This document shows, piece after piece, positions 1 to 64,000 of a DNA stretch of 64,000 bases. The notes under the pieces are model-generated. The model had not been told where the DNA came from and ran no database searches. It saw only the letters and a program-made list of their open reading frames with translations. Position 1 is the first letter of the stretch. Each line of letters starts with the position of its first letter. The stretch is from Dyella sp. AtDHG13 (GTDB lineage Bacteria; Pseudomonadota; Gammaproteobacteria; Xanthomonadales; Rhodanobacteraceae), in the NCBI RefSeq assembly GCF_003201105.1, contig NZ_QICJ01000003.1:434001-498000 (forward strand), read 5' to 3'. A program made the translations under genes and the position numbers.

Positions 1-144
1 TTGCCGCAAGTAGACCGTAATCTCAACTGGGTGGTGGTGGCGCAGCGTTTTCCCGTCTGGATCCATTTGCGACGCAGCGACGCGTCTTTCCTGCGCATTG
101 GCGCAACGGCTTCGGTGCGGGTGACACATGATCACGCAGGCTGA
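1..144 (+). CDS. HlyD-family membrane fusion protein, C-terminal end (partial)
   Basis: Only the last 47 codons are in the window; the gene starts upstream. The visible tail contains NWVVVAQRFPVWIHL, close to the conserved C-terminal strand of AaeA/EmrA-type periplasmic adaptors, followed by a short hydrophilic end and TGA. Its stop lies inside the next gene, which starts at 128 (17-bp overlap), so the two are translationally coupled. By family knowledge this adaptor links an inner-membrane FUSC pump to a TolC-type channel, and both follow directly. The assignment rests on a short tail plus context. Confidence 0.7.
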   Translation: MPQVDRNLNWVVVAQRFPVWIHLRRSDASFLRIGATASVRVTHDHAG

Positions 145-2059
145 AACCGCGACAGATCAAATCTCGTCATTCGTAGGCCGGGAGCTGGCGCTCACGCCCG
201 AGCGCCGACGTTCGATCGCACGCATCTCGCTTGGTTGTGCGGTCATGGTTGCCGTCACCATGACATTCAAAGTTCCGCTACCTGCGTACGCCGCCTATCT
301 TGTCTTTATCGCTAGCCAGGAAGACGCGGCGTCCACCCTGAAGACCTCACTGGGCGGCGTCGTCGCGGCCACCATCGCGGTAGCGATTTCGCTGCTGTTC
401 TACATCTTCGATGCCGGGGAGCCAGCACTGCGCATCCCGCTGCTCGCACTCAGCACCTTCGCCGGTGCTTTCTTTACCCGCACCAGCTCGTTGGGGCCGA
501 TTGCGTTTTTGTCCGGCTACATACTGGTGCTGACGCAAACGCTGGCGGACGAAATCCCCTTCACCGATCCGCTGACTCATCAACTACTTTGGCTGTGGGT
601 CGTGGTGGCGGCACCGATCGCGGTCACGGCCACCATGCATCTGTTGTTTGGCGAAAGCCCCGTGGCCTTGTCACAGCAACGCGCCGCCAATCTGTTCGAA
701 CGCCTGGCTCGCCATGTCGAAGATCCTTGCTCCGAGCCGGCGAACAGGCTGCGCGATGAACTGATCGCGCTGAGCCAACTCAAGAACAAGGCGCTTCAGT
801 GGGACAAGCAGCTAAAGGTGTTTGCCCAGGAGGACGACACCCTGATTGCCTTGCTGCTTGAGACCCTGGCGATTTCCTCGCATCTATCAGACGAGGACCC
901 GGACACCCGGCGCAACGCATCCGCGGCCATACGTGCCGCCGGAAGAGCATTCGTCCGGAGACGCCATTCGCATGCCGAACCCGAGCGTCCTTCCTCGCTT
1001 GATCCCGTGAAGCCTTCGACGCAGGCGACTGGGCGCTCACTGCAATGTGCCGTTCGTGAGCTTCTTGACTGCGCCCGGGGTGTGGCTGCTGTCGTTGCCC
1101 GAGTCGAGCCGGCTTCGCCAGGCACGCATCGCTTCCTGGTGCCCGACGCTCTTCTGAACCGTGGACACGCGCGCTTCGCCATCAAGGTCATGCTGGCGGT
1201 GCTCGGCTCGTATGCAACTTATACGCTGCTTGACTGGCCAGGCATCCGCACGGCCGTCACCACGTGCTTCTTCGTGTCGCTGTCGACGTTCGGCGAGAGC
1301 ATGCACAAGTTCACGCTACGTGCCTCCGGCGCCCTCATCGGTGGTCTGATGGCCGGTCTGTGCATCGTCTTCGTCATGCCGCTGCTAACGGATATCGGGC
1401 AACTTTGCCTGTTGATCGCTGCGGTATCGGCTTTCGCCGCCTGGATATCCACGGGGAGTCAAGCGATCAGCTATGCCGGCATGCAACTGGCCTTCGCCTT
1501 CTTCTTGGGCGTACTGCAAGACTACGGACCGAACACGGATCTCACGGTTTTGCGCGATCGCATCGTCGGCATCCTGATAGGCAACCTATGGGTGACGCTG
1601 GTCTTCGCATCCCTATGGCCGGTAAGTGCTGCCCAACAGGCGCGTGCCTTGCGTGCAGCTGCCTTGAAAAAGATCAGTGCCATGCTGCGGAGTTCGCATG
1701 GAAGATCGTACCAAGACTTTTTTCTGATCCAGCAGGACTTGTCGCGCGCCGACACGATGCAGGCACGCGCCGCCTTCGAATGGCGAAACATCAGCAAAAA
1801 CAAGCAAGAACCGTCACTCGACGCCGCCGAGCGCATCGCGACGCATGCGCTCATCCTTCTGCGTGTGCGTGACGCAGAATCGCATGGCACTGCGATGACA
1901 GAGGCGAATGCTCAGCTCGCTTTACAGATCGATGCGCTGCTCGATGCCGGCCAAGCCCCGCCAAGAATGTCAGACCTGCCAGAAACGACATCTTCATTGC
2001 TACATCAAGCCCGCGCTCAACTTGAAGAGGATCTTGGCCATGTCACGCGTTTCCGCTGA
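128..2059 (+). CDS. FUSC-family (AaeB-like) aromatic acid efflux pump
   Basis: 643-residue inner-membrane protein with the two-halves plan of the FUSC/AaeB family. A hydrophobic block of about six segments spans residues 30-175, a long soluble region with charged helices follows (about 180-340), and a second hydrophobic block covers about 350-500 before a cytoplasmic tail. AaeB relatives export p-hydroxybenzoate and similar aromatic acids; the substrate here is inferred from family only. The start overlaps the adaptor gene and the end overlaps the TolC-like gene by 20 bp, giving a complete three-part pump operon. No regulator is visible inside the window. Confidence 0.88.
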   Translation: MITQAETATDQISSFVGRELALTPERRRSIARISLGCAVMVAVTMTFKVPLPAYAAYLVFIASQEDAASTLKTSLGGVVAATIAVAISLLFYIFDAGEPALRIPLLALSTFAGAFFTRTSSLGPIAFLSGYILVLTQTLADEIPFTDPLTHQLLWLWVVVAAPIAVTATMHLLFGESPVALSQQRAANLFERLARHVEDPCSEPANRLRDELIALSQLKNKALQWDKQLKVFAQEDDTLIALLLETLAISSHLSDEDPDTRRNASAAIRAAGRAFVRRRHSHAEPERPSSLDPVKPSTQATGRSLQCAVRELLDCARGVAAVVARVEPASPGTHRFLVPDALLNRGHARFAIKVMLAVLGSYATYTLLDWPGIRTAVTTCFFVSLSTFGESMHKFTLRASGALIGGLMAGLCIVFVMPLLTDIGQLCLLIAAVSAFAAWISTGSQAISYAGMQLAFAFFLGVLQDYGPNTDLTVLRDRIVGILIGNLWVTLVFASLWPVSAAQQARALRAAALKKISAMLRSSHGRSYQDFFLIQQDLSRADTMQARAAFEWRNISKNKQEPSLDAAERIATHALILLRVRDAESHGTAMTEANAQLALQIDALLDAGQAPPRMSDLPETTSSLLHQARAQLEEDLGHVTRFR

Positions 2060-3449
2060 GCACCGGACGCTTCGGTGCCGGATGCTGGCTGTTGCTCTGG
2101 TGCTCTATGGTGGAGCGGGGCAGGTCTATGCACAACTTGGCGACGCGCGTTCAGCCGTATCCACGACGAAGCTCATCGGGGAGCACAAGGTTTACTCACT
2201 GCAAGATCTGATTGGCGTGGCGCTGGAGAGCAATCCATCGTATCTGGAGGCGGAGCAGCAGGCACTTCACGCTCATCTCGAAACATCTCTGGTGAGGGCT
2301 CAGTACGCCCCGCAAGTCAACATCAAAGCCCTGGCTGGCAACGAGCACACGCCTCTACCGATTACGCGCAACGTCTCGCCTCGTGGCTACATCGTATCGA
2401 CTTCTCGCGAGATTATTCCTTCTCTTCAATTGAAGTGGCTGCTATTTGATTTTGGACGCAAGAAGGGCCAGGTGGAGGAAGCCACGCAGCTGGCTCTGGC
2501 CGCTGAGTCTGGCCTATTGGGAGCGCAAGAGAAGCTCGTGTTTGAGGTTTCACGCGCCTACTTCGACGTGATGTCTGCACAGGGAAAGGTGCGTGCGGCA
2601 GAGAAGGGCTTGCATGCGGCACAGCTCATGGAAGAAGCCGTCAACGATCAGAAGCAGCATGGACGCGCCACGGTAGTTCAGGTGGCGGAAGCCCATAGGC
2701 AGACGGCGGCTGCGCAAGTTACCCTCACGAGAGCCTCAGGCGCTGCGCAGACAGCATTTGCGATGCTAGTGGCCACGGTGGGGCTGCCTGCGGAATCGCA
2801 GTTTCAACTGTCGTCACCTTCAGGCGTAGGCCTGGACGCTGTCCAGAAACCCACTCTTGCGGCGCTGATCGATACCGCCATGGGCAATCGACCGGACATT
2901 CTCGCCGCGCAAAGCAAGGTGGCAGCTGCAGCCGCAAAGGTTGCGGCCACCAAGGCCGACTACCACCCTACCATCAGCATCGAAGCCCAGGTCTACCAGA
3001 ATATCGGCAAAACCAGCAGCGACAACAGCCCGTTCTCCAGTATCAATCTCACCGGCAACAGTATCTTCGTAGCGTTCGAGCTCCCGCTATTTGACGGTGG
3101 AGCGCGCGCAACCAAGGTATCTCTAGCCAGTTCGGAGAGAGCACAAGCGGAAGACGCATTGGCCGAGACCAAAAATCTCGCCGTCCAGCAAGTCGTGCAA
3201 AGCTACAACGACCTGAAGACCAGTGTGGACAACCGCAGGCAGGCAGTCGATTACACCCAGGCGACCGAGATCGCGTATCAAGCTTCTCTTGACTCGTACA
3301 GGCACGGCATGGCCAGCGTCACCGATCTAACCAATGACGAGGCTGCGTTCGCTCAGGCCGAAGCCAGCCAGGAAGATGCCAATGCAGATGTCATGATCGC
3401 GCAAGCCGCGTTAGCGCTGGCAACCGGTCAGCGTACCGCGGGGCCTTAG
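2040..3449 (+). CDS. TolC-family outer membrane efflux channel
   Basis: 469 residues from ATG 2040, chosen because AAGAGG sits about 8 nt upstream and a signal peptide follows at once (RRCRMLAVALVLYGG-like core ending near VYA/Q). The frame stays open further upstream, but that part overlaps the pump gene and lacks a signal. The mature part has two outer-membrane efflux (OEP) repeats rich in Ala, Gln and Glu heptads, with the typical QSYNDLKTS and LDSYRHGMASVTDL segments near the C-terminus. It overlaps the FUSC gene by 20 bp, so it should serve as the exit duct of the same pump. Confidence 0.88.
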   Translation: MSRVSAEHRTLRCRMLAVALVLYGGAGQVYAQLGDARSAVSTTKLIGEHKVYSLQDLIGVALESNPSYLEAEQQALHAHLETSLVRAQYAPQVNIKALAGNEHTPLPITRNVSPRGYIVSTSREIIPSLQLKWLLFDFGRKKGQVEEATQLALAAESGLLGAQEKLVFEVSRAYFDVMSAQGKVRAAEKGLHAAQLMEEAVNDQKQHGRATVVQVAEAHRQTAAAQVTLTRASGAAQTAFAMLVATVGLPAESQFQLSSPSGVGLDAVQKPTLAALIDTAMGNRPDILAAQSKVAAAAAKVAATKADYHPTISIEAQVYQNIGKTSSDNSPFSSINLTGNSIFVAFELPLFDGGARATKVSLASSERAQAEDALAETKNLAVQQVVQSYNDLKTSVDNRRQAVDYTQATEIAYQASLDSYRHGMASVTDLTNDEAAFAQAEASQEDANADVMIAQAALALATGQRTAGP

Positions 3450-3644
3450 CCTCGTCGCCCCTCGCGCCCACTCGCGAGCTTTATGGCTTGATCCCACCGT
3501 CGTGCGGAACTTACGGGGCCGTCTGCAGAAGTCGAATGGCGAAGACGCCTTGGCGGGCGTTTTGATGCCTCGAGGAATGGGACTTCAAGATGCTGCGCTG
3601 CTCCAACGGGGGGGCCTCGAACCAGCGTAGGCGTCTACAACGGG

Positions 3645-3788
3645 TTAGCCTTGCATGCCACATAGCTTCATGATCAGGCGCAGCAGTGACGCCGCGACGG
3701 CCAAGGAGCAGGCGCTTGCTAGCCATATGGCGATAAACCATCCGAAACGCCGAGTCCATAGGCTGACCGGCTTTGCTGCGCCGATCAT
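3645..3788 (-). CDS. DUF2474 / CydX-like small subunit of cytochrome bd-type oxidase
   Basis: A 47-residue protein with a basic, aromatic N-terminus and one hydrophobic segment (about residues 16-40, WFIAIWLASACSLAVAASLL). Its ATG overlaps the cydB stop as ATGA, so it is the third gene of the cyd operon. Single-helix proteins in this position (CydX, or DUF2474 in cio-type operons) are known small subunits that stabilise bd oxidases. It is too short for most automatic gene calls, so the position and the helix are the main evidence. It ends at TAA 3645. Confidence 0.75.
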   Translation of the reverse strand: MIGAAKPVSLWTRRFGWFIAIWLASACSLAVAASLLRLIMKLCGMQG

Positions 3789-4795
3789 CAGTGGTAGCCC
3801 TCGGTCGTTCCGATCTTGCCGCGAAACACAAAGTAGGACCAGGCGCTGTAGGCAAGGATAAACGGAATGATCAGCAGGGCGCCTACAAGGGCGAAGCCCA
3901 TGCTCTGCTCCGGCCCCGCTGCATCGCGAAACGAGATGGATGGCGGGACGATATGGGGCCATATGCTGATGATCAGCCCCGTATAGCCCAGGAACAGAAG
4001 AAACAGCGTCAAGACAAACGGCTTTGCCTGACCGTCGCGTCGCAACGACCTCACGACGGCCCATGATGTAAAGAGAACCAAGATCGGCACGGGACAGAAG
4101 AACGCGATATTCGGCAACACGAACCATCGCTGTGCAATACCTGGGTGAGCCAGCGGCGTCCACACGCTCACTATCGCTATGGCAACCAACAAGATCATGA
4201 GCAACAGCTGTGCCGCCCTGCGCATGAGACCTTGGATGAGGCCATCTGTCTTCATGACTAGCCACGTCGCGCCCAGGAGGCCATAAGCGACAACGAGACA
4301 GAGGCCAGTGAATACACTGAAGGGCGACAGAAAATCGAGCGCGCCTCCGGTGAAGACCAGGTTGTCCACGCTAAAGCCGTTGATGATGGCACCCAAAGCG
4401 ACACCCTGCGAGAGGGTGGCGATGAATGATCCCCACGTGAAGGCTTTATCCCAGAATGGCTTGTGCGCTTCGTCTGCCTTGAAACGAAATTCGAAAGCGA
4501 CGCCGCGCAAGATCAGCCCGATCAACATGAAGATGAGCGGAAAATACAGCGCGCTAAGCAAAATGGAGTAGGCCGTAGGAAACGCTGCGAGCAGTCCCGC
4601 TCCCCCCAGGACAAGCCACGTTTCATTGCCGTCCCACACGGGCGCCACCGTGTTAACCATCCGGTCGCGGTCCTCCCGATGGCGTATCAGCGGCAGAAGC
4701 ATGCCGATACCCAGATCGAAGCCGTCCATGATGACGTACATCATCAACCCGAAGCCGATGATGACCGTCCAGATAAGTGGCAGATCAATGCCCAT
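3788..4795 (-). CDS. cydB: cytochrome bd-type ubiquinol oxidase subunit II
   Basis: 335 residues, usual length for CydB/CioB. It opens with MGIDLPLIWTVIIGFGLMMY followed by VIMDGFDLGIGML, the family signature, and shows eight to nine hydrophobic segments. VWDGNETWLVLGG and FPTAYSILLSALYFPL are also characteristic. It lies 18 nt after cydA and shares ATGA with the small-subunit gene. Subunit II scaffolds the haem-bearing CydA in the inner membrane. With a short-Q-loop CydA next to it, a cyanide-insensitive (Cio) type oxidase is likely. Confidence 0.93.
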   Translation of the reverse strand: MGIDLPLIWTVIIGFGLMMYVIMDGFDLGIGMLLPLIRHREDRDRMVNTVAPVWDGNETWLVLGGAGLLAAFPTAYSILLSALYFPLIFMLIGLILRGVAFEFRFKADEAHKPFWDKAFTWGSFIATLSQGVALGAIINGFSVDNLVFTGGALDFLSPFSVFTGLCLVVAYGLLGATWLVMKTDGLIQGLMRRAAQLLLMILLVAIAIVSVWTPLAHPGIAQRWFVLPNIAFFCPVPILVLFTSWAVVRSLRRDGQAKPFVLTLFLLFLGYTGLIISIWPHIVPPSISFRDAAGPEQSMGFALVGALLIIPFILAYSAWSYFVFRGKIGTTEGYH

Positions 4796-4813
4796 CAGTT
4801 CCCCCTAGCCAGT

Positions 4814-6226
4814 TCATTTGGTGATCGCAGGATCGATGTTGTCCGGCGCTGCGGAGAGCGGTCGCGCCGGACGCCTGACCTGGTTTTGCTCCAGTCGGTG
4901 CGCGCCGCGGACGCCGTGCGGCCCCTTGGCTACAAGCTTCAACATGTAGCTCACGCCGGTGCCGAACACGAAGACGTACACGACCACGAAGATCGCCAGC
5001 GTGGTGGATACGGCTGCGGCCGAATGGTTCGAAACCGCGTTTTCCGTTCGGAGCAGCCCATAAACCAACCACGGCTGGCGACCAATTTCAGTGGTCATCC
5101 AACCGGCCAAAAGGGCGATCAAGCCGCTGGGGCCCATGAGCGTTGCAAATCGTAGGAAGAGGTGCGAGCTATAGAGGCGTTTGCGTACGCGCAGCACGGC
5201 ACCCCACAGACCGAGCAGCAGCATCAAGAAACCGAGCCCTGCCATCAGGCGGAAGGTCCAGAACACGATGCTCGAATTGGGTCGATCGGCCTTGGGAAAG
5301 GACTTCAATGGCGGGATTTGCCCATGAAGACTATGCGTAAGCAAGATGCTGCCCAGGCGCGGCACTTCCACAGCAGCATGGGTTACTTCGGCTTCCATGT
5401 CGGGGAACCCAACCAGGACCAGCGGGCTGCTATCTCCCGTGCTTTCCCAGTGCCCTTCAATGGCAGCAATTTTTGCGGGCTGGTATTTGAGTGTGTTCAG
5501 GCCATGCGCGTCACCCAGAAAAATTTGAATGGGCGCAACGATGACGATCATCCACATCGCCATCGACAGCATCGTGCGCACCGCCTCGCTACTGTGTCCC
5601 TTCAGGAGATGCCACGCGCCTGAGGCGCCGACGAATAGCGCGGTCGATAGATATGCCGCCACCGTCATATGAGCCAGGCGGAACGGGAAGGAAGGGTTGA
5701 AAATCACTTTCAGCCAGTCGACAGGGATCGCGCGGCCATTGACGATGACAAAGCCTTGCGGTGTCTGCATCCAGCTATTGGACGCCAGGATCCAGGTGGT
5801 GGATATCAAGGTGCCAACGGCCACCATGACCGTGGCGAAGAAGTGCAGGCCAGGACCCACCTTGTCGCGACCGAACAGCATGACGCCGAGAAAGCCGGCT
5901 TCAAGAAAGAATGCGGTCAATACTTCGTAAGCAAGCAGCGGCCCTGTAATGCCGCCGGCCACCGAAGAGAACTGGCTCCAGTTGGTACCGAACTCGTAGG
6001 CCATCACTAGGCCGGAAACGACCCCCATGCCGAAATTGACGGCAAAGACGTGCATCCAGAACTGATAGAGGTCTTGGTAAACGCGCTCTTTCTTCCAAAG
6101 CCATAAGGCCTCTAGCACCACCAGAAAGCTGGCCAGGCCGATGGTGATGGCAGGGAAGATGATGTGGACCGACACCGTGAAGGCAAACTGCATTCTCGAC
6201 AATTCGAGCGACGTCAAGCCGAACAT
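4814..6226 (-). CDS. cydA: cytochrome bd-type ubiquinol oxidase subunit I
   Basis: 470 residues. The N-terminus MFGLTSLELSRMQFAFTVSV places the conserved axial histidine at residue 21 (equivalent to E. coli His19). The GRQPW motif appears in TEIGRQPWLVYGLLRT. The quinol-binding loop around KIAAIEGHWE is short, as in CioA-type enzymes, rather than the long E. coli form. The enzyme oxidises ubiquinol and reduces oxygen to water at low oxygen or in the presence of respiratory poisons. First gene of the cydAB-small subunit operon; the promoter should lie in the 6227-6757 gap. Confidence 0.94.
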   Translation of the reverse strand: MFGLTSLELSRMQFAFTVSVHIIFPAITIGLASFLVVLEALWLWKKERVYQDLYQFWMHVFAVNFGMGVVSGLVMAYEFGTNWSQFSSVAGGITGPLLAYEVLTAFFLEAGFLGVMLFGRDKVGPGLHFFATVMVAVGTLISTTWILASNSWMQTPQGFVIVNGRAIPVDWLKVIFNPSFPFRLAHMTVAAYLSTALFVGASGAWHLLKGHSSEAVRTMLSMAMWMIVIVAPIQIFLGDAHGLNTLKYQPAKIAAIEGHWESTGDSSPLVLVGFPDMEAEVTHAAVEVPRLGSILLTHSLHGQIPPLKSFPKADRPNSSIVFWTFRLMAGLGFLMLLLGLWGAVLRVRKRLYSSHLFLRFATLMGPSGLIALLAGWMTTEIGRQPWLVYGLLRTENAVSNHSAAAVSTTLAIFVVVYVFVFGTGVSYMLKLVAKGPHGVRGAHRLEQNQVRRPARPLSAAPDNIDPAITK

Positions 6227-6483
6227 ATGGGATCCTCGGGGCGCATGGCGGGCTCATGATCAAACAGGGGTCTGACCTGGCTATAGGCGGCTCAGAAGGA
6301 TGACGGTGGCCGCATTGACCTTCGCAAATGTCGCGAGGTAATTAGGGTTAACGGGAATAGCGCTCAGGTCGATCGGCTCGCCATCACAACGTGGGTATCG
6401 TGCATTTGGGAAGACGGTGCGTGAGGCCTGCGGTGACGTTGCGCCAGCCAGTGGTGTTCGTCGCCGCGATGGATGCACTTGCC

Positions 6484-6513
6484 GTCGGCGCCAGCCTGTT
6501 CGTTGGCGCCGAC
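6484..6513. repeat. perfect 10-bp inverted repeat
   Basis: GTCGGCGCCA at 6484-6493 and TGGCGCCGAC at 6504-6513 are exact reverse complements with a 10-nt spacer. It could be a regulator site or a DNA/RNA hairpin; no T-run follows. Confidence 0.6.
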
Positions 6514-6549
6514 ACTGAAGCAAAGATCCCCGATACGCGGCCGCTAGGC

Positions 6550-6574
6550 GCCCCCCCGAATGGGGGCATTTTCT
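6550..6574 (+). terminator. possible weak intrinsic terminator hairpin
   Basis: A run of C after G6550 pairs with GGGGGC (6562-6567) to give a 6-bp all-GC stem, followed by ATTTTCT. The orientation fits plus-strand transcription, yet no plus-strand gene lies just upstream, so it may be an attenuator before the sensor kinase or chance. Confidence 0.3.
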
Positions 6575-6757
6575 CGGATCAGTTTGGGTCAACGATATAG
6601 CGTCCTTCGAGTACAGGTGTCTGGCTATAGCCAAGCTGTCGTCAGCGGCGGCAACAGCGCGGAGCCGTTCCAGGACTGCCTGCTTCCATCGCCTATGGCC
6701 AGTAAACGTACGCAGTACCACGAGGGGCATAGGTTATCTTTAACTCGCCTGGGCTCA

Positions 6758-9700
6758 ATGCGCGCCTGGCGCAACAATTTGCGTACCGGCATAGGGCGTA
6801 TCGCGGTGGCTATCGGGTCCAACAGGATCAACTTTCTGATACTGGTGTTATGGCTGGCGTTGGTGGCGGCTAGCCCGGCGCGGGCGGATGCCCGTCCGTG
6901 GACACTGGATCGCTACCAGCATTCGACATGGACGACACGCGATGGTGCTCCCGTCGGCGTAACTAGCCTGACTCAGACGAACGACGGTTTTATCTGGATC
7001 GGGTCATCGGAAGGCCTGTTCCGCTTCGATGGCCTTCGCTTTCAACATATCGAGAATATCGGCTCCGTGGCGTTGCCCAAACTGCCGCTCATGACCGTGT
7101 TCGCCGGCGCGGACGGGGGACTATGGCTGGGCTACTCGCACGGCCCCATCTTCGAAATCAAAGGCGACACCGTCGCGCATGTGAGTTCCGAAGAACACGG
7201 GCCGGTCAGCACCATCAATAGTCAGTTCGTCGATAGCCCACAGGGTGGCATCTGGGCTGCGGTGTCACCGGGTGTCATGACCTTTGATGGAAAGGAATGG
7301 ATTATTCCAGACGCCGGCTTTCAAGATCTCTTGAATCAGAAGACGGAGAACGTGACCCGCGTACTCGTCGATCGCAACGGAAACGTGTGGACAGGCACGG
7401 GAGAGAAGCTTCTCTATCGGCCAGCGCATTCGACGCAGTTCATGACATTGGCACCGTCGGAGCAGAAGGGTCAGATCTCAGACATTGTGCAAAGTAGGGA
7501 CGGAAGCGTCTGGATTTGCTACACCGAAAGCGGCATCGAACGATGGGACACCCGTACACAGACACCGATCAGATCCGACGCGGGTGCGTTGTCTCAATTG
7601 CGGGCACGATTTTTGGCGTTCGATAGGCAAGGAAACGCTTGGGTAAGCACCCAGAAAAACGGCATTGCGCAGGTGCCGGAAGCGTATCTTAACGACGGGA
7701 ATGGAGTCGCTTCAGGCACATTGGCGGTAGGAAAGTTCGATAGTTCCAACGGCCTGAGCGCGGACGCCGCGGGGACGCTCTTGGTTGATCGAGAAGACAA
7801 TCTATGGGTGGGAACAAGCCACGGAATCGATCGCTTCAGTCGGAGCAACTTTGCCCGGTCCCCGTTTCCTGAAAACGGAGGCACGTACGCGCTCGCCGCT
7901 GGCAAAGACGGTTCGGTTTGGGCTGGAATGCAGCTGCAAGCCACCGTGAAGCTGAAGGACGGGCATCTCAGTACATCGATCCCTGGCACAGTGCCGGCAA
8001 TCTTCGTCGACCGAGACGGCAACACCTATCTATCGCGAATTAATCCAGACGATTCGTTTGATTTGTGGGCAATCAACGACGCGAACACCAAGTTGCTTGT
8101 CCATTCAAAGACGCCTTGGAACGCCATGAGCGCTATTGTCAAAGATAGCCATGGTGTTATCTGGGGATTGTCGGAACTTTCAAACAATGGCCGCGGAAAT
8201 TTGTTCTCACTTCATGGCGATCAATGGGCGATGCTTGAAGTGCCGAAAGTGAAGCGTCCCCCGTCCTCGCTGTATGCAGACGACAGTGGGCGCGTGTGGT
8301 ACGGGTACTTGCGAGGCCGCAACAACGATGATCTCGTAGGAGTCATCGATGGCGGCAAGGCCTCCCTGCTCGGTGCGGAGCAAGGAGTGACTATTGGCAG
8401 CATCGGTGCCTTTATGAGTGATGGCCGGCGCCTTTGGGTTGGCGGTAGCGAAGGTCTTGGCTTTATGGACGGCATGCGCATGCACGCCGCTCGACTGTCT
8501 CAAGAATCGTTAGGACAAATCACGGGCATCGTCTTCGCGTCGAACGACGATATGTGGATACACGCAATGTCCGGTGTTTACCGTGTGCCCGCTAAGGATG
8601 TCATCCGGTCCGAGAACGATCCCTCACATGTCTTGCCTCTGACGAAGTTCGATGGTTTGGATGGCTTGCCCGGCCCTCCGGATATTCACTGGGCGCATCC
8701 AACGGTGGTTAAGAGCACAGATGGACGGTTGTGGTTCGCCACCATCAATGGCGTGGTTTGGCTGGATCCCACTCAGCTTATAAGCAATCCTGTTCCGCCA
8801 TCGATCTCGATCACGAAAGTGCTCGCCGACGACGTCGCTTACGGTCCACATGACAGTCTGACCTTTCCCGCGCTGACTCATAACATCGACATAGAGTTCT
8901 CAGTACTCAGCTTTTCGACACCAGAACGCGTCGATGCGAAGGTGCGCCTGCTTGGAGTCGATGCTGACTGGCAAAGTATCGGCTCACGCCGGGAAATAAG
9001 CTATTCCAATCTAGCGCCAGGAAAGCATCAGATCGATATCGAAGCTCTCAACAGCGATGGAGTCAGAAGCCAGGAAGATACGCGACTCGTCTTCTACATC
9101 AAGCCAGCCTACTACCAGACTCTTTGGTTCAAAGCTCTTTGCTTGCTGACCATTTTGGCCGCCCTATGGCTAGCGGTCGCGTTGCGACTGCGCCAGGCAT
9201 CTCGGCGATTGCGCATTAGCCTCGAGGCCAAACACAAAGAGCGCGAAAGCATCGCCCGCGAGCTCCACGACACACTGCTGCAAGGCATGCAGGGTTTGCT
9301 GATGCAAATGGAGTTCTGGGCCCAAAGAACCGACCTTGCCCCGCAACAGCGCGATGCGGCCACGGCGATCGAAGAAAAAATGCGCGACGTTCTGATCGAC
9401 GGTCGCGACAAAATTCGTCTCCTGCGGCAGGACGATAAGCGCGATTTGGACCTTGTTTCGGAATTGCTCACCGTCGGCCAGGGCGCATCCGCAATCTCCC
9501 CAAGCCTCTTTTCCTTGCGCGTGGAAGGCGAGCCTTTGCCTGTTTGCCAGGAGGCCAGAATTGAGATTTTCGCGATCGCTCGTGAGGCCATCCTTAATGC
9601 CTACCGCCACGCCGATGCAGGCCACGTCGTCGTGACCATCACCTACGAGGCGAGCGCACTCAAAGTTGCCGTTAGTGACGATGGCGTGGGTATCGATAAA

Positions 9701-9937
9701 GAGCTTATGGAAGCGCGGCAACGTGCAGGCCACTGGGGCATCTCAGGTATGCACGAGCGCGCCGAGAAGATCAACGCGCACCTGCAAATAGACGCTTCTT
9801 CGCAAGGCACTACCATCCGTTTGACCATCCCCAAGCGCGAAGCCTATCTCTCTCATTCCGGGGCAAATTGGAGCCGACTCCCATGGTGGAGGCAGCAGAC
9901 GCCACGCAGGCATAAAACCGATAAAGCCAGCGCGTGA
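6758..9937 (+). CDS. two-component sensor histidine kinase with periplasmic beta-propeller
   Basis: 1059 residues from ATG 6758, chosen because a signal anchor follows (RINFLILVLWLALVAASPARA); ATG 6695 is a possible longer start and neither has a strong ribosome site. Many two-component propeller repeats (such as DGFIWIGSSEGLFRFDGLRF) fill most of the first 700 residues, then a Y_Y_Y domain, one membrane helix (WFKALCLLTILAALWLAVAL), a HisKA_3 dimerisation helix with RELHDTLLQGMQG (phosphoacceptor His837) and an HATPase domain (EAILNAYRHA, DDGVGID, GISGMHERA). The next gene encodes a NarL-type regulator, its likely partner. The signal sensed is unknown; related receptors often sense oligosaccharides or stress. 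Confidence 0.9.
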   Translation: MRAWRNNLRTGIGRIAVAIGSNRINFLILVLWLALVAASPARADARPWTLDRYQHSTWTTRDGAPVGVTSLTQTNDGFIWIGSSEGLFRFDGLRFQHIENIGSVALPKLPLMTVFAGADGGLWLGYSHGPIFEIKGDTVAHVSSEEHGPVSTINSQFVDSPQGGIWAAVSPGVMTFDGKEWIIPDAGFQDLLNQKTENVTRVLVDRNGNVWTGTGEKLLYRPAHSTQFMTLAPSEQKGQISDIVQSRDGSVWICYTESGIERWDTRTQTPIRSDAGALSQLRARFLAFDRQGNAWVSTQKNGIAQVPEAYLNDGNGVASGTLAVGKFDSSNGLSADAAGTLLVDREDNLWVGTSHGIDRFSRSNFARSPFPENGGTYALAAGKDGSVWAGMQLQATVKLKDGHLSTSIPGTVPAIFVDRDGNTYLSRINPDDSFDLWAINDANTKLLVHSKTPWNAMSAIVKDSHGVIWGLSELSNNGRGNLFSLHGDQWAMLEVPKVKRPPSSLYADDSGRVWYGYLRGRNNDDLVGVIDGGKASLLGAEQGVTIGSIGAFMSDGRRLWVGGSEGLGFMDGMRMHAARLSQESLGQITGIVFASNDDMWIHAMSGVYRVPAKDVIRSENDPSHVLPLTKFDGLDGLPGPPDIHWAHPTVVKSTDGRLWFATINGVVWLDPTQLISNPVPPSISITKVLADDVAYGPHDSLTFPALTHNIDIEFSVLSFSTPERVDAKVRLLGVDADWQSIGSRREISYSNLAPGKHQIDIEALNSDGVRSQEDTRLVFYIKPAYYQTLWFKALCLLTILAALWLAVALRLRQASRRLRISLEAKHKERESIARELHDTLLQGMQGLLMQMEFWAQRTDLAPQQRDAATAIEEKMRDVLIDGRDKIRLLRQDDKRDLDLVSELLTVGQGASAISPSLFSLRVEGEPLPVCQEARIEIFAIAREAILNAYRHADAGHVVVTITYEASALKVAVSDDGVGIDKELMEARQRAGHWGISGMHERAEKINAHLQIDASSQGTTIRLTIPKREAYLSHSGANWSRLPWWRQQTPRRHKTDKASA

Positions 9938-10037
9938 AGCATGCTAAATACCCTTTCGAGCGTTGATATATTGCGCCCAGTTGTGCATAGTCGAACGATC
10001 ACGAGTGTCACATCAATCGCGCCATCTCCTCTAATCA

Positions 10038-10706
10038 TTGGCATTTATCACGTGTTTGGACGAGACCTTGAACGAAGCGCCAGAGCGGTTCCGCATTCTC
10101 ATTGCCGATGACCATCCCATGATCAGGGATGGCCTGCGGGCCATGCTCTCTGCCGAACATGACATGGTCGTCGTCGGTGAAGCCGGCGACGGCAAAGAAG
10201 CCATTGAGGGCTATCGCGATCTGCGGCCGGATCTGTTGCTCATCGATCTGCAGATGCCTGAAATAGACGGCTTGCAGGCCATCTCTATCATCCGTGAAGA
10301 GTTTGCCGACGCCGCCATCATTGTTCTGACGAGCTTCCTCGGAGATGCCCGCGTCGCACGCGCATTTGCGCTTGGCGCAAGGTCGTATCTCCTGAAGACG
10401 GCGCGTGCCCAGGAGATCGTCCGCGCCATCCGCGGTGCGCTCGTCGGCCGGCGAACCATCGCCTCGGACGTCGCACAGCAGGTTGCCCAGCACATGGGGG
10501 AGGAGCAGCTGACCGATCGGGAGACGAGCATCCTTAAGCTGGTCGCCCAGGGCCGCAGCAATCGCAACATCGCCGACGCGCTGTTCATCTCTGAAGATAC
10601 GGTCAAGGCGCGCCTGAAAAGCATTATGCGTAAGCTCAACGCCGACGACCGTACGCATGCCGTGATGATCGCTATCGGCCGCGGCTTTATCGACCCGGTG
10701 CAGTAG
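10038..10706 (+). CDS. NarL/FixJ-family response regulator
   Basis: 222 residues if the TTG at 10038 is the start. In-frame TTGs at 10056 and 10068 are alternatives; none has a good ribosome site and there is no ATG before the receiver domain. The receiver has ILIADDHPMIRDGL, the phosphorylation site Asp70 in LLLIDLQMP and the lysine in YLLKTARA. The C-terminal LuxR-type helix-turn-helix reads LTDRETSILKLVAQGRSN through DTVKARLKSIMRKL. It sits 100 bp after the HisKA_3 sensor kinase, so the pair is very probably a two-component system. Confidence 0.92.
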   Translation: MAFITCLDETLNEAPERFRILIADDHPMIRDGLRAMLSAEHDMVVVGEAGDGKEAIEGYRDLRPDLLLIDLQMPEIDGLQAISIIREEFADAAIIVLTSFLGDARVARAFALGARSYLLKTARAQEIVRAIRGALVGRRTIASDVAQQVAQHMGEEQLTDRETSILKLVAQGRSNRNIADALFISEDTVKARLKSIMRKLNADDRTHAVMIAIGRGFIDPVQ

Positions 10707-10843
10707 ATCCAGCTCTTGCTTGCCACGGCCCGAGTTGCCGGCTGGCTCGATTGAATGCGGACAGGTAAGCGCGCCCGCCGGCGCGGCCAACCCTGCGTTA
10801 CCTGCATCAACACAAGCCGGATTACGCGCAATTTGAAGCGTGG

Positions 10844-11635
10844 GTGCTGGAGCGCAACGGCGGCGAGCTGGAAGGCGCCGCGTTGGATCGCCTACGGCGC
10901 GCGCTGGCTGGGCAGCGTGTAGGCGCCGAAGTCGGCGATCTCGATGGCGTCGAAGGCTTGAGCGCGGATGATCTGGCGCATTGGGACGAGCATGGCTACG
11001 TCATCCTGCGCAACGCGATCACCCCGCAAGCGGCGGAAGCGGCGGAGCTGGCGATTTACGAATCCCTGGGGATGCGCCGGGACGATCCAGCGTCCTGGTA
11101 TGGCGAAACGCTTGGTCATTCCATCTGGGTACCGCTGCTGCGGCATCCGGCACTGGTAGCCAATCGGCGCGCGGCAAGAATCCATAAGGCCCACGCACAG
11201 CTGTGGGGCCGCGAGGATCTCTGGGTCACCATCGACCAGGGCGGATTCAATCCGCCCGAGCACGAGCGCTGGCGATTCCCCGGCCCGCATTTGCACTGGG
11301 ACGCCACGCTCGCCGAGCCGCATTGTTTCGACCTGCAGGGCATCCTGTATCTGGCGGACGTCGCCGAGAACCAGGGCGCATTCAGCTGCGTACCGGGCTT
11401 TCATCGCACGCTGAAAACGTGGCTGAAGAGCGTCCCCGCCGGTGTGGCTGCCAATGTCCATGCGCAGCGCACCTTGACGATGACGCCCATCGCGGCGAAG
11501 CGCGGCGACATGATTATCTGGCACCACCTGTTGCCACACGGAAGCAGCCCTAATCGCGCGCAACGGCCGCGCGTCGTGCAGTACATGTCGCTGCGGCCCA
11601 CCCGTTTCCACTACACCGAAACATGGAAGGCGTAA
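10844..11635 (+). CDS. phytanoyl-CoA dioxygenase (PhyH) family protein, 5' end uncertain
   Basis: 263 residues from GTG 10844. The Fe(II)/2-oxoglutarate site is visible: HWD (His151, Asp153) in GPHLHWDATL, a distal His232 in LLPHGSSPN and an arginine in QRPRVVQYMS for 2-oxoglutarate. The frame stays open upstream to a TAA at 10766 and reads as plausible protein (LRYLHQHKPDYAQFEAW), but has no ATG, GTG or TTG. Either a CTG starts it or the true 5' end was lost. PhyH enzymes hydroxylate small molecules; the substrate here is unknown. It heads a run of genes with DUF6916, collar proteins and a giant autotransporter. Confidence 0.82.
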   Translation: MLERNGGELEGAALDRLRRALAGQRVGAEVGDLDGVEGLSADDLAHWDEHGYVILRNAITPQAAEAAELAIYESLGMRRDDPASWYGETLGHSIWVPLLRHPALVANRRAARIHKAHAQLWGREDLWVTIDQGGFNPPEHERWRFPGPHLHWDATLAEPHCFDLQGILYLADVAENQGAFSCVPGFHRTLKTWLKSVPAGVAANVHAQRTLTMTPIAAKRGDMIIWHHLLPHGSSPNRAQRPRVVQYMSLRPTRFHYTETWKA

Positions 11636-11742
11636 TGCCGGCAACATCGGTGTGCCGGACGCAGCCTGTCCCGTGTTGCGCCATGCGCATGTATTGAAAG
11701 CCATGGGGCCCTGCGGCATGCTCGCCGGACAGGGGGAACGTC

Positions 11743-12036
11743 ATGTCATTCTTTCAGTTGAATCACTTCGCGCCGCATCTCAACGAGACCTTCAGCGTCG
11801 AGATCGATCAGGTGGACACACCTTTCGTGCTGGTGGAAGCGCGGCCGCTGCCTTATCGACCCATCGCCGGCATGGTGCGTGAACCATTTTCGCTGCTGTT
11901 TCGCCACGAAGCGGCAGTGGTCTTCCCACAGCGCACCTACAGCATGAAGCACCAGGGTTTGGGTGAATTCGGCATTTTCCTGGTCCCGATTGCGCGCGAC
12001 CGCGACGGCTTCATCTACCAGGCGTTGTTCAACTGA
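11743..12036 (+). CDS. DUF6916-like small protein of unknown function
   Basis: 97 residues, no signal peptide or membrane segment, ATG 11743 with AGGGGGAA about 6 nt upstream. The sequence is beta-rich (FSVEIDQVDTPFVLVEARPL, FSLLFRHEAAVVFPQRTYSM) and ends in GEFGIFLVPIARDRDGFIY. The pattern matches the DUF6916 family, which I recall occurring near tail-collar (MdpB-like) genes. Here it converges on the GNAT gene at the end of the collar operon, only 8 bp apart. The cytoplasmic location is inferred; the function is unknown. Confidence 0.7.
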   Translation: MSFFQLNHFAPHLNETFSVEIDQVDTPFVLVEARPLPYRPIAGMVREPFSLLFRHEAAVVFPQRTYSMKHQGLGEFGIFLVPIARDRDGFIYQALFN

Positions 12037-12044
12037 CGGGTGCT

Positions 12045-12590
12045 TCAGTGCGGCCAGGACATGCCCAGGTGCATGTCCGTGCGCTCGCCGGTGACAAAGC
12101 CCACTCGTTCGTAGAGCCGGCGCGCATCCGGGTTGTATACGGCAACGGAGAGCGTGAGCCGCGCCAGGCCTTGCTCGCGCACCCGTGACTGCAACCAGCG
12201 CAGCAATGCCGTGCCCACACCCCGGCCGCGCAGCGCGTCATCGATGAGGATATCGACGATGCGCAGCTCATTGACCTCGTGCCGAAGATAGAGGCGCCCC
12301 GCCGGTTGGCCATCGCGCATGACCACGAAATAGCCGGCCGGCGCGGGGTGCGCGAGGTAGTGGCGATGCTGCAGTTCAAATTGGCTGTCGCAGAAGGCCT
12401 GCTTGGCCGCATCGGGCCAGGGCATGCCGGCGAGCTCAGGCGCGCGCGATGCCGCGTAGAGCGCGCGAAAGTAGGGCAGGTCGGTGTCACGCGCGATGCG
12501 CAACGCGAGGCCATGCCCCGGATGCGCATCGAGCAGGTAGCCTGGCGTTTTCGTCGGTGACGGAAACGCCAGCGGTTCTGCGTGGATCAT
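12045..12590 (-). CDS. GNAT-family N-acetyltransferase
   Basis: 181 residues with the acetyl-CoA binding motif DALRGRGVGTALLRWL (about residues 118-133) followed by the NPDARRLYERVGF helix typical of GNAT enzymes. Its ATG overlaps the stop of the upstream collar-protein gene (ATGA), so it is the last gene of a four-gene operon. The substrate cannot be read from sequence; modification of the collar proteins or a metabolite they act with is only a guess from the coupling. Confidence 0.85.
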   Translation of the reverse strand: MIHAEPLAFPSPTKTPGYLLDAHPGHGLALRIARDTDLPYFRALYAASRAPELAGMPWPDAAKQAFCDSQFELQHRHYLAHPAPAGYFVVMRDGQPAGRLYLRHEVNELRIVDILIDDALRGRGVGTALLRWLQSRVREQGLARLTLSVAVYNPDARRLYERVGFVTGERTDMHLGMSWPH

Positions 12591-13123
12591 GGGCGCGATG
12601 GAAACTTGCCCGCCAGTGCAATGCAGAAATTCATCGCGAGATACGGTTGCTGATTGGGGTGTGCCAGGTTCTGGGTAGTGTTGGCGCCAAGCATGCTCGC
12701 CGGAAAGCTGCCGTTGGTCGTGGCATCGGTCGTGAAGGGCGAGATGTTGACCGGTGCAGTGATGGCATCCTGCGCCAGCGGTGTGCCGTGGCGCTTGGTG
12801 GCATCGTGTTGTGTGAACACGTTGACGGTGTGGATGTGCGATGCCAGCTCGCTGGGCACGAGCTGGACGCTCTCCGCACCGAAGACTTCACCGATATCGC
12901 GTTGCGACAACCCCGGTCCCTGGCCCACGCCGCAGGCTGCCTGGCCCTGGAAGTTGGGCAGCCCGAACGTGGTGGTGCCGTTGCCGCCGAAATTGATGCC
13001 AAGTAGCGAGAACAAGGCGGTGTTCTGCTGGATGGGCATGATTTGGCCGGCGCACTGTGCCCATTGGGATGGTGCGAAGTTGAACGAGAACAGCTGGATC
13101 TGGCCGAGAAATTGATCACTCAT
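12587..13123 (-). CDS. phage tail-collar / MdpB-like protein (third copy)
   Basis: 178 residues. The N-terminus MSDQFLGQIQLFSFNFAPS and the core INFGGNGTTTFGLPNFQGQ carry the tail-collar signature, where a [YF]GGxG segment precedes a LPxxxGR-like strand. HIHTVNVFTQHDATKR marks the variable middle, and QQPYLAMNFCIALAGKFPS is the family ending. It is collinear with the two upstream genes and coupled to the GNAT by ATGA. These proteins resemble trimeric tail-fibre tips but occur in many genomes outside prophages. Export route and partner are unknown. Confidence 0.85.
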   Translation of the reverse strand: MSDQFLGQIQLFSFNFAPSQWAQCAGQIMPIQQNTALFSLLGINFGGNGTTTFGLPNFQGQAACGVGQGPGLSQRDIGEVFGAESVQLVPSELASHIHTVNVFTQHDATKRHGTPLAQDAITAPVNISPFTTDATTNGSFPASMLGANTTQNLAHPNQQPYLAMNFCIALAGKFPSRP

Positions 13124-13160
13124 GGTGCATTCCCTGAATTGGTTGCAGTGCCGTGGCGGC

Positions 13161-13691
13161 TTACGACTGCGAGGGATAGACGCCGTTCCAACAGATGCAG
13201 TAGCGCACCGTCAGGCTTGGCATGCAGTTCTCATGCGGCTGGTTGCCGCCCGTGTTGGCGCTCACCATCGTATTGGCCACCTGTAGCGAGCTGAGTCCGG
13301 TCAGGTCGCTGGTGTAGAGCGTGTCGCCGCTCAGCGAGCCGAGCTCCACGGTATTGCCTGGCGTGCTTGTGTTGGCCGCCAGGGTGGTCGCCGCCATGGT
13401 GTGCGTGTGCGAGGGCAACTGGGGCGCGGTAAGCGTGACCTGCTCGCTGCCGTCCTTCAAACCCAGTGTGTAGTTTTGCAGGCCAAGGCCCTGCCCCACG
13501 TGCACGGGCACGCGGCTGCGCATGTCTGGGAGTGCGAACGTCGTCTGGCCATCGCCGCCATAGGTGGTGCCAAGCAGCGCGTACAGCGCGTCGTACTCGC
13601 TGATGGGCAGCAGGCTGCCGTCGCAGTCGAACCAGTTCTGCGGCGCGAAGGTATAGGGAAACAGGCGGATTTCGCCAAGGAAGGGTTCCAT
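13161..13691 (-). CDS. phage tail-collar / MdpB-like protein (second copy)
   Basis: 176 residues, paralogous to its two neighbours. It starts MEPFLGEIRLFPYTFAPQNW, has TTYGGDGQTTFALPDMRSR as collar core, LPSHTHTM in the middle and a C-terminus (VRYCICWNGVYPS) that departs from the FCIALxG ending of the other two. No signal peptide. Fifteen bp separate it from the first copy and 37 bp from the third, consistent with one transcript. The divergent tail suggests the three copies are not redundant, perhaps making a heterotrimer (inference). Confidence 0.85.
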   Translation of the reverse strand: MEPFLGEIRLFPYTFAPQNWFDCDGSLLPISEYDALYALLGTTYGGDGQTTFALPDMRSRVPVHVGQGLGLQNYTLGLKDGSEQVTLTAPQLPSHTHTMAATTLAANTSTPGNTVELGSLSGDTLYTSDLTGLSSLQVANTMVSANTGGNQPHENCMPSLTVRYCICWNGVYPSQS

Positions 13692-13706
13692 AGAGCGGTC
13701 TCCGCG

Positions 13707-14225
13707 TCAGCTACGTGAGGGAAAGATGCCGGACAGCGCGATGCAGAAGTTCAGCACCAGGTACGGCTGCAGATTCGGATGAGGTTGATCGGCGTTCGGC
13801 GTGGTGACCGTCCTTGCATTGAGCGGTACCTGCGTGCCGTTCGAGGGTGCGTAGAGGTTGCCGCTGGTGGTGCCGAACAGTCCTTGCGTGGGATTGCGCG
13901 CAACGGCGTTCGCTGAGCTGTAATTGGTGGCATGCGTGTGCGCCGGAATCTGCCCGGCTTGCAGCGTGACGCCCTCGGTGCCGCCAGACTGGCCCAGCGT
14001 GTAGTTGCTTCCACTGGTCGATTGGCCTATGCCAATCGGTGTACGGCCACGCAGGTCCGGCAGCTGAAAGGTGCTTACGCCGTTGCCGCCGTAGGTCACG
14101 CCGATCAGTGCGAACAAGGCCTGGTTCTGCGCAATCGGCAACAGCTGTCCGTTGCACATGGCGTAGCCCCTGGGCGCGAAGTTGAGCGCTGTGGGCGTGA
14201 TTTGCCCGAGATACGGTTCTGACAT
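13707..14225 (-). CDS. phage tail-collar / MdpB-like protein (first copy)
   Basis: 172 residues, first gene of the collar-collar-collar-GNAT operon. MSEPYLGQITPTALNFAPRG, then GYAMCNGQLLPIAQNQALFA, VTYGGNGVSTFQLPDLRGR and IPAHTHATNYSS show the full tail-collar layout, ending PYLVLNFCIALSGIFPSRS. Microcystin-dependent protein B is the named homologue. It is transcribed divergently from the giant autotransporter across a 301-bp gap. There are no capsid, sheath or baseplate genes nearby, so it is not part of an intact prophage here. Confidence 0.87.
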   Translation of the reverse strand: MSEPYLGQITPTALNFAPRGYAMCNGQLLPIAQNQALFALIGVTYGGNGVSTFQLPDLRGRTPIGIGQSTSGSNYTLGQSGGTEGVTLQAGQIPAHTHATNYSSANAVARNPTQGLFGTTSGNLYAPSNGTQVPLNARTVTTPNADQPHPNLQPYLVLNFCIALSGIFPSRS

Positions 14226-14298
14226 GTTTTCCCCCTGTGTAGACGATCGACCGGTCCTGGCCGTCGTGCTCGTTTACTCTGGCGCAGCAAAGGTCAGA

Positions 14299-14329
14299 TT
14301 GACAAGTGAACCGTGTGTTACATCACAAT
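14299..14329 (+). promoter_or_regulatory. possible promoter for the autotransporter gene
   Basis: TTGACA at 14299-14304 is a perfect -35 box, with CACAAT at 14324-14329 as a weak -10 at 19-bp spacing. The leader to the ATG would be about 190 nt. Confidence 0.3.
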
Positions 14330-14421
14330 GTGTGGATGTGCTGCCGCGATCATTGACGATGCGGGCTACGCAGTGCTGCCGGATTTGCATATCGGCGACA
14401 TGCGGCATGCAGTAAAAGGGG

Positions 14422-14440
14422 ACGGCCGTAGCACGGCCGT
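14422..14440. repeat. double ACGGCCGT palindrome
   Basis: ACGGCCGT occurs twice, separated by AGC. Each copy is itself palindromic and the pair also forms an 8-bp hairpin. A regulator site or a hairpin in the autotransporter leader are both possible. Confidence 0.5.
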
Positions 14441-14526
14441 GGCAGTCCGGTCGGGGTGGTTGTGACGCGTGCTTTGCGTACGTGTCGTTGCCGCTCGCCG
14501 GGCGCAAAACAGGGGATTGAAGGACC

Positions 14527-17500
14527 ATGCATCACCGCCCGTGGATGCGCGCCGCCGTGCGCCTCATGTCGTTGCTGCGTTCGCCCCATGCGTGGGCGCT
14601 CACGCTTCTGCTCGTGTTGCTGGTTCCTGGCGCATCGCACGCGCAAACGGCGCCCTGCACGAGTTTCACCGTGCCCAATGCGAACACGACGCCGTCGACC
14701 AGCCCCATGGCGGCAGGCACGCAGATCGTCATCGATGCCACAGGTTGCGACAGCGGTGGCGGCCTGACCTCGGAAAGCGTCGCCACGGCGCATGGTCATG
14801 TGTCGGTCGATCCTCTGTCGGACCAGATCACCTACCTCAACAACAACGATGGTGCCACCACCGATACGTTCACCTTCAAGGACGATTTCGGCCGCACCGT
14901 TACCGTGACGGTGCTGATTGCCGCGCGCGCCACGACGCTCCCGGTGTCGCCTTCCTCCTTGGCGAACCCGCAGGTGGGCGTGCCCTACAGCGCCACCATC
15001 AGCACGACCAATGGAACCGGCCCCTACACGTATTCGCTCACCGGCAGCTTGCCGCCGGGTTTGACCTTTGCCAGCAATGCCGTCAACGCCACCATCAGCG
15101 GCACGGCGACGACGTCGGGTACGTCCAACATCACCATCAATGTGACAGACAGCGCCGGTGGCACGGGCGTGCAGAGCTATGCGATGACGGTGGCGGCGCC
15201 GCAGATCGTCACCAACCCGGTGCCCAACGCCGTCGTGAATGTGGCGTACTCTCAGACCTTGACCGCCAGCGGCGGCACGGCGCCCTATACGTTCTCGTTG
15301 GAATCCGGCTCGCTGCCTGCGGGCCTGTCGTTGAACACCAGCACGGGTGTCATCAGCGGTACGCCGACCACCGTTGGTTCGGCGACATTCGGCATACGCG
15401 CGACGGACAGCAGTCCCGGTCCGGGGGGTCCTTACTTCACCGTCACGTCGCTGACGATCAATGTGCAGAATCCGCCGCCGGTGGCCAACGCCGTCAACGC
15501 CACCGTGGCGTACGGCAGCACCAGCAATCCGATCGCGCTGAACATCACGGGAGGCACGGCGACCTCGGTGGCCGTCGGCACCAACGCCACCCACGGCACG
15601 GCGACGGCCAGCGGCACCTCGATCACCTACACGCCGGTGGTGGGCTATGCGGGCCCGGACAGCTTCACCTATACCGCGTCCAATACGGGCGGGACGTCAT
15701 CGCCGGCCACGGTGACGGTGACGGTGTCGCCGCCGACCATCACGTATGCACCCGCCGCACCGACGCATGCCAGGGCGGGCGTTGCGTACAGCCAATCCAT
15801 CGCCAGCGCGAGTGGCGGCAAGGCGCCCTACACCTATGCGTTGACGACGGGCAGCCTGCCGGCGGGCATCACACTGGGCAGCAACGGCACGCTGAGCGGT
15901 ACGCCCACGGCGGTGGGTACGTTTGCCTTCACGGTGACCGCCACGGACAGTTCCACGGGCACCGGGCCGTTCTCGGCCTCGCCGGCCAGCGTCACGCTGG
16001 TCGTCGATGCGCCCTCCCTCGCGCTGTCGCCGGGCACGCTGCCTGACGCCACCTTGCATACCGCTTATGCCCAGACCGTGACCGGTTCGGGCGGCACGGC
16101 ACCTTACGCCTACAGCGTGAGCGCCGGCGCCTTGCCGCCTGGCCTGTCGCTGAGCAGCAGCGGCGTCTTGAGCGGTACGCCGACCACCAACGGCTCGTAC
16201 AACTTCAGCATTGCGGCGACCGACGCCACCACCGGTGCGGGTGCTCCCTTTGCCGCCACGCAGGCCTACTCGATGACGGTGAGTTCGCCGACCATCGTGC
16301 TGAGTCCTGCCAGCCTGCCCGTCTCGACAGTGGCAACCGCCTACAGTCAGGCCATCACGGCCAGCGGCGGCACGGCCCCGTATACGTTCGCGGTGACATC
16401 GGGCAGCTTGCCTGCCGGTCTCACATTGAGCGGCGCGGGCATGTTGTCCGGTACACCGACGGCGGGTGGCAGTTTCTCGTTCACCGTGACGGCCACGGAC
16501 GCGAACACCAATGCCGGCAGCCAGAGTTATTCGCTGACGGTCAATGCGGCGACCGTCACCGTCAATCCCGGGTCCCTGCCTTCGGCCACCGATGGCGTGC
16601 CGTACTCGCAAATCCTCAGCAGCACCGGAGGCACGCCGCCTTATACGTTCAGCGTTACCGGTTCACTGCCGCCCGGCATGACGCTCGCGAGCAACGGCAC
16701 GTTGTCGGGTGCGCCCACCGGCACCGGCACTTACAGCTTCATCGTGCAGGCCATGGACAGCAGCACGGGTACGGGGCCGTATTCCGGCGCGCGGCCCTAC
16801 AGCATCACCGTGGCAGCGCCCACGCTGGGGCTTGCGCCAGCGGGTACTGCGCTCAGCGGTACGTATGGACAGCCCTACTCACAGACCTTCACGGCCACGA
16901 ACGGCACGGGCCCGTATACCTATGCCGAGACCGGAACCCTGCCGGCTGGCATGGCGTGGAACGCCGCTACAGGCACGCTTTCCGGTACGCCCACGCAGTC
17001 GGGCAGCTTCCCGATCACGGTGACGGCGACCGATAGCAGTACGGGAGCGGGCGCGCCCTTCAACGTGTCCACCTTCTACACACTGACCATTGCCGCAGCG
17101 ACCATCAACCTGACGCCCACCAGCGCGCCGGCGGGAGCCACGGGCGCCAGCTACAACCTTGCCCTGACCGCCAATGGCGGCATCGCGCCGTACACCTTTG
17201 CGATCAGCTCGGGCGCGTTGCCGGCAGGGATGAGCCTCAGCAGCGCAGGCAACCTCGCGGGCACGCCCACGTCGGCCGGCACGTTCGCCATTACGGTAAA
17301 GGCCACCGATGCGCATGGCGTGTTCGGCATGCAGGCATACTCTCTTGTCATCAATGCGCCAACGGTGACGCTGGCTCCCTCCAGCGTGCCGGCTGCGACC
17401 GCGGAAACGGCGTACAGCCAGACTCTCACGGCGAGCGGCGGCACGTCGCCTTACACGTACACGATCAGTTCCGGCGCCTTGCCTCCGGGCTTGTCGTTGA

Positions 17501-20388
17501 GCAGCGCTGGCGTGTTGTCGGGCACGCCCACCGCAGCGGGGAGCTACAACTTCAGCGTTCGCGCCCTGGATAGCAGCACGGGCACCGGCGCACCTTTTGT
17601 CGTGACGCAGAACTATTCGTTGACCGTCAATGCACCGGTGATCACCCTCTCTCCGGCGGCGTTGAACCCGATGCAGTTGGGTACGGCCTTCAGCCAGCAG
17701 CTGAGCGCCAGCGGCGGCAACGGCAGTTACACCTATGCCGTAAGCGCCGGCGTCCTGCCCACGGGCGTGACGATGAGCAGCACGGGCTTGCTGGCAGGCA
17801 CGCCGACGGCGGGCGGCAGTTTCAGCTTCACCGTTACCGCGAGGGATAGCGCCGGTTTCGGCGGCTCGCAGGCGTACAGCACAACCATCGGTGCGCCCAG
17901 CATGGCGGTGAGTCCGGCGAACCTGCCCGCGATGACGGCGGAAAGCAGCTATGCGCAAACCCTGTCCGCGACGGGGGGCACCGCGCCGTACACCTTCGTG
18001 ATCAGCGCAGGCGCGTTGCCGGCCGGCTTGTCGCTGAGCCCGGCCGGCGTGTTGTCGGGCACGCCCACGGTGTCGGGCACGTTCAATGTCACCGTGCTCG
18101 CCACCGATAGCAGCACCGGCACAGGCGCGCCTTTCAGCGCCACACGCAGTTATGCGCTCATCGTTAATGCACCGGGCATCACGGTGAGCCCAGGCGCCTT
18201 GAGTGCGGTGCAGACCGGTGTTGCCTTCCACCAGCAGCTCAGCGCCAGTGGCGGCAATGGCAGCTACACGTTCACCGTGAGTGCCGGCAGCTTGCCGACC
18301 GGGCTCAGTCTTTCCAGCAGCGGCGCGCTGACGGGCACGCCGACCGCGGCGGGCAGCTATGCCTTCAGCATCTCCGCGAAGGACAGCCTGGGTTTCAGTG
18401 GTACGCAGAGCTTCACGGTCAGCGTGGCGCAGCCGGCGCCCGTGGTGGTGAACGACACCGCCAGCACCAACGCAAATACGGCGGCAACCATTCCGGTGAC
18501 GGCCAACGACACCGGCCCGATCACCAGCATCGCGGTCACCAGGCAGCCAACGCATGGCACGGCGACGGTGAATGGCCTGAACGTGGTCTACACGCCGGCA
18601 GACAACTACTTCGGCACCGACTCGCTCAACTACACGGCCACCGGCCCGGGCGGTACATCCACTGCGGCGACCGTGTCCATCACGGTTGCCGCCGGAGCGG
18701 TGCCTGCCGTGGCGCCGCAGGCCGTCACGGTACTGTCCGGCAAGTCGGTGACGATCAATATCGTCGCAAGCGCACCCGTCGGGCCGTTCTTCAACCCGGT
18801 CGTAGTGACCCCGCCGACGTCGGGCACGGTCGTGGCGCAGGGGTACACCTTTGTGTACACCGCCGCGGCCGATGCCTCGGGCACGTATGGTTTCGACTTC
18901 ACGATAAGCAACGTGTTCGGCGCCTCCCGGCCCGCGCATGTCACCGTGACGGTCAACCCGATGCCGGTGGCGCCTACGCTCAGCGCGACCGTGGTGGCTG
19001 GCAAGTCGATCCAGGTGGATCTGACGGCCACGGCGCATGGCGGCCCGTTCACGGGCGCCAGGCTGGTATCGGTATCGCCGGCCAATGCCGGCTCGGCAAG
19101 CATCCAGGCCAGCGCGGGCGGCTACCAGTTGTCGTTTACCGCAGCGCCAGCGTTCAGCGGTGCTGCGCAGCTGAGCTATACGCTCAGCAATGCCTACGCC
19201 GAGTCGGAGCCGGGCACCATCAACGTCAGCGTCACGCCGCGCAGCGATCCGTCGAAGGATGCGGAGGTTCTGGGTGTGCTCGACGCGCAGGCCGATGCGG
19301 CACGCCGCGTGGCCATCGGGCAGATCGGCAACTTCCAGCGCCGCCTGGAATCGCTGCACGGCGGCGCCGCTGCCAGCGGCTTCTCCAACGGCATCACCAT
19401 GACCTCGGCGAGCAGCATGCGCCGCCCTGATTCGCTGGCCGAACTGGGCGGACCGGCGGGCATGATGAATCGCTATCGCGTGCAACCGGATGCCGACGAC
19501 ACGGCGGCGGCGCCACCCAAGACCACGCTGCAGGGTGGCAGCCTGCCCGGCGACGTGGCGGTATGGACGGGCGGCGCCATCAACTTCGGCAAGATGCAGC
19601 CCGGCAGCAGCGACAATGGCATCGACTTCACCACATCCGGCCTGAGCATGGGCGTGGACAAGGCCTTCAGCAGCAGCTTTGCAGCGGGCCTTGGCGTGGG
19701 CTACGGCCACGATGCATCGGACGTGGGCCAGCACAACAGCCGCAGCATGCTCGACAGCTACAACGTGGCGATGTACGCCAGTTTCCATCCGGCCAACTCG
19801 GTCTACGTCGATGGCCTGCTTGGCTATCAGTGGCTGCAGTTCGATGCGCGCCGCTACGTCACGGACGACGGCAACACCGTGCATGGCAGCCGCGGCGGCA
19901 CGCAGTTCTTCGGTTCGATCTCGGTGGGTTACGAGCACCAGACCGACAACGTGCTGTTGACCCCCTATGGCCGCCTTGACATCGCGCATGGTCATTTGGA
20001 CGGCTATACGGAGAGCGGCGACGCCACCTATGCGCTGGCCTACCAGCGCCAGACGGTGAAAACCAGCACCGGCACCCTGGGTTTCCTCGCGCAATGGGTG
20101 CTCAAGCGCGATTACGGCACGTGGTCGCCGCAGCTGCGTGTGGAGTATGGCCACGACATGCAGGGCTCGAACCAGGCATCCATGCGCTACGCGGACGTGC
20201 TCAGTGGTCCGCTGTACCAGGCCACGCTGACCAACCAGTCGCGCAACCACACCATGCTTGGTGCTGGTGTCGCCCTGCAGACCCTCAATGGCTGGCTGCT
20301 GCGCATGGAGTACCAGAACTACATGGACAACACGAGCAGCGACAATCAGTCGATCCTGCTGGGCGTGGAGAAGAAGTTCGAGCCTTGA
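14527..20388 (+). CDS. giant autotransporter with putative-Ig (He_PIG) repeats
   Basis: 1953 residues. A long signal peptide (hydrophobic core AWALTLLLVLLVPGASHAQ) leads into a cadherin-like segment, then twelve He_PIG repeats of about 85-92 residues marked by GGTAPYTF, LPAGLSLS and LSGTPT, interrupted once and followed by cadherin/Big_9-like modules (VVYTPADNYFGTDSLNYTA). From about residue 1575 comes a linker with a helix (AARRVAIGQIGNFQRRLES), then an outer-membrane beta-barrel starting near VAVWTGGAINFGKM and ending LGVEKKFEP. This is a type V surface protein: the barrel inserts in the outer membrane and the repeat stalk is displayed. Adhesion is likely but not shown. Divergent from the collar operon. 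Confidence 0.9.
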   Translation: MHHRPWMRAAVRLMSLLRSPHAWALTLLLVLLVPGASHAQTAPCTSFTVPNANTTPSTSPMAAGTQIVIDATGCDSGGGLTSESVATAHGHVSVDPLSDQITYLNNNDGATTDTFTFKDDFGRTVTVTVLIAARATTLPVSPSSLANPQVGVPYSATISTTNGTGPYTYSLTGSLPPGLTFASNAVNATISGTATTSGTSNITINVTDSAGGTGVQSYAMTVAAPQIVTNPVPNAVVNVAYSQTLTASGGTAPYTFSLESGSLPAGLSLNTSTGVISGTPTTVGSATFGIRATDSSPGPGGPYFTVTSLTINVQNPPPVANAVNATVAYGSTSNPIALNITGGTATSVAVGTNATHGTATASGTSITYTPVVGYAGPDSFTYTASNTGGTSSPATVTVTVSPPTITYAPAAPTHARAGVAYSQSIASASGGKAPYTYALTTGSLPAGITLGSNGTLSGTPTAVGTFAFTVTATDSSTGTGPFSASPASVTLVVDAPSLALSPGTLPDATLHTAYAQTVTGSGGTAPYAYSVSAGALPPGLSLSSSGVLSGTPTTNGSYNFSIAATDATTGAGAPFAATQAYSMTVSSPTIVLSPASLPVSTVATAYSQAITASGGTAPYTFAVTSGSLPAGLTLSGAGMLSGTPTAGGSFSFTVTATDANTNAGSQSYSLTVNAATVTVNPGSLPSATDGVPYSQILSSTGGTPPYTFSVTGSLPPGMTLASNGTLSGAPTGTGTYSFIVQAMDSSTGTGPYSGARPYSITVAAPTLGLAPAGTALSGTYGQPYSQTFTATNGTGPYTYAETGTLPAGMAWNAATGTLSGTPTQSGSFPITVTATDSSTGAGAPFNVSTFYTLTIAAATINLTPTSAPAGATGASYNLALTANGGIAPYTFAISSGALPAGMSLSSAGNLAGTPTSAGTFAITVKATDAHGVFGMQAYSLVINAPTVTLAPSSVPAATAETAYSQTLTASGGTSPYTYTISSGALPPGLSLSSAGVLSGTPTAAGSYNFSVRALDSSTGTGAPFVVTQNYSLTVNAPVITLSPAALNPMQLGTAFSQQLSASGGNGSYTYAVSAGVLPTGVTMSSTGLLAGTPTAGGSFSFTVTARDSAGFGGSQAYSTTIGAPSMAVSPANLPAMTAESSYAQTLSATGGTAPYTFVISAGALPAGLSLSPAGVLSGTPTVSGTFNVTVLATDSSTGTGAPFSATRSYALIVNAPGITVSPGALSAVQTGVAFHQQLSASGGNGSYTFTVSAGSLPTGLSLSSSGALTGTPTAAGSYAFSISAKDSLGFSGTQSFTVSVAQPAPVVVNDTASTNANTAATIPVTANDTGPITSIAVTRQPTHGTATVNGLNVVYTPADNYFGTDSLNYTATGPGGTSTAATVSITVAAGAVPAVAPQAVTVLSGKSVTINIVASAPVGPFFNPVVVTPPTSGTVVAQGYTFVYTAAADASGTYGFDFTISNVFGASRPAHVTVTVNPMPVAPTLSATVVAGKSIQVDLTATAHGGPFTGARLVSVSPANAGSASIQASAGGYQLSFTAAPAFSGAAQLSYTLSNAYAESEPGTINVSVTPRSDPSKDAEVLGVLDAQADAARRVAIGQIGNFQRRLESLHGGAAASGFSNGITMTSASSMRRPDSLAELGGPAGMMNRYRVQPDADDTAAAPPKTTLQGGSLPGDVAVWTGGAINFGKMQPGSSDNGIDFTTSGLSMGVDKAFSSSFAAGLGVGYGHDASDVGQHNSRSMLDSYNVAMYASFHPANSVYVDGLLGYQWLQFDARRYVTDDGNTVHGSRGGTQFFGSISVGYEHQTDNVLLTPYGRLDIAHGHLDGYTESGDATYALAYQRQTVKTSTGTLGFLAQWVLKRDYGTWSPQLRVEYGHDMQGSNQASMRYADVLSGPLYQATLTNQSRNHTMLGAGVALQTLNGWLLRMEYQNYMDNTSSDNQSILLGVEKKFEP
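14932..18429 (+). repeat. tandem He_PIG-encoding repeats
   Basis: The DNA encodes twelve related modules of about 260-280 bp, with a cadherin-like module after the second. Neighbouring modules share words encoding LSGTPT and GGTAPYTF but have diverged at codon level, so these are old duplications rather than a recent array. Copy number could still change by recombination. Confidence 0.75.
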
Positions 20389-20397
20389 TGCGTGAGT

Positions 20398-20421
20398 TCG
20401 GTCGTCGCTCCGTGCGACCGA
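20398..20421. terminator. hairpin between convergent genes
   Basis: TCGGTCG (20398-20404) and CGACCGA (20415-20421) form a 7-bp stem just after the autotransporter stop. There is no T-run, so terminator function is uncertain. Confidence 0.3.
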
Positions 20422-20518
20422 CGGCCGCCGGCTTCGCGATCGATGCGGGCCGTTGTCATGAAGCGCGTCCCGGCCGGCACGGTGGGACGCAGTTCCGCCT
20501 ATCCAGCGCGTTGCGCCA

Positions 20519-21049
20519 TCACGCGGGAACGTAGGTCAAACGGATCACGTCCTCGCCCATCGGTTCGTGGGCTGTGAGGCGCAGGCGTGGTTGCGGGCCG
20601 GCGAAGTAGGGTTTGCCGTGGCCCAGCACCACGGGGTGGAGGTAGAGGCGGTATTCGTCGATCAGGCCGAGTGCGGTGAGGCTGTGGGCCAGCACGGTGC
20701 CGGCGACTTCGATCTCGCCGTCGAGTTCGGTTTTGAGCTTGCGCACCGCCGTTTCGAGATCACCGGTGACAAGGCTGGCGTTGGGGCCGAAGGAGGTCAG
20801 CGTGCGCGATACGACCCATTTGGGCTGGGCTCGCCATGCCATGGCGAAGTCTCGTTCCTCGCTGCTCCAAGCGGGCGAGTCGTCGTCCCAATAGCGCATG
20901 ATGTCGTACATGCGGCTGCCGTATAGGCTGCCGGTCAGGTCGCGCACTTGTTCCACGAAGTGACGAAAGAGTGCGGGGCCGGGGGCGAATGCGTCGTGGT
21001 CGACGTAGCCATCCAGAGACACGTTCATGCCGAAGACGAGCTTTGCCAT
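20519..21049 (-). CDS. dihydrofolate reductase / RibD C-terminal family protein
   Basis: 176 residues from ATG 21049, which has GGAGG 6 nt upstream; the in-frame GTG at 21061 overlaps that ribosome site and is rejected. MAKLVFGMNVSLDGYVDH is the typical opening of RibD_C/DHFR-like reductases. EVAGTVLAHSLTALGLIDEY and YLHPVVLGHGKPYF are the conserved C-terminal strands that bind NADPH. The role of these stand-alone proteins is not established. Transcribed toward the autotransporter gene. Confidence 0.88.
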   Translation of the reverse strand: MAKLVFGMNVSLDGYVDHDAFAPGPALFRHFVEQVRDLTGSLYGSRMYDIMRYWDDDSPAWSSEERDFAMAWRAQPKWVVSRTLTSFGPNASLVTGDLETAVRKLKTELDGEIEVAGTVLAHSLTALGLIDEYRLYLHPVVLGHGKPYFAGPQPRLRLTAHEPMGEDVIRLTYVPA

Positions 21050-21228
21050 GGAAACCTCCACGTCAGAGCGTTCAGCATAGTTGCTTCGGGTCGATGCCGC
21101 ATCTTGTGGCCATGTAGGCAGTAAGCTGGCGATCCGTTTACTCGTTGCGGCGGCATGTGCGGTCGCCGGCAGCGAACCCTGTCCATCGGCGCGCGAGCGG
21201 GCTTGCGCAGCCTGAAGAGGAGCCTTGC

Positions 21229-21870
21229 ATGTCCAAGGGAGCGCGTCGTTCCATTGCCTGGCCTGGCGCTGTCATGACGCGGCCGTTCTTCGAGCGGACA
21301 TCCATCGCGGTGGCGCCGCAACTGCTCAATAAGATTCTCGCCAGCGCGGATGGTCGTGCCGGGCGCATTGTGGAAGTGGAAGCCTATGTCGGCTCGGTCG
21401 ATCCTGCCGCGCATTCGTATCGCGGCCAGACGCCGAGAAACGCGGTGATGTTCGGCCCTGCAGGCCATATGTATGTGTACTTCACCTATGGCATGCACTG
21501 GTGCGCCAATTGCGTGTGCCAGGTGGGCGAGGGTGTGCTGATACGTGCGCTGGAACCCTTGCACGGCGTGGACCTGATGCAGGACGCGCGCGGATGGGGA
21601 ATCAAGGAGCGCGATCTTTGCCGCGGGCCGGCGCGGCTGACGCAGGCCATGGGCATCACCGGTGCGCAGAACGGCATCGACCTGGTTCGCGCGCGCGATG
21701 GTTTCGCCATCGTCGATGACGGCACGCCGCCGCCCGAAACGCTGGTGGGCGGGCCGCGCATTGGCATACGCGTGGGAGTGGATTTCCCGTGGCGATGGAG
21801 CGTGCCGGACAGCCGTTACGTGTCGGGGCCTGTGGCTGCCGTGCGTGAAAGTCGCGGGCGGAAAGCCTAG
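21229..21870 (+). CDS. DNA-3-methyladenine glycosylase (AAG/MPG family)
   Basis: 213 residues from ATG 21229, chosen for AGAGGAG about 7 nt upstream; the frame is open earlier but reads as non-protein. GRIVEVEAYVG carries the catalytic Glu, DPAAHSYRGQTPRNAVMFG and MYVYFTYGMHWCANCVC are the two best-known AAG signatures, and GPARLTQAMGI is the C-terminal DNA-binding helix. It excises alkylated purines in base-excision repair. It converges on gntK so tightly that the palindrome CTAG (21867-21870) supplies the TAG stop of both genes. Confidence 0.93.
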   Translation: MSKGARRSIAWPGAVMTRPFFERTSIAVAPQLLNKILASADGRAGRIVEVEAYVGSVDPAAHSYRGQTPRNAVMFGPAGHMYVYFTYGMHWCANCVCQVGEGVLIRALEPLHGVDLMQDARGWGIKERDLCRGPARLTQAMGITGAQNGIDLVRARDGFAIVDDGTPPPETLVGGPRIGIRVGVDFPWRWSVPDSRYVSGPVAAVRESRGRKA

Positions 21871-22379
21871 GGCTTGCGTGCAGCGGAAGGCCACCAGTGC
21901 ACGATGCGTTCCACGGTCATCCCGGTCGGTTCGGTGGCGTCGACGGTCAGTACGCGCGGTTCGTCCGTCGGCGGTTCCAGGTCGCGGAACTGGCTGTCGA
22001 TCAGCGAGGCGGGCATGAAGTGGCCGGTGCGATGCGCGACGCGCTCGCGCGCCTGCTCGGGCGAGAGCTGCAGAAAGACGAAGCCCAGGCCGGGAAGTGC
22101 GGCGCGCAGCACCTCGCGATAGCGGCGCTTCAACGCGGAGCAGGTCAGCACGACGTTCTCGCCGTCGTGCGTCGCGTGCTGGAGTTCATGTCCCAGTGTT
22201 TCCAGCCAGCCCTGGCGGTCGGCATCCGTGAGCGGAATGCCGGCCTCCATCTTGCGGATGTTCTGCGCGGGGTGGAACGCGTCGCCTTCGATCATGCGTG
22301 CATGGATGCGCCCGCACAGCGCCGTGGCGATGCTGGTCTTTCCACAGCCGGAAACACCCATCACTACCACGGCGCGCAC
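21867..22379 (-). CDS. gntK: gluconokinase
   Basis: 170 residues from GTG 22379, two bases after the GH92 stop and preceded by GAGCAGG; ATG 22361 lies inside the P-loop strand and is too late. The P-loop is GVSGCGKT, followed by EGDAFHPAQNIRKM and GIPLTDADRQGWLETL, the standard GntK signatures, then CSALKRRYREVLR and GHFMPASLIDSQF. It phosphorylates gluconate to 6-phosphogluconate. Last gene of the mannosidase operon, where a gluconate enzyme is not an obvious fit. Confidence 0.9.
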   Translation of the reverse strand: MRAVVVMGVSGCGKTSIATALCGRIHARMIEGDAFHPAQNIRKMEAGIPLTDADRQGWLETLGHELQHATHDGENVVLTCSALKRRYREVLRAALPGLGFVFLQLSPEQARERVAHRTGHFMPASLIDSQFRDLEPPTDEPRVLTVDATEPTGMTVERIVHWWPSAARKP

Positions 22380-22381
22380 GG

Positions 22382-24799
22382 TCAAACCTGCTCGGTGGCC
22401 GGCTTGCCGTAACTGGGCGGCCGGTCCGCCGGCGCCGCACCGAAGGACGTATTCGGCTTGTCGCCCATTACGAAGGCCAGCGTGCCGCCGGCGGTGAGTT
22501 CGGCGTGGCTGATCCAGCTCCGGGTCCACGGCTTGCCGTTCCAGGTCACCGACTGGATGTAGGGACGGCCCTTGCCGTTGCCCTGCGTCGTCACCACCAG
22601 CTTCTTGCCGCCGGCCAGCTGCACCTCGGCGCGATCCAGCAGCGGGCTGCCGAATACGTAGTGCGTGCTCACCGGGTCCACCGCGTACAGGCCCAGCGCG
22701 CTCATCACGTACCACGCGCTCATCTGGCCGCAGTCCTCGTTGCCGGGAAGGCCGTCGGGGTCGGGGCGGTACATGGTTTCCAGCAGCATGCGCACGCGTG
22801 CCTGGGTCTTGTGGTGCGCGCCGGTGTACGCGTAGAGATAGGGCACGTGATGGGCCGGCTCGTTGCCGAAGGCGAACTGGCCGACCATGCCGGCGATGTC
22901 CGGCGGCGCATCGGCCGGTAGTTCGCTGTCCATGTTGAACAGCTCGTCCAGCTTCTTCTCGAAGGCCTCCGTGCTGCCGAACAGCTTCATGTACGCGTAA
23001 AGGTCATGCTGGTTGAGGAAGGTGGCCTGCCATGCGTTCGACTCGGTGAAGTCGCGCCACTTCTTGGAATGGCCGATGGCGCGCGGGTCGAACGGTTCCA
23101 GCCACTTGCCGTCGCTGGCGCGCGGGCGCGTGAAGGTGGTCGCCTTGTCGAACACGTTGCGGTAGTTCTGCGAGCGCGCCTTGAGCGCGGCGGCATCCTC
23201 GTGATGGCCGAGCTTTTCGGCATAGTGCGACATCACCCAGTCATCGTAGGCGTATTCCAGCGTCTTGCTGACCGCTTCGCCTTCCACGTCGCTGGGGATG
23301 TAGCCGCGCTTGCGGTATTCGGGCAGGCCGAAGTAATCGTCCTCCATGGCGCGCTTGCGGAACACCGGCCACGCGGCGGCGTAGTCGATGCCGGTGAAGC
23401 CCTTGGCCTGCGCCTCGGCGACGACCACGGCGGAATGGTAGCCGATCATGCACACCGTCTCGATGCCTTGCAGCGGCCACACCGGCGGGCCGGCCGGGCT
23501 TTCCTGCGCCATGCGCACCAGGCCGTTGACCAGGTCGGGCACGCGGTCGGCCTGGTACAGCGTGAACAGCGGATGCTCGGCGCGGTAGGTGTCCCACAGC
23601 GAGTAGGTGCTGTAGTTGTGCTGGCCCTTCGGCAGCTGGTGCACCTTCATGTCCATGCCGCGGTAGCGGCCGTCCACGTCGCTGAACAGCGTGGGCGCGA
23701 GCATGGTGTGGTACAGCGAGCTGTAGAAGGTGCGCGTGATCTCGTCGGACGAGGACTCGATGCGGATGCGGCTGAGCTCGCGCTCCCATGCCGCTTCGGC
23801 GGCGGCCTGCACGCCGTCGAAATCCCAGGCGGGAATCTCGGTGCTGAGGTTGCGCAGCGCGCCTTCGACATCCACGCCGGAAATGCCCACCTTCACCAGC
23901 AGCGGCGCGTCGTTGAGCGTGTCGTAGTGCAGCGTGGCCTTGAGGTTGGTGCCGCTGGCCTGCGTGCTGCCGGCGGCGAGCGCGGTGTCGTTGCTGTAGA
24001 GCGTGCCGCGCTTGAACGGGCGCGACACCTTCATGGCGAAATAGATGTGGCGGCCGTTGGCCCACTGGTGCACCACGCGGCTGCCGACCAGGGTGTCGTT
24101 GCCGACCAGTTTCAGCTCGGCGTCGGTGACCTTGGCGGGCGTCTTCGGGTCGTCGTGGAAGCCGTGCGCGAAATCGACCAGCAGATGGGCCTCGCCCGGC
24201 TGCTGGAAGGTGTAGCGGTGGATGCCCGCGCGCTCGGTGGTGGTGAGCTCCGCCAGCACGTGGCTGTTGGTGAGCTGCACGCGGTAGTAGCCGGGGCGCG
24301 CCTGCTCGCCGGTGTAGTGCGAGCGATAGCCCTTGATGCCGGTGCGGTAGCCCTTGGGCTTCGGCCCGCTGCCCGCGTGCACGCCGTCATAGCGCGAGGT
24401 GTAGTTCACGCCGTCGTAGTCGCGGTCGCCAGGCTGCAGCAGCACGGGGCCCATCGCGGGCACCACCAGCACGTCGAGCATGTCGCTCGCACCGGTGCCT
24501 GAAAGATGCGTGTGCGAGAAGCCCATGATGGAACCGTCGCCCTGGTGGTAGCCCGAGCTGCTGTCCCACTGCCAGTTGTTGGTGTCGGGGCCCAGCTGCA
24601 CCATGCCGAAGGGCATCGTGGGGCCAGGGAAGGTGTGGCCATGGCCGCCGGTGCCGACGAACACGTCGACGTGGCGCGACACGCCATCGGCCAGCGCGGT
24701 CTTCTTGCCGGCGGCGGCAAAGGAGGGCAGGGCGCTGACGCTGCTGCCCAGGACGGAAAGTGCGGCCATGCCTTGCAGGAAGCGGCGGCGCGTAACCAT
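22382..24799 (-). CDS. GH92 family alpha-mannosidase, Tat-exported
   Basis: 805 residues, ATG 24799 with AAAGGAG upstream. The N-terminus VTRRRFLQGMAALSVLG is a twin-arginine signal. GH92 hallmarks follow in order: GTGGHGHTFPGPTMPFGMVQ, GFSHTHLSGTGASDM, LWDTYRAEHPLFTLYQ, QFAFGNEPAHHVPYLYAY and GNEDCGQMSAWYVMSALGLY. GH92 enzymes are Ca-dependent exo-alpha-mannosidases, mostly cutting alpha-1,2 bonds of high-mannose glycans. In the periplasm it would trim mannose before or together with GH125 and the GH2 enzyme encoded upstream in the same operon. Confidence 0.93.
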   Translation of the reverse strand: MVTRRRFLQGMAALSVLGSSVSALPSFAAAGKKTALADGVSRHVDVFVGTGGHGHTFPGPTMPFGMVQLGPDTNNWQWDSSSGYHQGDGSIMGFSHTHLSGTGASDMLDVLVVPAMGPVLLQPGDRDYDGVNYTSRYDGVHAGSGPKPKGYRTGIKGYRSHYTGEQARPGYYRVQLTNSHVLAELTTTERAGIHRYTFQQPGEAHLLVDFAHGFHDDPKTPAKVTDAELKLVGNDTLVGSRVVHQWANGRHIYFAMKVSRPFKRGTLYSNDTALAAGSTQASGTNLKATLHYDTLNDAPLLVKVGISGVDVEGALRNLSTEIPAWDFDGVQAAAEAAWERELSRIRIESSSDEITRTFYSSLYHTMLAPTLFSDVDGRYRGMDMKVHQLPKGQHNYSTYSLWDTYRAEHPLFTLYQADRVPDLVNGLVRMAQESPAGPPVWPLQGIETVCMIGYHSAVVVAEAQAKGFTGIDYAAAWPVFRKRAMEDDYFGLPEYRKRGYIPSDVEGEAVSKTLEYAYDDWVMSHYAEKLGHHEDAAALKARSQNYRNVFDKATTFTRPRASDGKWLEPFDPRAIGHSKKWRDFTESNAWQATFLNQHDLYAYMKLFGSTEAFEKKLDELFNMDSELPADAPPDIAGMVGQFAFGNEPAHHVPYLYAYTGAHHKTQARVRMLLETMYRPDPDGLPGNEDCGQMSAWYVMSALGLYAVDPVSTHYVFGSPLLDRAEVQLAGGKKLVVTTQGNGKGRPYIQSVTWNGKPWTRSWISHAELTAGGTLAFVMGDKPNTSFGAAPADRPPSYGKPATEQV

Positions 24800-24863
24800 G
24801 GTCTGACTCCTTTGAAGCGGAACGATGGCCGCTCACCACGGCCGACGGAAGAGGGAAACGGTG

Positions 24864-26318
24864 CTACGCCTTGCGCAGCACCTCCGGATGACGATCGGCC
24901 AGGTGCACGATCAGCTCGCCGAACAAGGTATTGGCCCAGGCGAACCAGCTGCGCGTGAATTTGGCCGGATCGTCCTGGTCGAACGATTCGTGCATGAAGC
25001 CCGTACCCGCGTGTGTGGTCTTGAGCCACGTCAGGCATTGGCTGATTTCGCGCGTGTCGCTGCTGGTGAAGGCGCGCATCATGATCGACATCGGCCAGAT
25101 CATGCGCAGCCCTTCGTGCGGGCCGCCCACGCCCTCGGCGGCGCTGCCCTTGAAGAAGTACGGGTTGTGCGCGCTCCACACCTGCGCGCGCGTGCGCTGG
25201 TAGCGCGCATCATTCGGTTCGCAGGCGTGCAGATAGGGCAGGGCGAGCAGGCTGGGTACGTTGGCATCGTCCATGAACAGCTGGTTGCCGTAGCCGTCCA
25301 CCTCATACGCCCAGTAATCGCCCTGATCGCCGTGGATCACGCCGTGCGCTTCCACCGCGCGCTGGATCTCGTCGGCCAGCGCCACGCAGTCGGCGGCGGT
25401 GGCGTCGTCGTGGCGAATGGCTCGCAGCATCTCCGCGAGCTGGCGCAGGCTGGTGACGGCGAACAGGTTGCCGGGAATATTGAACGCATAGATCGTGGCG
25501 TCGTCCGAGGGCCGGAACATCGCATTAATCATGCCCACCGGACGGGTGGGATTGCCGTAGCCCTGCAGGATCTGCGACTCGGTGGGAATCAACGACATGC
25601 GCTGGAAGTGATACGGGCCCGGACCATCCTTGCGCTGCTGTTCGCGGAAGGTCTTGAGCACCGTGCGCATGGCGGCGTGCCAGTCGTCGTCGAACGCGGT
25701 GGTGTCGCCCGTGGCCTTCCAGTAGCCGTGCGCGAGACGGATGGGGTAGCACAGCGAATCGATTTCCCACTTGCGTTCGGCCACGCCGGGTTTCATGTCG
25801 GTGACGTCATGCTGCGCCCAGTCCAGATTGGACTTGGCCGACGGATCGGGCATGAAGGCGTTGGCATAAGGGTCGATGCCGATGCACAGCGCGTGGCGAT
25901 GGATCAGTCCACGGAACAGCTGCTGCAGCGCCTTGTCCTGCTTGGCCAGCTGCACGTACGGCCACACCTGCGCGGACGAATCGCGCATCCACATGGCGTC
26001 GATGTCGCCGGTGACGATGAAGGTGTCGGGCTTGCCACGCAGCGTGCCCACTTCGACCGTGGTATCCAGCGTGTTGGGGAAGCAGTTCTCGAACATCCAG
26101 GCGAGTTCGGTATCGCCGATCTTGGCCTTGGTCTGCGCAATCAGCTTTTCCACCGCCGCGCTGGTGAACTTGCGCTTGCCGAGCGGCGGGCGTTGGCTGA
26201 CCAGGCCGGCCTTGCCCGGCGCGCCGAACGCGGTGCCGGCGAGCAGGCCATCGGAGAGCAGCGTGGCGGCGGGCGCCATCGCCATCCACTTGAGCAGGTT
26301 GCGGCGCGAGGTATTCAT
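24864..26318 (-). CDS. GH125 family exo-alpha-1,6-mannosidase, Tat-exported
   Basis: 484 residues from ATG 26318, which overlaps the GH2 stop (ATGA). MNTSRRNLLKWMAMAPAATLL is a twin-arginine signal. The body shows GH125 (formerly DUF1237) features: CFPNTLDTTVEV, DIDAMWMRDSSAQVWPYVQL, SLCYPIRLAHGYWKATG and GLRMIWPMSIMMRAFTS, ending MHESFDQDDPAKFTRSWFAW with a likely catalytic acid. Family members remove alpha-1,6-linked mannose without metal. It is coupled between the beta- and alpha-1,2-mannosidase genes, as in bacterial N-glycan loci. Confidence 0.92.
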   Translation of the reverse strand: MNTSRRNLLKWMAMAPAATLLSDGLLAGTAFGAPGKAGLVSQRPPLGKRKFTSAAVEKLIAQTKAKIGDTELAWMFENCFPNTLDTTVEVGTLRGKPDTFIVTGDIDAMWMRDSSAQVWPYVQLAKQDKALQQLFRGLIHRHALCIGIDPYANAFMPDPSAKSNLDWAQHDVTDMKPGVAERKWEIDSLCYPIRLAHGYWKATGDTTAFDDDWHAAMRTVLKTFREQQRKDGPGPYHFQRMSLIPTESQILQGYGNPTRPVGMINAMFRPSDDATIYAFNIPGNLFAVTSLRQLAEMLRAIRHDDATAADCVALADEIQRAVEAHGVIHGDQGDYWAYEVDGYGNQLFMDDANVPSLLALPYLHACEPNDARYQRTRAQVWSAHNPYFFKGSAAEGVGGPHEGLRMIWPMSIMMRAFTSSDTREISQCLTWLKTTHAGTGFMHESFDQDDPAKFTRSWFAWANTLFGELIVHLADRHPEVLRKA

Positions 26319-28960
26319 GGCGTGGCTCCCGGTTTCACGGCATCGACCAGCGAGGTCAGCTTGAGTGCGGCCTTCAGTGCGGCCAGGTCGGACGTGCTTT
26401 CGACGGCGATATCCACATGCTCGCCCGGCAGAAGATCGAAGGCGTTGTTGGACAGCGTGGCGTCGAGCTTGCCCAAATCGATCCACACCCCGCGCGCCAG
26501 CTGCTTCGCGCTAATGCGAAGCACGGTCTTGTCCTCGTCCTTGCGCCACTCGGCGTGGAGTCCTGGCTGTTTCGGCAGGTCCAGCGTCTTGGCCACGCCG
26601 AAGTAGAGCAGGTGATGTGCGGTGACTTCGCCGTTCTCGATCACGTCGAACGAGGCGACGCTGCGCGTGGGTTTTGCGCCGTGCAGCAGCTCCGCATCGC
26701 TGAACTCGCCCACGGGCGTGCTGCTGAGCGCGGCGGCACCCACCGGCGTGCTCTTCTCGCTGAGCAGCTTGCCCGCCATATCGTAGACGCGCGTGCGCAG
26801 CGTGGCCTTGAATGCGTCAGTGCGGTCGGAAACCAGGTGCAGCGTGGTGTGGCCGTCGCGGCGGATGGGCACCACGTCCACCGGCGCGTAGAAGCGCTTG
26901 GCGTGGAACTGCAGCGCCTTCCAGCGGCCGTAGTAGTCGATGCTCGACCACGACGGGCCCGGCCACACGTCGTTGAGCTGCCAGTACAGCGAGCCCATGC
27001 TCTGCGGTCGCGCGCTGCGCAGGTGTTCCGCGGCCAGTTCGATGCCCTCGGCCTGCATCAGCTGGCTAAGGTAGACGAACGAGGCGAAGTCCTTGGGCTC
27101 CCCGTAGTTCGCGCGGATATAGAGCAGCAGGCGGTCGTTGCCGTTGCCGTTGGCGAATTTCTGGTGGGCGCGCATCACCGGCGAGTTCGGCGCCATGTCG
27201 GCGGGCGTGGCGAAACGTTCGATGGTCGCCATCACCGGGAAGGACTGCAGGCCGTACTCGGACTGGAAACGCGGCGTGATGTCCAGGTAGTGCTCGATGG
27301 GCTCAGAGCCGGACCACACCTTCCAGTAGTGATAGTCGCCGTCGTTGAGCACGTTGGCCTCGCCGTCGAAGTCGGTGCTGGGCGAGCTGGCCCAGTACGG
27401 CACGTCGGGGTCGTTGGCCTTCACCACTTCGCGCAGGGTGTGGTCGAACAGTTCGCGCATGCCGTTCTCGATGCGCTGGCGTTCGTCGGCGCTGATCGAC
27501 TTCTTGAAGTCGATGCGATCCGGCCAGGATTCCCAGCCGGTCTGCACTTCGTTGTTGCCGCACCACAGCACGATGCTGGGATGGTTGCGCAGGCGGCGCA
27601 CCTGTTCCTCCGCTTCCACGCGCGAATTGCCGAGGAATTCGTGGTCGTACGGCGTGATCGCGCCGCCGAACATGAAGTCCTGCCAGATCATGATGCCCAG
27701 CTGGTCAGCCAGGTCGTAGAACGCGTCGCTCTGGTAATAGCCGCCGCCCCACATGCGCAGCATGTTCATGTTGGCGTCGCGGGTGGAGGTGAGCAGCTGT
27801 TTGAGCTGTTCGGGCGTGGTGCGTTCCGGGAAGCTGTCGGTGGGGATCAGGTCCGCGCCCTTGGCGAAGATCGGCACGCCGTTCACCACGAAGGCGAAGC
27901 CGCGTCCCCACTGGTCGCGATCGCGGCGCAGTTCGACGCTGCGCAGGCCGGTGCTGCGGTCGGCGCTGGCGAGCGTGTCGCTGCCGCGCGTCACTTCCAT
28001 GTGGAAGCGGTAGAGGTTCTGCTGGCCATAGCCGGCGGGCCACCAGCGCGCCGGCCGGGCGATGGCGAAGGGCAGGCTCAGCGTGTTGTCGCCGGCCTTG
28101 AGCGTGACGTCCTGCGCCGTCTGTCCCTGGCCGCCGTCCGGTGCCGTCCAGCTCACCACCACGTGCGCGCGCCCGGCCTTGCCGGCCTGCAGCGAGACTT
28201 CCGCGGCGAGCTGCGCGTTGTCGGCATCGACGTGCGGCTGCGCGATGTGGAAATCCTCCAGCCGCGCGTCGGTCCAGCTTTCCAGCCGCACCGGCTGCCA
28301 GATGCCCATGGTGACGAAGCGCGGGCCCCAGTCCCAGCCGTACTGGTAGTTGGCCTTGCGCACGTAGTTGGAGGTCTGCTTGCCCTTGGGTTCGTCGCCA
28401 AAGGCCGAATCGAACTCGCCGGGCAGGGCATAGGGCGCCATCAGCAGCCACGGCTGCAGCTTGGCGATGGGCGAGTGCAGGTGCACGGTGAGCGTATTGC
28501 TGCCGGCGTGCAGCACCTTCTTCACCGGGATGCGCCATTGGCGGAACATGTTGCCGGTCTTGAGCAGCGGCGTGTCGTTGACGACGATGTCGGCGAAGGT
28601 ATCCACGCCGTCGAACACCAGGTCGACGTGATCCTGCTTGAGCGTGGCCGCGTCGACGTTGAAGCTGAGCTGGTAGTCCCACTCGGCCAGGCCGATCCAT
28701 TGCAGTTGCGCTTCGTTGTCGCGGAAGAACGGGTCGCCGATGTTGCCGGTGGTCAGCAGGTCGGTCTGCACGCTGCCGGGCACGTGGGCCGGCGTCCAGC
28801 TGGTCTGATCGGGATGCTGCGCCGCCTGCGTGGCGTCGGGCGCCAGGCGGAACTGCCAGCCGCTGTCCAGCGGCGTCACCGTGGTGGCTCCCAGCGCGGA
28901 CGCATAGGCGAACGTGAGGGCGGACAGTAGGCCGAGGGACAGGCGGGTCAGGGATGGCAC
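26315..28960 (-). CDS. GH2 family beta-mannosidase, secreted
   Basis: 881 residues from GTG 28960, which has GGAG 9 nt upstream; GTG 28975 would add five residues. A Sec signal follows (LTRLSLGLLSALTFAYASALG). The jelly-roll and Ig-like domains precede a TIM barrel carrying the acid/base Glu in LWCGNNEVQTGWESWP and the nucleophile Glu in TPRFQSEYGLQSFPVM. Beta-mannosidases cut the Man-beta-1,4-GlcNAc bond of the N-glycan core or beta-mannan ends. It follows the TonB receptor after a strong terminator hairpin. Confidence 0.92.
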   Translation of the reverse strand: MPSLTRLSLGLLSALTFAYASALGATTVTPLDSGWQFRLAPDATQAAQHPDQTSWTPAHVPGSVQTDLLTTGNIGDPFFRDNEAQLQWIGLAEWDYQLSFNVDAATLKQDHVDLVFDGVDTFADIVVNDTPLLKTGNMFRQWRIPVKKVLHAGSNTLTVHLHSPIAKLQPWLLMAPYALPGEFDSAFGDEPKGKQTSNYVRKANYQYGWDWGPRFVTMGIWQPVRLESWTDARLEDFHIAQPHVDADNAQLAAEVSLQAGKAGRAHVVVSWTAPDGGQGQTAQDVTLKAGDNTLSLPFAIARPARWWPAGYGQQNLYRFHMEVTRGSDTLASADRSTGLRSVELRRDRDQWGRGFAFVVNGVPIFAKGADLIPTDSFPERTTPEQLKQLLTSTRDANMNMLRMWGGGYYQSDAFYDLADQLGIMIWQDFMFGGAITPYDHEFLGNSRVEAEEQVRRLRNHPSIVLWCGNNEVQTGWESWPDRIDFKKSISADERQRIENGMRELFDHTLREVVKANDPDVPYWASSPSTDFDGEANVLNDGDYHYWKVWSGSEPIEHYLDITPRFQSEYGLQSFPVMATIERFATPADMAPNSPVMRAHQKFANGNGNDRLLLYIRANYGEPKDFASFVYLSQLMQAEGIELAAEHLRSARPQSMGSLYWQLNDVWPGPSWSSIDYYGRWKALQFHAKRFYAPVDVVPIRRDGHTTLHLVSDRTDAFKATLRTRVYDMAGKLLSEKSTPVGAAALSSTPVGEFSDAELLHGAKPTRSVASFDVIENGEVTAHHLLYFGVAKTLDLPKQPGLHAEWRKDEDKTVLRISAKQLARGVWIDLGKLDATLSNNAFDLLPGEHVDIAVESTSDLAALKAALKLTSLVDAVKPGATP

Positions 28961-29029
28961 GGCAAGGCGCTCCACATCTTGCTGAAAGGCCTCTTATCGC
29001 ACAGAGCGAAAGAGGGTGGACAGGGCCCC

Positions 29030-29059
29030 AAAAAAAATCGGGCGCCACGAGAGCGCCCG
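29030..29059 (-). terminator. rho-independent terminator after the TonB receptor gene
   Basis: Read on the minus strand: a perfect 7-bp stem CGGGCGC/GCGCCCG with a 7-nt loop, then A and eight T. It lies 13 bp after the receptor stop and upstream of the GH2 gene, so enzymes may be made at a lower level than the receptor or from a second promoter. Confidence 0.85.
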
Positions 29060-29072
29060 GAAGTGGGGGGTC

Positions 29073-31742
29073 TTACAACTTGAATCCGAGGTTGAGCGTG
29101 TACGTGCGGCCGTTCTTGTAGGCGTTGAGCGGTTCGGCCGGCGTGTTGTTGTAGACGTAGTAGGTCGAGTCCAGCAGGTTGGTGCCGTCCAGCGAGACGC
29201 GCATGTGGTCGTTGATCTGGTAGCCGATGGAGGCATCCAGCTCGCGGAAGATGCCGGTGATCTGCGAGGATTGCAGCTGGGCGATCTGCGTGAAGTAGTG
29301 CGAGCGCCAGCTGTAGGTCACGCGCGCGCTCCACGGGCCGTTCTCGAAGTAGGGCGTGAGGTTGAACGCGTTCTTGGAGTTGTACGGCAGCGGGAAGCCG
29401 TTGCTGGTGTCCGCATCCGACAGGGTGTAGTTCGCCAGCAGGCCGAAGCCATAGGCGAAGTTGCCCTGGTAGGTCAGCGACAGGCCCTTCACCTTGGCGA
29501 CGCCGGCGTTCACCGGGATCTCCATCTGGTACACGTCGTCCTTCTGTTCGGTGACGTTGTAGTGCGTCTGCGGCACGTTGGTGTTGAGGATGTAGCCGGA
29601 GATGCGGCGGAAGAACAGTTCCGCCGACAGCAGGCTGTTCTCGGCGAAGTACCACTCGGCCGTGGCGTCGTAGTTGGTGGACTTGTACGGCTTGAGATCC
29701 GTGTTGCCGCCCGAGCCGGTGAGGGTGCGGTCATCCAGCGCCACGTACGGCGTCATTTCCTGGAAGCGCGGGCGTGCGATGGTCTTGGCGGCGGCGAAGC
29801 GCAGCGTCACGTCCTCGATGGGGTCGTAGGCGATGTTGAACGAGGGCAGCCATTCGCCGTAGCTGCTGCGCTTGTCCACCGGCGCGTACTGGTTGTTGCC
29901 GATGAAGTTGTAGCCGGTGACGGTGTCGCGCGTGTGGAAATAGCGCATGCCGAAGTTGCCGCGGTAGTTGCTGCCGGCGAAATCGGCCTGCCAGTAGAAC
30001 GCACGGTTCTGCTCCTGGATGCCGTAGGTGGCTTTCGGATCCATCGGGGCGTTGGTGTACAGCGACTGCACGTAGCTCTTCAGGCCGCCGCGGCTGATCT
30101 GCGTCCAGTTGGCCATGCTCGCGGTGGGGTCGAGGCCGTCGAGGTAGCCGCTGGGCGTGCCGCCGCCGCTCAAGTCGGCCAGCGACACGCCGGAGCCGTC
30201 CTGCGTGGGGATGCTGGCCTGGTAGCCGGTCTGGCCGTTGTAGTGGTTGCTCGCCTTGATGCCCACTTCGATCTCGTTCAACGGACCCCAGCTGAGGTCA
30301 TGGTTGAAGTCGGCCTGGAAGTAGCGCTCCTTGTCGTAGCTGGGCGCGTAGCTGAAGCCGGCGCCGTGGGCCAGCATCTCGCTCGGGTCGTTGGCGGCGT
30401 TGTAGTTGATCTGCGGGTTCTGGCCGTTGAGGTTCCAGTTGTAGCCGCCGTAGCCGCGGAACTGCACGTTGTAGATGCCCTGCGATCCGCCAGTGGAGCT
30501 GGTGTAGCCGATCTGGCTGGACGCATTCCAGCCGTCGCCGTGCCAGTCGGCGCGCAGCTGCGCCGTGCCGGTGTTCACCTTGGAGAAGCGCTCGTAGCCG
30601 TCCAGGTAGGTCGGTGCGCCGGCGCCGTAGGTGCCGCTGGTCGCCACACCGTTGCTGAAGTTGAGCGCGGTGGCGTCCGGTGCGCTGCCCGACCAGTCGC
30701 CGTAGCGGCTCTGGTTGAAGTTGTTGAACTTCTCGGTGACGTACAGGCCGGTGAAGTTCAGCTCGAAGGCCTGGCTGGGCTTCCACTGGATGTCGGTGGA
30801 CACGCCGTCACGCTTGCGCTCCTGCTTGAACAGCGCGGTGTTGATGGCGGTGGGATACACGCCCGTCTGGCCCGGCGGCACCACGCCCGGCGCGAACTGG
30901 TGGTTCGGGTCGGTGTCGGTCGGGTCGTTGGCGCGCTGGTAGCCGAAGATCTCGGTGCCTTCGCGCTGGATGATGCGGTCCGAATGCATCACCGAACCCA
31001 GGATGCCGAAAGTGCTGTCGTTGTTCTTCCAGCTGTACAGCAGCGAGCCCTGCGGCTCGCCCTTGTCGGCGCGGTCGTTGTACTGGTAGCCCAGCGTGCC
31101 GGTAAGCGTGTTGGCCTTGAGGTCCAGCGGGCGGCGCGTGTTGATGATCACCGTGCCGCCGATGGAGCCTTCGTCAATGCGCGCCTGCGGCGTCTTGTAG
31201 ACCTCGGCCGTGCCGATGATCTCGGAGGTGAGCAGGCTGTAGTCGAACGAGCGGCTGTCCGGGTTGTTCGGATCGGACGTCCAATTGGTGGACGCCAGTG
31301 TCTGGCCGTTGAGCAGCAGGCGGTTCAGCGCCGGGTCGGTGCCCAGGATGCTGACCTTGTCGCCTTCGCCGAAGTTGCGGTCCACGCTGATGCCGGGCAG
31401 GTGCGAGAGCGACTCGGCCACGTTGGTGTCGGGGAACTTGCCCACGTCCTCGGCCGAGATGGCGTCGACGATGGAGTCGGAGTTGCGCTTGAGGTCCAGC
31501 GACTTCTGCAGGCTGGCGCGGATGCCGGTGACGGTGACGCCTTCGAGCTGCTTGGCCTGGGCCGGGTCGCCGGGGTTCGACTGGCCGTTGTTCGACTGGC
31601 CGTTGGCCGCGGGCTGCGGGGTGCCGTTCTGTGCGGTGCCCTGCGTGGGGGCGGTCTGCGCCATCGCCGTTGCGCTGGCGAACAGCGCGCTGGCCATGCC
31701 GATCCAAAGTGCGGTCTTGCGATACGTCACGCCTTTCTCCAT
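29073..31742 (-). CDS. TonB-dependent receptor (oligosaccharide type)
   Basis: 889 residues from ATG 31742; GTG 31730 is a strong alternative because GGAG lies 8 nt before it, while the ATG has a hairpin where its ribosome site should be. A signal peptide (ALWIGMASALFASATAMAQ) and a Gln/Asn-rich linker precede the plug, with VTVTGIRASLQKSLDLKR and DAISAEDVGKFPDTNVAESL, the Xanthomonas/Caulobacter type, then a 22-strand barrel ending TYTLNLGFKL. It should import glycan fragments across the outer membrane with TonB energy. First gene of the mannosidase locus. Confidence 0.9.
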   Translation of the reverse strand: MEKGVTYRKTALWIGMASALFASATAMAQTAPTQGTAQNGTPQPAANGQSNNGQSNPGDPAQAKQLEGVTVTGIRASLQKSLDLKRNSDSIVDAISAEDVGKFPDTNVAESLSHLPGISVDRNFGEGDKVSILGTDPALNRLLLNGQTLASTNWTSDPNNPDSRSFDYSLLTSEIIGTAEVYKTPQARIDEGSIGGTVIINTRRPLDLKANTLTGTLGYQYNDRADKGEPQGSLLYSWKNNDSTFGILGSVMHSDRIIQREGTEIFGYQRANDPTDTDPNHQFAPGVVPPGQTGVYPTAINTALFKQERKRDGVSTDIQWKPSQAFELNFTGLYVTEKFNNFNQSRYGDWSGSAPDATALNFSNGVATSGTYGAGAPTYLDGYERFSKVNTGTAQLRADWHGDGWNASSQIGYTSSTGGSQGIYNVQFRGYGGYNWNLNGQNPQINYNAANDPSEMLAHGAGFSYAPSYDKERYFQADFNHDLSWGPLNEIEVGIKASNHYNGQTGYQASIPTQDGSGVSLADLSGGGTPSGYLDGLDPTASMANWTQISRGGLKSYVQSLYTNAPMDPKATYGIQEQNRAFYWQADFAGSNYRGNFGMRYFHTRDTVTGYNFIGNNQYAPVDKRSSYGEWLPSFNIAYDPIEDVTLRFAAAKTIARPRFQEMTPYVALDDRTLTGSGGNTDLKPYKSTNYDATAEWYFAENSLLSAELFFRRISGYILNTNVPQTHYNVTEQKDDVYQMEIPVNAGVAKVKGLSLTYQGNFAYGFGLLANYTLSDADTSNGFPLPYNSKNAFNLTPYFENGPWSARVTYSWRSHYFTQIAQLQSSQITGIFRELDASIGYQINDHMRVSLDGTNLLDSTYYVYNNTPAEPLNAYKNGRTYTLNLGFKL

Positions 31743-31743
31743 G

Positions 31744-31850
31744 CAACGCCAGGGCGTTGTGTGGGCTGGAAGACGCGGGGGTTCGTGCCTTCCAGGTTTT
31801 CGGGACGAACCGGCTCGCACGGCCTTGCGGCCGTGGTCGTGGCGGTTCGT
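31744..31850 (-). promoter_or_regulatory. structured 5' leader of the TonB receptor gene
   Basis: Two hairpins lie in the predicted leader. CAACGC/GCGTTG (31744-31759) covers the place of the ribosome site just before ATG 31742. Further up, CACGGCC/GGCCGTG (31818-31835) is nested inside ACGAACC/GGTTCGT (31805-31850). Control of translation by folding is possible; no known riboswitch class was recognised. Confidence 0.4.
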
Positions 31851-32020
31851 GTGAGTTGGTGATGGGGCCGGCGAGGGGAGCTGGTCGTTGCCGCCATCGC
31901 ATGCCGGTGCGGCGAGGTCGTTGGCGGCCAAGATCGGCGCGCCCGCCCTGCCGGCGTCAAACGACTCAGAACCCCTCGCCGCACCGCCGGCTACGTGTGG
32001 AGGTCGCCGGCGACAGGATC

Positions 32021-32051
32021 ATTCTTGGAGTCCGCCATTCGCCTTGTCAAC
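32021..32051 (-). promoter_or_regulatory. candidate promoter of the TonB receptor / mannosidase locus
   Basis: On the minus strand TTGACA (32051-32046) is a perfect -35 box and AAGAAT (32026-32021) a 4/6 -10 box, but the spacer is 19 bp, longer than optimal. The transcript would carry a leader of about 270 nt. Confidence 0.4.
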
Positions 32052-32058
32052 AAAAAAT

Positions 32059-32079
32059 TTCACTCGATCTAAATGAAAA
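32059..32079. promoter_or_regulatory. candidate operator, copy 1 of TCGATCTAA
   Basis: TCGATCTAA at 32065-32073 lies inside a TTTCA-N11-TGAAA inverted repeat just upstream of the -35 box. The same 9-mer recurs 98 bp away. Confidence 0.35.
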
Positions 32080-32156
32080 GCGCCTGTCCAAGACATTGAT
32101 TTTGTTGGGTGATTTTGCGAGGGCGAATATTGCGCTGCAATAGAGTGGAGGTGTCG

Positions 32157-32172
32157 CTTGAATCGATCTAAG
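32157..32172. promoter_or_regulatory. candidate operator, copy 2 of TCGATCTAA
   Basis: CTTGAATCGATCTAAG is a 16-bp imperfect palindrome (12 of 16 positions symmetric) centred on ATCGAT, a shape like LacI-family operators. It shares TCGATCTAA with copy 1. Confidence 0.4.
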
Positions 32173-32521
32173 CCGCTTGACTAACGGCGCGGGCTGAATG
32201 TGTGCTCCGCAGGCTAGGCGCAGCTTCATTTCCCGGGTGTGGCGGACCTTCCGGCAGGCCGGGAAACGGTGCCGCTGGTCGTTTGTTGCAATGCATCGCA
32301 AATCGCTGCGATGGGGCGGAGGCCGATGTGTGTGCCATGGCCGGTTGGCTGATGCGGGCGGCGCGATGCACGGCCGCGTCGACGGCTCGGCGTGTTTCCT
32401 CAGCCGTCAGAAGCGCGACCAGCAGGCCCGCATTTCATCGAACCGTCACAACCCGCGCCTAGGCTCCCGGGCTCACGCAGAGCCGTAGCCTTCCTCGGCA
32501 GACACGGTCGAAGGAGGCGAA

Positions 32522-33037
32522 GTGCGCGAAAAACATGGGGCCTGGTCCGCGCTGTTCGCGGAAAAGGGCGCGACGCTGAGCAAATATTTCCTGCGGCGCG
32601 TCGCGCATCGCTGGGATGCGCAGGATCTGGTGCAGGAGGTCTACCTGCGCCTGTTGCGCATCGAGCCCGACGATGCGGCCAACATCCGCAGCCCGGAAGC
32701 CTACCTGTTCACGGTGGCGGCGAACCTGGTGAAGGAGCATGCCGTGCTGCGCCAGCAGCAGCCCCTGGGCAGCGATGAGCTGGAGCAGGTGGTGGAACAA
32801 CTCGCGGCGCCCGCCAATCCCGAGGCGGACATGGACAGCCGGCTGCGCCAGGAGCGTCTTGGCGCGTTGATCGACCGTCTCTCGCCCAAGTGCAAGGCCG
32901 TGCTGATCATGCATTACCGCGACGAGATGTCGTATCGCGAGATCGCCGAGCGCATGTCCATCTCGACCCACATGGTGAAGAAGTACATCGTGAAAGGCTT
33001 GGCGGCGTGCCGGCAAAGGATGGCCGACTATGAATGA
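32522..33037 (+). CDS. ECF sigma factor, FecI-like
   Basis: 171 residues, GTG start at 32522 with AAGGAGG 4-10 nt upstream. Region 2 is LSKYFLRRVAHRWDAQDLVQ followed by EVYLRLLRI, and region 4 is LSPKCKAVLIMHYRDEMSYR then EIAERMSISTHMVKKYIVKG, a helix-turn-helix for -35 recognition. It overlaps fecR-like gene by 8 bp and a TonB receptor with an STN domain follows, forming a cell-surface signalling cassette. It probably transcribes that receptor gene when the receptor is loaded. Confidence 0.93.
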   Translation: MREKHGAWSALFAEKGATLSKYFLRRVAHRWDAQDLVQEVYLRLLRIEPDDAANIRSPEAYLFTVAANLVKEHAVLRQQQPLGSDELEQVVEQLAAPANPEADMDSRLRQERLGALIDRLSPKCKAVLIMHYRDEMSYREIAERMSISTHMVKKYIVKGLAACRQRMADYE

Positions 33038-34145
33038 TTCCACGCAGTTCGACGCCGCGCGGCAGGCGCGCCGCATCACCGAGCAGGCCGTGTCCTGGTA
33101 CATCGAGCAGCAGGAGCCGCTGACGGAGCGGCAGCGTGTCGCCTTCCTCAACTGGCTGCGTGCCTCGCCGCGCCATGTGGCGGAGTACTTCGCCGTGGCG
33201 CAGATGCACGGCGACCTGAAGGCGGCCGCATCGCTGCACACGCTGGCGCCCGACGTGCTGGCGGAGCAGGCGGCGCGCAGCAATCCGGTGGTGATGTTTC
33301 CCGGTATGGAGAACGTCATGCGGGAGCCGCGCGTGCCGCGCAAGGGGCGCGCGCGCCGCGTGGCCATCGCCTTCGCGGGCGTTGCCGCCACGGTGGCCAT
33401 GGCATGGCTGGGCGTCGGCCACTGGCGCGCGGCCAGCGGCCGCATCGAGCAGAGCTACGTCGGCGACGCGGCGACGGTGCGTACCATCGACCTGCCGGAC
33501 GGCACGCTGGTGCAGCTCGATCGCGGCAGCGCCATCGACGTGCATTTCGATGGGCGACTTCGCCGCATCGAAGTGGTGCGCGGCAACGCGCTGTTCGACG
33601 TGGGCAAGGATCCCGCGCGTCCCTTGCTGGTCAACGTGGGCGGCCACGTGCTGCAGGACATCGGCACGGTGTTCGACGTGCGGCGCGATGCCGGCGGCGA
33701 CACCTTGACCGTCATCAGCGGCCGCGTGCGCGTGCTCAACGCGCCCGATGCCTCGCTCAAGGGTTTCGACATCGCCCTGCTTGGCGGCGATGCGGTGGCG
33801 GATCTCACGGCGGGCCAGCAGATTTCGCTGGGCACGGCGGGCGTGGGCGCGAAGCAGGCGGCGCAGCTCGCCCAGGTCACCGCATGGCTGCCGGCGGAAA
33901 TCCGCTTTCAGCACGAAACCATCGGCAACGTGGCGCGCCGCTTCAACGCGTACAGCAGCAAGCCACTGGTGATCGAGAACGCACGCATCGCCGGCGAGCG
34001 CATCAGCGGCATCTTCCATGCGGACAATCCGCAGGCGTTCGCGGCCTATCTTGCGACCCTGCCCGACGTGCGCGTGATCGATGAACACGACCGCGTGCGC
34101 ATCGTGGCGGCGAGCCAGGCGGAAACGAGCGTGGCGCACCTGTAA
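33030..34145 (+). CDS. FecR-family anti-sigma / sigma regulator
   Basis: 371 residues. The cytoplasmic DUF4880 domain (AVSWYIEQQEPLTERQRVAF) should bind the sigma factor. One membrane helix (about residues 111-130, VAIAFAGVAATVAMAWLGVG) is followed by the periplasmic FecR domain (RTIDLPDGTLVQLDRGSAID, LFDVGKDPARPLLVNVGGHV) and a C-terminal STN-like segment (FNAYSSKPLVIENARIAGER). It passes the signal from the STN domain of the receptor encoded 29 bp downstream to the sigma factor encoded upstream. Confidence 0.92.
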   Translation: MNDSTQFDAARQARRITEQAVSWYIEQQEPLTERQRVAFLNWLRASPRHVAEYFAVAQMHGDLKAAASLHTLAPDVLAEQAARSNPVVMFPGMENVMREPRVPRKGRARRVAIAFAGVAATVAMAWLGVGHWRAASGRIEQSYVGDAATVRTIDLPDGTLVQLDRGSAIDVHFDGRLRRIEVVRGNALFDVGKDPARPLLVNVGGHVLQDIGTVFDVRRDAGGDTLTVISGRVRVLNAPDASLKGFDIALLGGDAVADLTAGQQISLGTAGVGAKQAAQLAQVTAWLPAEIRFQHETIGNVARRFNAYSSKPLVIENARIAGERISGIFHADNPQAFAAYLATLPDVRVIDEHDRVRIVAASQAETSVAHL

Positions 34146-34174
34146 GAAAAAATTCATGCAATCGGAGGTACCCG

Positions 34175-37060
34175 ATGTCGCGCGGGGCGGCTCTTGATGG
34201 GTATGGGCTGGCGACATCCAACGCGCCGGCCATCGATCAACCCCTTCAAGGCTCCTTCAAGATGCGACATCGTTTGGCCTTCCATATCGCCCTGGCGCTT
34301 GGCGCCAGCCTTCCCGCCGCCGTGCTTGCGCAATCCGCCGCCGCACCGCAGACCACGGCCATCGCACCGATGCCGCTGGCCAAGGCGCTGGAAAATTTCT
34401 CGCACGAAGCGGGCATGCAGATCGTGTATGGCTCGGATATCGCCGATACCGTGCGCAGCCCCGGCGCCGACGCCGGCCTCGCGCCGGAGCAGCAGTTGCG
34501 CCAGCTGCTGGCGGGCACGGGCCTGACCTATCGCTTCGTCACGGCGAACACGGTGTCGATCATCCCGGGAAACGTGGCAGCCAATGCGGGCAACCCGGCC
34601 TCCGCTGCGGTGACGACGGCCGGTAGTGCAGGCTCCAACGCGGCCGCAGACACCGCGAACGCCTCCAGCGGCAACAAGAGCGCGAAGGATCTCGACCAGG
34701 TGGTGGTGACGGCGCGCTCGGGCGTGGACGAGCGCACCAAGGCGCAGACCAGCTACTCGATCACCACCATCGACGAAGACCGCCTGCGCATGCAGAACCC
34801 CACCAGCGTCACCGAGGCGATGAAGTCGGTGCCGGGTTTCTGGGTGGAAGCATCCGGCGGCGAGGCCAGCGGCAACATCCGCGCGCGCGGCATTCCGGTG
34901 GACGGCTTCGGTTCGGTGAACCTGCTGGAAGACGGCATTCCGGTGCAGCACGATCCCGCGCTGGGTTATCTCAACGCCGACCAGGCGTTCCGCCTCGACG
35001 AAACCATCGACCACATCGAAGTGGTGCGCGGCGGCCCGTCGTCCATCTTCTATTCCAACGCACCGGCGGGCGCGATCAACTTCATTCCGCGCCAGGTCGG
35101 CGACATGGCCGAGGGCCTGGTGAAGTACACCGTGGGCAACTACGGCCTCGACCGGCTGGATTTCTGGTACGGCACGCCCATCGGCGATGGCTGGAAACTC
35201 AGCGCCGGCGGCTTCTACCGCCAGGACAACGGCATCCGCCCGCCGGGCTACACCAACGACCAGGGCGGCCAGCTGCGCGCCACGCTGTCCAAGCAGTTCG
35301 AGAACGGCAGCCTGAGCTTCGACATCAAGCGCATGGACGACAAGGTCGCGCTGGACCTGGGCATTCCCATGTACCGCAATGCCAGCGGCGACCTGGTCGC
35401 GGTGCCCGGCTTCAACGGCAACTACGGCACGCTGGCCGGGCCGGAGACTGAGCATATCCAGATGATCCAGGGCAATGGCAGCCTGTACAACTTCGACAAC
35501 AGCCTGGGCACGCAGGTCAAGCGCACGCAGTTCACCACCAAGTTCGACTACAACCTGGGCGACGGCTGGAAGATCGCAGAGGACCTGCGCTACAGCGACA
35601 CCGACACGCAGCGCAACGGCGTGTACCCGAACGCGGTGGAAACCACCGGCGACTTCTTCGCCTCGGCGCAGAAGCGCCTTGCGCAGTACTACCCGACGGC
35701 AGCCGGCATGCAGCTGCAGTACGTGGACAACGGCCAGGCGTTCAACGGCAGCCCCAACAACGGCATGGTCGTGCTGGGCGGCCTGCGCGGCATCACCATG
35801 CCCGTGGACGAACTCACCAGCAACACGCGCCTGCTGCGCAAGTTCGATATCGGCGGCCAGACGCATGACGTGACGCTTGGCTACTACTACGCGCACTTCA
35901 ACCAGAGCTTCGACCGCTATTCGTCCACGGCGCTGCTTACCGCCACCGACAATGCGCGACTGCTGGACGTGGTGGCGGTGGATGCGGCGGGCAACCCGCT
36001 CGGCAAGCTCACCAACGGCGGCATCTACGGCTACGGCTACGAGTGGGCGCATGCCCACGGCACGTCCAATACCAACGCGTTCTACCTGTCGGACGAGTGG
36101 CAGGTCAACGACCAGCTGCGCATCGACGGCGGCGTGCGCTGGGAGCGCGTGAATACCAAGGGCTGGACGGAGTCCTCGCAGACGGTGAACCTGGGCACGC
36201 CGGCCACGTCCAACATCCTCACGGGCAACGGCAAGTACGTGAGCTACGACCACAGCTTCGACAAGCTCGGCTGGACGTTGGGCGCGAACTACCAGTTCAG
36301 CGACCACCAGGGCGTATTCGCGCGCTACACCTCCACGTTCCGCCTGCCCAACCTGAGCTCGTACATCACCTCGCCGACGGCAACGCCGATCACGCAGACG
36401 ATGATCCTGCCGGAGATGGGCTACAAGTTCAGCAACCGCTACATGGATGCGTACGCCACGCTGTTCTACACCAAGTACAACAACGTGAGCTTCAGCAACT
36501 ACGTGTTCGATCCGAACACCGGCGTGTCCACGCCGCAGACCGGCTACGCGGATACCGAGACCTACGGCCTGGAACTGGAGGGCACGTTCTACCCCTCCAA
36601 ATACTTCGACGTGCAGTACACCGCGACGGTGCAGGATCCAAAGTACAAGGGCCTGTCCTACACCACCATCACGGCGGGCCAGCCCGTGCTGCTCAACTAC
36701 GACGACAACCAGTTGATCCGCGTGCCGAAGAACAGCTTCCGCATCGTGCCCGGCGTGAACCTGCTGGACGACAAGCTGCGCCTGCAGATGTCCTACGAGT
36801 ACGAGGGACGCCGCTACGTGGATACGGCCAACTCCGTGGTGCTGCCGCAGTACCACACCATTGGTTTCAGCGCCCGTTACCAGATGACGCCAGAGCTGTC
36901 GTTCTTCCTCTATGCGGACAACCTCAACAACTCGCTGGGCCTCACCGAAGGCAATCCGCGCGCCGGCGAGCTGGACAGCTCCGATGCCGGCAAGGGCGTG
37001 TTCATTGCGCGTCCGTTGCTGGGCCGCTCGTTCCGTGCCTCGGTGATGTACCGTTTCTGA
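34175..37060 (+). CDS. TonB-dependent receptor with STN signalling domain
   Basis: 961 residues, ATG 34175 with GGAGGT 7 nt upstream; the signal peptide proper starts at an internal Met (34262, RHRLAFHIALALGASLPAAV), giving an unusually long N-region if the first ATG is used. An STN domain (LAKALENFSHEAGMQIVYGS, LRQLLAGTGLTYRFV) precedes an Ala/Ser-rich linker, the TonB-box region (DLDQVVVTARSG), the plug and a barrel ending FRASVMYRF. Receptor of the FecI/FecR cassette. Ligand unknown: siderophore or an organic nutrient. The PHP hydrolase gene follows within 75 bp. Confidence 0.9.
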   Translation: MSRGAALDGYGLATSNAPAIDQPLQGSFKMRHRLAFHIALALGASLPAAVLAQSAAAPQTTAIAPMPLAKALENFSHEAGMQIVYGSDIADTVRSPGADAGLAPEQQLRQLLAGTGLTYRFVTANTVSIIPGNVAANAGNPASAAVTTAGSAGSNAAADTANASSGNKSAKDLDQVVVTARSGVDERTKAQTSYSITTIDEDRLRMQNPTSVTEAMKSVPGFWVEASGGEASGNIRARGIPVDGFGSVNLLEDGIPVQHDPALGYLNADQAFRLDETIDHIEVVRGGPSSIFYSNAPAGAINFIPRQVGDMAEGLVKYTVGNYGLDRLDFWYGTPIGDGWKLSAGGFYRQDNGIRPPGYTNDQGGQLRATLSKQFENGSLSFDIKRMDDKVALDLGIPMYRNASGDLVAVPGFNGNYGTLAGPETEHIQMIQGNGSLYNFDNSLGTQVKRTQFTTKFDYNLGDGWKIAEDLRYSDTDTQRNGVYPNAVETTGDFFASAQKRLAQYYPTAAGMQLQYVDNGQAFNGSPNNGMVVLGGLRGITMPVDELTSNTRLLRKFDIGGQTHDVTLGYYYAHFNQSFDRYSSTALLTATDNARLLDVVAVDAAGNPLGKLTNGGIYGYGYEWAHAHGTSNTNAFYLSDEWQVNDQLRIDGGVRWERVNTKGWTESSQTVNLGTPATSNILTGNGKYVSYDHSFDKLGWTLGANYQFSDHQGVFARYTSTFRLPNLSSYITSPTATPITQTMILPEMGYKFSNRYMDAYATLFYTKYNNVSFSNYVFDPNTGVSTPQTGYADTETYGLELEGTFYPSKYFDVQYTATVQDPKYKGLSYTTITAGQPVLLNYDDNQLIRVPKNSFRIVPGVNLLDDKLRLQMSYEYEGRRYVDTANSVVLPQYHTIGFSARYQMTPELSFFLYADNLNNSLGLTEGNPRAGELDSSDAGKGVFIARPLLGRSFRASVMYRF

Positions 37061-37135
37061 CGGCGTTCGACGTCCCGCGCGCCGCTCCGCATGGCGGCGT
37101 GCGGGGCGGTTTCCGTGACCGGATGGAAGACAACC

Positions 37136-38668
37136 ATGATTGAACATGCACGTTGCCCGTACCGCTTCCTTGGACTGGTCGCGATGTGGCTGGCGGTACT
37201 GAGTGTTGCCTGCGCCACCGACGGCGCGCCGGATGTCGTCCTGCATGGCTCGCTGCAGGGCAGCGACAACCACAGCTATCGCGAGGTGCCGTTCGACGTG
37301 CCGGCGGGCGTCAACCGCATTACGGTGCAGTTCGAATACAGCGGGCGCGAGGAGCGCACCACTATCGACCTGGGGCTGGAAGACCCCAGCGGTTTCCACG
37401 GCCAGCAGGGGCTGCGTGGCTGGACGGGCGGCAGCAAGCAGCTGTTCACTGTGGGAGCGATCGATGCCACGCCTTCGTTCGCTCCCGGACCCATCCAGCC
37501 GGGTCGCTGGAACCTGCTGCTAGGCGTTCCGAATATCCGCGCATCATCCAACTCCGCATTCACCGCGAAGATCTGGTTCGGGCATCCCGGCGATCCAGCG
37601 TGGTTGCCGGCCGTGCTCAATCCTCCGCAGCGCAAGGAGCCGGGCTGGTATCGCGGCGACCTGCACATGCATGGCGCGCACAGCGATGGCAGCTGTCCGA
37701 CCCAGAGCGGGGAAGGGAAGGCGCCGTGCCCGCTGGTGTTCACCGTGGAGGACGCATCCCGACGTGGACTGGACTTCATTGCGCTGAGCGATCACAACAC
37801 CGTGTCGCAGGCCAACGACATCCGCGAGCTGCAGCCGTACTACGACCACCTTCTGCTGATCCCCGCGCGTGAGATCACCACCTTCCAGGGGCACGCCAAT
37901 CTGTTCGGCACCATCGAGCCGCTCGATTTCCGCATCGGCAGCAAGGCCGTGCCGGACTGGAATGCGGTGCTGAAGCAGGCGGCGGACCTGCACGCGCTGT
38001 TCTCGATCAATCACCCGATACGCCCCAACGACGAAACCTGCATGGGATGCGGATGGACGCCTGCGCAGCCGGTGGACATGCATCTTGTACAGGCCATCGA
38101 AGCGGTGAACGGCATGGATGCGCTCAGCCCCATCTATAGCGGCATTCCGTTCTGGGAGGCGCAGTTGAACAAGGGGCTGCACCTGACCGGCATCGGCGGC
38201 AGCGACAATCACGATGCGAAGCTGGCCTTGCCCGCGCCGGGCGGAAGCACGCCCATCGGCTTGCCGACCACGGTGGTGCATGCCGAGGAGTTGTCGATGC
38301 GCGCGATACTGGAGGCGATTCGCGCGGGGCATGTGTTCATTGACGTGCAGGGTCGGCCGGGCCGCGCGTTCGATTTCGTGGCCAGCCAGGGCGGCCGCGA
38401 AGCGGAGATGGGCGACACGCTGGCCGCGCCGCGTGGCGCCGCGGTGCAGGTGACCATGCACGCCAAGGGGCTGGATGGTGCACATGCGCAGATCATTGTC
38501 GACGGCAAGGAATACGTGCCGACGGGCGACCTGTCGATCCACAGCGCGGAGCAGGCGCTCTCCTTCGAGTGGCCCAGCGATGGCGGCCGGCACTGGATGC
38601 GTGCCAACGTGCGCGCGGCGGATGGCGCGCTGCTGATTGTGGGCAATCCGGTCTATCTCAACGAATGA
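37136..38668 (+). CDS. CehA/McbA-type PHP-domain metallohydrolase, exported
   Basis: 510 residues from ATG 37136 (GGAAG about 8 nt upstream), with a signal peptide (FLGLVAMWLAVLSVACA). The PHP metal site is clear: GDLHMHGAHSDG, DFIALSDHNTVSQ, REITTFQGHANLFG, FSINHPIRPNDE and GIGGSDNHDA supply the His/Asp ligands. An N-terminal beta-sandwich precedes it. Known relatives (CehA, McbA) are annotated as carbamate or phosphoester hydrolases. It is probably co-transcribed with the upstream TonB receptor, suggesting it processes the ligand in the periplasm (inference). Confidence 0.85.
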   Translation: MIEHARCPYRFLGLVAMWLAVLSVACATDGAPDVVLHGSLQGSDNHSYREVPFDVPAGVNRITVQFEYSGREERTTIDLGLEDPSGFHGQQGLRGWTGGSKQLFTVGAIDATPSFAPGPIQPGRWNLLLGVPNIRASSNSAFTAKIWFGHPGDPAWLPAVLNPPQRKEPGWYRGDLHMHGAHSDGSCPTQSGEGKAPCPLVFTVEDASRRGLDFIALSDHNTVSQANDIRELQPYYDHLLLIPAREITTFQGHANLFGTIEPLDFRIGSKAVPDWNAVLKQAADLHALFSINHPIRPNDETCMGCGWTPAQPVDMHLVQAIEAVNGMDALSPIYSGIPFWEAQLNKGLHLTGIGGSDNHDAKLALPAPGGSTPIGLPTTVVHAEELSMRAILEAIRAGHVFIDVQGRPGRAFDFVASQGGREAEMGDTLAAPRGAAVQVTMHAKGLDGAHAQIIVDGKEYVPTGDLSIHSAEQALSFEWPSDGGRHWMRANVRAADGALLIVGNPVYLNE

Positions 38669-38687
38669 GGCGCGCAAGCGGCCGTGG

Positions 38688-38717
38688 CCGACAGCGTCGC
38701 CGTGTCCTCTCTATAAT
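38688..38717 (+). promoter_or_regulatory. candidate sigma-70 promoter of the FMN reductase gene
   Basis: TATAAT at 38712-38717 is a perfect -10 box; CCGACA at 38688-38693 is a partial -35 at 18-bp spacing. It lies 75 bp before the ATG. Confidence 0.55.
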
Positions 38718-38792
38718 GCGAAGCCGCTCCGCCACGCGGCGGCTTTGGGATAGGGCCGGCTCCGCTGCTTATCCGTCCAGGACACTCTTGCC

Positions 38793-39323
38793 ATGAAGCT
38801 CTTGGCCATTTCGGGCAGCGCACGTCGGGATTCCACCAACACCGCGCTGCTGATGGCGGTGAAAAGTCTCGCGCTCGCGGGCGTGGACGTGTCGGTGTTC
38901 CATCGCCTCGATACCTTGCCCGTGTTCTCGCCTGACCTCGAGGGCGAGCGGACGCCGGCCGTGGTGTTGGATTTCCTTGCGCGCATTGCCGAAGCCGACG
39001 GCATCGTCATCGCCAGTCCCGAGTACGTCCGCGCGATACCCGGCGGCATGAAGAACGCCATCGACTGGATGGTGTCCCGCTTCGAGATCATCGGCAAACC
39101 CATCGCACTCGCCCACGCCTCGCATCGCGGCGATGAAATGCTGGCGTCGCTGCGGGTCGTGCTGTCCACCGTGAGCGATGGTTTCCTTCCTGACGTATTT
39201 CTCAGGGTGCCGCTGGTGGGCAAGTCCGTGGGCGATATCGAAGCGCTGATGCGCGAGCCCGAGCCTGCGTCGCAGGTGGTGGAGTTTCTCTCTCGCTTCA
39301 CTGCCGCCATTCGCGGGATCTAG
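38793..39323 (+). CDS. NADPH-dependent FMN reductase family protein
   Basis: 176 residues with a flavodoxin-like fold. MKLLAISGSARRDSTNTALL holds the FMN phosphate loop, and IVIASPEYVRAIPGGMKNAI followed by DWMVSR is the isoalloxazine-binding signature. ChrR/ArsH/YieF-type proteins reduce quinones, chromate or azo compounds with NAD(P)H. It has its own promoter and stands alone between the PHP hydrolase and the HAD/sulfatase genes. The physiological substrate is not evident. Confidence 0.9.
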   Translation: MKLLAISGSARRDSTNTALLMAVKSLALAGVDVSVFHRLDTLPVFSPDLEGERTPAVVLDFLARIAEADGIVIASPEYVRAIPGGMKNAIDWMVSRFEIIGKPIALAHASHRGDEMLASLRVVLSTVSDGFLPDVFLRVPLVGKSVGDIEALMREPEPASQVVEFLSRFTAAIRGI

Positions 39324-39679
39324 CGCGGCAACGTGGGTGGCTGGCACGCTGCGTTTCGTAGGAGCGTGCGGCGTTGCGCTTGTACAGCCCCGCTGCAACA
39401 GGTCGCTCCCTTCACCGGATTATCACGAACACCCGCCTGTGAGATGGGCTTTGCGTCCTACGCCAGGTTCAAACCACGTAATTTTGCTTAGCGCAGTTAC
39501 GTAGTCTCTCGAATTGTCAGCGTCGGACAAATCCGCGACCGTGAGAATTGTCGCGCATTGTCGGTGCGCGCCTACATCGGGCACAGGGTCGTGCGCGGGG
39601 TCCTTCATGTGTCGCGGCGGCTGCCAGAACGTGGCGGGCGGACGGTCGCGGCGCATTCGAAAACTTCGGAGTGATGTGG
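39324..39679. other. 356-bp intergenic region before the HAD phosphatase gene
   Basis: No gene supported. It contains a GTAGGAGCG-type inverted repeat (listed) and, at 39513-39562, three copies of ATTGTC, the first followed by GACAA to make TTGTC-N7-GACAA. These may be regulator sites for the downstream gene. Confidence 0.5.
39358..39412. repeat. REP-like GTAGGAGCG repeat unit
   Basis: GTAGGAGCG at the left end and CGCTCC (39404-39409) at the right end are inverted, with an inner GTTGC/GCAAC pair. Such GTAGGAGCG palindromes are common intergenic repeats in Xanthomonadaceae and relatives. Confidence 0.6.
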
Positions 39680-40723
39680 ATGTACGCAGCGTATCGGATT
39701 GGCACAAGCAGGACTGGGGAGCAAAAAGCGCGCAAATCCCGTTGGGCATCGCTATGCCTGCTGATCGGGTTTGCCTGGGCTGGCGTGTGCATGGCGGCGC
39801 AGGATCCGCTGCCCTCGTGGAACGACGGCGCCACCAAGCAGAAGATCGAAAGCTTCGTCGAAAAGGTGACCAAGCAGGGCTCGCCCGATTTCGTGGAGCC
39901 CGCCAGGCGCATTGCCGTGTTCGACAACGACGGCACCCTGTGGGCCGAGCAGCCCGTCTACTTCGAGTTCTTCTTCGCGCTCGACCAGGTGAAGGCGCAG
40001 GCACCGCAGCACCCCGAGTGGAAAACCACCGAACCCTTCAAGTCCGCCCTGGCCGGCGACATGAAGGGCATGGCCGCCACGGGTGAAAAGGGCGCCGTTG
40101 AACTGATCACCGCCACTCATTCCGGCATGACCACCAACGAGTTCGCGCGGCGCGTCAATCAATGGGTGTCCACCGCGCGGCATCCGAAGACGCATCGCGT
40201 GTACACAGAAATGGTGTACCAGCCCATGCTGGAGTTGCTGCACTACCTGCGCGACAACGGCTTCAAGACTTATATCGTCTCCGGCGGCGGCCAGGATTTC
40301 ATGCGCGCCTGGGCCGAGGCCGTGTACGGCATTCCGCCGGACCAGGTGATCGGCAGCGAGGGCGAGCTCAAGTACGAGCTTCGCGATGGCAAGCCGGTGC
40401 TGGTCAAGCTGCCCAAGGTCGCCCTGGTCGATGACCACGCCGGCAAGCCGGTAGGCATCGAGCGCTTCATCGGCCGCAAGCCCATCTTCGCCTTCGGCAA
40501 TTCCGATGGCGACCAGCAGATGCTGGAGTGGACGACCTCCGGCGACGGTGCACGCTTCGCCGGCCTGGTGCATCACACCGATGCCGCGCGCGAGTTCGCG
40601 TACGACCGCCAGTCGTCGGTCGGCAGGCTCGACAAGGCGCTGGACGAAGCCGCGGCCAAGGACTGGACCGTGGTGGACATGAAGCAGGATTGGAAGGTGA
40701 TCTATCCCCCTGAAAAACCGTAG
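39680..40723 (+). CDS. exported HAD-superfamily phosphatase
   Basis: 347 residues from ATG 39680 (GGAG 8 nt upstream; ATG 39674 is possible). A basic N-region and signal (RWASLCLLIGFAWAGVCMA) precede a HAD hydrolase with motif I IAVFDNDGTLWAE, motif II in YIVSGGGQDFMR, a lysine in the DGKPVLVKLPKVALVDDHAG stretch and motif IV GNSDGDQQMLEW. The family includes phosphoserine-phosphatase-like nonspecific phosphatases. It lies 97 bp upstream of two sulfatase genes, which suggests a role in phosphate or sulfate ester use. Confidence 0.88.
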   Translation: MYAAYRIGTSRTGEQKARKSRWASLCLLIGFAWAGVCMAAQDPLPSWNDGATKQKIESFVEKVTKQGSPDFVEPARRIAVFDNDGTLWAEQPVYFEFFFALDQVKAQAPQHPEWKTTEPFKSALAGDMKGMAATGEKGAVELITATHSGMTTNEFARRVNQWVSTARHPKTHRVYTEMVYQPMLELLHYLRDNGFKTYIVSGGGQDFMRAWAEAVYGIPPDQVIGSEGELKYELRDGKPVLVKLPKVALVDDHAGKPVGIERFIGRKPIFAFGNSDGDQQMLEWTTSGDGARFAGLVHHTDAAREFAYDRQSSVGRLDKALDEAAAKDWTVVDMKQDWKVIYPPEKP

Positions 40724-40820
40724 CGCAACAGGACGGCGCTACGCTTTTGGCGCCGTCGCGGAATGAACGTTGTGATCCCCGTTGGCTGCTCCGTGCAGCC
40801 ATTGCATACAGGAGGTTCCC

Positions 40821-42491
40821 ATGTTTCGCCCGTGGCAGCGCAGTACCTTGCTGAAATCACTGACGACGGTGGTCACGACGGCCTTGCTCGTCGTGGCGGC
40901 CGTCACCCTTCAACCCCCCGTGGCCAAGGCACAGCCGCCGGCCCAGGACCAGCAGGAATCCTCGTCCGACAACGGCAAGCCGAACATCCTCGTCATCTTT
41001 GGCGACGACGTGGGCATCTCGAACCTGAGTGCCTATTCGATGGGGCTGGTCGGCTACCGCACGCCCAACATCGACCGCATCGCGCGGGAGGGCATGATCT
41101 TCACCGACTACTACGGTGAAAACAGCTGCACGGCGGGCCGTTCCACCTTCCTCACGGGGCAGACGGTGCTGCGCACCGGTTTGTCCAAGGTGGGCATGCC
41201 GGGCGCGCCGGTGGGCCTGCAGGACCGCGACGTCACCATCGCGCAGGCGCTGAAGGGCCTGAACTACGCCACGGCCCAGTTCGGCAAGAACCACCTGGGC
41301 GACCAGGACCGCTTCCTGCCGACCAAGCACGGCTTTGACGAATACTTCGGCAACCTCTACCACCTCAATGCCGAAGAGGAACCGGAGCGTCCGTACTGGC
41401 CGTCGAACGATCCCAACTTCCTCAAGGTCTACAACCCGCGCGGCGTGATCCACAGCTTCTCGGACGGCAAGATCGAGGACACCGGCCCGCTCAACGTCAA
41501 GCGCATGGAGACGATCGACGACGAGACGACGGGTGCGGCCATCTCCTACATCAAGAAGCAGGCCGATGCGAAGCAGCCGTTCTTCGTATGGATGAACTTC
41601 ACGCGCATGCACATCTTCACGCACGTGCGGCCGGAGTACCAAGGCAAGGGCGGCCTGGGCAAGGGCCACGACTACGCCGATGGCATGTGGGAGATGGACC
41701 AGAACGTCGGCAAGCTGCTGAAGACGCTGGACGATGCCGGCATCACCAAGAACACCATCGTGGTCTTCACCACGGACAACGGCCCCAACTTCTTCACCTG
41801 GCCGGATGCGGCGAACTCGCCGTTCCGCAGCGAGAAGGATTCCAACTGGGAAGGCGCCTTCCGCGTGCCGGCGATGATCCGTTGGCCGGGGCACATCCGC
41901 CCGAACACGGTGAGCAACGCGCTGATGTCCGGACTTGACTGGTTCCCGACCCTGGTCGCGGCGGCCGGCGATCCGGACATCACCAACAAGCTGCTCAAGG
42001 GCACCAGCCTGGCGGGCAAGAGCTTCAAGGTGCATCTGGACGGCTACAACTTCCTGCCGTATCTGACCGGCAAGACCAACGTCAGCCCACGCACGGAATT
42101 CTTCTACTTCAACGATGACGCCGAGCTGGTGGCGGTGCGCTGGGATCCCATCGAGCCGGGTGGCGTGCGGCCGGATGCCTGGAAGGCCGTGTTCTGCGAA
42201 CAGCGCGCGGCCGGTGGCCTGCAGATCTGGATGGAACCCTTCACCTGCCTGCGCCTGCCCAAGCTCTACAACCTGCGCATGGATCCGTACGAGCGCGCGG
42301 ACATTGGTCCCACCACCGGCTACTACCGCTGGGAGACCGAGAACGCGTACGTCACCGTCGAAGCCACCATGCGCGCGCAGCAATTCCTGCAGACGTTCAA
42401 GGACTACCCGCCCAGCCAGACGCCGGCGACGTTCACCATCGACCAGGCGGTGCAGAAGATGAAGATGCAATTGCAGAAGGAAGGCAAGTAA
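40821..42491 (+). CDS. arylsulfatase, exported (copy 1)
   Basis: 556 residues from ATG 40821, which has AGGAGG 5-10 nt upstream. A signal peptide is followed by NILVIFGDDVGISNLSAYSM with metal-binding Asp pair. The active-site Cys103 lies in ENSCTAGRSTFLTGQ, a C-x-A-x-R form of the sulfatase signature that needs conversion to formylglycine. FGKNHLGDQDRF and FTTDNGPNFFTWPD are the other catalytic strands. No formylglycine-generating enzyme is in the window. Almost collinear with the second sulfatase downstream. Substrate unknown. Confidence 0.93.
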   Translation: MFRPWQRSTLLKSLTTVVTTALLVVAAVTLQPPVAKAQPPAQDQQESSSDNGKPNILVIFGDDVGISNLSAYSMGLVGYRTPNIDRIAREGMIFTDYYGENSCTAGRSTFLTGQTVLRTGLSKVGMPGAPVGLQDRDVTIAQALKGLNYATAQFGKNHLGDQDRFLPTKHGFDEYFGNLYHLNAEEEPERPYWPSNDPNFLKVYNPRGVIHSFSDGKIEDTGPLNVKRMETIDDETTGAAISYIKKQADAKQPFFVWMNFTRMHIFTHVRPEYQGKGGLGKGHDYADGMWEMDQNVGKLLKTLDDAGITKNTIVVFTTDNGPNFFTWPDAANSPFRSEKDSNWEGAFRVPAMIRWPGHIRPNTVSNALMSGLDWFPTLVAAAGDPDITNKLLKGTSLAGKSFKVHLDGYNFLPYLTGKTNVSPRTEFFYFNDDAELVAVRWDPIEPGGVRPDAWKAVFCEQRAAGGLQIWMEPFTCLRLPKLYNLRMDPYERADIGPTTGYYRWETENAYVTVEATMRAQQFLQTFKDYPPSQTPATFTIDQAVQKMKMQLQKEGK

Positions 42492-42820
42492 GCGAGGGCA
42501 TCCGTGCGGCATGCGTAGGCTGCCGTATCTGCGCAAGACAAACGCCAGCCGTGGATACGGCTGGCGTTTGTTTTTCCACGAATCGCGATGGAGCCTCGGG
42601 CCCGGCATGCTCGGGACCTAAGCCTAATATTTCAGGTAAATCCTATAAGTGCACTCACCGTCGCCTGCTACTTTCGTCACAGCCATCCATGGCGTTCTAG
42701 CGTAACCCTGGGTGGGCACCTCTTGGGGTGTCACTACTCGCTGTCAGGCCGCTTGCATGGCGGGCCCTGCGGTCGGAGCGAGATGCCACCTGAGACTCCA
42801 CTGTGCGGGTAGAAACGGGC
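42492..42820. other. 329-bp gap after sulfatase copy 1
   Basis: Contains the strong terminator at 42539-42575. The rest (42576-42820) shows no gene and no clear promoter; AT-rich AATATTTCAGGTAAATCCTA at about 42628 is the only stretch that might hold one. Confidence 0.5.
42539..42575 (+). terminator. strong intrinsic terminator after sulfatase copy 1
   Basis: A perfect 14-bp stem (42539-42552 with 42557-42570) around a GGAT loop, then TTTTT. It should end transcription of the HAD/sulfatase 1 unit. Confidence 0.95.
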
Positions 42821-43168
42821 ATGACGCCGGTCGAACGATTTCTCAACGTGCTATCCCGGCTGCCTCTGATCAATCGCGCGCTGAATGAACTGGCCGACGC
42901 CTGGGACGACGAGCCGCCGCTCTCCCTGGAATTCGCCATCATCGGCAAGACCCTGGCCGATCGCGGCCTGCAGCTGCAGCCCAACGAGCGGCAGCTGATA
43001 CAGGCCGTCATTACCACCGCCCTGCATATTTCCGATACCGCCCTGCGCCGGCTGGTGCGCGAGGCGCTGATCCCCACCATGCGTGCCCGGGCGAGGCGCT
43101 ACGGTGCCGCGCGCCGCAAGGCCATCGACGCGGCCTTCCTTCCTTTTCCACCGGAAAACGACGCCTAG
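42821..43168 (+). CDS. small hypothetical protein between the sulfatase genes
   Basis: 115 residues from ATG 42821; GTG 42803 is an alternative and neither has a clear ribosome site. The protein is helical and soluble: TPVERFLNVLSRLPLINRAL, then ELADAWDDEPPLSLEFAIIG and LQPNERQLIQAVITTALHIS, ending in a basic stretch (RARARRYGAARRKAID). I do not recognise a family. Good codon usage and a protein-like composition support it as real. It is on the same strand between two sulfatase paralogues. Confidence 0.6.
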   Translation: MTPVERFLNVLSRLPLINRALNELADAWDDEPPLSLEFAIIGKTLADRGLQLQPNERQLIQAVITTALHISDTALRRLVREALIPTMRARARRYGAARRKAIDAAFLPFPPENDA

Positions 43169-43587
43169 CGTTGTCGTGTGACGTTGGTTGCCCTGGTGAG
43201 CTTTCGTCAGCGGAAGCTTCTGCATGCGCAGGCAGGGACGAAATGAACCACGTCCATGGTCGATTCCATTGCGTGGAAGCTTTCCGGATATATCGGCGAT
43301 ATGTCCGATAGCGGCACGCACCCTGCGTGTCCGATGCGGTGATCTTCAAGCCCCGCGCAAAACGCTTACACGACTTTGAGAGTTCAGGCGCTGTTACGAA
43401 AGGCGCGGCTTGGGCAGTCTGACCACCCCTCTTTCCTTCGGCGATCGGCGGGCGCCGTGCGGGCACGGCGACCTATCGATCGTGGCGGCGATGTCATCGG
43501 AATCTGTCCAGCATGTCGGGCACGACGGGGGAGGGGCGCACCGACGTTGGCTGCATGGCGCAGTCAAGCCAAACAAGGAGTATCACC
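43169..43587. other. 419-bp control region before sulfatase copy 2
   Basis: No gene supported. It carries a 23-bp palindrome (listed) and, 7 bp later, a CACGCA/TGCGTG hairpin at 43315-43329. It likely holds a separate promoter for the second sulfatase. Confidence 0.5.
43285..43307. promoter_or_regulatory. 23-bp palindrome, candidate regulator site
   Basis: Arms of 11 bp around a single central G (GGATATATCG G CGATATGTCC plus one flanking pair), with one mismatched pair. It lies about 280 bp before sulfatase copy 2 and is AT-rich compared with its surroundings. Confidence 0.5.
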
Positions 43588-45261
43588 ATGTTCCCACTGG
43601 GGAAGCATCGAACTTTGATGAAGTCGCTGGGCACGATCGTGGCCACGGCGGTCCTCGCCGCGGCAGCATTCACCATGCAGCCACCCGCGGTGCACGCGCA
43701 GTCGTCCGCCGGATCGTCGGATGCGTCGGCAAGCGGCAAGAAGCCGAACGTGCTCGTCATCTTTGGCGATGACGTCGGCATCGCCAACATCAGCGCCTAC
43801 ACCATGGGCATGGTGGGCTACCGCACGCCCAACATCGATCGCATCGCGCGCGAAGGCATGATCTTCACCGACTACTACGGTGAAAACAGCTGCACCGCGG
43901 GCCGATCCACCTTCATCACCGGCCAGGCAACGCTGCGCACGGGCCTCTCGAAGGTCGGCGTGCCGGGTTCGCCTGTCGGCCTGCAGGATCGTGATGTCAC
44001 CATCGCGCAGGTGCTCAAGTCCATGGGCTACGGCACGGCGCAGTTCGGCAAGAACCACCTAGGCGACCAGGATCGCTTCCTGCCGACCAAGCACGGCTTC
44101 GACGAGTTCTTCGGCAACCTCTATCACCTCAACGCCGAGCAGGAGCCGGAGCAGCCCTACTGGCCCTCCAACAACCCGGCATTCATCAAGGCCTACAATC
44201 CGCGCGGCGTGATCCACTCGTACGCGGACGGCAAGATCGAGGACACCGGCCCGCTCACGACCAAGCGCATGGAGACCATCGACGACGAAACTACCGGTGC
44301 GGCGATCTCCTACATCAAGAAGCAGGCGGACGCGAAGCAGCCGTTCTTTGTGTGGATGAACTTCACGCGCATGCACATGTTCACGCACATCCGTCCCGAG
44401 TATCACGGCAAGGCGGGCCTGGGCGCCGGCCAGGACTACGCCGACGGCATGTGGGAAATGGACCAGAACGTCGGCAAGCTGCTGAAGACGCTGGATGAGG
44501 CGGGCGTCACCAAGGACACCATCGTCATCTTCACCACCGACAACGGCCCGAACTTCTTCACCTGGCCGGATGCCGCCAATTCGCCGTTCCGCAGCGAAAA
44601 GGACTCCACCTGGGAAGGCGCCTTCCGCGTGCCGGGCATGGTCCGCTGGCCGGGTCATATCCGCCCCAATACCGTGAGCAACGAGATGATCTCGGGCCTG
44701 GACTGGTTCCCCACCCTGGTCGCGGCCGCGGGTGACCCGAACATCACCGACAAGCTGCTCAAGGGCACCAGCATTAGCGGCAAGAACTTCAAGGTGCATC
44801 TGGACGGGTACAACTTCCTGCCCTACCTGACCGGCCAGGCCAACGAAGGCCCACGCAAGGAGTTCTTCTACTTCGATGACGACGCGCAGCTGATGGCCGT
44901 GCGTTTCGACACGAAGACGCCGGGCGCGACGCGCTCCACCGCGTGGAAGGTGCAGTTCTGCGAACAGCGTGCGCCGGGCGGCGTGCAGATCTGGATGGAA
45001 CCCTTCACCTGCCTGCGTACGCCGAAGCTGTTCAACCTGCGCATGGACCCGTATGAGCGCGCCGACGTGGGTCCGACCAACAACTACTACGCCTGGCTGG
45101 TCAACAACGACTACCTGATGGCCGAAGGCGTCATGCACACGGTCAAGTTCCTCCAGACGTTCAAGGAATATCCGCCCAGCCAGATCCCCGCCTCGTTCAC
45201 CATCGACCAGGCGACGGAAGCACTGAAGCGGCAGTTGCAGGAAAAGCAGGCAAGCAAGTAA
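43588..45261 (+). CDS. arylsulfatase, exported (copy 2)
   Basis: 557 residues from ATG 43588 (AAGGAG 7-12 nt upstream). It matches copy 1 along the whole length, including the signal peptide layout, FGDDVGIANISAYTMGMVGY, Cys102 in ENSCTAGRSTFITGQ, FGKNHLGDQDRF and the C-terminal FKEYPPSQIPASFTIDQA. Differences cluster in the 440-510 region and in the linker after the signal. A recent local duplication with the small unknown gene between the copies. Own terminator and probably own promoter, so the two copies may be expressed under different conditions. Confidence 0.93.
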   Translation: MFPLGKHRTLMKSLGTIVATAVLAAAAFTMQPPAVHAQSSAGSSDASASGKKPNVLVIFGDDVGIANISAYTMGMVGYRTPNIDRIAREGMIFTDYYGENSCTAGRSTFITGQATLRTGLSKVGVPGSPVGLQDRDVTIAQVLKSMGYGTAQFGKNHLGDQDRFLPTKHGFDEFFGNLYHLNAEQEPEQPYWPSNNPAFIKAYNPRGVIHSYADGKIEDTGPLTTKRMETIDDETTGAAISYIKKQADAKQPFFVWMNFTRMHMFTHIRPEYHGKAGLGAGQDYADGMWEMDQNVGKLLKTLDEAGVTKDTIVIFTTDNGPNFFTWPDAANSPFRSEKDSTWEGAFRVPGMVRWPGHIRPNTVSNEMISGLDWFPTLVAAAGDPNITDKLLKGTSISGKNFKVHLDGYNFLPYLTGQANEGPRKEFFYFDDDAQLMAVRFDTKTPGATRSTAWKVQFCEQRAPGGVQIWMEPFTCLRTPKLFNLRMDPYERADVGPTNNYYAWLVNNDYLMAEGVMHTVKFLQTFKEYPPSQIPASFTIDQATEALKRQLQEKQASK

Positions 45262-45274
45262 TCCGCTCGCCCGG

Positions 45275-45310
45275 AAGCGGATGGCGTCATGGCCATCCGC
45301 TTTCGTTTTT
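45275..45310 (+). terminator. intrinsic terminator after sulfatase copy 2
   Basis: An 11-bp perfect stem (AAGCGGATGGC with GCCATCCGCTT) around GTCATG, followed by TCGTTTTT. Confidence 0.9.
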
Positions 45311-45396
45311 CCGAGCGTTGTTCATTTTTACCTAAGTAGCGTGTGGCTCCGTGATTCCTCCCTATACTCGGGAGCATCCAGCTTTGCGCGAGACAC

Positions 45397-47919
45397 ATGC
45401 ACGCCATGAAGCCTCCACGTGTTGGACAACATGCCTTCGTCGCCGCGTCCACCGTTTCTTCGGCGAGGGCTTGGGCGGCAGGGCTGCTCTTCGGTTCCGG
45501 CGCTGCGTCGCTGGTGTACCAATTGCTCTGGATCAAGCAGCTTTCTTTGGTGGTCGGCGTGGAGGTGTACGCCGTCACCATCGCGGTAAGCGCATTCTTT
45601 GGCGGGCTCGCCGTCGGCGGCGCATGGCTGGGCCGCGTGGCCGACCAGGTGACGCGCCCCCTGCGGCTCTATGCCTGGCTGGAAGGCGGCATCGCCTTGC
45701 TGGCGGTAGCGTCGACGGTCTTGCTGGCGCACAGCGCCGCACCGTTCGCCTACCTTGAACAGCACGTCGGCTGGCTGGCGTGGCTGCTGCCCTTTTCCTT
45801 GGTGGGCGTGCCGGCGGTCGCCATGGGCGGCACGCTGCCCGTGCTCGTTCGCGCCAGCACGCATCACAGCGTGGCGGGTACGGGCGGGCGCCTCTACGCG
45901 GCCAACACGGCAGGAGCGATTGCGGGCGTGCTGCTCGCGCCTTTCGTGTTGCTGCCTGCGCTTGGTGTGCAGGGCTCGGCGCTGGCCGCCGGGGCTATCA
46001 ACCTGCTGGTGGCCGCTGTCGCGCTGTTGCTGGATCGACGCCTTTCGCCCGTCCATCCCTCCGCTACGGCGGAAGTCGCGCCACCGCCGCGCTCGGCCCG
46101 ACTGGCCTTGGCGCTCTATGCCATCGCGGGAGGCATCGCACTCGGCTACGAGGTGATCTGGTCGCAGACCGTGGTGCAGTTCATGAGCACGCGCGCGTTC
46201 GCGTTCGCCATGATGCTGGCCGTCTATCTGCTGGGCCTGATGATGGGCAGCGCGATCTATGCGCGCTACGCCGACCGCGTACGCAATGCGTGGACGGCCT
46301 TCGGCATCCTGATCGCGCTGGCCGGCCTGGTGGCCGTGTTGCAGGTGGGTCTGCTCGGCGCGTGGCTGCCGGCGCTGCAGGCTGCGATGGCCCAGGCCGC
46401 CAGCACGCTCACCGGCAGCCGCCTGGTCGCCATGTGCGCGCGCTTCGCGGTGGCGGCGGCTGCCTTGGTGCTGCTCCCCACGCTGCTGCTCGGCGCGGCG
46501 TTTCCCGCCGTGCTCCGCCTGTCGGCACAGTCGGAGCGCAGCGGCCGTGGCATCGGCTTCGCGGTGGCGCTCAATACCTTGGGCGGCATCGCGGGCACGG
46601 CATTGACCGGCTTTGTGCTGGTGCCGACCTTCGGGCTGGTGCGTTCACTGGCGCTGTTGGCCCTCGCCGCCGGCCTGGTGGGCATGGTGGCCGCGTTCGC
46701 GGGCACGGCACCGGGCGGTCGCTCGCGCTGGATTGTGGTGGCGACCGGCCTGTGCACGCTGGCGGTCGCGCTTCTCGTGCCGCCGCAGAAGATGGCGCAG
46801 CTGCTCGCCCAGGCGCGCGGCGGCGAGGTCACGTTCTACGAGGAAAGCCGCGGCGGCACCGTGGCCGTGCTGGAGCAGGGGCAGGGCGACAACCGCTTTC
46901 ATCGCCTGTATATCCAGGGCGTGTCCAATTCGGGCGATACCTTGCCATCGCAGCGCTACATGCGCCTGCAGGCGCTGTTGCCGCTCATCATCCATCGTGG
47001 CGAGCCGCATTCGGCGCTGGTGATCGGTTTTGGCACCGGCATTACCGCGGGTGCGCTGTCGCGGTATCCGGGGCTCACCACGCGCGTGTGCGCGGAGCTG
47101 CTTCCCGCCGTGGTGCGTGCGCATGCGCAGTTTCAGGGCAATTACGGCGCCGGCAACGATCCGGGACTGGACATACGCCTGCGCGACGGTCGCCGCGAAC
47201 TGCTGGCCAGCGAGCAGACCTACGACATGATCACCCTGGAGCCACCGCCGCCGTCGGCATCCGGCGTGGTCAATCTCTATTCGCGCGATTTCTACCAGCT
47301 GGCTGCGACGCGTCTCGCGCCGGGTGGCTTGCTGGCGCAATGGCTGCCCCTGCCCACGCAGAACGACGAGGACTCCCGCGCCATGGTGCGCGCCTTCCTC
47401 GACGCGTTTCCCCACGCCACGCTGTGGACGACCGAACTGCACGAAATGCTGCTGATCGGTTCGCGCGATCCCATCGAACTGGACGCCGCGCAGATCGCGC
47501 AACGCTTCAACCAGCCGTCCGTCGCCGGTGCGCTCGGCGAGGTCGGTGTCGGTTCGCCGGCGGCCTTGCTCGCCACCTGGGTGACCGATCGCGCCGGGCT
47601 GGAACGCTACGCAGGCAACACGCCGGCCGTCAACGACGACCACCCGAGCATCGAGTACGCCACCTGGGTGCGCCGCAACGAATTGGTGCGCGTGCTGCCC
47701 GAGCTGGTGGCGTTGCGCACCGAGCCGCCCCTGCGTGGCGCGGATGCGGAGCTGCTCGACGCCATGCATCGCCAGCGCGATGTCCTGCTCGCCTTTTACG
47801 CCTCGGGGCTGGCCGCCTACCAAGGCGATCGCGACCAATGGGCCCAGGCGATGGGCGCCGTCATGCAGGCCGATGGCCAGAACCCGTATTACCGATGGAT
47901 TGCCGGTGGCGATCAGTGA
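45397..47919 (+). CDS. membrane-fused spermidine-synthase-like protein (MFS/SpeE fusion)
   Basis: 840 residues; ATG 45397, with ATG 45406 also possible. About 12-14 hydrophobic segments fill the first 480 residues (GASLVYQLLWIKQLSLVVG, FFGGLAVGGAWLGRV, LGYEVIWSQTVVQFM). A soluble Rossmann methyltransferase-like domain follows: SALVIGFGTGITAGAL, RDGRRELLASEQTYDMITLE and NLYSRDFYQLAATRLAPGG. Where true spermidine synthases have an acidic DSSDP motif this protein has LEPPPPSASG, so aminopropyl transfer is doubtful. Ends 31 bp before the MoxR gene and may be co-transcribed. Confidence 0.85.
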   Translation: MHAMKPPRVGQHAFVAASTVSSARAWAAGLLFGSGAASLVYQLLWIKQLSLVVGVEVYAVTIAVSAFFGGLAVGGAWLGRVADQVTRPLRLYAWLEGGIALLAVASTVLLAHSAAPFAYLEQHVGWLAWLLPFSLVGVPAVAMGGTLPVLVRASTHHSVAGTGGRLYAANTAGAIAGVLLAPFVLLPALGVQGSALAAGAINLLVAAVALLLDRRLSPVHPSATAEVAPPPRSARLALALYAIAGGIALGYEVIWSQTVVQFMSTRAFAFAMMLAVYLLGLMMGSAIYARYADRVRNAWTAFGILIALAGLVAVLQVGLLGAWLPALQAAMAQAASTLTGSRLVAMCARFAVAAAALVLLPTLLLGAAFPAVLRLSAQSERSGRGIGFAVALNTLGGIAGTALTGFVLVPTFGLVRSLALLALAAGLVGMVAAFAGTAPGGRSRWIVVATGLCTLAVALLVPPQKMAQLLAQARGGEVTFYEESRGGTVAVLEQGQGDNRFHRLYIQGVSNSGDTLPSQRYMRLQALLPLIIHRGEPHSALVIGFGTGITAGALSRYPGLTTRVCAELLPAVVRAHAQFQGNYGAGNDPGLDIRLRDGRRELLASEQTYDMITLEPPPPSASGVVNLYSRDFYQLAATRLAPGGLLAQWLPLPTQNDEDSRAMVRAFLDAFPHATLWTTELHEMLLIGSRDPIELDAAQIAQRFNQPSVAGALGEVGVGSPAALLATWVTDRAGLERYAGNTPAVNDDHPSIEYATWVRRNELVRVLPELVALRTEPPLRGADAELLDAMHRQRDVLLAFYASGLAAYQGDRDQWAQAMGAVMQADGQNPYYRWIAGGDQ

Positions 47920-47950
47920 TGGCCGCCGGGCAAGGGAGCCGAGAGAACAC

Positions 47951-48931
47951 ATGAACCCCAGAGAGGCTGTTGCCACCCTGCAAACACAGATGGAAGCGTC
48001 CATCATCGGCCAGCGCGACCTGATCCGGCAGATGATCGTCGGCTTGCTGGCGAATGGACACCTGTTGCTGGAAAGCCTGCCCGGCCTCGCCAAGACGCGC
48101 GCGGTCAAGAGCATGGCCAGGAATCTCGACACCGAGATGCGGCGCATCCAGTTCACGCCCGACTTGCTGCCTTCGGACATCACCGGCACGGAAGTGCTGC
48201 ATCAGCAGGACGGCCAGAACATCTTCCAGTTCCAGCCCGGCCCCATCTTCGGCAACGTCATCCTGGCCGACGAGATCAACCGCGCGCCGGCCAAGGTGCA
48301 GGCAGCCCTGCTGGAGGCCATGGAGGAGCGGCAAATCACCGTGGCAGGCACCACGCACAAGATGTCCAACCTGTTCATCGTGATGGCCACGCAGAACCCC
48401 ATCGAACAGGAAGGCACCTACCCCTTGCCGGAGGCGCAGCTGGACCGCTTCCTGCTGAAGGTGCTGGTGGACTATCCGGATCGGGACAGCGAGATCGGCG
48501 TGCTGGAGCTGGTGCGCAACGAAGAAGTGGGAGGCTCGTCCAGCGCCGGCGGCGCGTCCACGCAGCGCATCGAGCCGGCCAGCATCTTCGCGGCGCGTGG
48601 CGAAATCCATGGCGTGCATGTGGCGCCGGCCATCGAGCAATACATCATGGCGCTGGTGGATGCCACGCGGCATCCCGCTTCGTACGACAAGACGCTGGCG
48701 ACGTGGATCCAGATCGGTTCCAGCCCGCGCGGCGGCATCGCCCTGGAACGCACCTCGCGCGTCCATGCATGGCTGGAAGGGCGCGACCACGTCACGCCGG
48801 ACGACGTGCGCGCCATGGTTCATCCCGTGCTGCGTCACCGCATCATGCTTTCCTATGACGCCAGCGCCGAAGGCATTCGCGCCGATCAGGTGATCGACAG
48901 GATTCTGGAACTGGTGGCCGTGCCAGCTTGA
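47951..48931 (+). CDS. MoxR-family AAA+ ATPase
   Basis: 326 residues from ATG 47951 (GAGAG just upstream); the frame is open earlier but only as a shadow of the preceding gene. Walker A is ESLPGLAKT, with Ser in place of the usual first Gly, Walker B is VILADEINRAPAKVQAALLE, and VMATQNPIEQEGTYPLPEAQ then LDRFLLKV is the MoxR signature. MoxR ATPases act as chaperones with VWA-domain proteins, and DUF58, DUF4381 and two VWA genes follow directly. First gene of the Bat-type operon. Confidence 0.94.
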   Translation: MNPREAVATLQTQMEASIIGQRDLIRQMIVGLLANGHLLLESLPGLAKTRAVKSMARNLDTEMRRIQFTPDLLPSDITGTEVLHQQDGQNIFQFQPGPIFGNVILADEINRAPAKVQAALLEAMEERQITVAGTTHKMSNLFIVMATQNPIEQEGTYPLPEAQLDRFLLKVLVDYPDRDSEIGVLELVRNEEVGGSSSAGGASTQRIEPASIFAARGEIHGVHVAPAIEQYIMALVDATRHPASYDKTLATWIQIGSSPRGGIALERTSRVHAWLEGRDHVTPDDVRAMVHPVLRHRIMLSYDASAEGIRADQVIDRILELVAVPA

Positions 48932-48939
48932 GGTACGGG

Positions 48940-49890
48940 ATGACGACAGTACAGGCCAGCGACATCGGTACGGTCTACGTGACTCCCGCGCACCTGGCGC
49001 GCATGGAGTACGACGCGCGCCGCCTGCGCACCACGCCGCATCGCCCGCATCACAGCGTGCTCGCCGGCCGGCATGCCTCGCGCCTGCGCGGACGCGGGCT
49101 CAATTTCGAGGAAATCCGCGCCTACGTGCCCGGCGACGACATCCGCCACCTCGACTGGAAGGTGTCGCTGCGCGTGGGGCATGCCATGGTGCGCTCGTAC
49201 ACCGAAGAGCGCGACCGACCCGCGCTGTTCGTGGTGGACCAGCGCATATCGATGTTCTACGGCACCCGGCGCGCGATGAAATCCGTGGTCGCGGCGGAAG
49301 TGGCCGCGCTGGGAGCGTGGATGACGTTCCAGGCGGGCGATCGCGCCGGCGCCGTGGTGTTCGACGACAGCCAGATCCACAGCCTGCGCGCACGGCGCAG
49401 CCGCTCCAGCGTGCAGGCCGTGCTGGGAGCGCTGGCGCGCAGCAACCAGGCGCTGCGTGCCGACAGCCCCGCGCGCATCAACCCCGCGCAGCTGGATGCG
49501 GCGCTCCGCGCGGCGCTGCATCTGGCCACTCACGATTACCTGGTCTGCATCGTGAGCGATTTCCTCGGTGCGGACGAGGAGACCCTGCAACTGATCCGCG
49601 AGCTGGCGGCACACAACGATGTGGTCGCCGCCCTGGTATTCGATCCCTCCGCGCGCGCCGTGCCCGACAGCGGCAAGCTCGTCGTGACTGAGGGCGAATT
49701 GCAGGTGGAGCTCGATTTCGGCCGCAAGACCATTCGCGAGCCGCTCAGCGCGATGTTCGACCAGCGATTGCAGCAGACCGTGGATCTCGTGCAGCGCTGC
49801 GGCGTGCCTGTGCTGGCGATCGACACCGAGCAGCCTACGCTGCTGCAGATGGCGCGCATGCTCGGCCACTTTGCGCAGATGCGGGGTTAG
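48940..49890 (+). CDS. DUF58 domain protein of the MoxR-VWA operon
   Basis: 316 residues from ATG 48940 (GAGG 8 nt upstream, overlapping the MoxR stop region). The DUF58 core GRGLNFEEIRAYVPGDDIRH followed by LDWKVSLRVGHAMVRSY is intact, then a VWA-like fold with FVVDQRISMFYGTRRAMKSV. DUF58 proteins are standard partners of MoxR ATPases. Its TAG stop (49888-49890) is the first three bases of the palindromic element that fills the gap to the next gene. Confidence 0.93.
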   Translation: MTTVQASDIGTVYVTPAHLARMEYDARRLRTTPHRPHHSVLAGRHASRLRGRGLNFEEIRAYVPGDDIRHLDWKVSLRVGHAMVRSYTEERDRPALFVVDQRISMFYGTRRAMKSVVAAEVAALGAWMTFQAGDRAGAVVFDDSQIHSLRARRSRSSVQAVLGALARSNQALRADSPARINPAQLDAALRAALHLATHDYLVCIVSDFLGADEETLQLIRELAAHNDVVAALVFDPSARAVPDSGKLVVTEGELQVELDFGRKTIREPLSAMFDQRLQQTVDLVQRCGVPVLAIDTEQPTLLQMARMLGHFAQMRG

Positions 49891-50160
49891 GGATGCTCTG
49901 TTCTATCCAGCGCGGGTGGCATGATGTCCCCGACGCCCGCAGGGTGTGGGGCGGGACGCAGCCCAGGCTGGTTGCCTGGGCAAGTCGCGCACCGCGGCCT
50001 GCGGGCGTTGGGGACATCACCCGCAGGGCCGGCTCTGTTTGTCCGCCGCTGCGCGCCGCGCTGTCTCGACAGGCCACCAGCCTGCCTTCGCCAGCGCAAC
50101 ACGCAGCAACGGACAAACAGAACCGGTGACACCCACGTTGAATAGATCAGAGCATCCCTA
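49888..50160. mobile_element. MITE-like nested palindromic element
   Basis: 273 bp bounded by a perfect 13-bp inverted repeat, TAGGGATGCTCTG at the left and CAGAGCATCCCTA at the right, with pairing continuing imperfectly for about 21 bp more. Inside are two long hairpin arms: 49923-49943 with 50000-50019 (GATGTCCCCGACGCCCGCAG type, enclosing GCCCAGG/CCTGGGC) and 50029-50052 with 50102-50125 (CTGTTTGTCCG type, enclosing CTGTC/GACAG). The result is a three-way, cloverleaf-like fold. TA at both ends fits a TA target duplication as in mariner/IS630-type MITEs. No transposase is encoded. Confidence 0.75.
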
Positions 50161-50163
50161 CGC

Positions 50164-50667
50164 ATGTACTGGCTTGCCGATCCCCAGAAAATGGCGTCGA
50201 TTGCGGATCTCAAGGACATCCCCGCGCCGCCGCCGGTTTCCTGGATGCCGCAGACCGCGGGCTGGTGGATCGTCGGATGCATCATCCTGGCGGCGGTGCT
50301 GGCCTACGCGCTGTGGCGATGGCTCAGATGGCGTCGCAATCGTTACCGTCGCGAAGCGCAGGCCGAACTTGCCGCCATCGAGCGTGCCGTGAGTGATCCG
50401 GCCATGCGGAGCGAAGCGCTGGCGGCCATCCCGGCGCTGGTCAAGCGCACCGTGCTCGCCTGGGCGCCGCGTCCGGAAGTGGGGCCGATGAGTGGCGAAG
50501 CGTGGCTGCGCTACCTCGATGGCACCTATGCCGCCGGCGGCTTCGTGCAGGGGCCGGGACGGCAGCTCGACGCGCTGGCCTATGGCGCGAAAAGCATCGG
50601 CGATGACGAACTGTCGTCGCTCATGGCCTTGTTGCATCAATGGATCGACGGCCATGTTGCAGCTTGA
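50164..50667 (+). CDS. DUF4381 domain protein of the MoxR-VWA operon
   Basis: 167 residues. MYWLADPQKMASIADLKDIP then APPPVSWMPQTAGWWIVG is the typical opening of DUF4381, followed by one membrane helix (about 33-52) and a basic cytoplasmic tail with LAAIPALVKRTVLAWAPRPE and GEAWLRYLDGTYAAGGF. Its start lies 3 bp after the palindromic element and has no good ribosome site of its own, unless part of the element serves. It overlaps the next VWA gene by 14 bp. Confidence 0.9.
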   Translation: MYWLADPQKMASIADLKDIPAPPPVSWMPQTAGWWIVGCIILAAVLAYALWRWLRWRRNRYRREAQAELAAIERAVSDPAMRSEALAAIPALVKRTVLAWAPRPEVGPMSGEAWLRYLDGTYAAGGFVQGPGRQLDALAYGAKSIGDDELSSLMALLHQWIDGHVAA

Positions 50668-51670
50668 GTATCCCTGGCTGCTGACCTTGCTGCCGCTGCC
50701 CCTGCTGGCGTGGTGGCTGCTGCCGCCCTATGGGGAACGCACGCGTGCCGTGCGTGTGCCGTTCTTCGATGAACTGGCCGAGGCGACGGGGCAGAAGCCT
50801 GCGCGCGGCGCCGTCGTGTTGCGCGGCAACTGGCTACGCCGCATCCTGGCGCCGCTGTGCTGGGCGTTGCTCGTGCTGGCCCTGGCCGGCCCGCAGCGGT
50901 TGGAGCCGCCGGTGGAGCGCACCGAGGCCGCGCGCGATCTGCTGCTCGCAATCGACCTGTCCGGATCCATGGCCATGCCGGATTTCCTCGATCCGCAAGG
51001 GCAGCGCATTTCCCGCCTGGATGCGGTCAAGGGCGTGGTGGACGAATTCGTGAGGCGCCGCACCACCGATCGCATCGGTCTCATCGTCTTCGGCACCAAT
51101 GCCTTTCCGCAGGCGCCGCTGACGCTGGACCACACCGCCGTGCGCGAGCTGCTGGAGGAACTGCGCGTCGGCATGGCCGGCGAGCAGACCGCCATCGGCG
51201 ACGCCATCGGCGTGGCGGTGAAGATGACCGAGCACTCCAGCCAGCGCGAGCGCGTGCTGATCCTGCTTACCGACGGCAACGACACCGCCGGGCGCATTCC
51301 GGCGGAGAAGGCGGCCGAGATCGGCAAGGCCAACCACATCGTCATCCACACCATCGGCATCGGCGACCCGAACGCCAAGGGCGAGAACCGGGTGGACCTG
51401 GATGCGCTCAAGCGCATTGCCGCCGCCACCGGCGGGCGCAGCTTCCGCGGCGAAAACCGCGAGCAGCTGGCCGACATCTATGCCTTGCTGGATCGCATGA
51501 CGCCCAGCAAGGTGAAGCACTCGGTGTACCGGCCCAAGGTCAAGCTCTACTACGTGCCGCTGGGCGCAGCCTTGCTGCTGATGATCATCTACCACCTGCT
51601 GATGCTCGGCGTCTTTGCGCCGTTTGCGCACCGGCGGGCGTCGCTCGCGCCTGAGCCGTCGGAGAGCTGA
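50654..51670 (+). CDS. VWA-domain membrane protein, BatA-like
   Basis: 338 residues. Two N-terminal membrane helices (LLTLLPLPLLAWWLLPPYG and ILAPLCWALLVLALAG) precede a von Willebrand A domain with an intact MIDAS, D101-L-S103-G-S105 in LLAIDLSGSMAMPDF, plus ILLTDGNDTAGRIP. A C-terminal helix (YYVPLGAALLLMIIYHLLML) follows. It overlaps DUF4381 by 14 bp and is 3 bp from the next gene. BatA-type proteins are periplasmic-facing and work with MoxR in aerotolerance or envelope stress. Confidence 0.93.
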   Translation: MLQLEYPWLLTLLPLPLLAWWLLPPYGERTRAVRVPFFDELAEATGQKPARGAVVLRGNWLRRILAPLCWALLVLALAGPQRLEPPVERTEAARDLLLAIDLSGSMAMPDFLDPQGQRISRLDAVKGVVDEFVRRRTTDRIGLIVFGTNAFPQAPLTLDHTAVRELLEELRVGMAGEQTAIGDAIGVAVKMTEHSSQRERVLILLTDGNDTAGRIPAEKAAEIGKANHIVIHTIGIGDPNAKGENRVDLDALKRIAAATGGRSFRGENREQLADIYALLDRMTPSKVKHSVYRPKVKLYYVPLGAALLLMIIYHLLMLGVFAPFAHRRASLAPEPSES

Positions 51671-51673
51671 GCG

Positions 51674-53299
51674 ATGGATCAGGGCTTCCATTTCATCCGA
51701 CCGCTATGGCTGCTGCTGTTGCCGCTGGGGCCGCTGCTGCTGTGGTGGTGGCAGCGCCGCAACGATCCGCTGCAGCGGTGGAAAGGCATGATTGCGCCGC
51801 ACCTGCTGGCGCATCTGGTGGTGGGCGACAGCGAGCACTGGCGGCCGCGGCCCATCCACCTCGTATGCGCCGTCATCGTCATCGGCAGCATCGCCTGCGC
51901 GGGGCCGACGTGGGAGCTGGAATCCCCGCCGTTCGCGGAAGACCGCGCGCCGATGATGGTGGCGATGGACCTGTCGCCGGCCATGAACGCCATGGACGTC
52001 TCCCCCACGCGGCTGGAGCGCGCCAAGCAGAAGGTGCGCGACCTGATGGCCTTGCGCGTGGGCGGCCGCACGGGCCTGATCGTGTATACGAACACGGCAC
52101 ACATGGTGCTGCCGCCCACGGACGATGCGGCGCTGATGGAAATGTTCCTCTCCGCGCTGAGCACCGACCTGTTGCCGGCGAAGGGTCGCAACGCCGGCGC
52201 CGCGCTGGCGCTGGCCGATCGGCTGCTGGATGCCGAGCACGATCCCGGCACCATCGTGTTCTTCACCAGCGGGTTCGATGACGCGCAGATTCCCGCCTTC
52301 GTCGCGCACCGCCAGCACTCGCGGCAGCAGGTGCTGATGCTCGCGGTGGGCACGACCCAGGGCGGTCCCTTGCGCACGGCCAACGGCGGCGAGCAGACCG
52401 GCGAGGACGGCTCGCCCGTGGTCGCGAAGCTGGACGACAAGGCGCTGCAGCAGCTCGCGTCGCAGGCGCATATCCCCTTGGCAAGCATCACCTCGAACAA
52501 CGACGACATGCAGTGGGTGCAGCGCGAGGCCGTGCACCACCTGCAGGTCGTGACCCACGCATCGTCGGTGCACTGGAAGGAATGCGGCTACTACCTGTGC
52601 TACCCGCTGGTGCTGGTTGCCTTGCTCTGGTTCCGGCGTGGCTGGATGGTGCGCTGGCTGTTCGTGCTCGGCTTCGTGGGGCTGGGAGCGCTGCCGTCGC
52701 CCGCGCTCGCCACCGACTGGCATGTAGCCGACTGGTTCTTCACGCCCGACCAGCAGGGCCGCTGGTACTACGAGCACCGCGATTTCGGCAAGGCGGCCGA
52801 GCATTTCCAGAACCCCTACTGGAAAGCCTGGGCGCTGTACCAGCACGGCCGCTGGGACGAAGCGCAGAAGGTCTTCGACACCTTGCCGGGGCCGGATGCG
52901 AAGTTCATGTCCGGCAACAGCTATGCGCACCAGTTCGAATACCAGGAAGCCAAGGACGCCTACAACGAAGCGTTGCGCATGCGCCATCCGTTCCCTGAGG
53001 CCGAGGCGAACCTGCGGCTCATGGATACGCTGATGAAGCAGCGCGCGGACGTGCCACCGGAAACCAAGGACGAAGACACCACGCCCGACCAGGTCAAGCA
53101 AGACAAGGATGCTAAGAAGGGCAACGAGAAGGAGATGGTGATGGGCAAGCGCCCCATCGCGCTGCCGGCGGACGTGTGGATGCGCAACCTCAGCGTGTCG
53201 CCCGCGGAATTCCTGCGCACCAAGTTCAGCATCGAGAACGGCCAGTCGACGCCGACCGCGCCGGCACCCGCGAGCAGCGCGCCGGAGTCGCCGCCATGA
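51674..53299 (+). CDS. VWA-TPR fusion, BatB/BatC-like, with degenerate MIDAS
   Basis: 541 residues; ATG 51674 with GGAGAG upstream. One N-terminal helix (LWLLLLPLGPLLLWWW), a VWA domain whose metal site reads D99-L-S-P-A (AMDLSPAMNAMDVSP) instead of DxSxS, then membrane helices near 300-345 and TPR-like repeats (RWYYEHRDFGKAAEHFQNPY, AYNEALRMRHPFPEAEANL). The Lys/Glu-rich tail (DKDAKKGNEKEMVMG) precedes a Pro/Ala end. It joins BatB and BatC functions in one protein. Loss of the last MIDAS serine suggests a structural rather than metal-binding role. Stop overlaps the BatD start. Confidence 0.9.
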   Translation: MDQGFHFIRPLWLLLLPLGPLLLWWWQRRNDPLQRWKGMIAPHLLAHLVVGDSEHWRPRPIHLVCAVIVIGSIACAGPTWELESPPFAEDRAPMMVAMDLSPAMNAMDVSPTRLERAKQKVRDLMALRVGGRTGLIVYTNTAHMVLPPTDDAALMEMFLSALSTDLLPAKGRNAGAALALADRLLDAEHDPGTIVFFTSGFDDAQIPAFVAHRQHSRQQVLMLAVGTTQGGPLRTANGGEQTGEDGSPVVAKLDDKALQQLASQAHIPLASITSNNDDMQWVQREAVHHLQVVTHASSVHWKECGYYLCYPLVLVALLWFRRGWMVRWLFVLGFVGLGALPSPALATDWHVADWFFTPDQQGRWYYEHRDFGKAAEHFQNPYWKAWALYQHGRWDEAQKVFDTLPGPDAKFMSGNSYAHQFEYQEAKDAYNEALRMRHPFPEAEANLRLMDTLMKQRADVPPETKDEDTTPDQVKQDKDAKKGNEKEMVMGKRPIALPADVWMRNLSVSPAEFLRTKFSIENGQSTPTAPAPASSAPESPP

Positions 53300-54627
53300 G
53301 GGCGTGGTGCTGCTTTCTGCTGTGGCTATGCGTGGCGGCAGTGCATGCCGACGAGCCGCCCCCGGCCCCGCCCATCCAGGTGCGTGTGCATCAGGAGCCG
53401 GCCGGTACGCTGATGCAGGGCGAAACCACGCGCATCGTGGTGGACATGCTCACGCCAGACTTCTTCACCGACGCGCCGGTGCTGCCCGAACTGCACGTGG
53501 ACGGCGCCTATCTTTCGCTGTCCGATGAAACCCCGGGCCATCTGGTGGAAACGGTCGATGGGCAGAGCTGGTCGGGCGTGTCGCGCACCTATCTCATCAC
53601 GCCGTTGATGTCCGGGCCGATGGAAATTCCCTCGTTCGAGATCACCGCGCATATCGGCGCCGCGCGCACCCCGGTCGCCGTGCAGACGCCGCCGCTCGCG
53701 CTGCAGGTACAGGCATTGAGCTTGCCGGCCGGGGTGACGGAAGCGCTGATCGCCAGTTCGGTAAAGATCACGCAGACAGTGACGCCGCAGGACGGCGGCC
53801 TGCACGTGGGCGATACCGTGACGCGCCGCATCGAGATATCCGCCGAAGGCGCGCCCGCGATGATGCTGCCGCCTACCGTTTTCGCACCGGTGAGCGGGCT
53901 CACGCTGTATGCGGCATCGCCGGTCACGCGCGATGCGGTCGACAATCACGGCGGTTTCGTCGGCGGCAGCCGCGTGGATACGGCCAGCTACGTCATCGAC
54001 CATCGCGGGCGCTATAGCTTGCCGCCGGTGACGGTGCGTTGGATGGACAGCCGTACGCGCGAATGGCGCGAAAGCACCGTGCCCGCTGTCCATTTCCACG
54101 CGTGGTGGGGCAGCACGAACAAGCCGCGCTTCGCGCTGCCGCAACGCGGCTTCATGCCCAGGCTGATCGAGTGGCTGTCGAGCGACGCCGGGATTGGCGT
54201 GCTCCTGCTCGCCGTGCTGGCGTGGCTCGCATGGCGGTTCCGCGATACGTGCCAGCAGCTGTGGCAGCGATGGAAGGCATGGCGGCATCGGCGCCGTCAT
54301 GCGGAGGCGGCCGCCTTCCGCGCCATCACCCGCCAGCGCCATGCCGCCTCGGCCAAGGTGCTGGCCGAAGTGGTCGATGCGTGGGTGCGGCGCGCGGCGG
54401 ACGATGGCGCGCCAACCAGCGTGGCAGGCTGGGCCACGCGCTACGGCGAAGCGTCCCTGCTGGCGCAATGGAACGCCTTGCAGGATGCGCTGTACGGAAA
54501 AGGCACGTCGGCGTGGTCCGCTTCCGCCTTGACCGACGCACTCGGCTCCGCACGGCACCAGTGGAAGCACAGCCGGTCACGTTGGCGGCGCCGTCCCGAG
54601 CTGCCGCCATTGAATCCGGCGTCATGA
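53296..54627 (+). CDS. BatD-like (oxygen tolerance) protein
   Basis: 443 residues from ATG 53296, sharing ATGA with the VWA-TPR gene. A short signal peptide (AWCCFLLWLCVAAVHA) precedes beta-sandwich domains with QVRVHQEPAGTLMQGETTRI and SRTYLITPLMSGPMEIPSFE, then a membrane helix (about 298-318, IGVLLLAVLAWLAWRF) and a basic cytoplasmic tail with AVDAWVRRAADDGAP-like helices. BatD proteins are the usual last member of Bat operons. Position and layout agree. Confidence 0.88.
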   Translation: MRAWCCFLLWLCVAAVHADEPPPAPPIQVRVHQEPAGTLMQGETTRIVVDMLTPDFFTDAPVLPELHVDGAYLSLSDETPGHLVETVDGQSWSGVSRTYLITPLMSGPMEIPSFEITAHIGAARTPVAVQTPPLALQVQALSLPAGVTEALIASSVKITQTVTPQDGGLHVGDTVTRRIEISAEGAPAMMLPPTVFAPVSGLTLYAASPVTRDAVDNHGGFVGGSRVDTASYVIDHRGRYSLPPVTVRWMDSRTREWRESTVPAVHFHAWWGSTNKPRFALPQRGFMPRLIEWLSSDAGIGVLLLAVLAWLAWRFRDTCQQLWQRWKAWRHRRRHAEAAAFRAITRQRHAASAKVLAEVVDAWVRRAADDGAPTSVAGWATRYGEASLLAQWNALQDALYGKGTSAWSASALTDALGSARHQWKHSRSRWRRRPELPPLNPAS

Positions 54628-54694
54628 TCGGTCACGTATTCACAGGCTCATCGCGAGCGCTGGCTACCATGCCCACGCGCGACGGTGAAAAACA

Positions 54695-54713
54695 GCATCC
54701 CAGGAAGGGATGC
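54695..54713. terminator. hairpin between batD-like and cytochrome genes
   Basis: GCATCCC and GGGATGC form a perfect 7-bp stem around AGGAA, about 70 bp after the BatD stop. No T-run follows. It could reduce read-through or protect the mRNA. Confidence 0.35.
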
Positions 54714-54749
54714 ACGACATTCATACCGTAGGTATCGGGGGAGAGCAGG

Positions 54750-57215
54750 ATGGGTCGTTCCAGGAAGAGCCACGGCAAGCGCTCTGGCAAGGCGGCGGCT
54801 GCGCCATCGGCACCGGCGATGACGCCTGCGCCCGAGGCCCGCCATCGCCATGTGTGGTGGTTGCCGTTGGGCCTGGCTGTGCTGGTGCTGGTCCTGCTGG
54901 GCATCTGGTGGCTGCGCGTGCCTGCGCCCGGCGGCGCGACCACGCCGGTGGCCACGGCCGCCTCGGCTCCCACGCCCGCATCGCCCGCGTTGCCTCCGGC
55001 GCATTACGTCGGAGCGCAGGCTTGCACGTCCTGCCACGCGAAGGAGGCGCAGGCGTGGCAGCAGTCGCATCATGCGCTGGCCATGCAGGTGGCCGACGAC
55101 AAGACCATCGAAGGCCGCTTCGAAGGCGCGCTGAAACAGGACGGCTCCACCGCCAGTTTCTTCAAACGCGATCACGCCTTTTTCGTGAAAACCGACGGGC
55201 CGGACGGCAAGCCCGGCGAGTTCGAGGTGAAGTACGCCTTCGGCGTCTATCCGTTGCAGCAGTATCTCGTCGCGTTTCCCGATGGGCGCCTTCAGGCGTT
55301 GCGCGCCTCATGGGATGCGCGCCCCGCGGCCGAGGGCGGCCAGCGCTGGTTCAACCTGTATCCCGGCGAGCACATCGACGCGCACGACACGCTGCATTGG
55401 ACGCGACTGAACCAGAACTGGAACTTCATGTGCGCGGATTGCCACTCCACCAACGTGCAGCGCAACTACGACTTGGCCAGCAACACCTTCAAGACCACAT
55501 GGAGCGAGATCAACGTCGCCTGCGAAGCCTGCCACGGGCCGGGCTCGCGTCATGTCGAATGGTCCAACGCCAGCGACGACAGGAAGCGCGCCGATCCGTC
55601 GATGGGCCTGAGCATTGCCCTGGACGAGCGCAAGGGCATGCACTGGATTCCCAATCCTGCCTCCGGCAACCCGGTGCGCAGCACGCCGCTGGCCTCGCAT
55701 CGCGAAGTGGAAACCTGCGCGGTGTGCCATTCGCGTCGCGGCATCATCGCCAAGGACTCGGCGCCCACCGGCCGCCTCATGGACACGCACGATCCGGTGT
55801 TGCTCACCGAAGGCCGCTACTACGCGGACGGCCAGCAGCTGGACGAGGTCTATGTGTACGCGTCCTTCCTGCAGAGCCGCATGTATGCGAAGGGCGTGAC
55901 CTGCAGCGACTGCCACGATCCGCATACGGGCAAGACGCGCGCGCAGGGCAACGCGCTGTGCGAAAGCTGCCATACGCCGGCCGTCTACGACACGGCGAAG
56001 CACACCATGCACAAGGAAGGCAGCGCGGGATCGCAATGCGTGGCCTGCCACATGCCCTCGAAGAACTACATGGTGATCAATGCGCGCCCCGATCATTCCA
56101 TCCGTGTGCCGCGTCCCGACCTGACCGTGCAATACGGCGTGCCCAACGCCTGCGCTAACTGCCACGCCGACAAGGGCGCGCAATGGGCCGCCGATGCAGT
56201 TGCGAAAGCGCACGGCCCCGAGCGCGAGGGCTACCAGCATTTCGTCGAGGCACTGGATGCGGCGCGCCGCGGCAAACCCGGCGCCGCGTCGCTGCTGACG
56301 ACGCTGGCGGGCGATGCGTCGTCGCCCACGATTGCCCGCGCCACGGCCGTCGGCGAACTGCGCCACTACGCCAGCCCCGATGCGCTGCCGGCGATCCAGT
56401 CCGCGCTGGGCGATGGCGATCCGCTCATGCGCGAAGCCGCGCTCGATGCATTGCTTGCCTTTCCCACCGAGGTGCGCGGCCCGCTGGCGGCGCCGTTGGC
56501 CGATGACCAGGTGCTCGCGGTGCGGGTAAAGGCGGGCCGCGTGCTCGCCGGCGTGCCCGATGCGCAGTTGGATGCCAGCCAGCGTGCGGCGCGCGATCGG
56601 GCCTTCGTCACCTACAAGCAGGCGCAGGACGCCATCGCGGATCGCCCCGAATCGCACTTCGATCTGGGTCTGGTCTATGTCGAACGCGGCGACACCGCGG
56701 CGGCGGAGCAGGCCTTCCGCCAGGCGTTGAAGCTGCAGCCGGATTTCGTACCGGCCTATGTGAACCTGTCGGACATGTACCGCGCCATGGGGCGCGAGGA
56801 AGACGCCGGCAAGATCCTCGATGAAGGGCTGAAGGGCGTGCCGGGCAACGCCAGCCTGCTGCATACCAAGGGCCTGGCGCTGATCCGGCAGCAGCAGCCC
56901 AAGGAAGCCTTGTCCTGGCTGGAGCGTGCGCACCGCGCCGAGCCCTCCAATGCACGCTTTGCCTATGTCTATGGGGTGGCGCTCGATTCCGCCGGAGAGC
57001 ACGAGCAGGCGCGCAAGCTATGGGAAGAAGGCCTGCGGGCCGCACCGTATGATCCTTCGTTGCTGTTCGCCCTGGCCGAGGCGGAGCGGGACGCCGGCAA
57101 CAAGGAACAGGCGCGCGATTACGCCCAGCGCCTGGTGGCGGTGGCGCCGCGCTCCCGCGAGGCCCACGAACTGCTGCAAAGCCTGGGCGGCGACAGCCTG
57201 CCTGCCTTCCACTGA
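54750..57215 (+). CDS. membrane-anchored octahaem cytochrome c with TPR domain
   Basis: 821 residues, ATG with GGGGGAGAGCAGG upstream. A basic N-tail and one helix (about 36-56, WWLPLGLAVLVLVLLGIWWL) anchor it with the rest in the periplasm. Eight CxxCH haem sites occur in order: CTSCH, CADCH, CEACH, CAVCH, CSDCH, CESCH, CVACH and CANCH (about residues 92-472). A HEAT-like stretch and three or more TPRs follow (FRQALKLQPDFVPAYVNLSD, GVALDSAGEHEQARKLWEEG). Relatives are cytochrome c554/NrfA-like multihaem proteins of unknown role. It follows the Bat operon by 122 bp and may belong to the same unit. Confidence 0.92.
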   Translation: MGRSRKSHGKRSGKAAAAPSAPAMTPAPEARHRHVWWLPLGLAVLVLVLLGIWWLRVPAPGGATTPVATAASAPTPASPALPPAHYVGAQACTSCHAKEAQAWQQSHHALAMQVADDKTIEGRFEGALKQDGSTASFFKRDHAFFVKTDGPDGKPGEFEVKYAFGVYPLQQYLVAFPDGRLQALRASWDARPAAEGGQRWFNLYPGEHIDAHDTLHWTRLNQNWNFMCADCHSTNVQRNYDLASNTFKTTWSEINVACEACHGPGSRHVEWSNASDDRKRADPSMGLSIALDERKGMHWIPNPASGNPVRSTPLASHREVETCAVCHSRRGIIAKDSAPTGRLMDTHDPVLLTEGRYYADGQQLDEVYVYASFLQSRMYAKGVTCSDCHDPHTGKTRAQGNALCESCHTPAVYDTAKHTMHKEGSAGSQCVACHMPSKNYMVINARPDHSIRVPRPDLTVQYGVPNACANCHADKGAQWAADAVAKAHGPEREGYQHFVEALDAARRGKPGAASLLTTLAGDASSPTIARATAVGELRHYASPDALPAIQSALGDGDPLMREAALDALLAFPTEVRGPLAAPLADDQVLAVRVKAGRVLAGVPDAQLDASQRAARDRAFVTYKQAQDAIADRPESHFDLGLVYVERGDTAAAEQAFRQALKLQPDFVPAYVNLSDMYRAMGREEDAGKILDEGLKGVPGNASLLHTKGLALIRQQQPKEALSWLERAHRAEPSNARFAYVYGVALDSAGEHEQARKLWEEGLRAAPYDPSLLFALAEAERDAGNKEQARDYAQRLVAVAPRSREAHELLQSLGGDSLPAFH

Positions 57216-57310
57216 CGCCAGTCGGTCGCTGCCACGCGGCGGCCCGGCGCATGCGATCATCGCGCGTGCGGGGCCGCCGGCCCCGCTCAACCGGGAACGG
57301 GGAGGCGAGC

Positions 57311-58135
57311 ATGATCGTCCGTCGCTGGTGGTCTGGCCTGTTTCTGTTGCTGGCATGCGTCACCGTCGCCAGGGCGGCGGACGTGCGGCGCGATCTGGCT
57401 TACGGTGCCGACGCGAAACAACGTTTGGACGTCTATCTGCCGAGCGTGCCGAAGGACGCACCCATCATCGTCATGGTGCACGGTGGCGCCTGGATGATCG
57501 GCGACAAGGCGAGCCGTGGCGTGGTCGAGCCCAAGGCCGCGCACTGGAACCAGGCGGGCTACGTGTTCGTTTCGGTCGACTATCGGCTATGGCCCAAGGC
57601 CGGTCCGCTCGAACAGGCCCAGGATGTCGCCGACGCGCTTGCCTACGTGCAGCAGCACGCGCAGGCGTGGGGCGCGGACGGAACGAAGATCGTACTGATG
57701 GGACATTCCGCCGGCGCGCACCTGGTCGCCCTGCTGTCGTCGTCGCCCGCCATGGCGACGGGGCGCGGCGCGAAGCGCTGGCTGGGCACGGTGTCGCTGG
57801 ATGCCGGCGCCATCGATGTGCCGGGCATCATGTCGTCGCCGCACGCGGGGTTCTACGACAGGGTGTTCGGCAGCGATCCCGCGCAATGGCGCAAGGCCTC
57901 GCCCATCGATCAGCTCGGCCGCGACGCCTTGCCGGTCCTGCTCGTGTGCTCAAGCCGCAGGGCGGAGTCCTGCCCGCACAATCGCGCCTATGCGACCAAG
58001 GCGCAGGGCCTGGGCGTGGATGCCAGCGTGTTGCCGGAGCCGCTGAGCCACGCCGACATCAACGCGACGCTCGGGGAAGGCGGCGGCTACACCGACGCCG
58101 TGGATGCCTTTCTGCGCGGCCTTGGCCTGCCCTGA
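57311..58135 (+). CDS. alpha/beta hydrolase (esterase/lipase type), exported
   Basis: 274 residues from ATG 57311 (GGGGAGG 5-11 nt upstream). Signal peptide RWWSGLFLLLACVTVARA. The oxyanion motif is HGGAWMIGDK, the nucleophile serine sits in MGHSAGAHLV, an acid lies in the VLLVCSSRRAESCP region and the histidine in PLSHADINATLGEGG. It resembles carboxylesterase/BD-FAE proteins. The substrate is unknown. Convergent with the DoxX gene. Confidence 0.88.
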   Translation: MIVRRWWSGLFLLLACVTVARAADVRRDLAYGADAKQRLDVYLPSVPKDAPIIVMVHGGAWMIGDKASRGVVEPKAAHWNQAGYVFVSVDYRLWPKAGPLEQAQDVADALAYVQQHAQAWGADGTKIVLMGHSAGAHLVALLSSSPAMATGRGAKRWLGTVSLDAGAIDVPGIMSSPHAGFYDRVFGSDPAQWRKASPIDQLGRDALPVLLVCSSRRAESCPHNRAYATKAQGLGVDASVLPEPLSHADINATLGEGGGYTDAVDAFLRGLGLP

Positions 58136-58158
58136 CGCGAAGCCTCGTCGCGCCAGGG
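58130..58158. terminator. hairpin between convergent hydrolase and DoxX genes
   Basis: CCCTG and CAGGG pair, continued by CGCG/CGCG after one mismatch, around a 9-nt loop. It could act for both strands but has no T-run on either side. Confidence 0.35.
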
Positions 58159-58166
58159 CCGCAGGT

Positions 58167-58580
58167 TCAACGCCGGTCGAGCGAGTACTTGCCTGGGCCG
58201 GCCACGCACAGCAACACCAGGCCGCCGGCGATGCTCACGTTCTTGTAGAAGTTGATCATCGCGCCGATGCGTTCGGGATCGACCAGGTTCCAGAACTGAT
58301 GGCCGATCACCGCAGCGGCCACCGTATACAGCGCCAGCACGATCGCCAGCGGGCGCGTGTAGAACCCGACCGCGATGGCGATGCCGACGAAGAACTCCAT
58401 GATCACCGCGATGGCGGCCGTGACCGTCGGCATCGGCACGCCGACGGAACCCATGTAGGTGGCCGTATCCGAGAACGCGGTGAGCTTGCTCCAGCCGAAG
58501 ATGACGAACAGAACCATCAGCAGAAGGCGTGCGAGGAGCAGCAAACCATCCTTGCTGCCTGCCAGTAACGTATATCGCAT
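58167..58580 (-). CDS. DoxX-family membrane protein
   Basis: 137 residues with four hydrophobic segments: LLLLARLLLMVLFVIFGWSK at the start, then VTAAIAVIMEFFVGIAIAVG, RPLAIVLALYTVAAAVIGHQ and a last one near SIAGGLVLLCVAG. The FGWSKL motif and GMYKNVSIAGG-like ending (NFYKNVSIAGGLVL) are DoxX hallmarks. DoxX/DoxD-type proteins are linked to quinone or thiol redox chemistry, with no firm role here. Single gene between hydrolase and SDR genes. Confidence 0.9.
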   Translation of the reverse strand: MRYTLLAGSKDGLLLLARLLLMVLFVIFGWSKLTAFSDTATYMGSVGVPMPTVTAAIAVIMEFFVGIAIAVGFYTRPLAIVLALYTVAAAVIGHQFWNLVDPERIGAMINFYKNVSIAGGLVLLCVAGPGKYSLDRR

Positions 58581-58707
58581 GGCTTTTCTCCCATGACTCT
58601 ACGCAAGGCGTGCGGGTCGCGGCCCGCGTGCACCGCGCCACCCGTGCAGCGCGGTCGTGAACACTATATGCCTGTGCGAGGCTGATGGTGCAGCCTGGCC
58701 TGGCCGT

Positions 58708-59520
58708 TCAGGCGTCCTCGGAGATGTCGCTCTTGTAGCGGTCGGCGGCCACGCTGCGCGACAGCTCGGGCAGCATGCGCCGGCGCGCTTCCTGAAAGTG
58801 TCGCCATTCCACGCTGTCCACCAGCGAGGGAATGGTGACCAGTTCGCCCTGGTCGTAGCCCGCGAGCGCCGCGTCCACCAGTTCATCCACTTCCATGATC
58901 ATGCGCGGCGGGAAGGCTTCGATGCCGCCCGCGGCATTCCAGATGCCCGTGCGCGTCACGCCCGGCAGCACGCATTGCACGCGAATGCCGTGCCGCGCGA
59001 CTTCCTCGTGCAGCGAGAGGCTGTAGGTGAGCACATAGCTCTTGCTGGCCGCATAGGCGCCAGGGAAAAGCTCCGGCGCCAGCGCCAGTATCGAGCCGAT
59101 GTTGATGATGCTGCCCTGGCCGCGCGCCACCAGCCGAGGCAGCATGGCCGCGATCAGTCGCGACGGCGTGGTGACGTTGAGTTCGATCATCGCGTCCACG
59201 TCGTCGGGCGATGCTTCCGCGAGAGCAGGCCCGGCCTCCACGCCCGCGTTGTTCACCAGCATGCCGATGGCGGCGTCGGTGCGCAGCCGTTCTTCCACGC
59301 GCTCGCGTTCGCCGGGCAAGGTCAGGTCCGCTGGCAGGACTTCCGCTTTCACCTGATATTCACGGGCAAGCCGCCGCGCCAGGGCTTCCAGCGGCTCCGG
59401 GTTGCGCGCCACCAGCACGACTGGATGGCCGCGTTGCGCGAAGCGATCGGCGTAAGCGGCGCCGATGCCTGCGGAAGCGCCGGTGATCAGGACGGTATCG
59501 GGCTGTTCGACGACGGCCAT
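58708..59520 (-). CDS. short-chain dehydrogenase/reductase
   Basis: 270 residues from ATG 59520 (GGAG about 8 nt upstream). The NAD(P)-binding motif is TGASAGIG, NNAG lies in IGMLVNNAGVEAGP, the catalytic Ser is in IINIGSILALAPE and the Tyr/Lys pair in YAASKSYVLTYSLSLHEEV. The opening VLITGASAGIGAAYADRFAQ with ARNPEPLEALARRL suggests NADP(H) preference. Substrate unknown. Own transcription unit, convergent with nothing on its 3' side. Confidence 0.92.
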   Translation of the reverse strand: MAVVEQPDTVLITGASAGIGAAYADRFAQRGHPVVLVARNPEPLEALARRLAREYQVKAEVLPADLTLPGERERVEERLRTDAAIGMLVNNAGVEAGPALAEASPDDVDAMIELNVTTPSRLIAAMLPRLVARGQGSIINIGSILALAPELFPGAYAASKSYVLTYSLSLHEEVARHGIRVQCVLPGVTRTGIWNAAGGIEAFPPRMIMEVDELVDAALAGYDQGELVTIPSLVDSVEWRHFQEARRRMLPELSRSVAADRYKSDISEDA

Positions 59521-59794
59521 GCGGGTATCTCCGGGGACGAGGGTTTGGATGGCGCCAGGGCTTCGCGATGACCGGTCAAGCTTGCACCCGCGCCGGTATC
59601 GTGTCACGCCCCGGATGGGCGTTTTCCTCAGTAGAACTACGCATCATCTTTGGGTGATTTTTCGCTCGTGGCCCCGGGCGTACTGGTCGAACATGGCCGG
59701 GTGAAGGGAGCTCAAGCATGGCTACGCCGATACGTGTCCACCCTCCCGCACCGAACCCGGCCCCGGGCGATCGATACCCCAAGGAGACATCATC

Positions 59795-60415
59795 ATGAAG
59801 ACGTTCCAACCTTCCACCCGCTACCTGCTCGCCGCCGCGATGGCCCTTTCCGCGCCGATGTTCGCGTGGGCGCAGCAGGCCACGGAGGAAGCCCCCGTCA
59901 ACTCGACCGTGCATGAGCTGGGTCGCGAGGACCGGTCGATCACGGCGACCGTGGTGTCGGTGGACAAGCAGGAGCGCTTCGTCACGCTGAAGGGCCCCAA
60001 GGGCAAGGAAGTCACCATCCAGGCCGGCCCCGAAGTGCAGAACTTCGACCAGCTGAAGGCGGGCGACCAGGTGACGGCGCATTACCAGTCCGCCGTGGCC
60101 GTGCAGATCATGCCGGCCGGCAGCGCCAAGCGCGACGTGGAATATCAGGCGGGTGAGGCGACCGCCGCGCCGGGCAGCAAGCCGGGCGTGAAGGAAGGCC
60201 AGTCCGTCACGGTGACCAGCAAGCTCACCGCGGTGGATCTGAAGAACCACACCGTGACGCTGAAGGGCCCGGACGGCCACGAGCGCATGATCGAAGTGAA
60301 GGATCCTGCGCGCCAGGCCGAGATGAGCAAGCTCAAGGTGGGCGACATGGTGGTCGCCACCTATGTCGAGGCTCTGGCGATCACCGTGACGCCGAAGGCG
60401 AAGGCGTCGAAGTAA
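59795..60415 (+). CDS. periplasmic protein with an internal two-fold repeat
   Basis: 206 residues. ATG 59795 with AAGGAG about 10 nt upstream and a signal peptide (YLLAAAMALSAPMFAWAQ). The mature protein holds two similar beta-rich halves: ITATVVSVDKQERFVTLKGP with LKAGDQVTAHYQSAVAV (about 46-105), and VTSKLTAVDLKNHTVTLKGP with LKVGDMVVATYVEALAITV (about 143-200). Each looks like a DUF5666/OB-type small barrel. The linker is Gly/Ala-rich. No catalytic residues are evident; ligand binding is possible. Single gene with its own terminator. Confidence 0.75.
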   Translation: MKTFQPSTRYLLAAAMALSAPMFAWAQQATEEAPVNSTVHELGREDRSITATVVSVDKQERFVTLKGPKGKEVTIQAGPEVQNFDQLKAGDQVTAHYQSAVAVQIMPAGSAKRDVEYQAGEATAAPGSKPGVKEGQSVTVTSKLTAVDLKNHTVTLKGPDGHERMIEVKDPARQAEMSKLKVGDMVVATYVEALAITVTPKAKASK

Positions 60416-60421
60416 GCAACG

Positions 60422-60451
60422 AAAAGGGGCCGCACCGCGGTCCCTTTTTTT
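60422..60451 (+). terminator. intrinsic terminator after the periplasmic protein gene
   Basis: AAAAGGGGCCGC pairs with GCGGTCCCTTTT (one G-T pair) around ACC, followed by a run of T. It lies 7 bp after the stop and may also shield the converging AGE operon. Confidence 0.92.
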
Positions 60452-60475
60452 GCGTCGAGGTGAATCCAGCGACGC

Positions 60476-61684
60476 TTACGGCACGCCACCGTCGCGGATC
60501 AGGGCCAGGACTTCGTAGCACGCACCCATGGTGTGGTAGTCGGTCTTGCCCGCCGGGCTCTTCTCGTCGTCGTACTTGCGGTTGTCCCGCGTGAGGATGC
60601 GGAACCACGCGCCGTACTTGTGATCGACCAGATGTTCCCACGAGTACGCCCATAGCTTCTGGTACCACGCGTCGTATTCGGGCAAGCCAGTGCGCGCATG
60701 CAGCAGGGCTGCCGCAGCCAGTGATTCGGCCTGCACCCAGAAATACTTGTCGTCGTCGCACACGGTGCCGTCCGGCGCGAAGCCATAGGCCATGCCGCCG
60801 AATTCCTTGTCCCACGAACGGGCGAGCGCGGTGTCGAACAGGTGCTTGGCGGTCACCAGCCAGTCTTCCTCGCGGCCGCGCTCCAGCAGCAGCGGTTCCA
60901 TGATCAGCAGCAGCTTGGCCCATTCGGTCTGATGGCCGGGCTGGAAGCCCCACGGACGGAACAGGTGCTTGGGATTGTCGAGGTTGTATTTCCAGTCGAC
61001 GTTCCAGTTCACATCGTAGTGTTCCCACACCAGGCCATCGGCCTTGGCCGCCTGGCGGCGCGTCATGTTGTCCGCCAGCTGCAGCGCGCGTTCGAGGTAG
61101 CGCGGCTCGTCGCTGGCCTGGTAGGCGGCGAGCATCGCCTCGCACATGTGCATGTTGGCGTTCTGGCCGCGGTAGTCGGTGAACTGCCACTGGTCGTTCG
61201 CCTCGTCGCGGTACAGGCCGGCCTCGGCATCCCAGTAACGCTGCTCCAGCAGGTTCCAGGTTTCGTCCATCCACGCGCTGGCTTCGCGCACGCCGGCCTT
61301 GAGGGCGGTGGAGTAGGCGAGCAGCACGAAGGCCACGCCGTAGGCGTGGTACATGGTGTCCTCGGGCTTGCCGTCGCGGATGGTCCACGCGTAGCCACCC
61401 GTGGCGGGGTTGCGGTGCACGTCGCGCAGGTAGCGCAGGCCGTGGTGCACGGCGTCGAGGTATTCGGGCTTGCCGAATTCCATGTGCGCCATCGCGTAGT
61501 TGAAGACGAAGCGCGTGCTGCTCACCAGGTGGCGATGGCTGCGGTCGTAGATCGTGCCGTCGTCCTTGTAGTAGTGGAAGAAGCCGCCGGCCGGGTCGAT
61601 GCAGTGTGGATGGTAGAAGGCCATCGTCGTGGCGATGTGCTCGCGCAGGAAGGCCTCGCTGCGGAAGTCGGGCGTGGTGGTCAT
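60476..61684 (-). CDS. AGE-family sugar isomerase/epimerase (probable mannose isomerase)
   Basis: 402 residues from ATG 61684, overlapping the kinase stop as ATGA. The alpha/alpha-barrel signatures are STRFVFNYAMAHMEFG, RPWGFQPGHQTEWAKLLLIM with the catalytic histidine, and KTDYHTMGACYEVLAL. GFQPGHQ-type members include D-mannose isomerases (mannose to fructose) and YihS; N-acylglucosamine 2-epimerase and cellobiose epimerase are other options. A PfkB kinase and a sugar permease precede it in the operon, favouring mannose-to-fructose conversion (inference). Confidence 0.87.
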   Translation of the reverse strand: MTTTPDFRSEAFLREHIATTMAFYHPHCIDPAGGFFHYYKDDGTIYDRSHRHLVSSTRFVFNYAMAHMEFGKPEYLDAVHHGLRYLRDVHRNPATGGYAWTIRDGKPEDTMYHAYGVAFVLLAYSTALKAGVREASAWMDETWNLLEQRYWDAEAGLYRDEANDQWQFTDYRGQNANMHMCEAMLAAYQASDEPRYLERALQLADNMTRRQAAKADGLVWEHYDVNWNVDWKYNLDNPKHLFRPWGFQPGHQTEWAKLLLIMEPLLLERGREEDWLVTAKHLFDTALARSWDKEFGGMAYGFAPDGTVCDDDKYFWVQAESLAAAALLHARTGLPEYDAWYQKLWAYSWEHLVDHKYGAWFRILTRDNRKYDDEKSPAGKTDYHTMGACYEVLALIRDGGVP

Positions 61685-62658
61685 GCGTAGGTCTCCATGA
61701 AGCTCAGCACCTCGGCCTCGTCGGGAATGGCCGAGAACGAACCCTGGCGCGTCACGGTGAGCGCGCCACAGGCCGCGGCGAAGCGCAGGGCCGCATGCAG
61801 GCGGGGCAGTTCGGTGATGAGGTGATCGATGCGGTCGTCGGTGTGGTCGAGCCTGGCCAGCTGGTACAGCAGGCCGCCGACGAAGGCGTCGCCCGCGGCC
61901 GTGGTGTCCACGGCGGGCACGGCGTACACCGGCAGCTCCCCTTCCACGTCCGGATGGAACCAGCGCAGCGCGTTGGCGCCGTCGGTGATGATGACCAGGC
62001 GCGTGCGGCCTTCCCACAGTTTCTGCAGCGTGGCTTCCTCGCCGTCGACGGCGAGCCAGGCGAATTCCTCGGCGCTCAGCTTCACTACGTCGGCCAGGTG
62101 CAGCGCCGGCCAGATCAGCGGACGCGGCTCCACGTCGCGCGGCCACAGCGCGGGACGCAGGTTCAGGTCGAAGCTGACCAGCGCGCCCGCCGCGTGCGCG
62201 CGGCGCATGCCTTCGCGCGTGGTTTCGGCCAGCGCGGGGTCGGTCATGCTGTTGGAGCAGACGTGGAACACGGCGGTTCCGTCGAAGCTCTCCGCGTGGA
62301 AGTGCATCGGGCGGAACAGCAGGTCGGCCGAAGGCGGGCGATAGAAGCTGAAGCTGCGCTCGCCGTTGCCGTCCAGCGACACGAAGGCCAGCGCGGTGTT
62401 CGCCTCGTCGGTGCGGGCAACGCCGTTGGTGTTCACGCCCGCGCGGCGCAGGCTGTCCAGCAGGAAATCGCCGAACATGTCCTTGCCGAGCATGCCGGCA
62501 AAGGCGGCCTCGCCACCCAGGCGCGCCACCGCCACGGCCACGTTGGCCGGCGCGCCGCCGGCATAGGGAACGAAGCTGCGCGGAAACCCGGCTTCGTCGC
62601 CGCCTTCGCTATGGAAATCGATCAGTGCTTCACCGAAGCAGAGAATGGTGCGTGACAT
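61681..62658 (-). CDS. PfkB-family sugar kinase (probable fructokinase)
   Basis: 325 residues. ILCFGEALIDFHS and YAGGAPANVAVAVARLGGEA form the N-terminal PfkB signature; VVKLSAEEFAWL and DTTAAGDAFVGGLLYQLA give the C-terminal one with the catalytic Asp. The closest layout is fructokinase (ScrK-like). It is the middle gene of permease-kinase-isomerase, with ATGA coupling to the isomerase, so it likely phosphorylates the fructose made by it. Confidence 0.9.
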   Translation of the reverse strand: MSRTILCFGEALIDFHSEGGDEAGFPRSFVPYAGGAPANVAVAVARLGGEAAFAGMLGKDMFGDFLLDSLRRAGVNTNGVARTDEANTALAFVSLDGNGERSFSFYRPPSADLLFRPMHFHAESFDGTAVFHVCSNSMTDPALAETTREGMRRAHAAGALVSFDLNLRPALWPRDVEPRPLIWPALHLADVVKLSAEEFAWLAVDGEEATLQKLWEGRTRLVIITDGANALRWFHPDVEGELPVYAVPAVDTTAAGDAFVGGLLYQLARLDHTDDRIDHLITELPRLHAALRFAAACGALTVTRQGSFSAIPDEAEVLSFMETYA

Positions 62659-62676
62659 CAGCGTTCGAGGCTCGAC

Positions 62677-64000
62677 TCAATGGTGGATGGCGGGCGTGGC
62701 CGGCTCGCGAACGAGCGAGCCGCGCAGGCCGTAGAAGACGATGTAGCCGTAGCAGAGCAGCGGCAGGATAAAGGCGTGCTGGATGCCCATATGGTCGGCC
62801 AGCACGCCCTGCGCCAGCGGCAGCAGCGCGCCGCCGACGATGGCCATGATCAGCAGGCTCGATGCCTTGCCGGTCAGCGGGCCCATGCGCTCGATGCCCA
62901 GCGCGAAGATGGTCGGGAACATGATGGAGTTGAACAGGCCGATGGCGATCACGCTGACCAGGGCCACCTGGCCTTGCGTGAGCATGGTGGTCAGCACCAG
63001 CAGGCCGGCGACGGCGGCGAAGGCGGCCAGCAGCTTGCGCGGGTTGATGTAGACCAGCAGCGCCGAACCGGCCAGGCGTCCCACCATCGCGCCGCCCCAG
63101 TAGTACACCACGTGGTCCGCGGCGGCCTGCTCGCTCATGTGGCCGATCTCCGGCAGCGACAGGTAGTTCACCAGGAAGCTGCCGATGGAAACCTCCGCGC
63201 CCACGTAGAAGAAGATCGCCAGCACGCCGAACAGCACGTGGCTGTGGCGCAGCGCGTCCATCAGCGTGTGATGCGAGGTGTCGGCCTGCTCGGTGGATTC
63301 GGTCAACGGCGGCAGGCGGAACAGCCACACGCCGACGGCGAGCACGAGCAGCGCGACGCCCAGGCCCAGGTAGGGCACCTGCACCAGCTGGGCCTGCTTC
63401 TGACGGTAGTCGGTGAGCTGCTGGCGCGTTTCCGGCGCCAGGCTCGCGCGCACGTTGGCCAGTTGCGCGGCGTCATGTTCGTCCAGCCGCGAGGAAGCGA
63501 GCTTGTCCAGCGCCGTGGCGAGCGTGGCGGGCGGCAGGGCGGCAAGCTGCTGCGGCGAGAGCGTCGACAGCGTGGCGAGCAGGGGCGCGCCGGAGAGACT
63601 GTCCAACACCTGCGCCATCGGGCCGGCAGGCAGCTGCACGAAGCTTGCGGCCACGTCCTGCACCGGCAGGCGATCCAGCGCCGTGGCGGAGGCATCGTTC
63701 AGCGCGGCCACCAGGCGCTCGGGCGGCGCCTGCCTGATCGCGTCGATGGTCTGCACCGCCGGCGCGTTGTTGAGGGTCTGCACCAACTGCACGGTTTCCG
63801 GCGCATTGCGCACCGCCGGCGGGATCACCACCGCCGCGGCCGAGAGGATCAGCAGGCCGCCGAACTTCGGCCCGATGGTGGTGCCCAGCGAATTCATCGC
63901 CTGCGCCAGCGTGAGCCGGCTGGAGCTGGTGCGCTCCGGGCCCAGCAGCGCGACATACGCGTTGGCCGCCACCTGCAGCACCGTGATGCCGGTGGCGAGC
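62677..64000 (-). CDS. FucP/NagP-type sugar MFS transporter with long extra loop (partial, 5' end beyond window)
   Basis: The frame is open to the window edge; the visible part reads LATGITVLQVAANAYVALLG, the second signature of the fucose-galactose-hexose symporter family, so roughly the first 100-130 residues are missing. After GPKFGGLLILSAAAVVIPPA comes a soluble stretch of about 160 residues (QTLNNAPAVQTIDAIRQAPP, LATLSTLSPQQLAALPPATL, QLANVRASLAPETRQQ) before VPYLGLGVALLVLAVGVWLF. Normal members have only a short loop there. Six further hydrophobic segments follow. It should import a hexose with protons and heads the kinase/isomerase operon. Confidence 0.9.
   Translation of the reverse strand, partial: LATGITVLQVAANAYVALLGPERTSSSRLTLAQAMNSLGTTIGPKFGGLLILSAAAVVIPPAVRNAPETVQLVQTLNNAPAVQTIDAIRQAPPERLVAALNDASATALDRLPVQDVAASFVQLPAGPMAQVLDSLSGAPLLATLSTLSPQQLAALPPATLATALDKLASSRLDEHDAAQLANVRASLAPETRQQLTDYRQKQAQLVQVPYLGLGVALLVLAVGVWLFRLPPLTESTEQADTSHHTLMDALRHSHVLFGVLAIFFYVGAEVSIGSFLVNYLSLPEIGHMSEQAAADHVVYYWGGAMVGRLAGSALLVYINPRKLLAAFAAVAGLLVLTTMLTQGQVALVSVIAIGLFNSIMFPTIFALGIERMGPLTGKASSLLIMAIVGGALLPLAQGVLADHMGIQHAFILPLLCYGYIVFYGLRGSLVREPATPAIHH

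Follow-up and report, generated by a model that had tools for sequence, protein, structure and literature searches.

A putative IS5-type MITE with a covarying cloverleaf core between two operon genes of Dyella sp. AtDHG13

Between the DUF58 and DUF4381 genes of Dyella sp. AtDHG13 lies a 267-bp element, at positions 49891-50157 of the window (the whole 64,000-nucleotide stretch of DNA that was analysed), which is very probably mobile and carries IS5-type ends. We read it, with a probability of about one half, as a non-autonomous IS5-type MITE whose core persists because its arms would work as structured RNA. The usual view of MITEs is that of decayed transposons whose interiors are passengers. 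In this case the interior shows covariation and a strand polarity that persists in two families differing in their ends, and it is the interior that looks selected. This raises a testable question, namely whether small bacterial repeats persist through effects on host transcripts.

Results

The element and its operon

According to Pfam, the operon runs in the order MoxR-type AAA, DUF58, DUF4381, VWA, VWA+TPR and finally a gene that matches BatD and DUF7939 only below the Pfam cut-offs. The Pfam-assigned genes on either side of the element are both on the forward strand: DUF58 upstream (48940-49890; the open frame starts at the TTG at 48928 and our script picked 48940) and DUF4381 downstream (50164-50667). 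The preliminary description, made from the sequence alone, had placed an element with perfect 13-bp terminal inverted repeats at 49888-50160, and this palindrome is present, with termini TAGGGATGCTCTG / CAGAGCATCCCTA. Comparison with other copies nevertheless sets the boundaries of the element proper at 49891-50157 (forward strand, ends GGATGCTCTG / CAGAGCATCC) and assigns the outer TAG and CTA to the target site. The left tetramer, TTAG (49887-49890, forward strand), is found at the same position in the element-free relative L066, and its TAG (49888-49890) is the DUF58 stop codon, as had been proposed. The right tetramer, CTAC (50158-50161, forward strand), appears altered when judged from the comparison of copies and the L066 alignment; the DUF4381 ATG at 50164 does lie 3 bp past 50160, as described.

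Within these limits, the alignment and the consensus structure define an outer stem whose left half is the 31-nt terminal inverted repeat (49891-49921, alignment columns 1-31) and whose right half also has 31 nt (50127-50157), both on the forward strand, enclosing arm A (98 nt, 49922-50019, forward strand), a short middle hairpin CCCGCAGGG (50020-50028, forward strand) and arm B (98 nt, 50029-50126, assigned to the reverse strand). In strand folds arm A reaches -90.2 kcal/mol on the top strand and -74.3 on the bottom one, and arm B -84.8 kcal/mol on the bottom strand and -60.0 on the top one. The RNA of 49888-50160 has a predicted fold of -201.3 kcal/mol, where shuffled sequences average -119.6 (z -16.4; 0/200 shuffles as stable). 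This fold comprises the outer stem, both long arms and the short hairpin in the middle, in agreement with the cloverleaf previously suggested. The interval 49500-50600 had no Rfam match at gathering score (sub-threshold hits only, mostly microRNA-like hairpins), no promoter or terminator consensus was found in 49700-50300, and the search for plasmid and phage carriers of the element gave no match.

The insertion adds 267 bp between DUF58 and DUF4381. The gene chain had been described as otherwise overlapping, which is only roughly right: at 14 orthologous junctions the DUF58 stop and the DUF4381 start are 3-5 nt apart. In AtDHG13, CAGAGCATCCCTACGC remains ahead of the DUF4381 start, with no obvious ribosome-binding site, and we infer that translation of DUF4381 may be weakened by the insertion.

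Empty sites and target sequence

Among 19 other genomes of the same genus, 14 had an orthologous DUF58 gene, and all 14 DUF58/DUF4381 junctions lacked the element; the other five had only a distant paralogue and are uninformative on the site. Empty sites in orthologous operons, which the preliminary description had proposed to look for, were thus found. In L066 the empty junction is GGGGTTAGCCGCATG, where TTAG marks the point of insertion. The window copy is not cleanly flanked: its right edge reads CTAC, followed by a gap of two bases relative to L066, so that with TTAG on the left the flanks are not an exact duplicate. A clearer case is the copy in L166, with CTAG on each side: the relative L296 carries just one CTAG there, and the alignment is gap-free on both flanks. 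Both neighbouring genes of this site end at the element, hence one CTAG probably served both stops before insertion. The junction of L338 likewise shows a single CTAG where L053 has a copy, with more diverged flanks, and in the empty-site comparison for the second copy, L002, the left flank was not conserved. L021 and L028 were first suggested to be one shared site, which was not borne out on checking.

Over the 91 distinct copies gathered (see below), 40 have identical 4-bp flanks (CTAG 27, TTAA 12, CCAG 1), against 0/91 ten bases out, and YTAR is seen at 116 of the 182 edges but at 2/182 ten bases further out. YTAR is reported as the target site of IS5 (PMC10359306). Nearly all identical MITE flanks (39/40) are palindromes, for which duplication lengths of 2-4 bp are indistinguishable, and in none of the 13 copies with one non-palindromic YTAR flank did the two flanks match better as direct repeats than as inverted ones. 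The transposase-bearing elements differ, with 10 of 13 identical flanks non-palindromic (TTAG or CTAA) and 3 palindromic, in a set where L101 has weak ends and the search favoured identical and YTAR flanks. Either the MITE would use palindromic targets only, or its outer edge would have turned palindromic after insertion.

Gene context was studied for the 87 copies with at least 350 bp on each side. By our own codon-usage script, which makes stop-codon counts approximate, 22 of the 87 directly abut a predicted stop and none lies inside a predicted gene. Since YTAR ends in TAA or TAG, an insertion at a stop keeps it, the left copy of the target retaining the stop preceded by C or T. The "exact fit" of the element to the DUF58 stop codon therefore mostly follows from the YTAR target, and a simple account of such elements at stop codons is that the target contains TAA or TAG. 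A special preference for stop codons was considered and rejected: stops make up 16-24% of available YTAR sites versus 29-30% observed, at most a weak excess, with p values of 0.47, 0.054, 0.26 and 0.017 under four settings whose background was restricted to intergenic gaps of up to 300 or 600 bp. An initial expected stop fraction of 4.6% proved unsound because the gene finder left long unassigned stretches.

Ends, transposases and distribution of copies

The element ends GGATGCTCTGA match those of IS5-like elements encoding a DDE transposase. Transposase-bearing elements with these ends were found in L042 (genome G012; 1153 bp), L093 (1188 bp) and L094 (1196 bp). The L042 protein matches Pfam DDE_Tnp_1 and DUF772, a protein type which we take to be that of the IS5 group. 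At E <= 1e-60, homologues of this transposase occur in 13 of 101 genomes, including one of 20 of the same genus. At E <= 1e-3 the draft genome of AtDHG13 contains no homologue of this helper, the same query matching G012; this counts against mobilisation of a MITE in trans. The mobile repeat envisaged earlier is upheld by further copies and empty orthologous sites. Its proposed assignment to the mariner/IS630 or Correia type is not supported, because the same-ended elements of 1.15-1.2 kb encode DDE_Tnp_1/DUF772 and carry 4-bp YTAR duplications; TA is present on both flanks of 54/91 copies, and the transposases found with these ends are of the DDE_Tnp_1/DUF772 type. A related element, bounded by GGAGGGTCTGAACAAGTC, gives 14 matches in G039, a genome of the same order; many of them score equally, so the element looks recently active there.

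The proposed search for further copies succeeded both in the same genome and in relatives. The AtDHG13 draft (5.1 Mb, 32 contigs) has three near-complete copies, the window copy included, the other two being 99% and 94% identical to it, as well as a 57-bp copy with little beyond the outer stem and a 124-bp copy. Matches at E <= 0.001 were obtained in 22 of 61 genomes, AtDHG13 included. A search of the named genome collection with the exact 18-base end hit 113 stretches; among the matches listed (80 of 113), 77 belong to Dyella, Rhodanobacter or Frateuria. When at most one mismatch is allowed, 57 of 233 genomes of the family and 13 of 26 genera carry this end. From 102 paired ends we removed 10 spanning more than 340 bp (transposase-bearing or chance pairs) and the chance pair L052, which left the 91 distinct copies (49-329 bp), mainly from Dyella and Rhodanobacter; they were recruited by similarity to the window element or by the exact 18-base end, and diverged copies are under-sampled. 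In title and abstract searches of the open-licence PMC literature we found no description of this repeat family.

The smaller copies keep the outer stem, with the arms absent, single or shortened. Copies reduced to the outer stem occur repeatedly, so the element would not seem to require its arms in order to move. An arm-less 73-bp form with a similar interior is present at several sites in Dyella subtropica (L125, L158, L183, L213 and L219; also L196), a recurrence that suggests movement without arms. In L212 (3705-4851) two MITE copies lie close by, and the 516 bp that follow one copy equal a stretch preceding the other, owing to the overlap of the loci between them. At L199:4847-5036, L208:1870-2059 and L200:5933-6162 the arm tip bears an additional long hairpin starting GTAGGCTGGGAT, as if nested in the MITE; this hairpin resembles a GTAG-type REP pair.

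Covariation in the core

We aligned the 55 of 91 copies that have two arms (262-300 bp) and recovered a consensus of outer stem, arm A, short middle hairpin and arm B, with arms of about 98 bp. Compensatory changes, another check proposed at the outset, were abundant. Two-sided changes affect 75 of 101 pairs and 96.4% of cells pair, with 0/500 shuffles reaching any measure; cells with a two-sided change number 755 versus 245.5 in shuffles (0/500). Shifting partners by 1-3 columns lowers pairing to 32-41%. A G.A mismatch near the junction is retained in 54/55 copies. Arms A and B are inverted relatives of each other (score 30.8 versus 16.0 shuffled) and have the tip CAGRCTGGYYGYCTG in common, found within one mismatch in 42/55 and 47/55 copies, respectively.

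The single orthologous pair of copies that we found shows 10 differences, five of them in paired columns and all one-sided; two of these changes are wobble on the sense strand of arm B and one breaks it. Mismatches are fewer in copies whose flanks are intact than in the others (2.8 versus 4.2, p 0.0024; strand-aware 2.1 versus 3.0, p 0.087), as if pairing decayed at resident sites. Both observations, the one-sided changes and the lower pairing without intact flanks, speak against a role of the fold at each site.

Strand polarity of the arms

Arm A is more stable on the top strand in 53/55 copies (mean 13.1 kcal/mol) and arm B on the bottom strand in 55/55 (mean 14.6 kcal/mol); the outer stem alone has no bias (strand difference 0.8 +/- 4.5 kcal/mol). 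Each arm is thus predicted to fold better, by about 10-15 kcal/mol, on the strand that leads from its own terminus towards the centre of the element. In a mixed set of 12 copies, four of which recur in the sister set described below, the same sense was obtained for arm A in 11/12 and for arm B in 12/12. The polarity is due to wobble pairs: in the union of both strand folds, read on the top strand, arm A has 188 G-U versus 56 A-C cells and arm B 19 versus 210. Column sign tests on this union gave p 0.06 for arm A and p 0.002 for arm B; for pairs found from both strands their outcome was weak, at 7:5 (p 0.77) and 5:13 (p 0.10). In the stricter set, columns that swap pair type stand 1:4 against the sense reading in arm A and 9:2 for it in arm B. 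It is mainly the distal halves of the arms that carry the polarity, and some of it is inherited, given that the copies share ancestry and each arm is an inverted copy of the other.

Relative to tandem neighbour genes, 20 copies have the same orientation and 25 the opposite one, and the mirrored layout of the arms would suit an element without fixed orientation. These patterns suggest that hairpins of RNA (or of single-stranded DNA) are under strand-specific selection, in mirror image for the two directions. Folding of the arms on a definite strand is likely to be selected, with RNA as the simplest carrier. The structured RNA of the preliminary description is therefore retained in part: compensatory changes and polarity make selection on arm folding probable, but the structure is a property of a mobile family and its insertion is absent from the 14 other junctions.

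Sister families with other ends

Several loci whose similarity lies mainly in the arms carry different ends, GGCAACACTGACTAAGTA, commonly flanked by TTAA on each side; a looser sister group has ends such as GAGCCTGTTCAATA. The GGCAACACTGACTAAGTA pattern, with at most two mismatches, occurs in 14 of 61 genomes. Among 20 copies fetched, nine have TTAA on both sides, 18 exceed 255 bp and 16 have two separable arms. In the 18 long copies, two-sided Watson-Crick changes affect 42 of 99 pairs. In those with two separable arms the polarity is the same for arm A in 16/16 (10.2 kcal/mol) and for arm B in 16/16 (14.1 kcal/mol). By this comparison, the same core is kept under different terminal repeats.

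Discussion

In the IS5-type MITE with functional arms that we favour, a transposase supplied in trans would move the element by its ends. A transcript entering from either flank would meet, as its first arm, a hairpin of about 98 nt in the well-folding sense. This sense arm could act as a portable 3' end of the upstream message, that is, as a stabilising, processing or insulating point, and insertion beside genes would thereby be tolerated in either orientation. In the operon, the element would separate the DUF58 and DUF4381 messages and abolish the close gene spacing. A bolder version, which we hold to be rather unlikely, makes the core a mobile two-way RNA insulator: the mirror-image hairpins would be conserved independently of the ends and combined with different terminal repeats, presumably of different transposases, being selected because the first arm met by a transcript, whichever side it comes from, folds correctly.

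The most serious competitor, plausible though short of probable, is an ordinary IS5-type MITE with passenger arms, whose palindromy would be renewed by hairpin-templated repair or template switching rather than by selection, with a wobble polarity inherited from an ancestral inverted duplication. The inverted relationship of the arms (30.8 versus 16.0) fits such an origin, as do the one-sided changes in the sole orthologous pair and the location of the polarity in the distal half of the arms, and the palindromic flanks in 39/40 identical cases suggest an outward spread of the palindrome. Repair should however remove the G.A mismatch, which is kept in 54/55 copies, and a polarity of similar size is retained in the family with other ends. 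Selection might also act on single-stranded DNA hairpins during replication or transposition. G.T pairs are tolerated in DNA hairpins also, and on each strand it is the 5' arm that folds better, but DDE elements are not known to need long single strands, and copies with only the outer stem recur; we consider this improbable. A riboregulator that evolved in the DUF58/DUF4381 operon to tune its two halves would account for the location between two operon genes and for the very stable fold; as an origin it is refuted, and overall highly improbable, given the 14/14 other junctions without element and the 99% identical copy elsewhere in the AtDHG13 genome, although the host may have put the element to use later.

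The MITE of our preferred reading resembles the IS5 family and its derived MITEs in the ends it has in common with the 1.15-1.2 kb DDE_Tnp_1/DUF772 elements and in its YTAR sites, the latter being reported for IS5 (PMC10359306). It differs from IS5-derived MITEs in that its interior is a conserved cloverleaf and not a deleted transposase gene, and from IS5-type elements in that its flanks are nearly always palindromic while those of the IS are mostly not. Correia/NEMIS of Neisseria is likewise a small intergenic repeat folding by its ends, whose RNA has been suggested to be processed by RNase III (PMC2229807); it is set apart by its description there, which mentions no long inner arms, and by other ends and another host. 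The CIR repeats of Caulobacter and Brucella, documented in the same source, have two linker-joined arms conserved between genera, but are described there without terminal inverted repeats, whereas the arms of the present element sit within an outer stem and its empty sites support mobility. REP/BIME of the GTAG family form inverted hairpins with G-T pairing in the stems, taken as a sign of an RNA role in PMC3733652; REPs, however, measure 20-40 bp and are tied to RAYT tyrosine transposases, unlike the 98-nt arms and IS5-type ends observed here.

Finally, four genomes of the same genus (L044, L048, L050 and L051, from G000, G002, G004 and G006) share a lone unpaired end, GGGATGCTCTGATCT(A/G)TTCGGGG, in an equivalent position downstream from a regulator-like gene; this end is conserved above its surroundings and is perhaps an old element end put to use.
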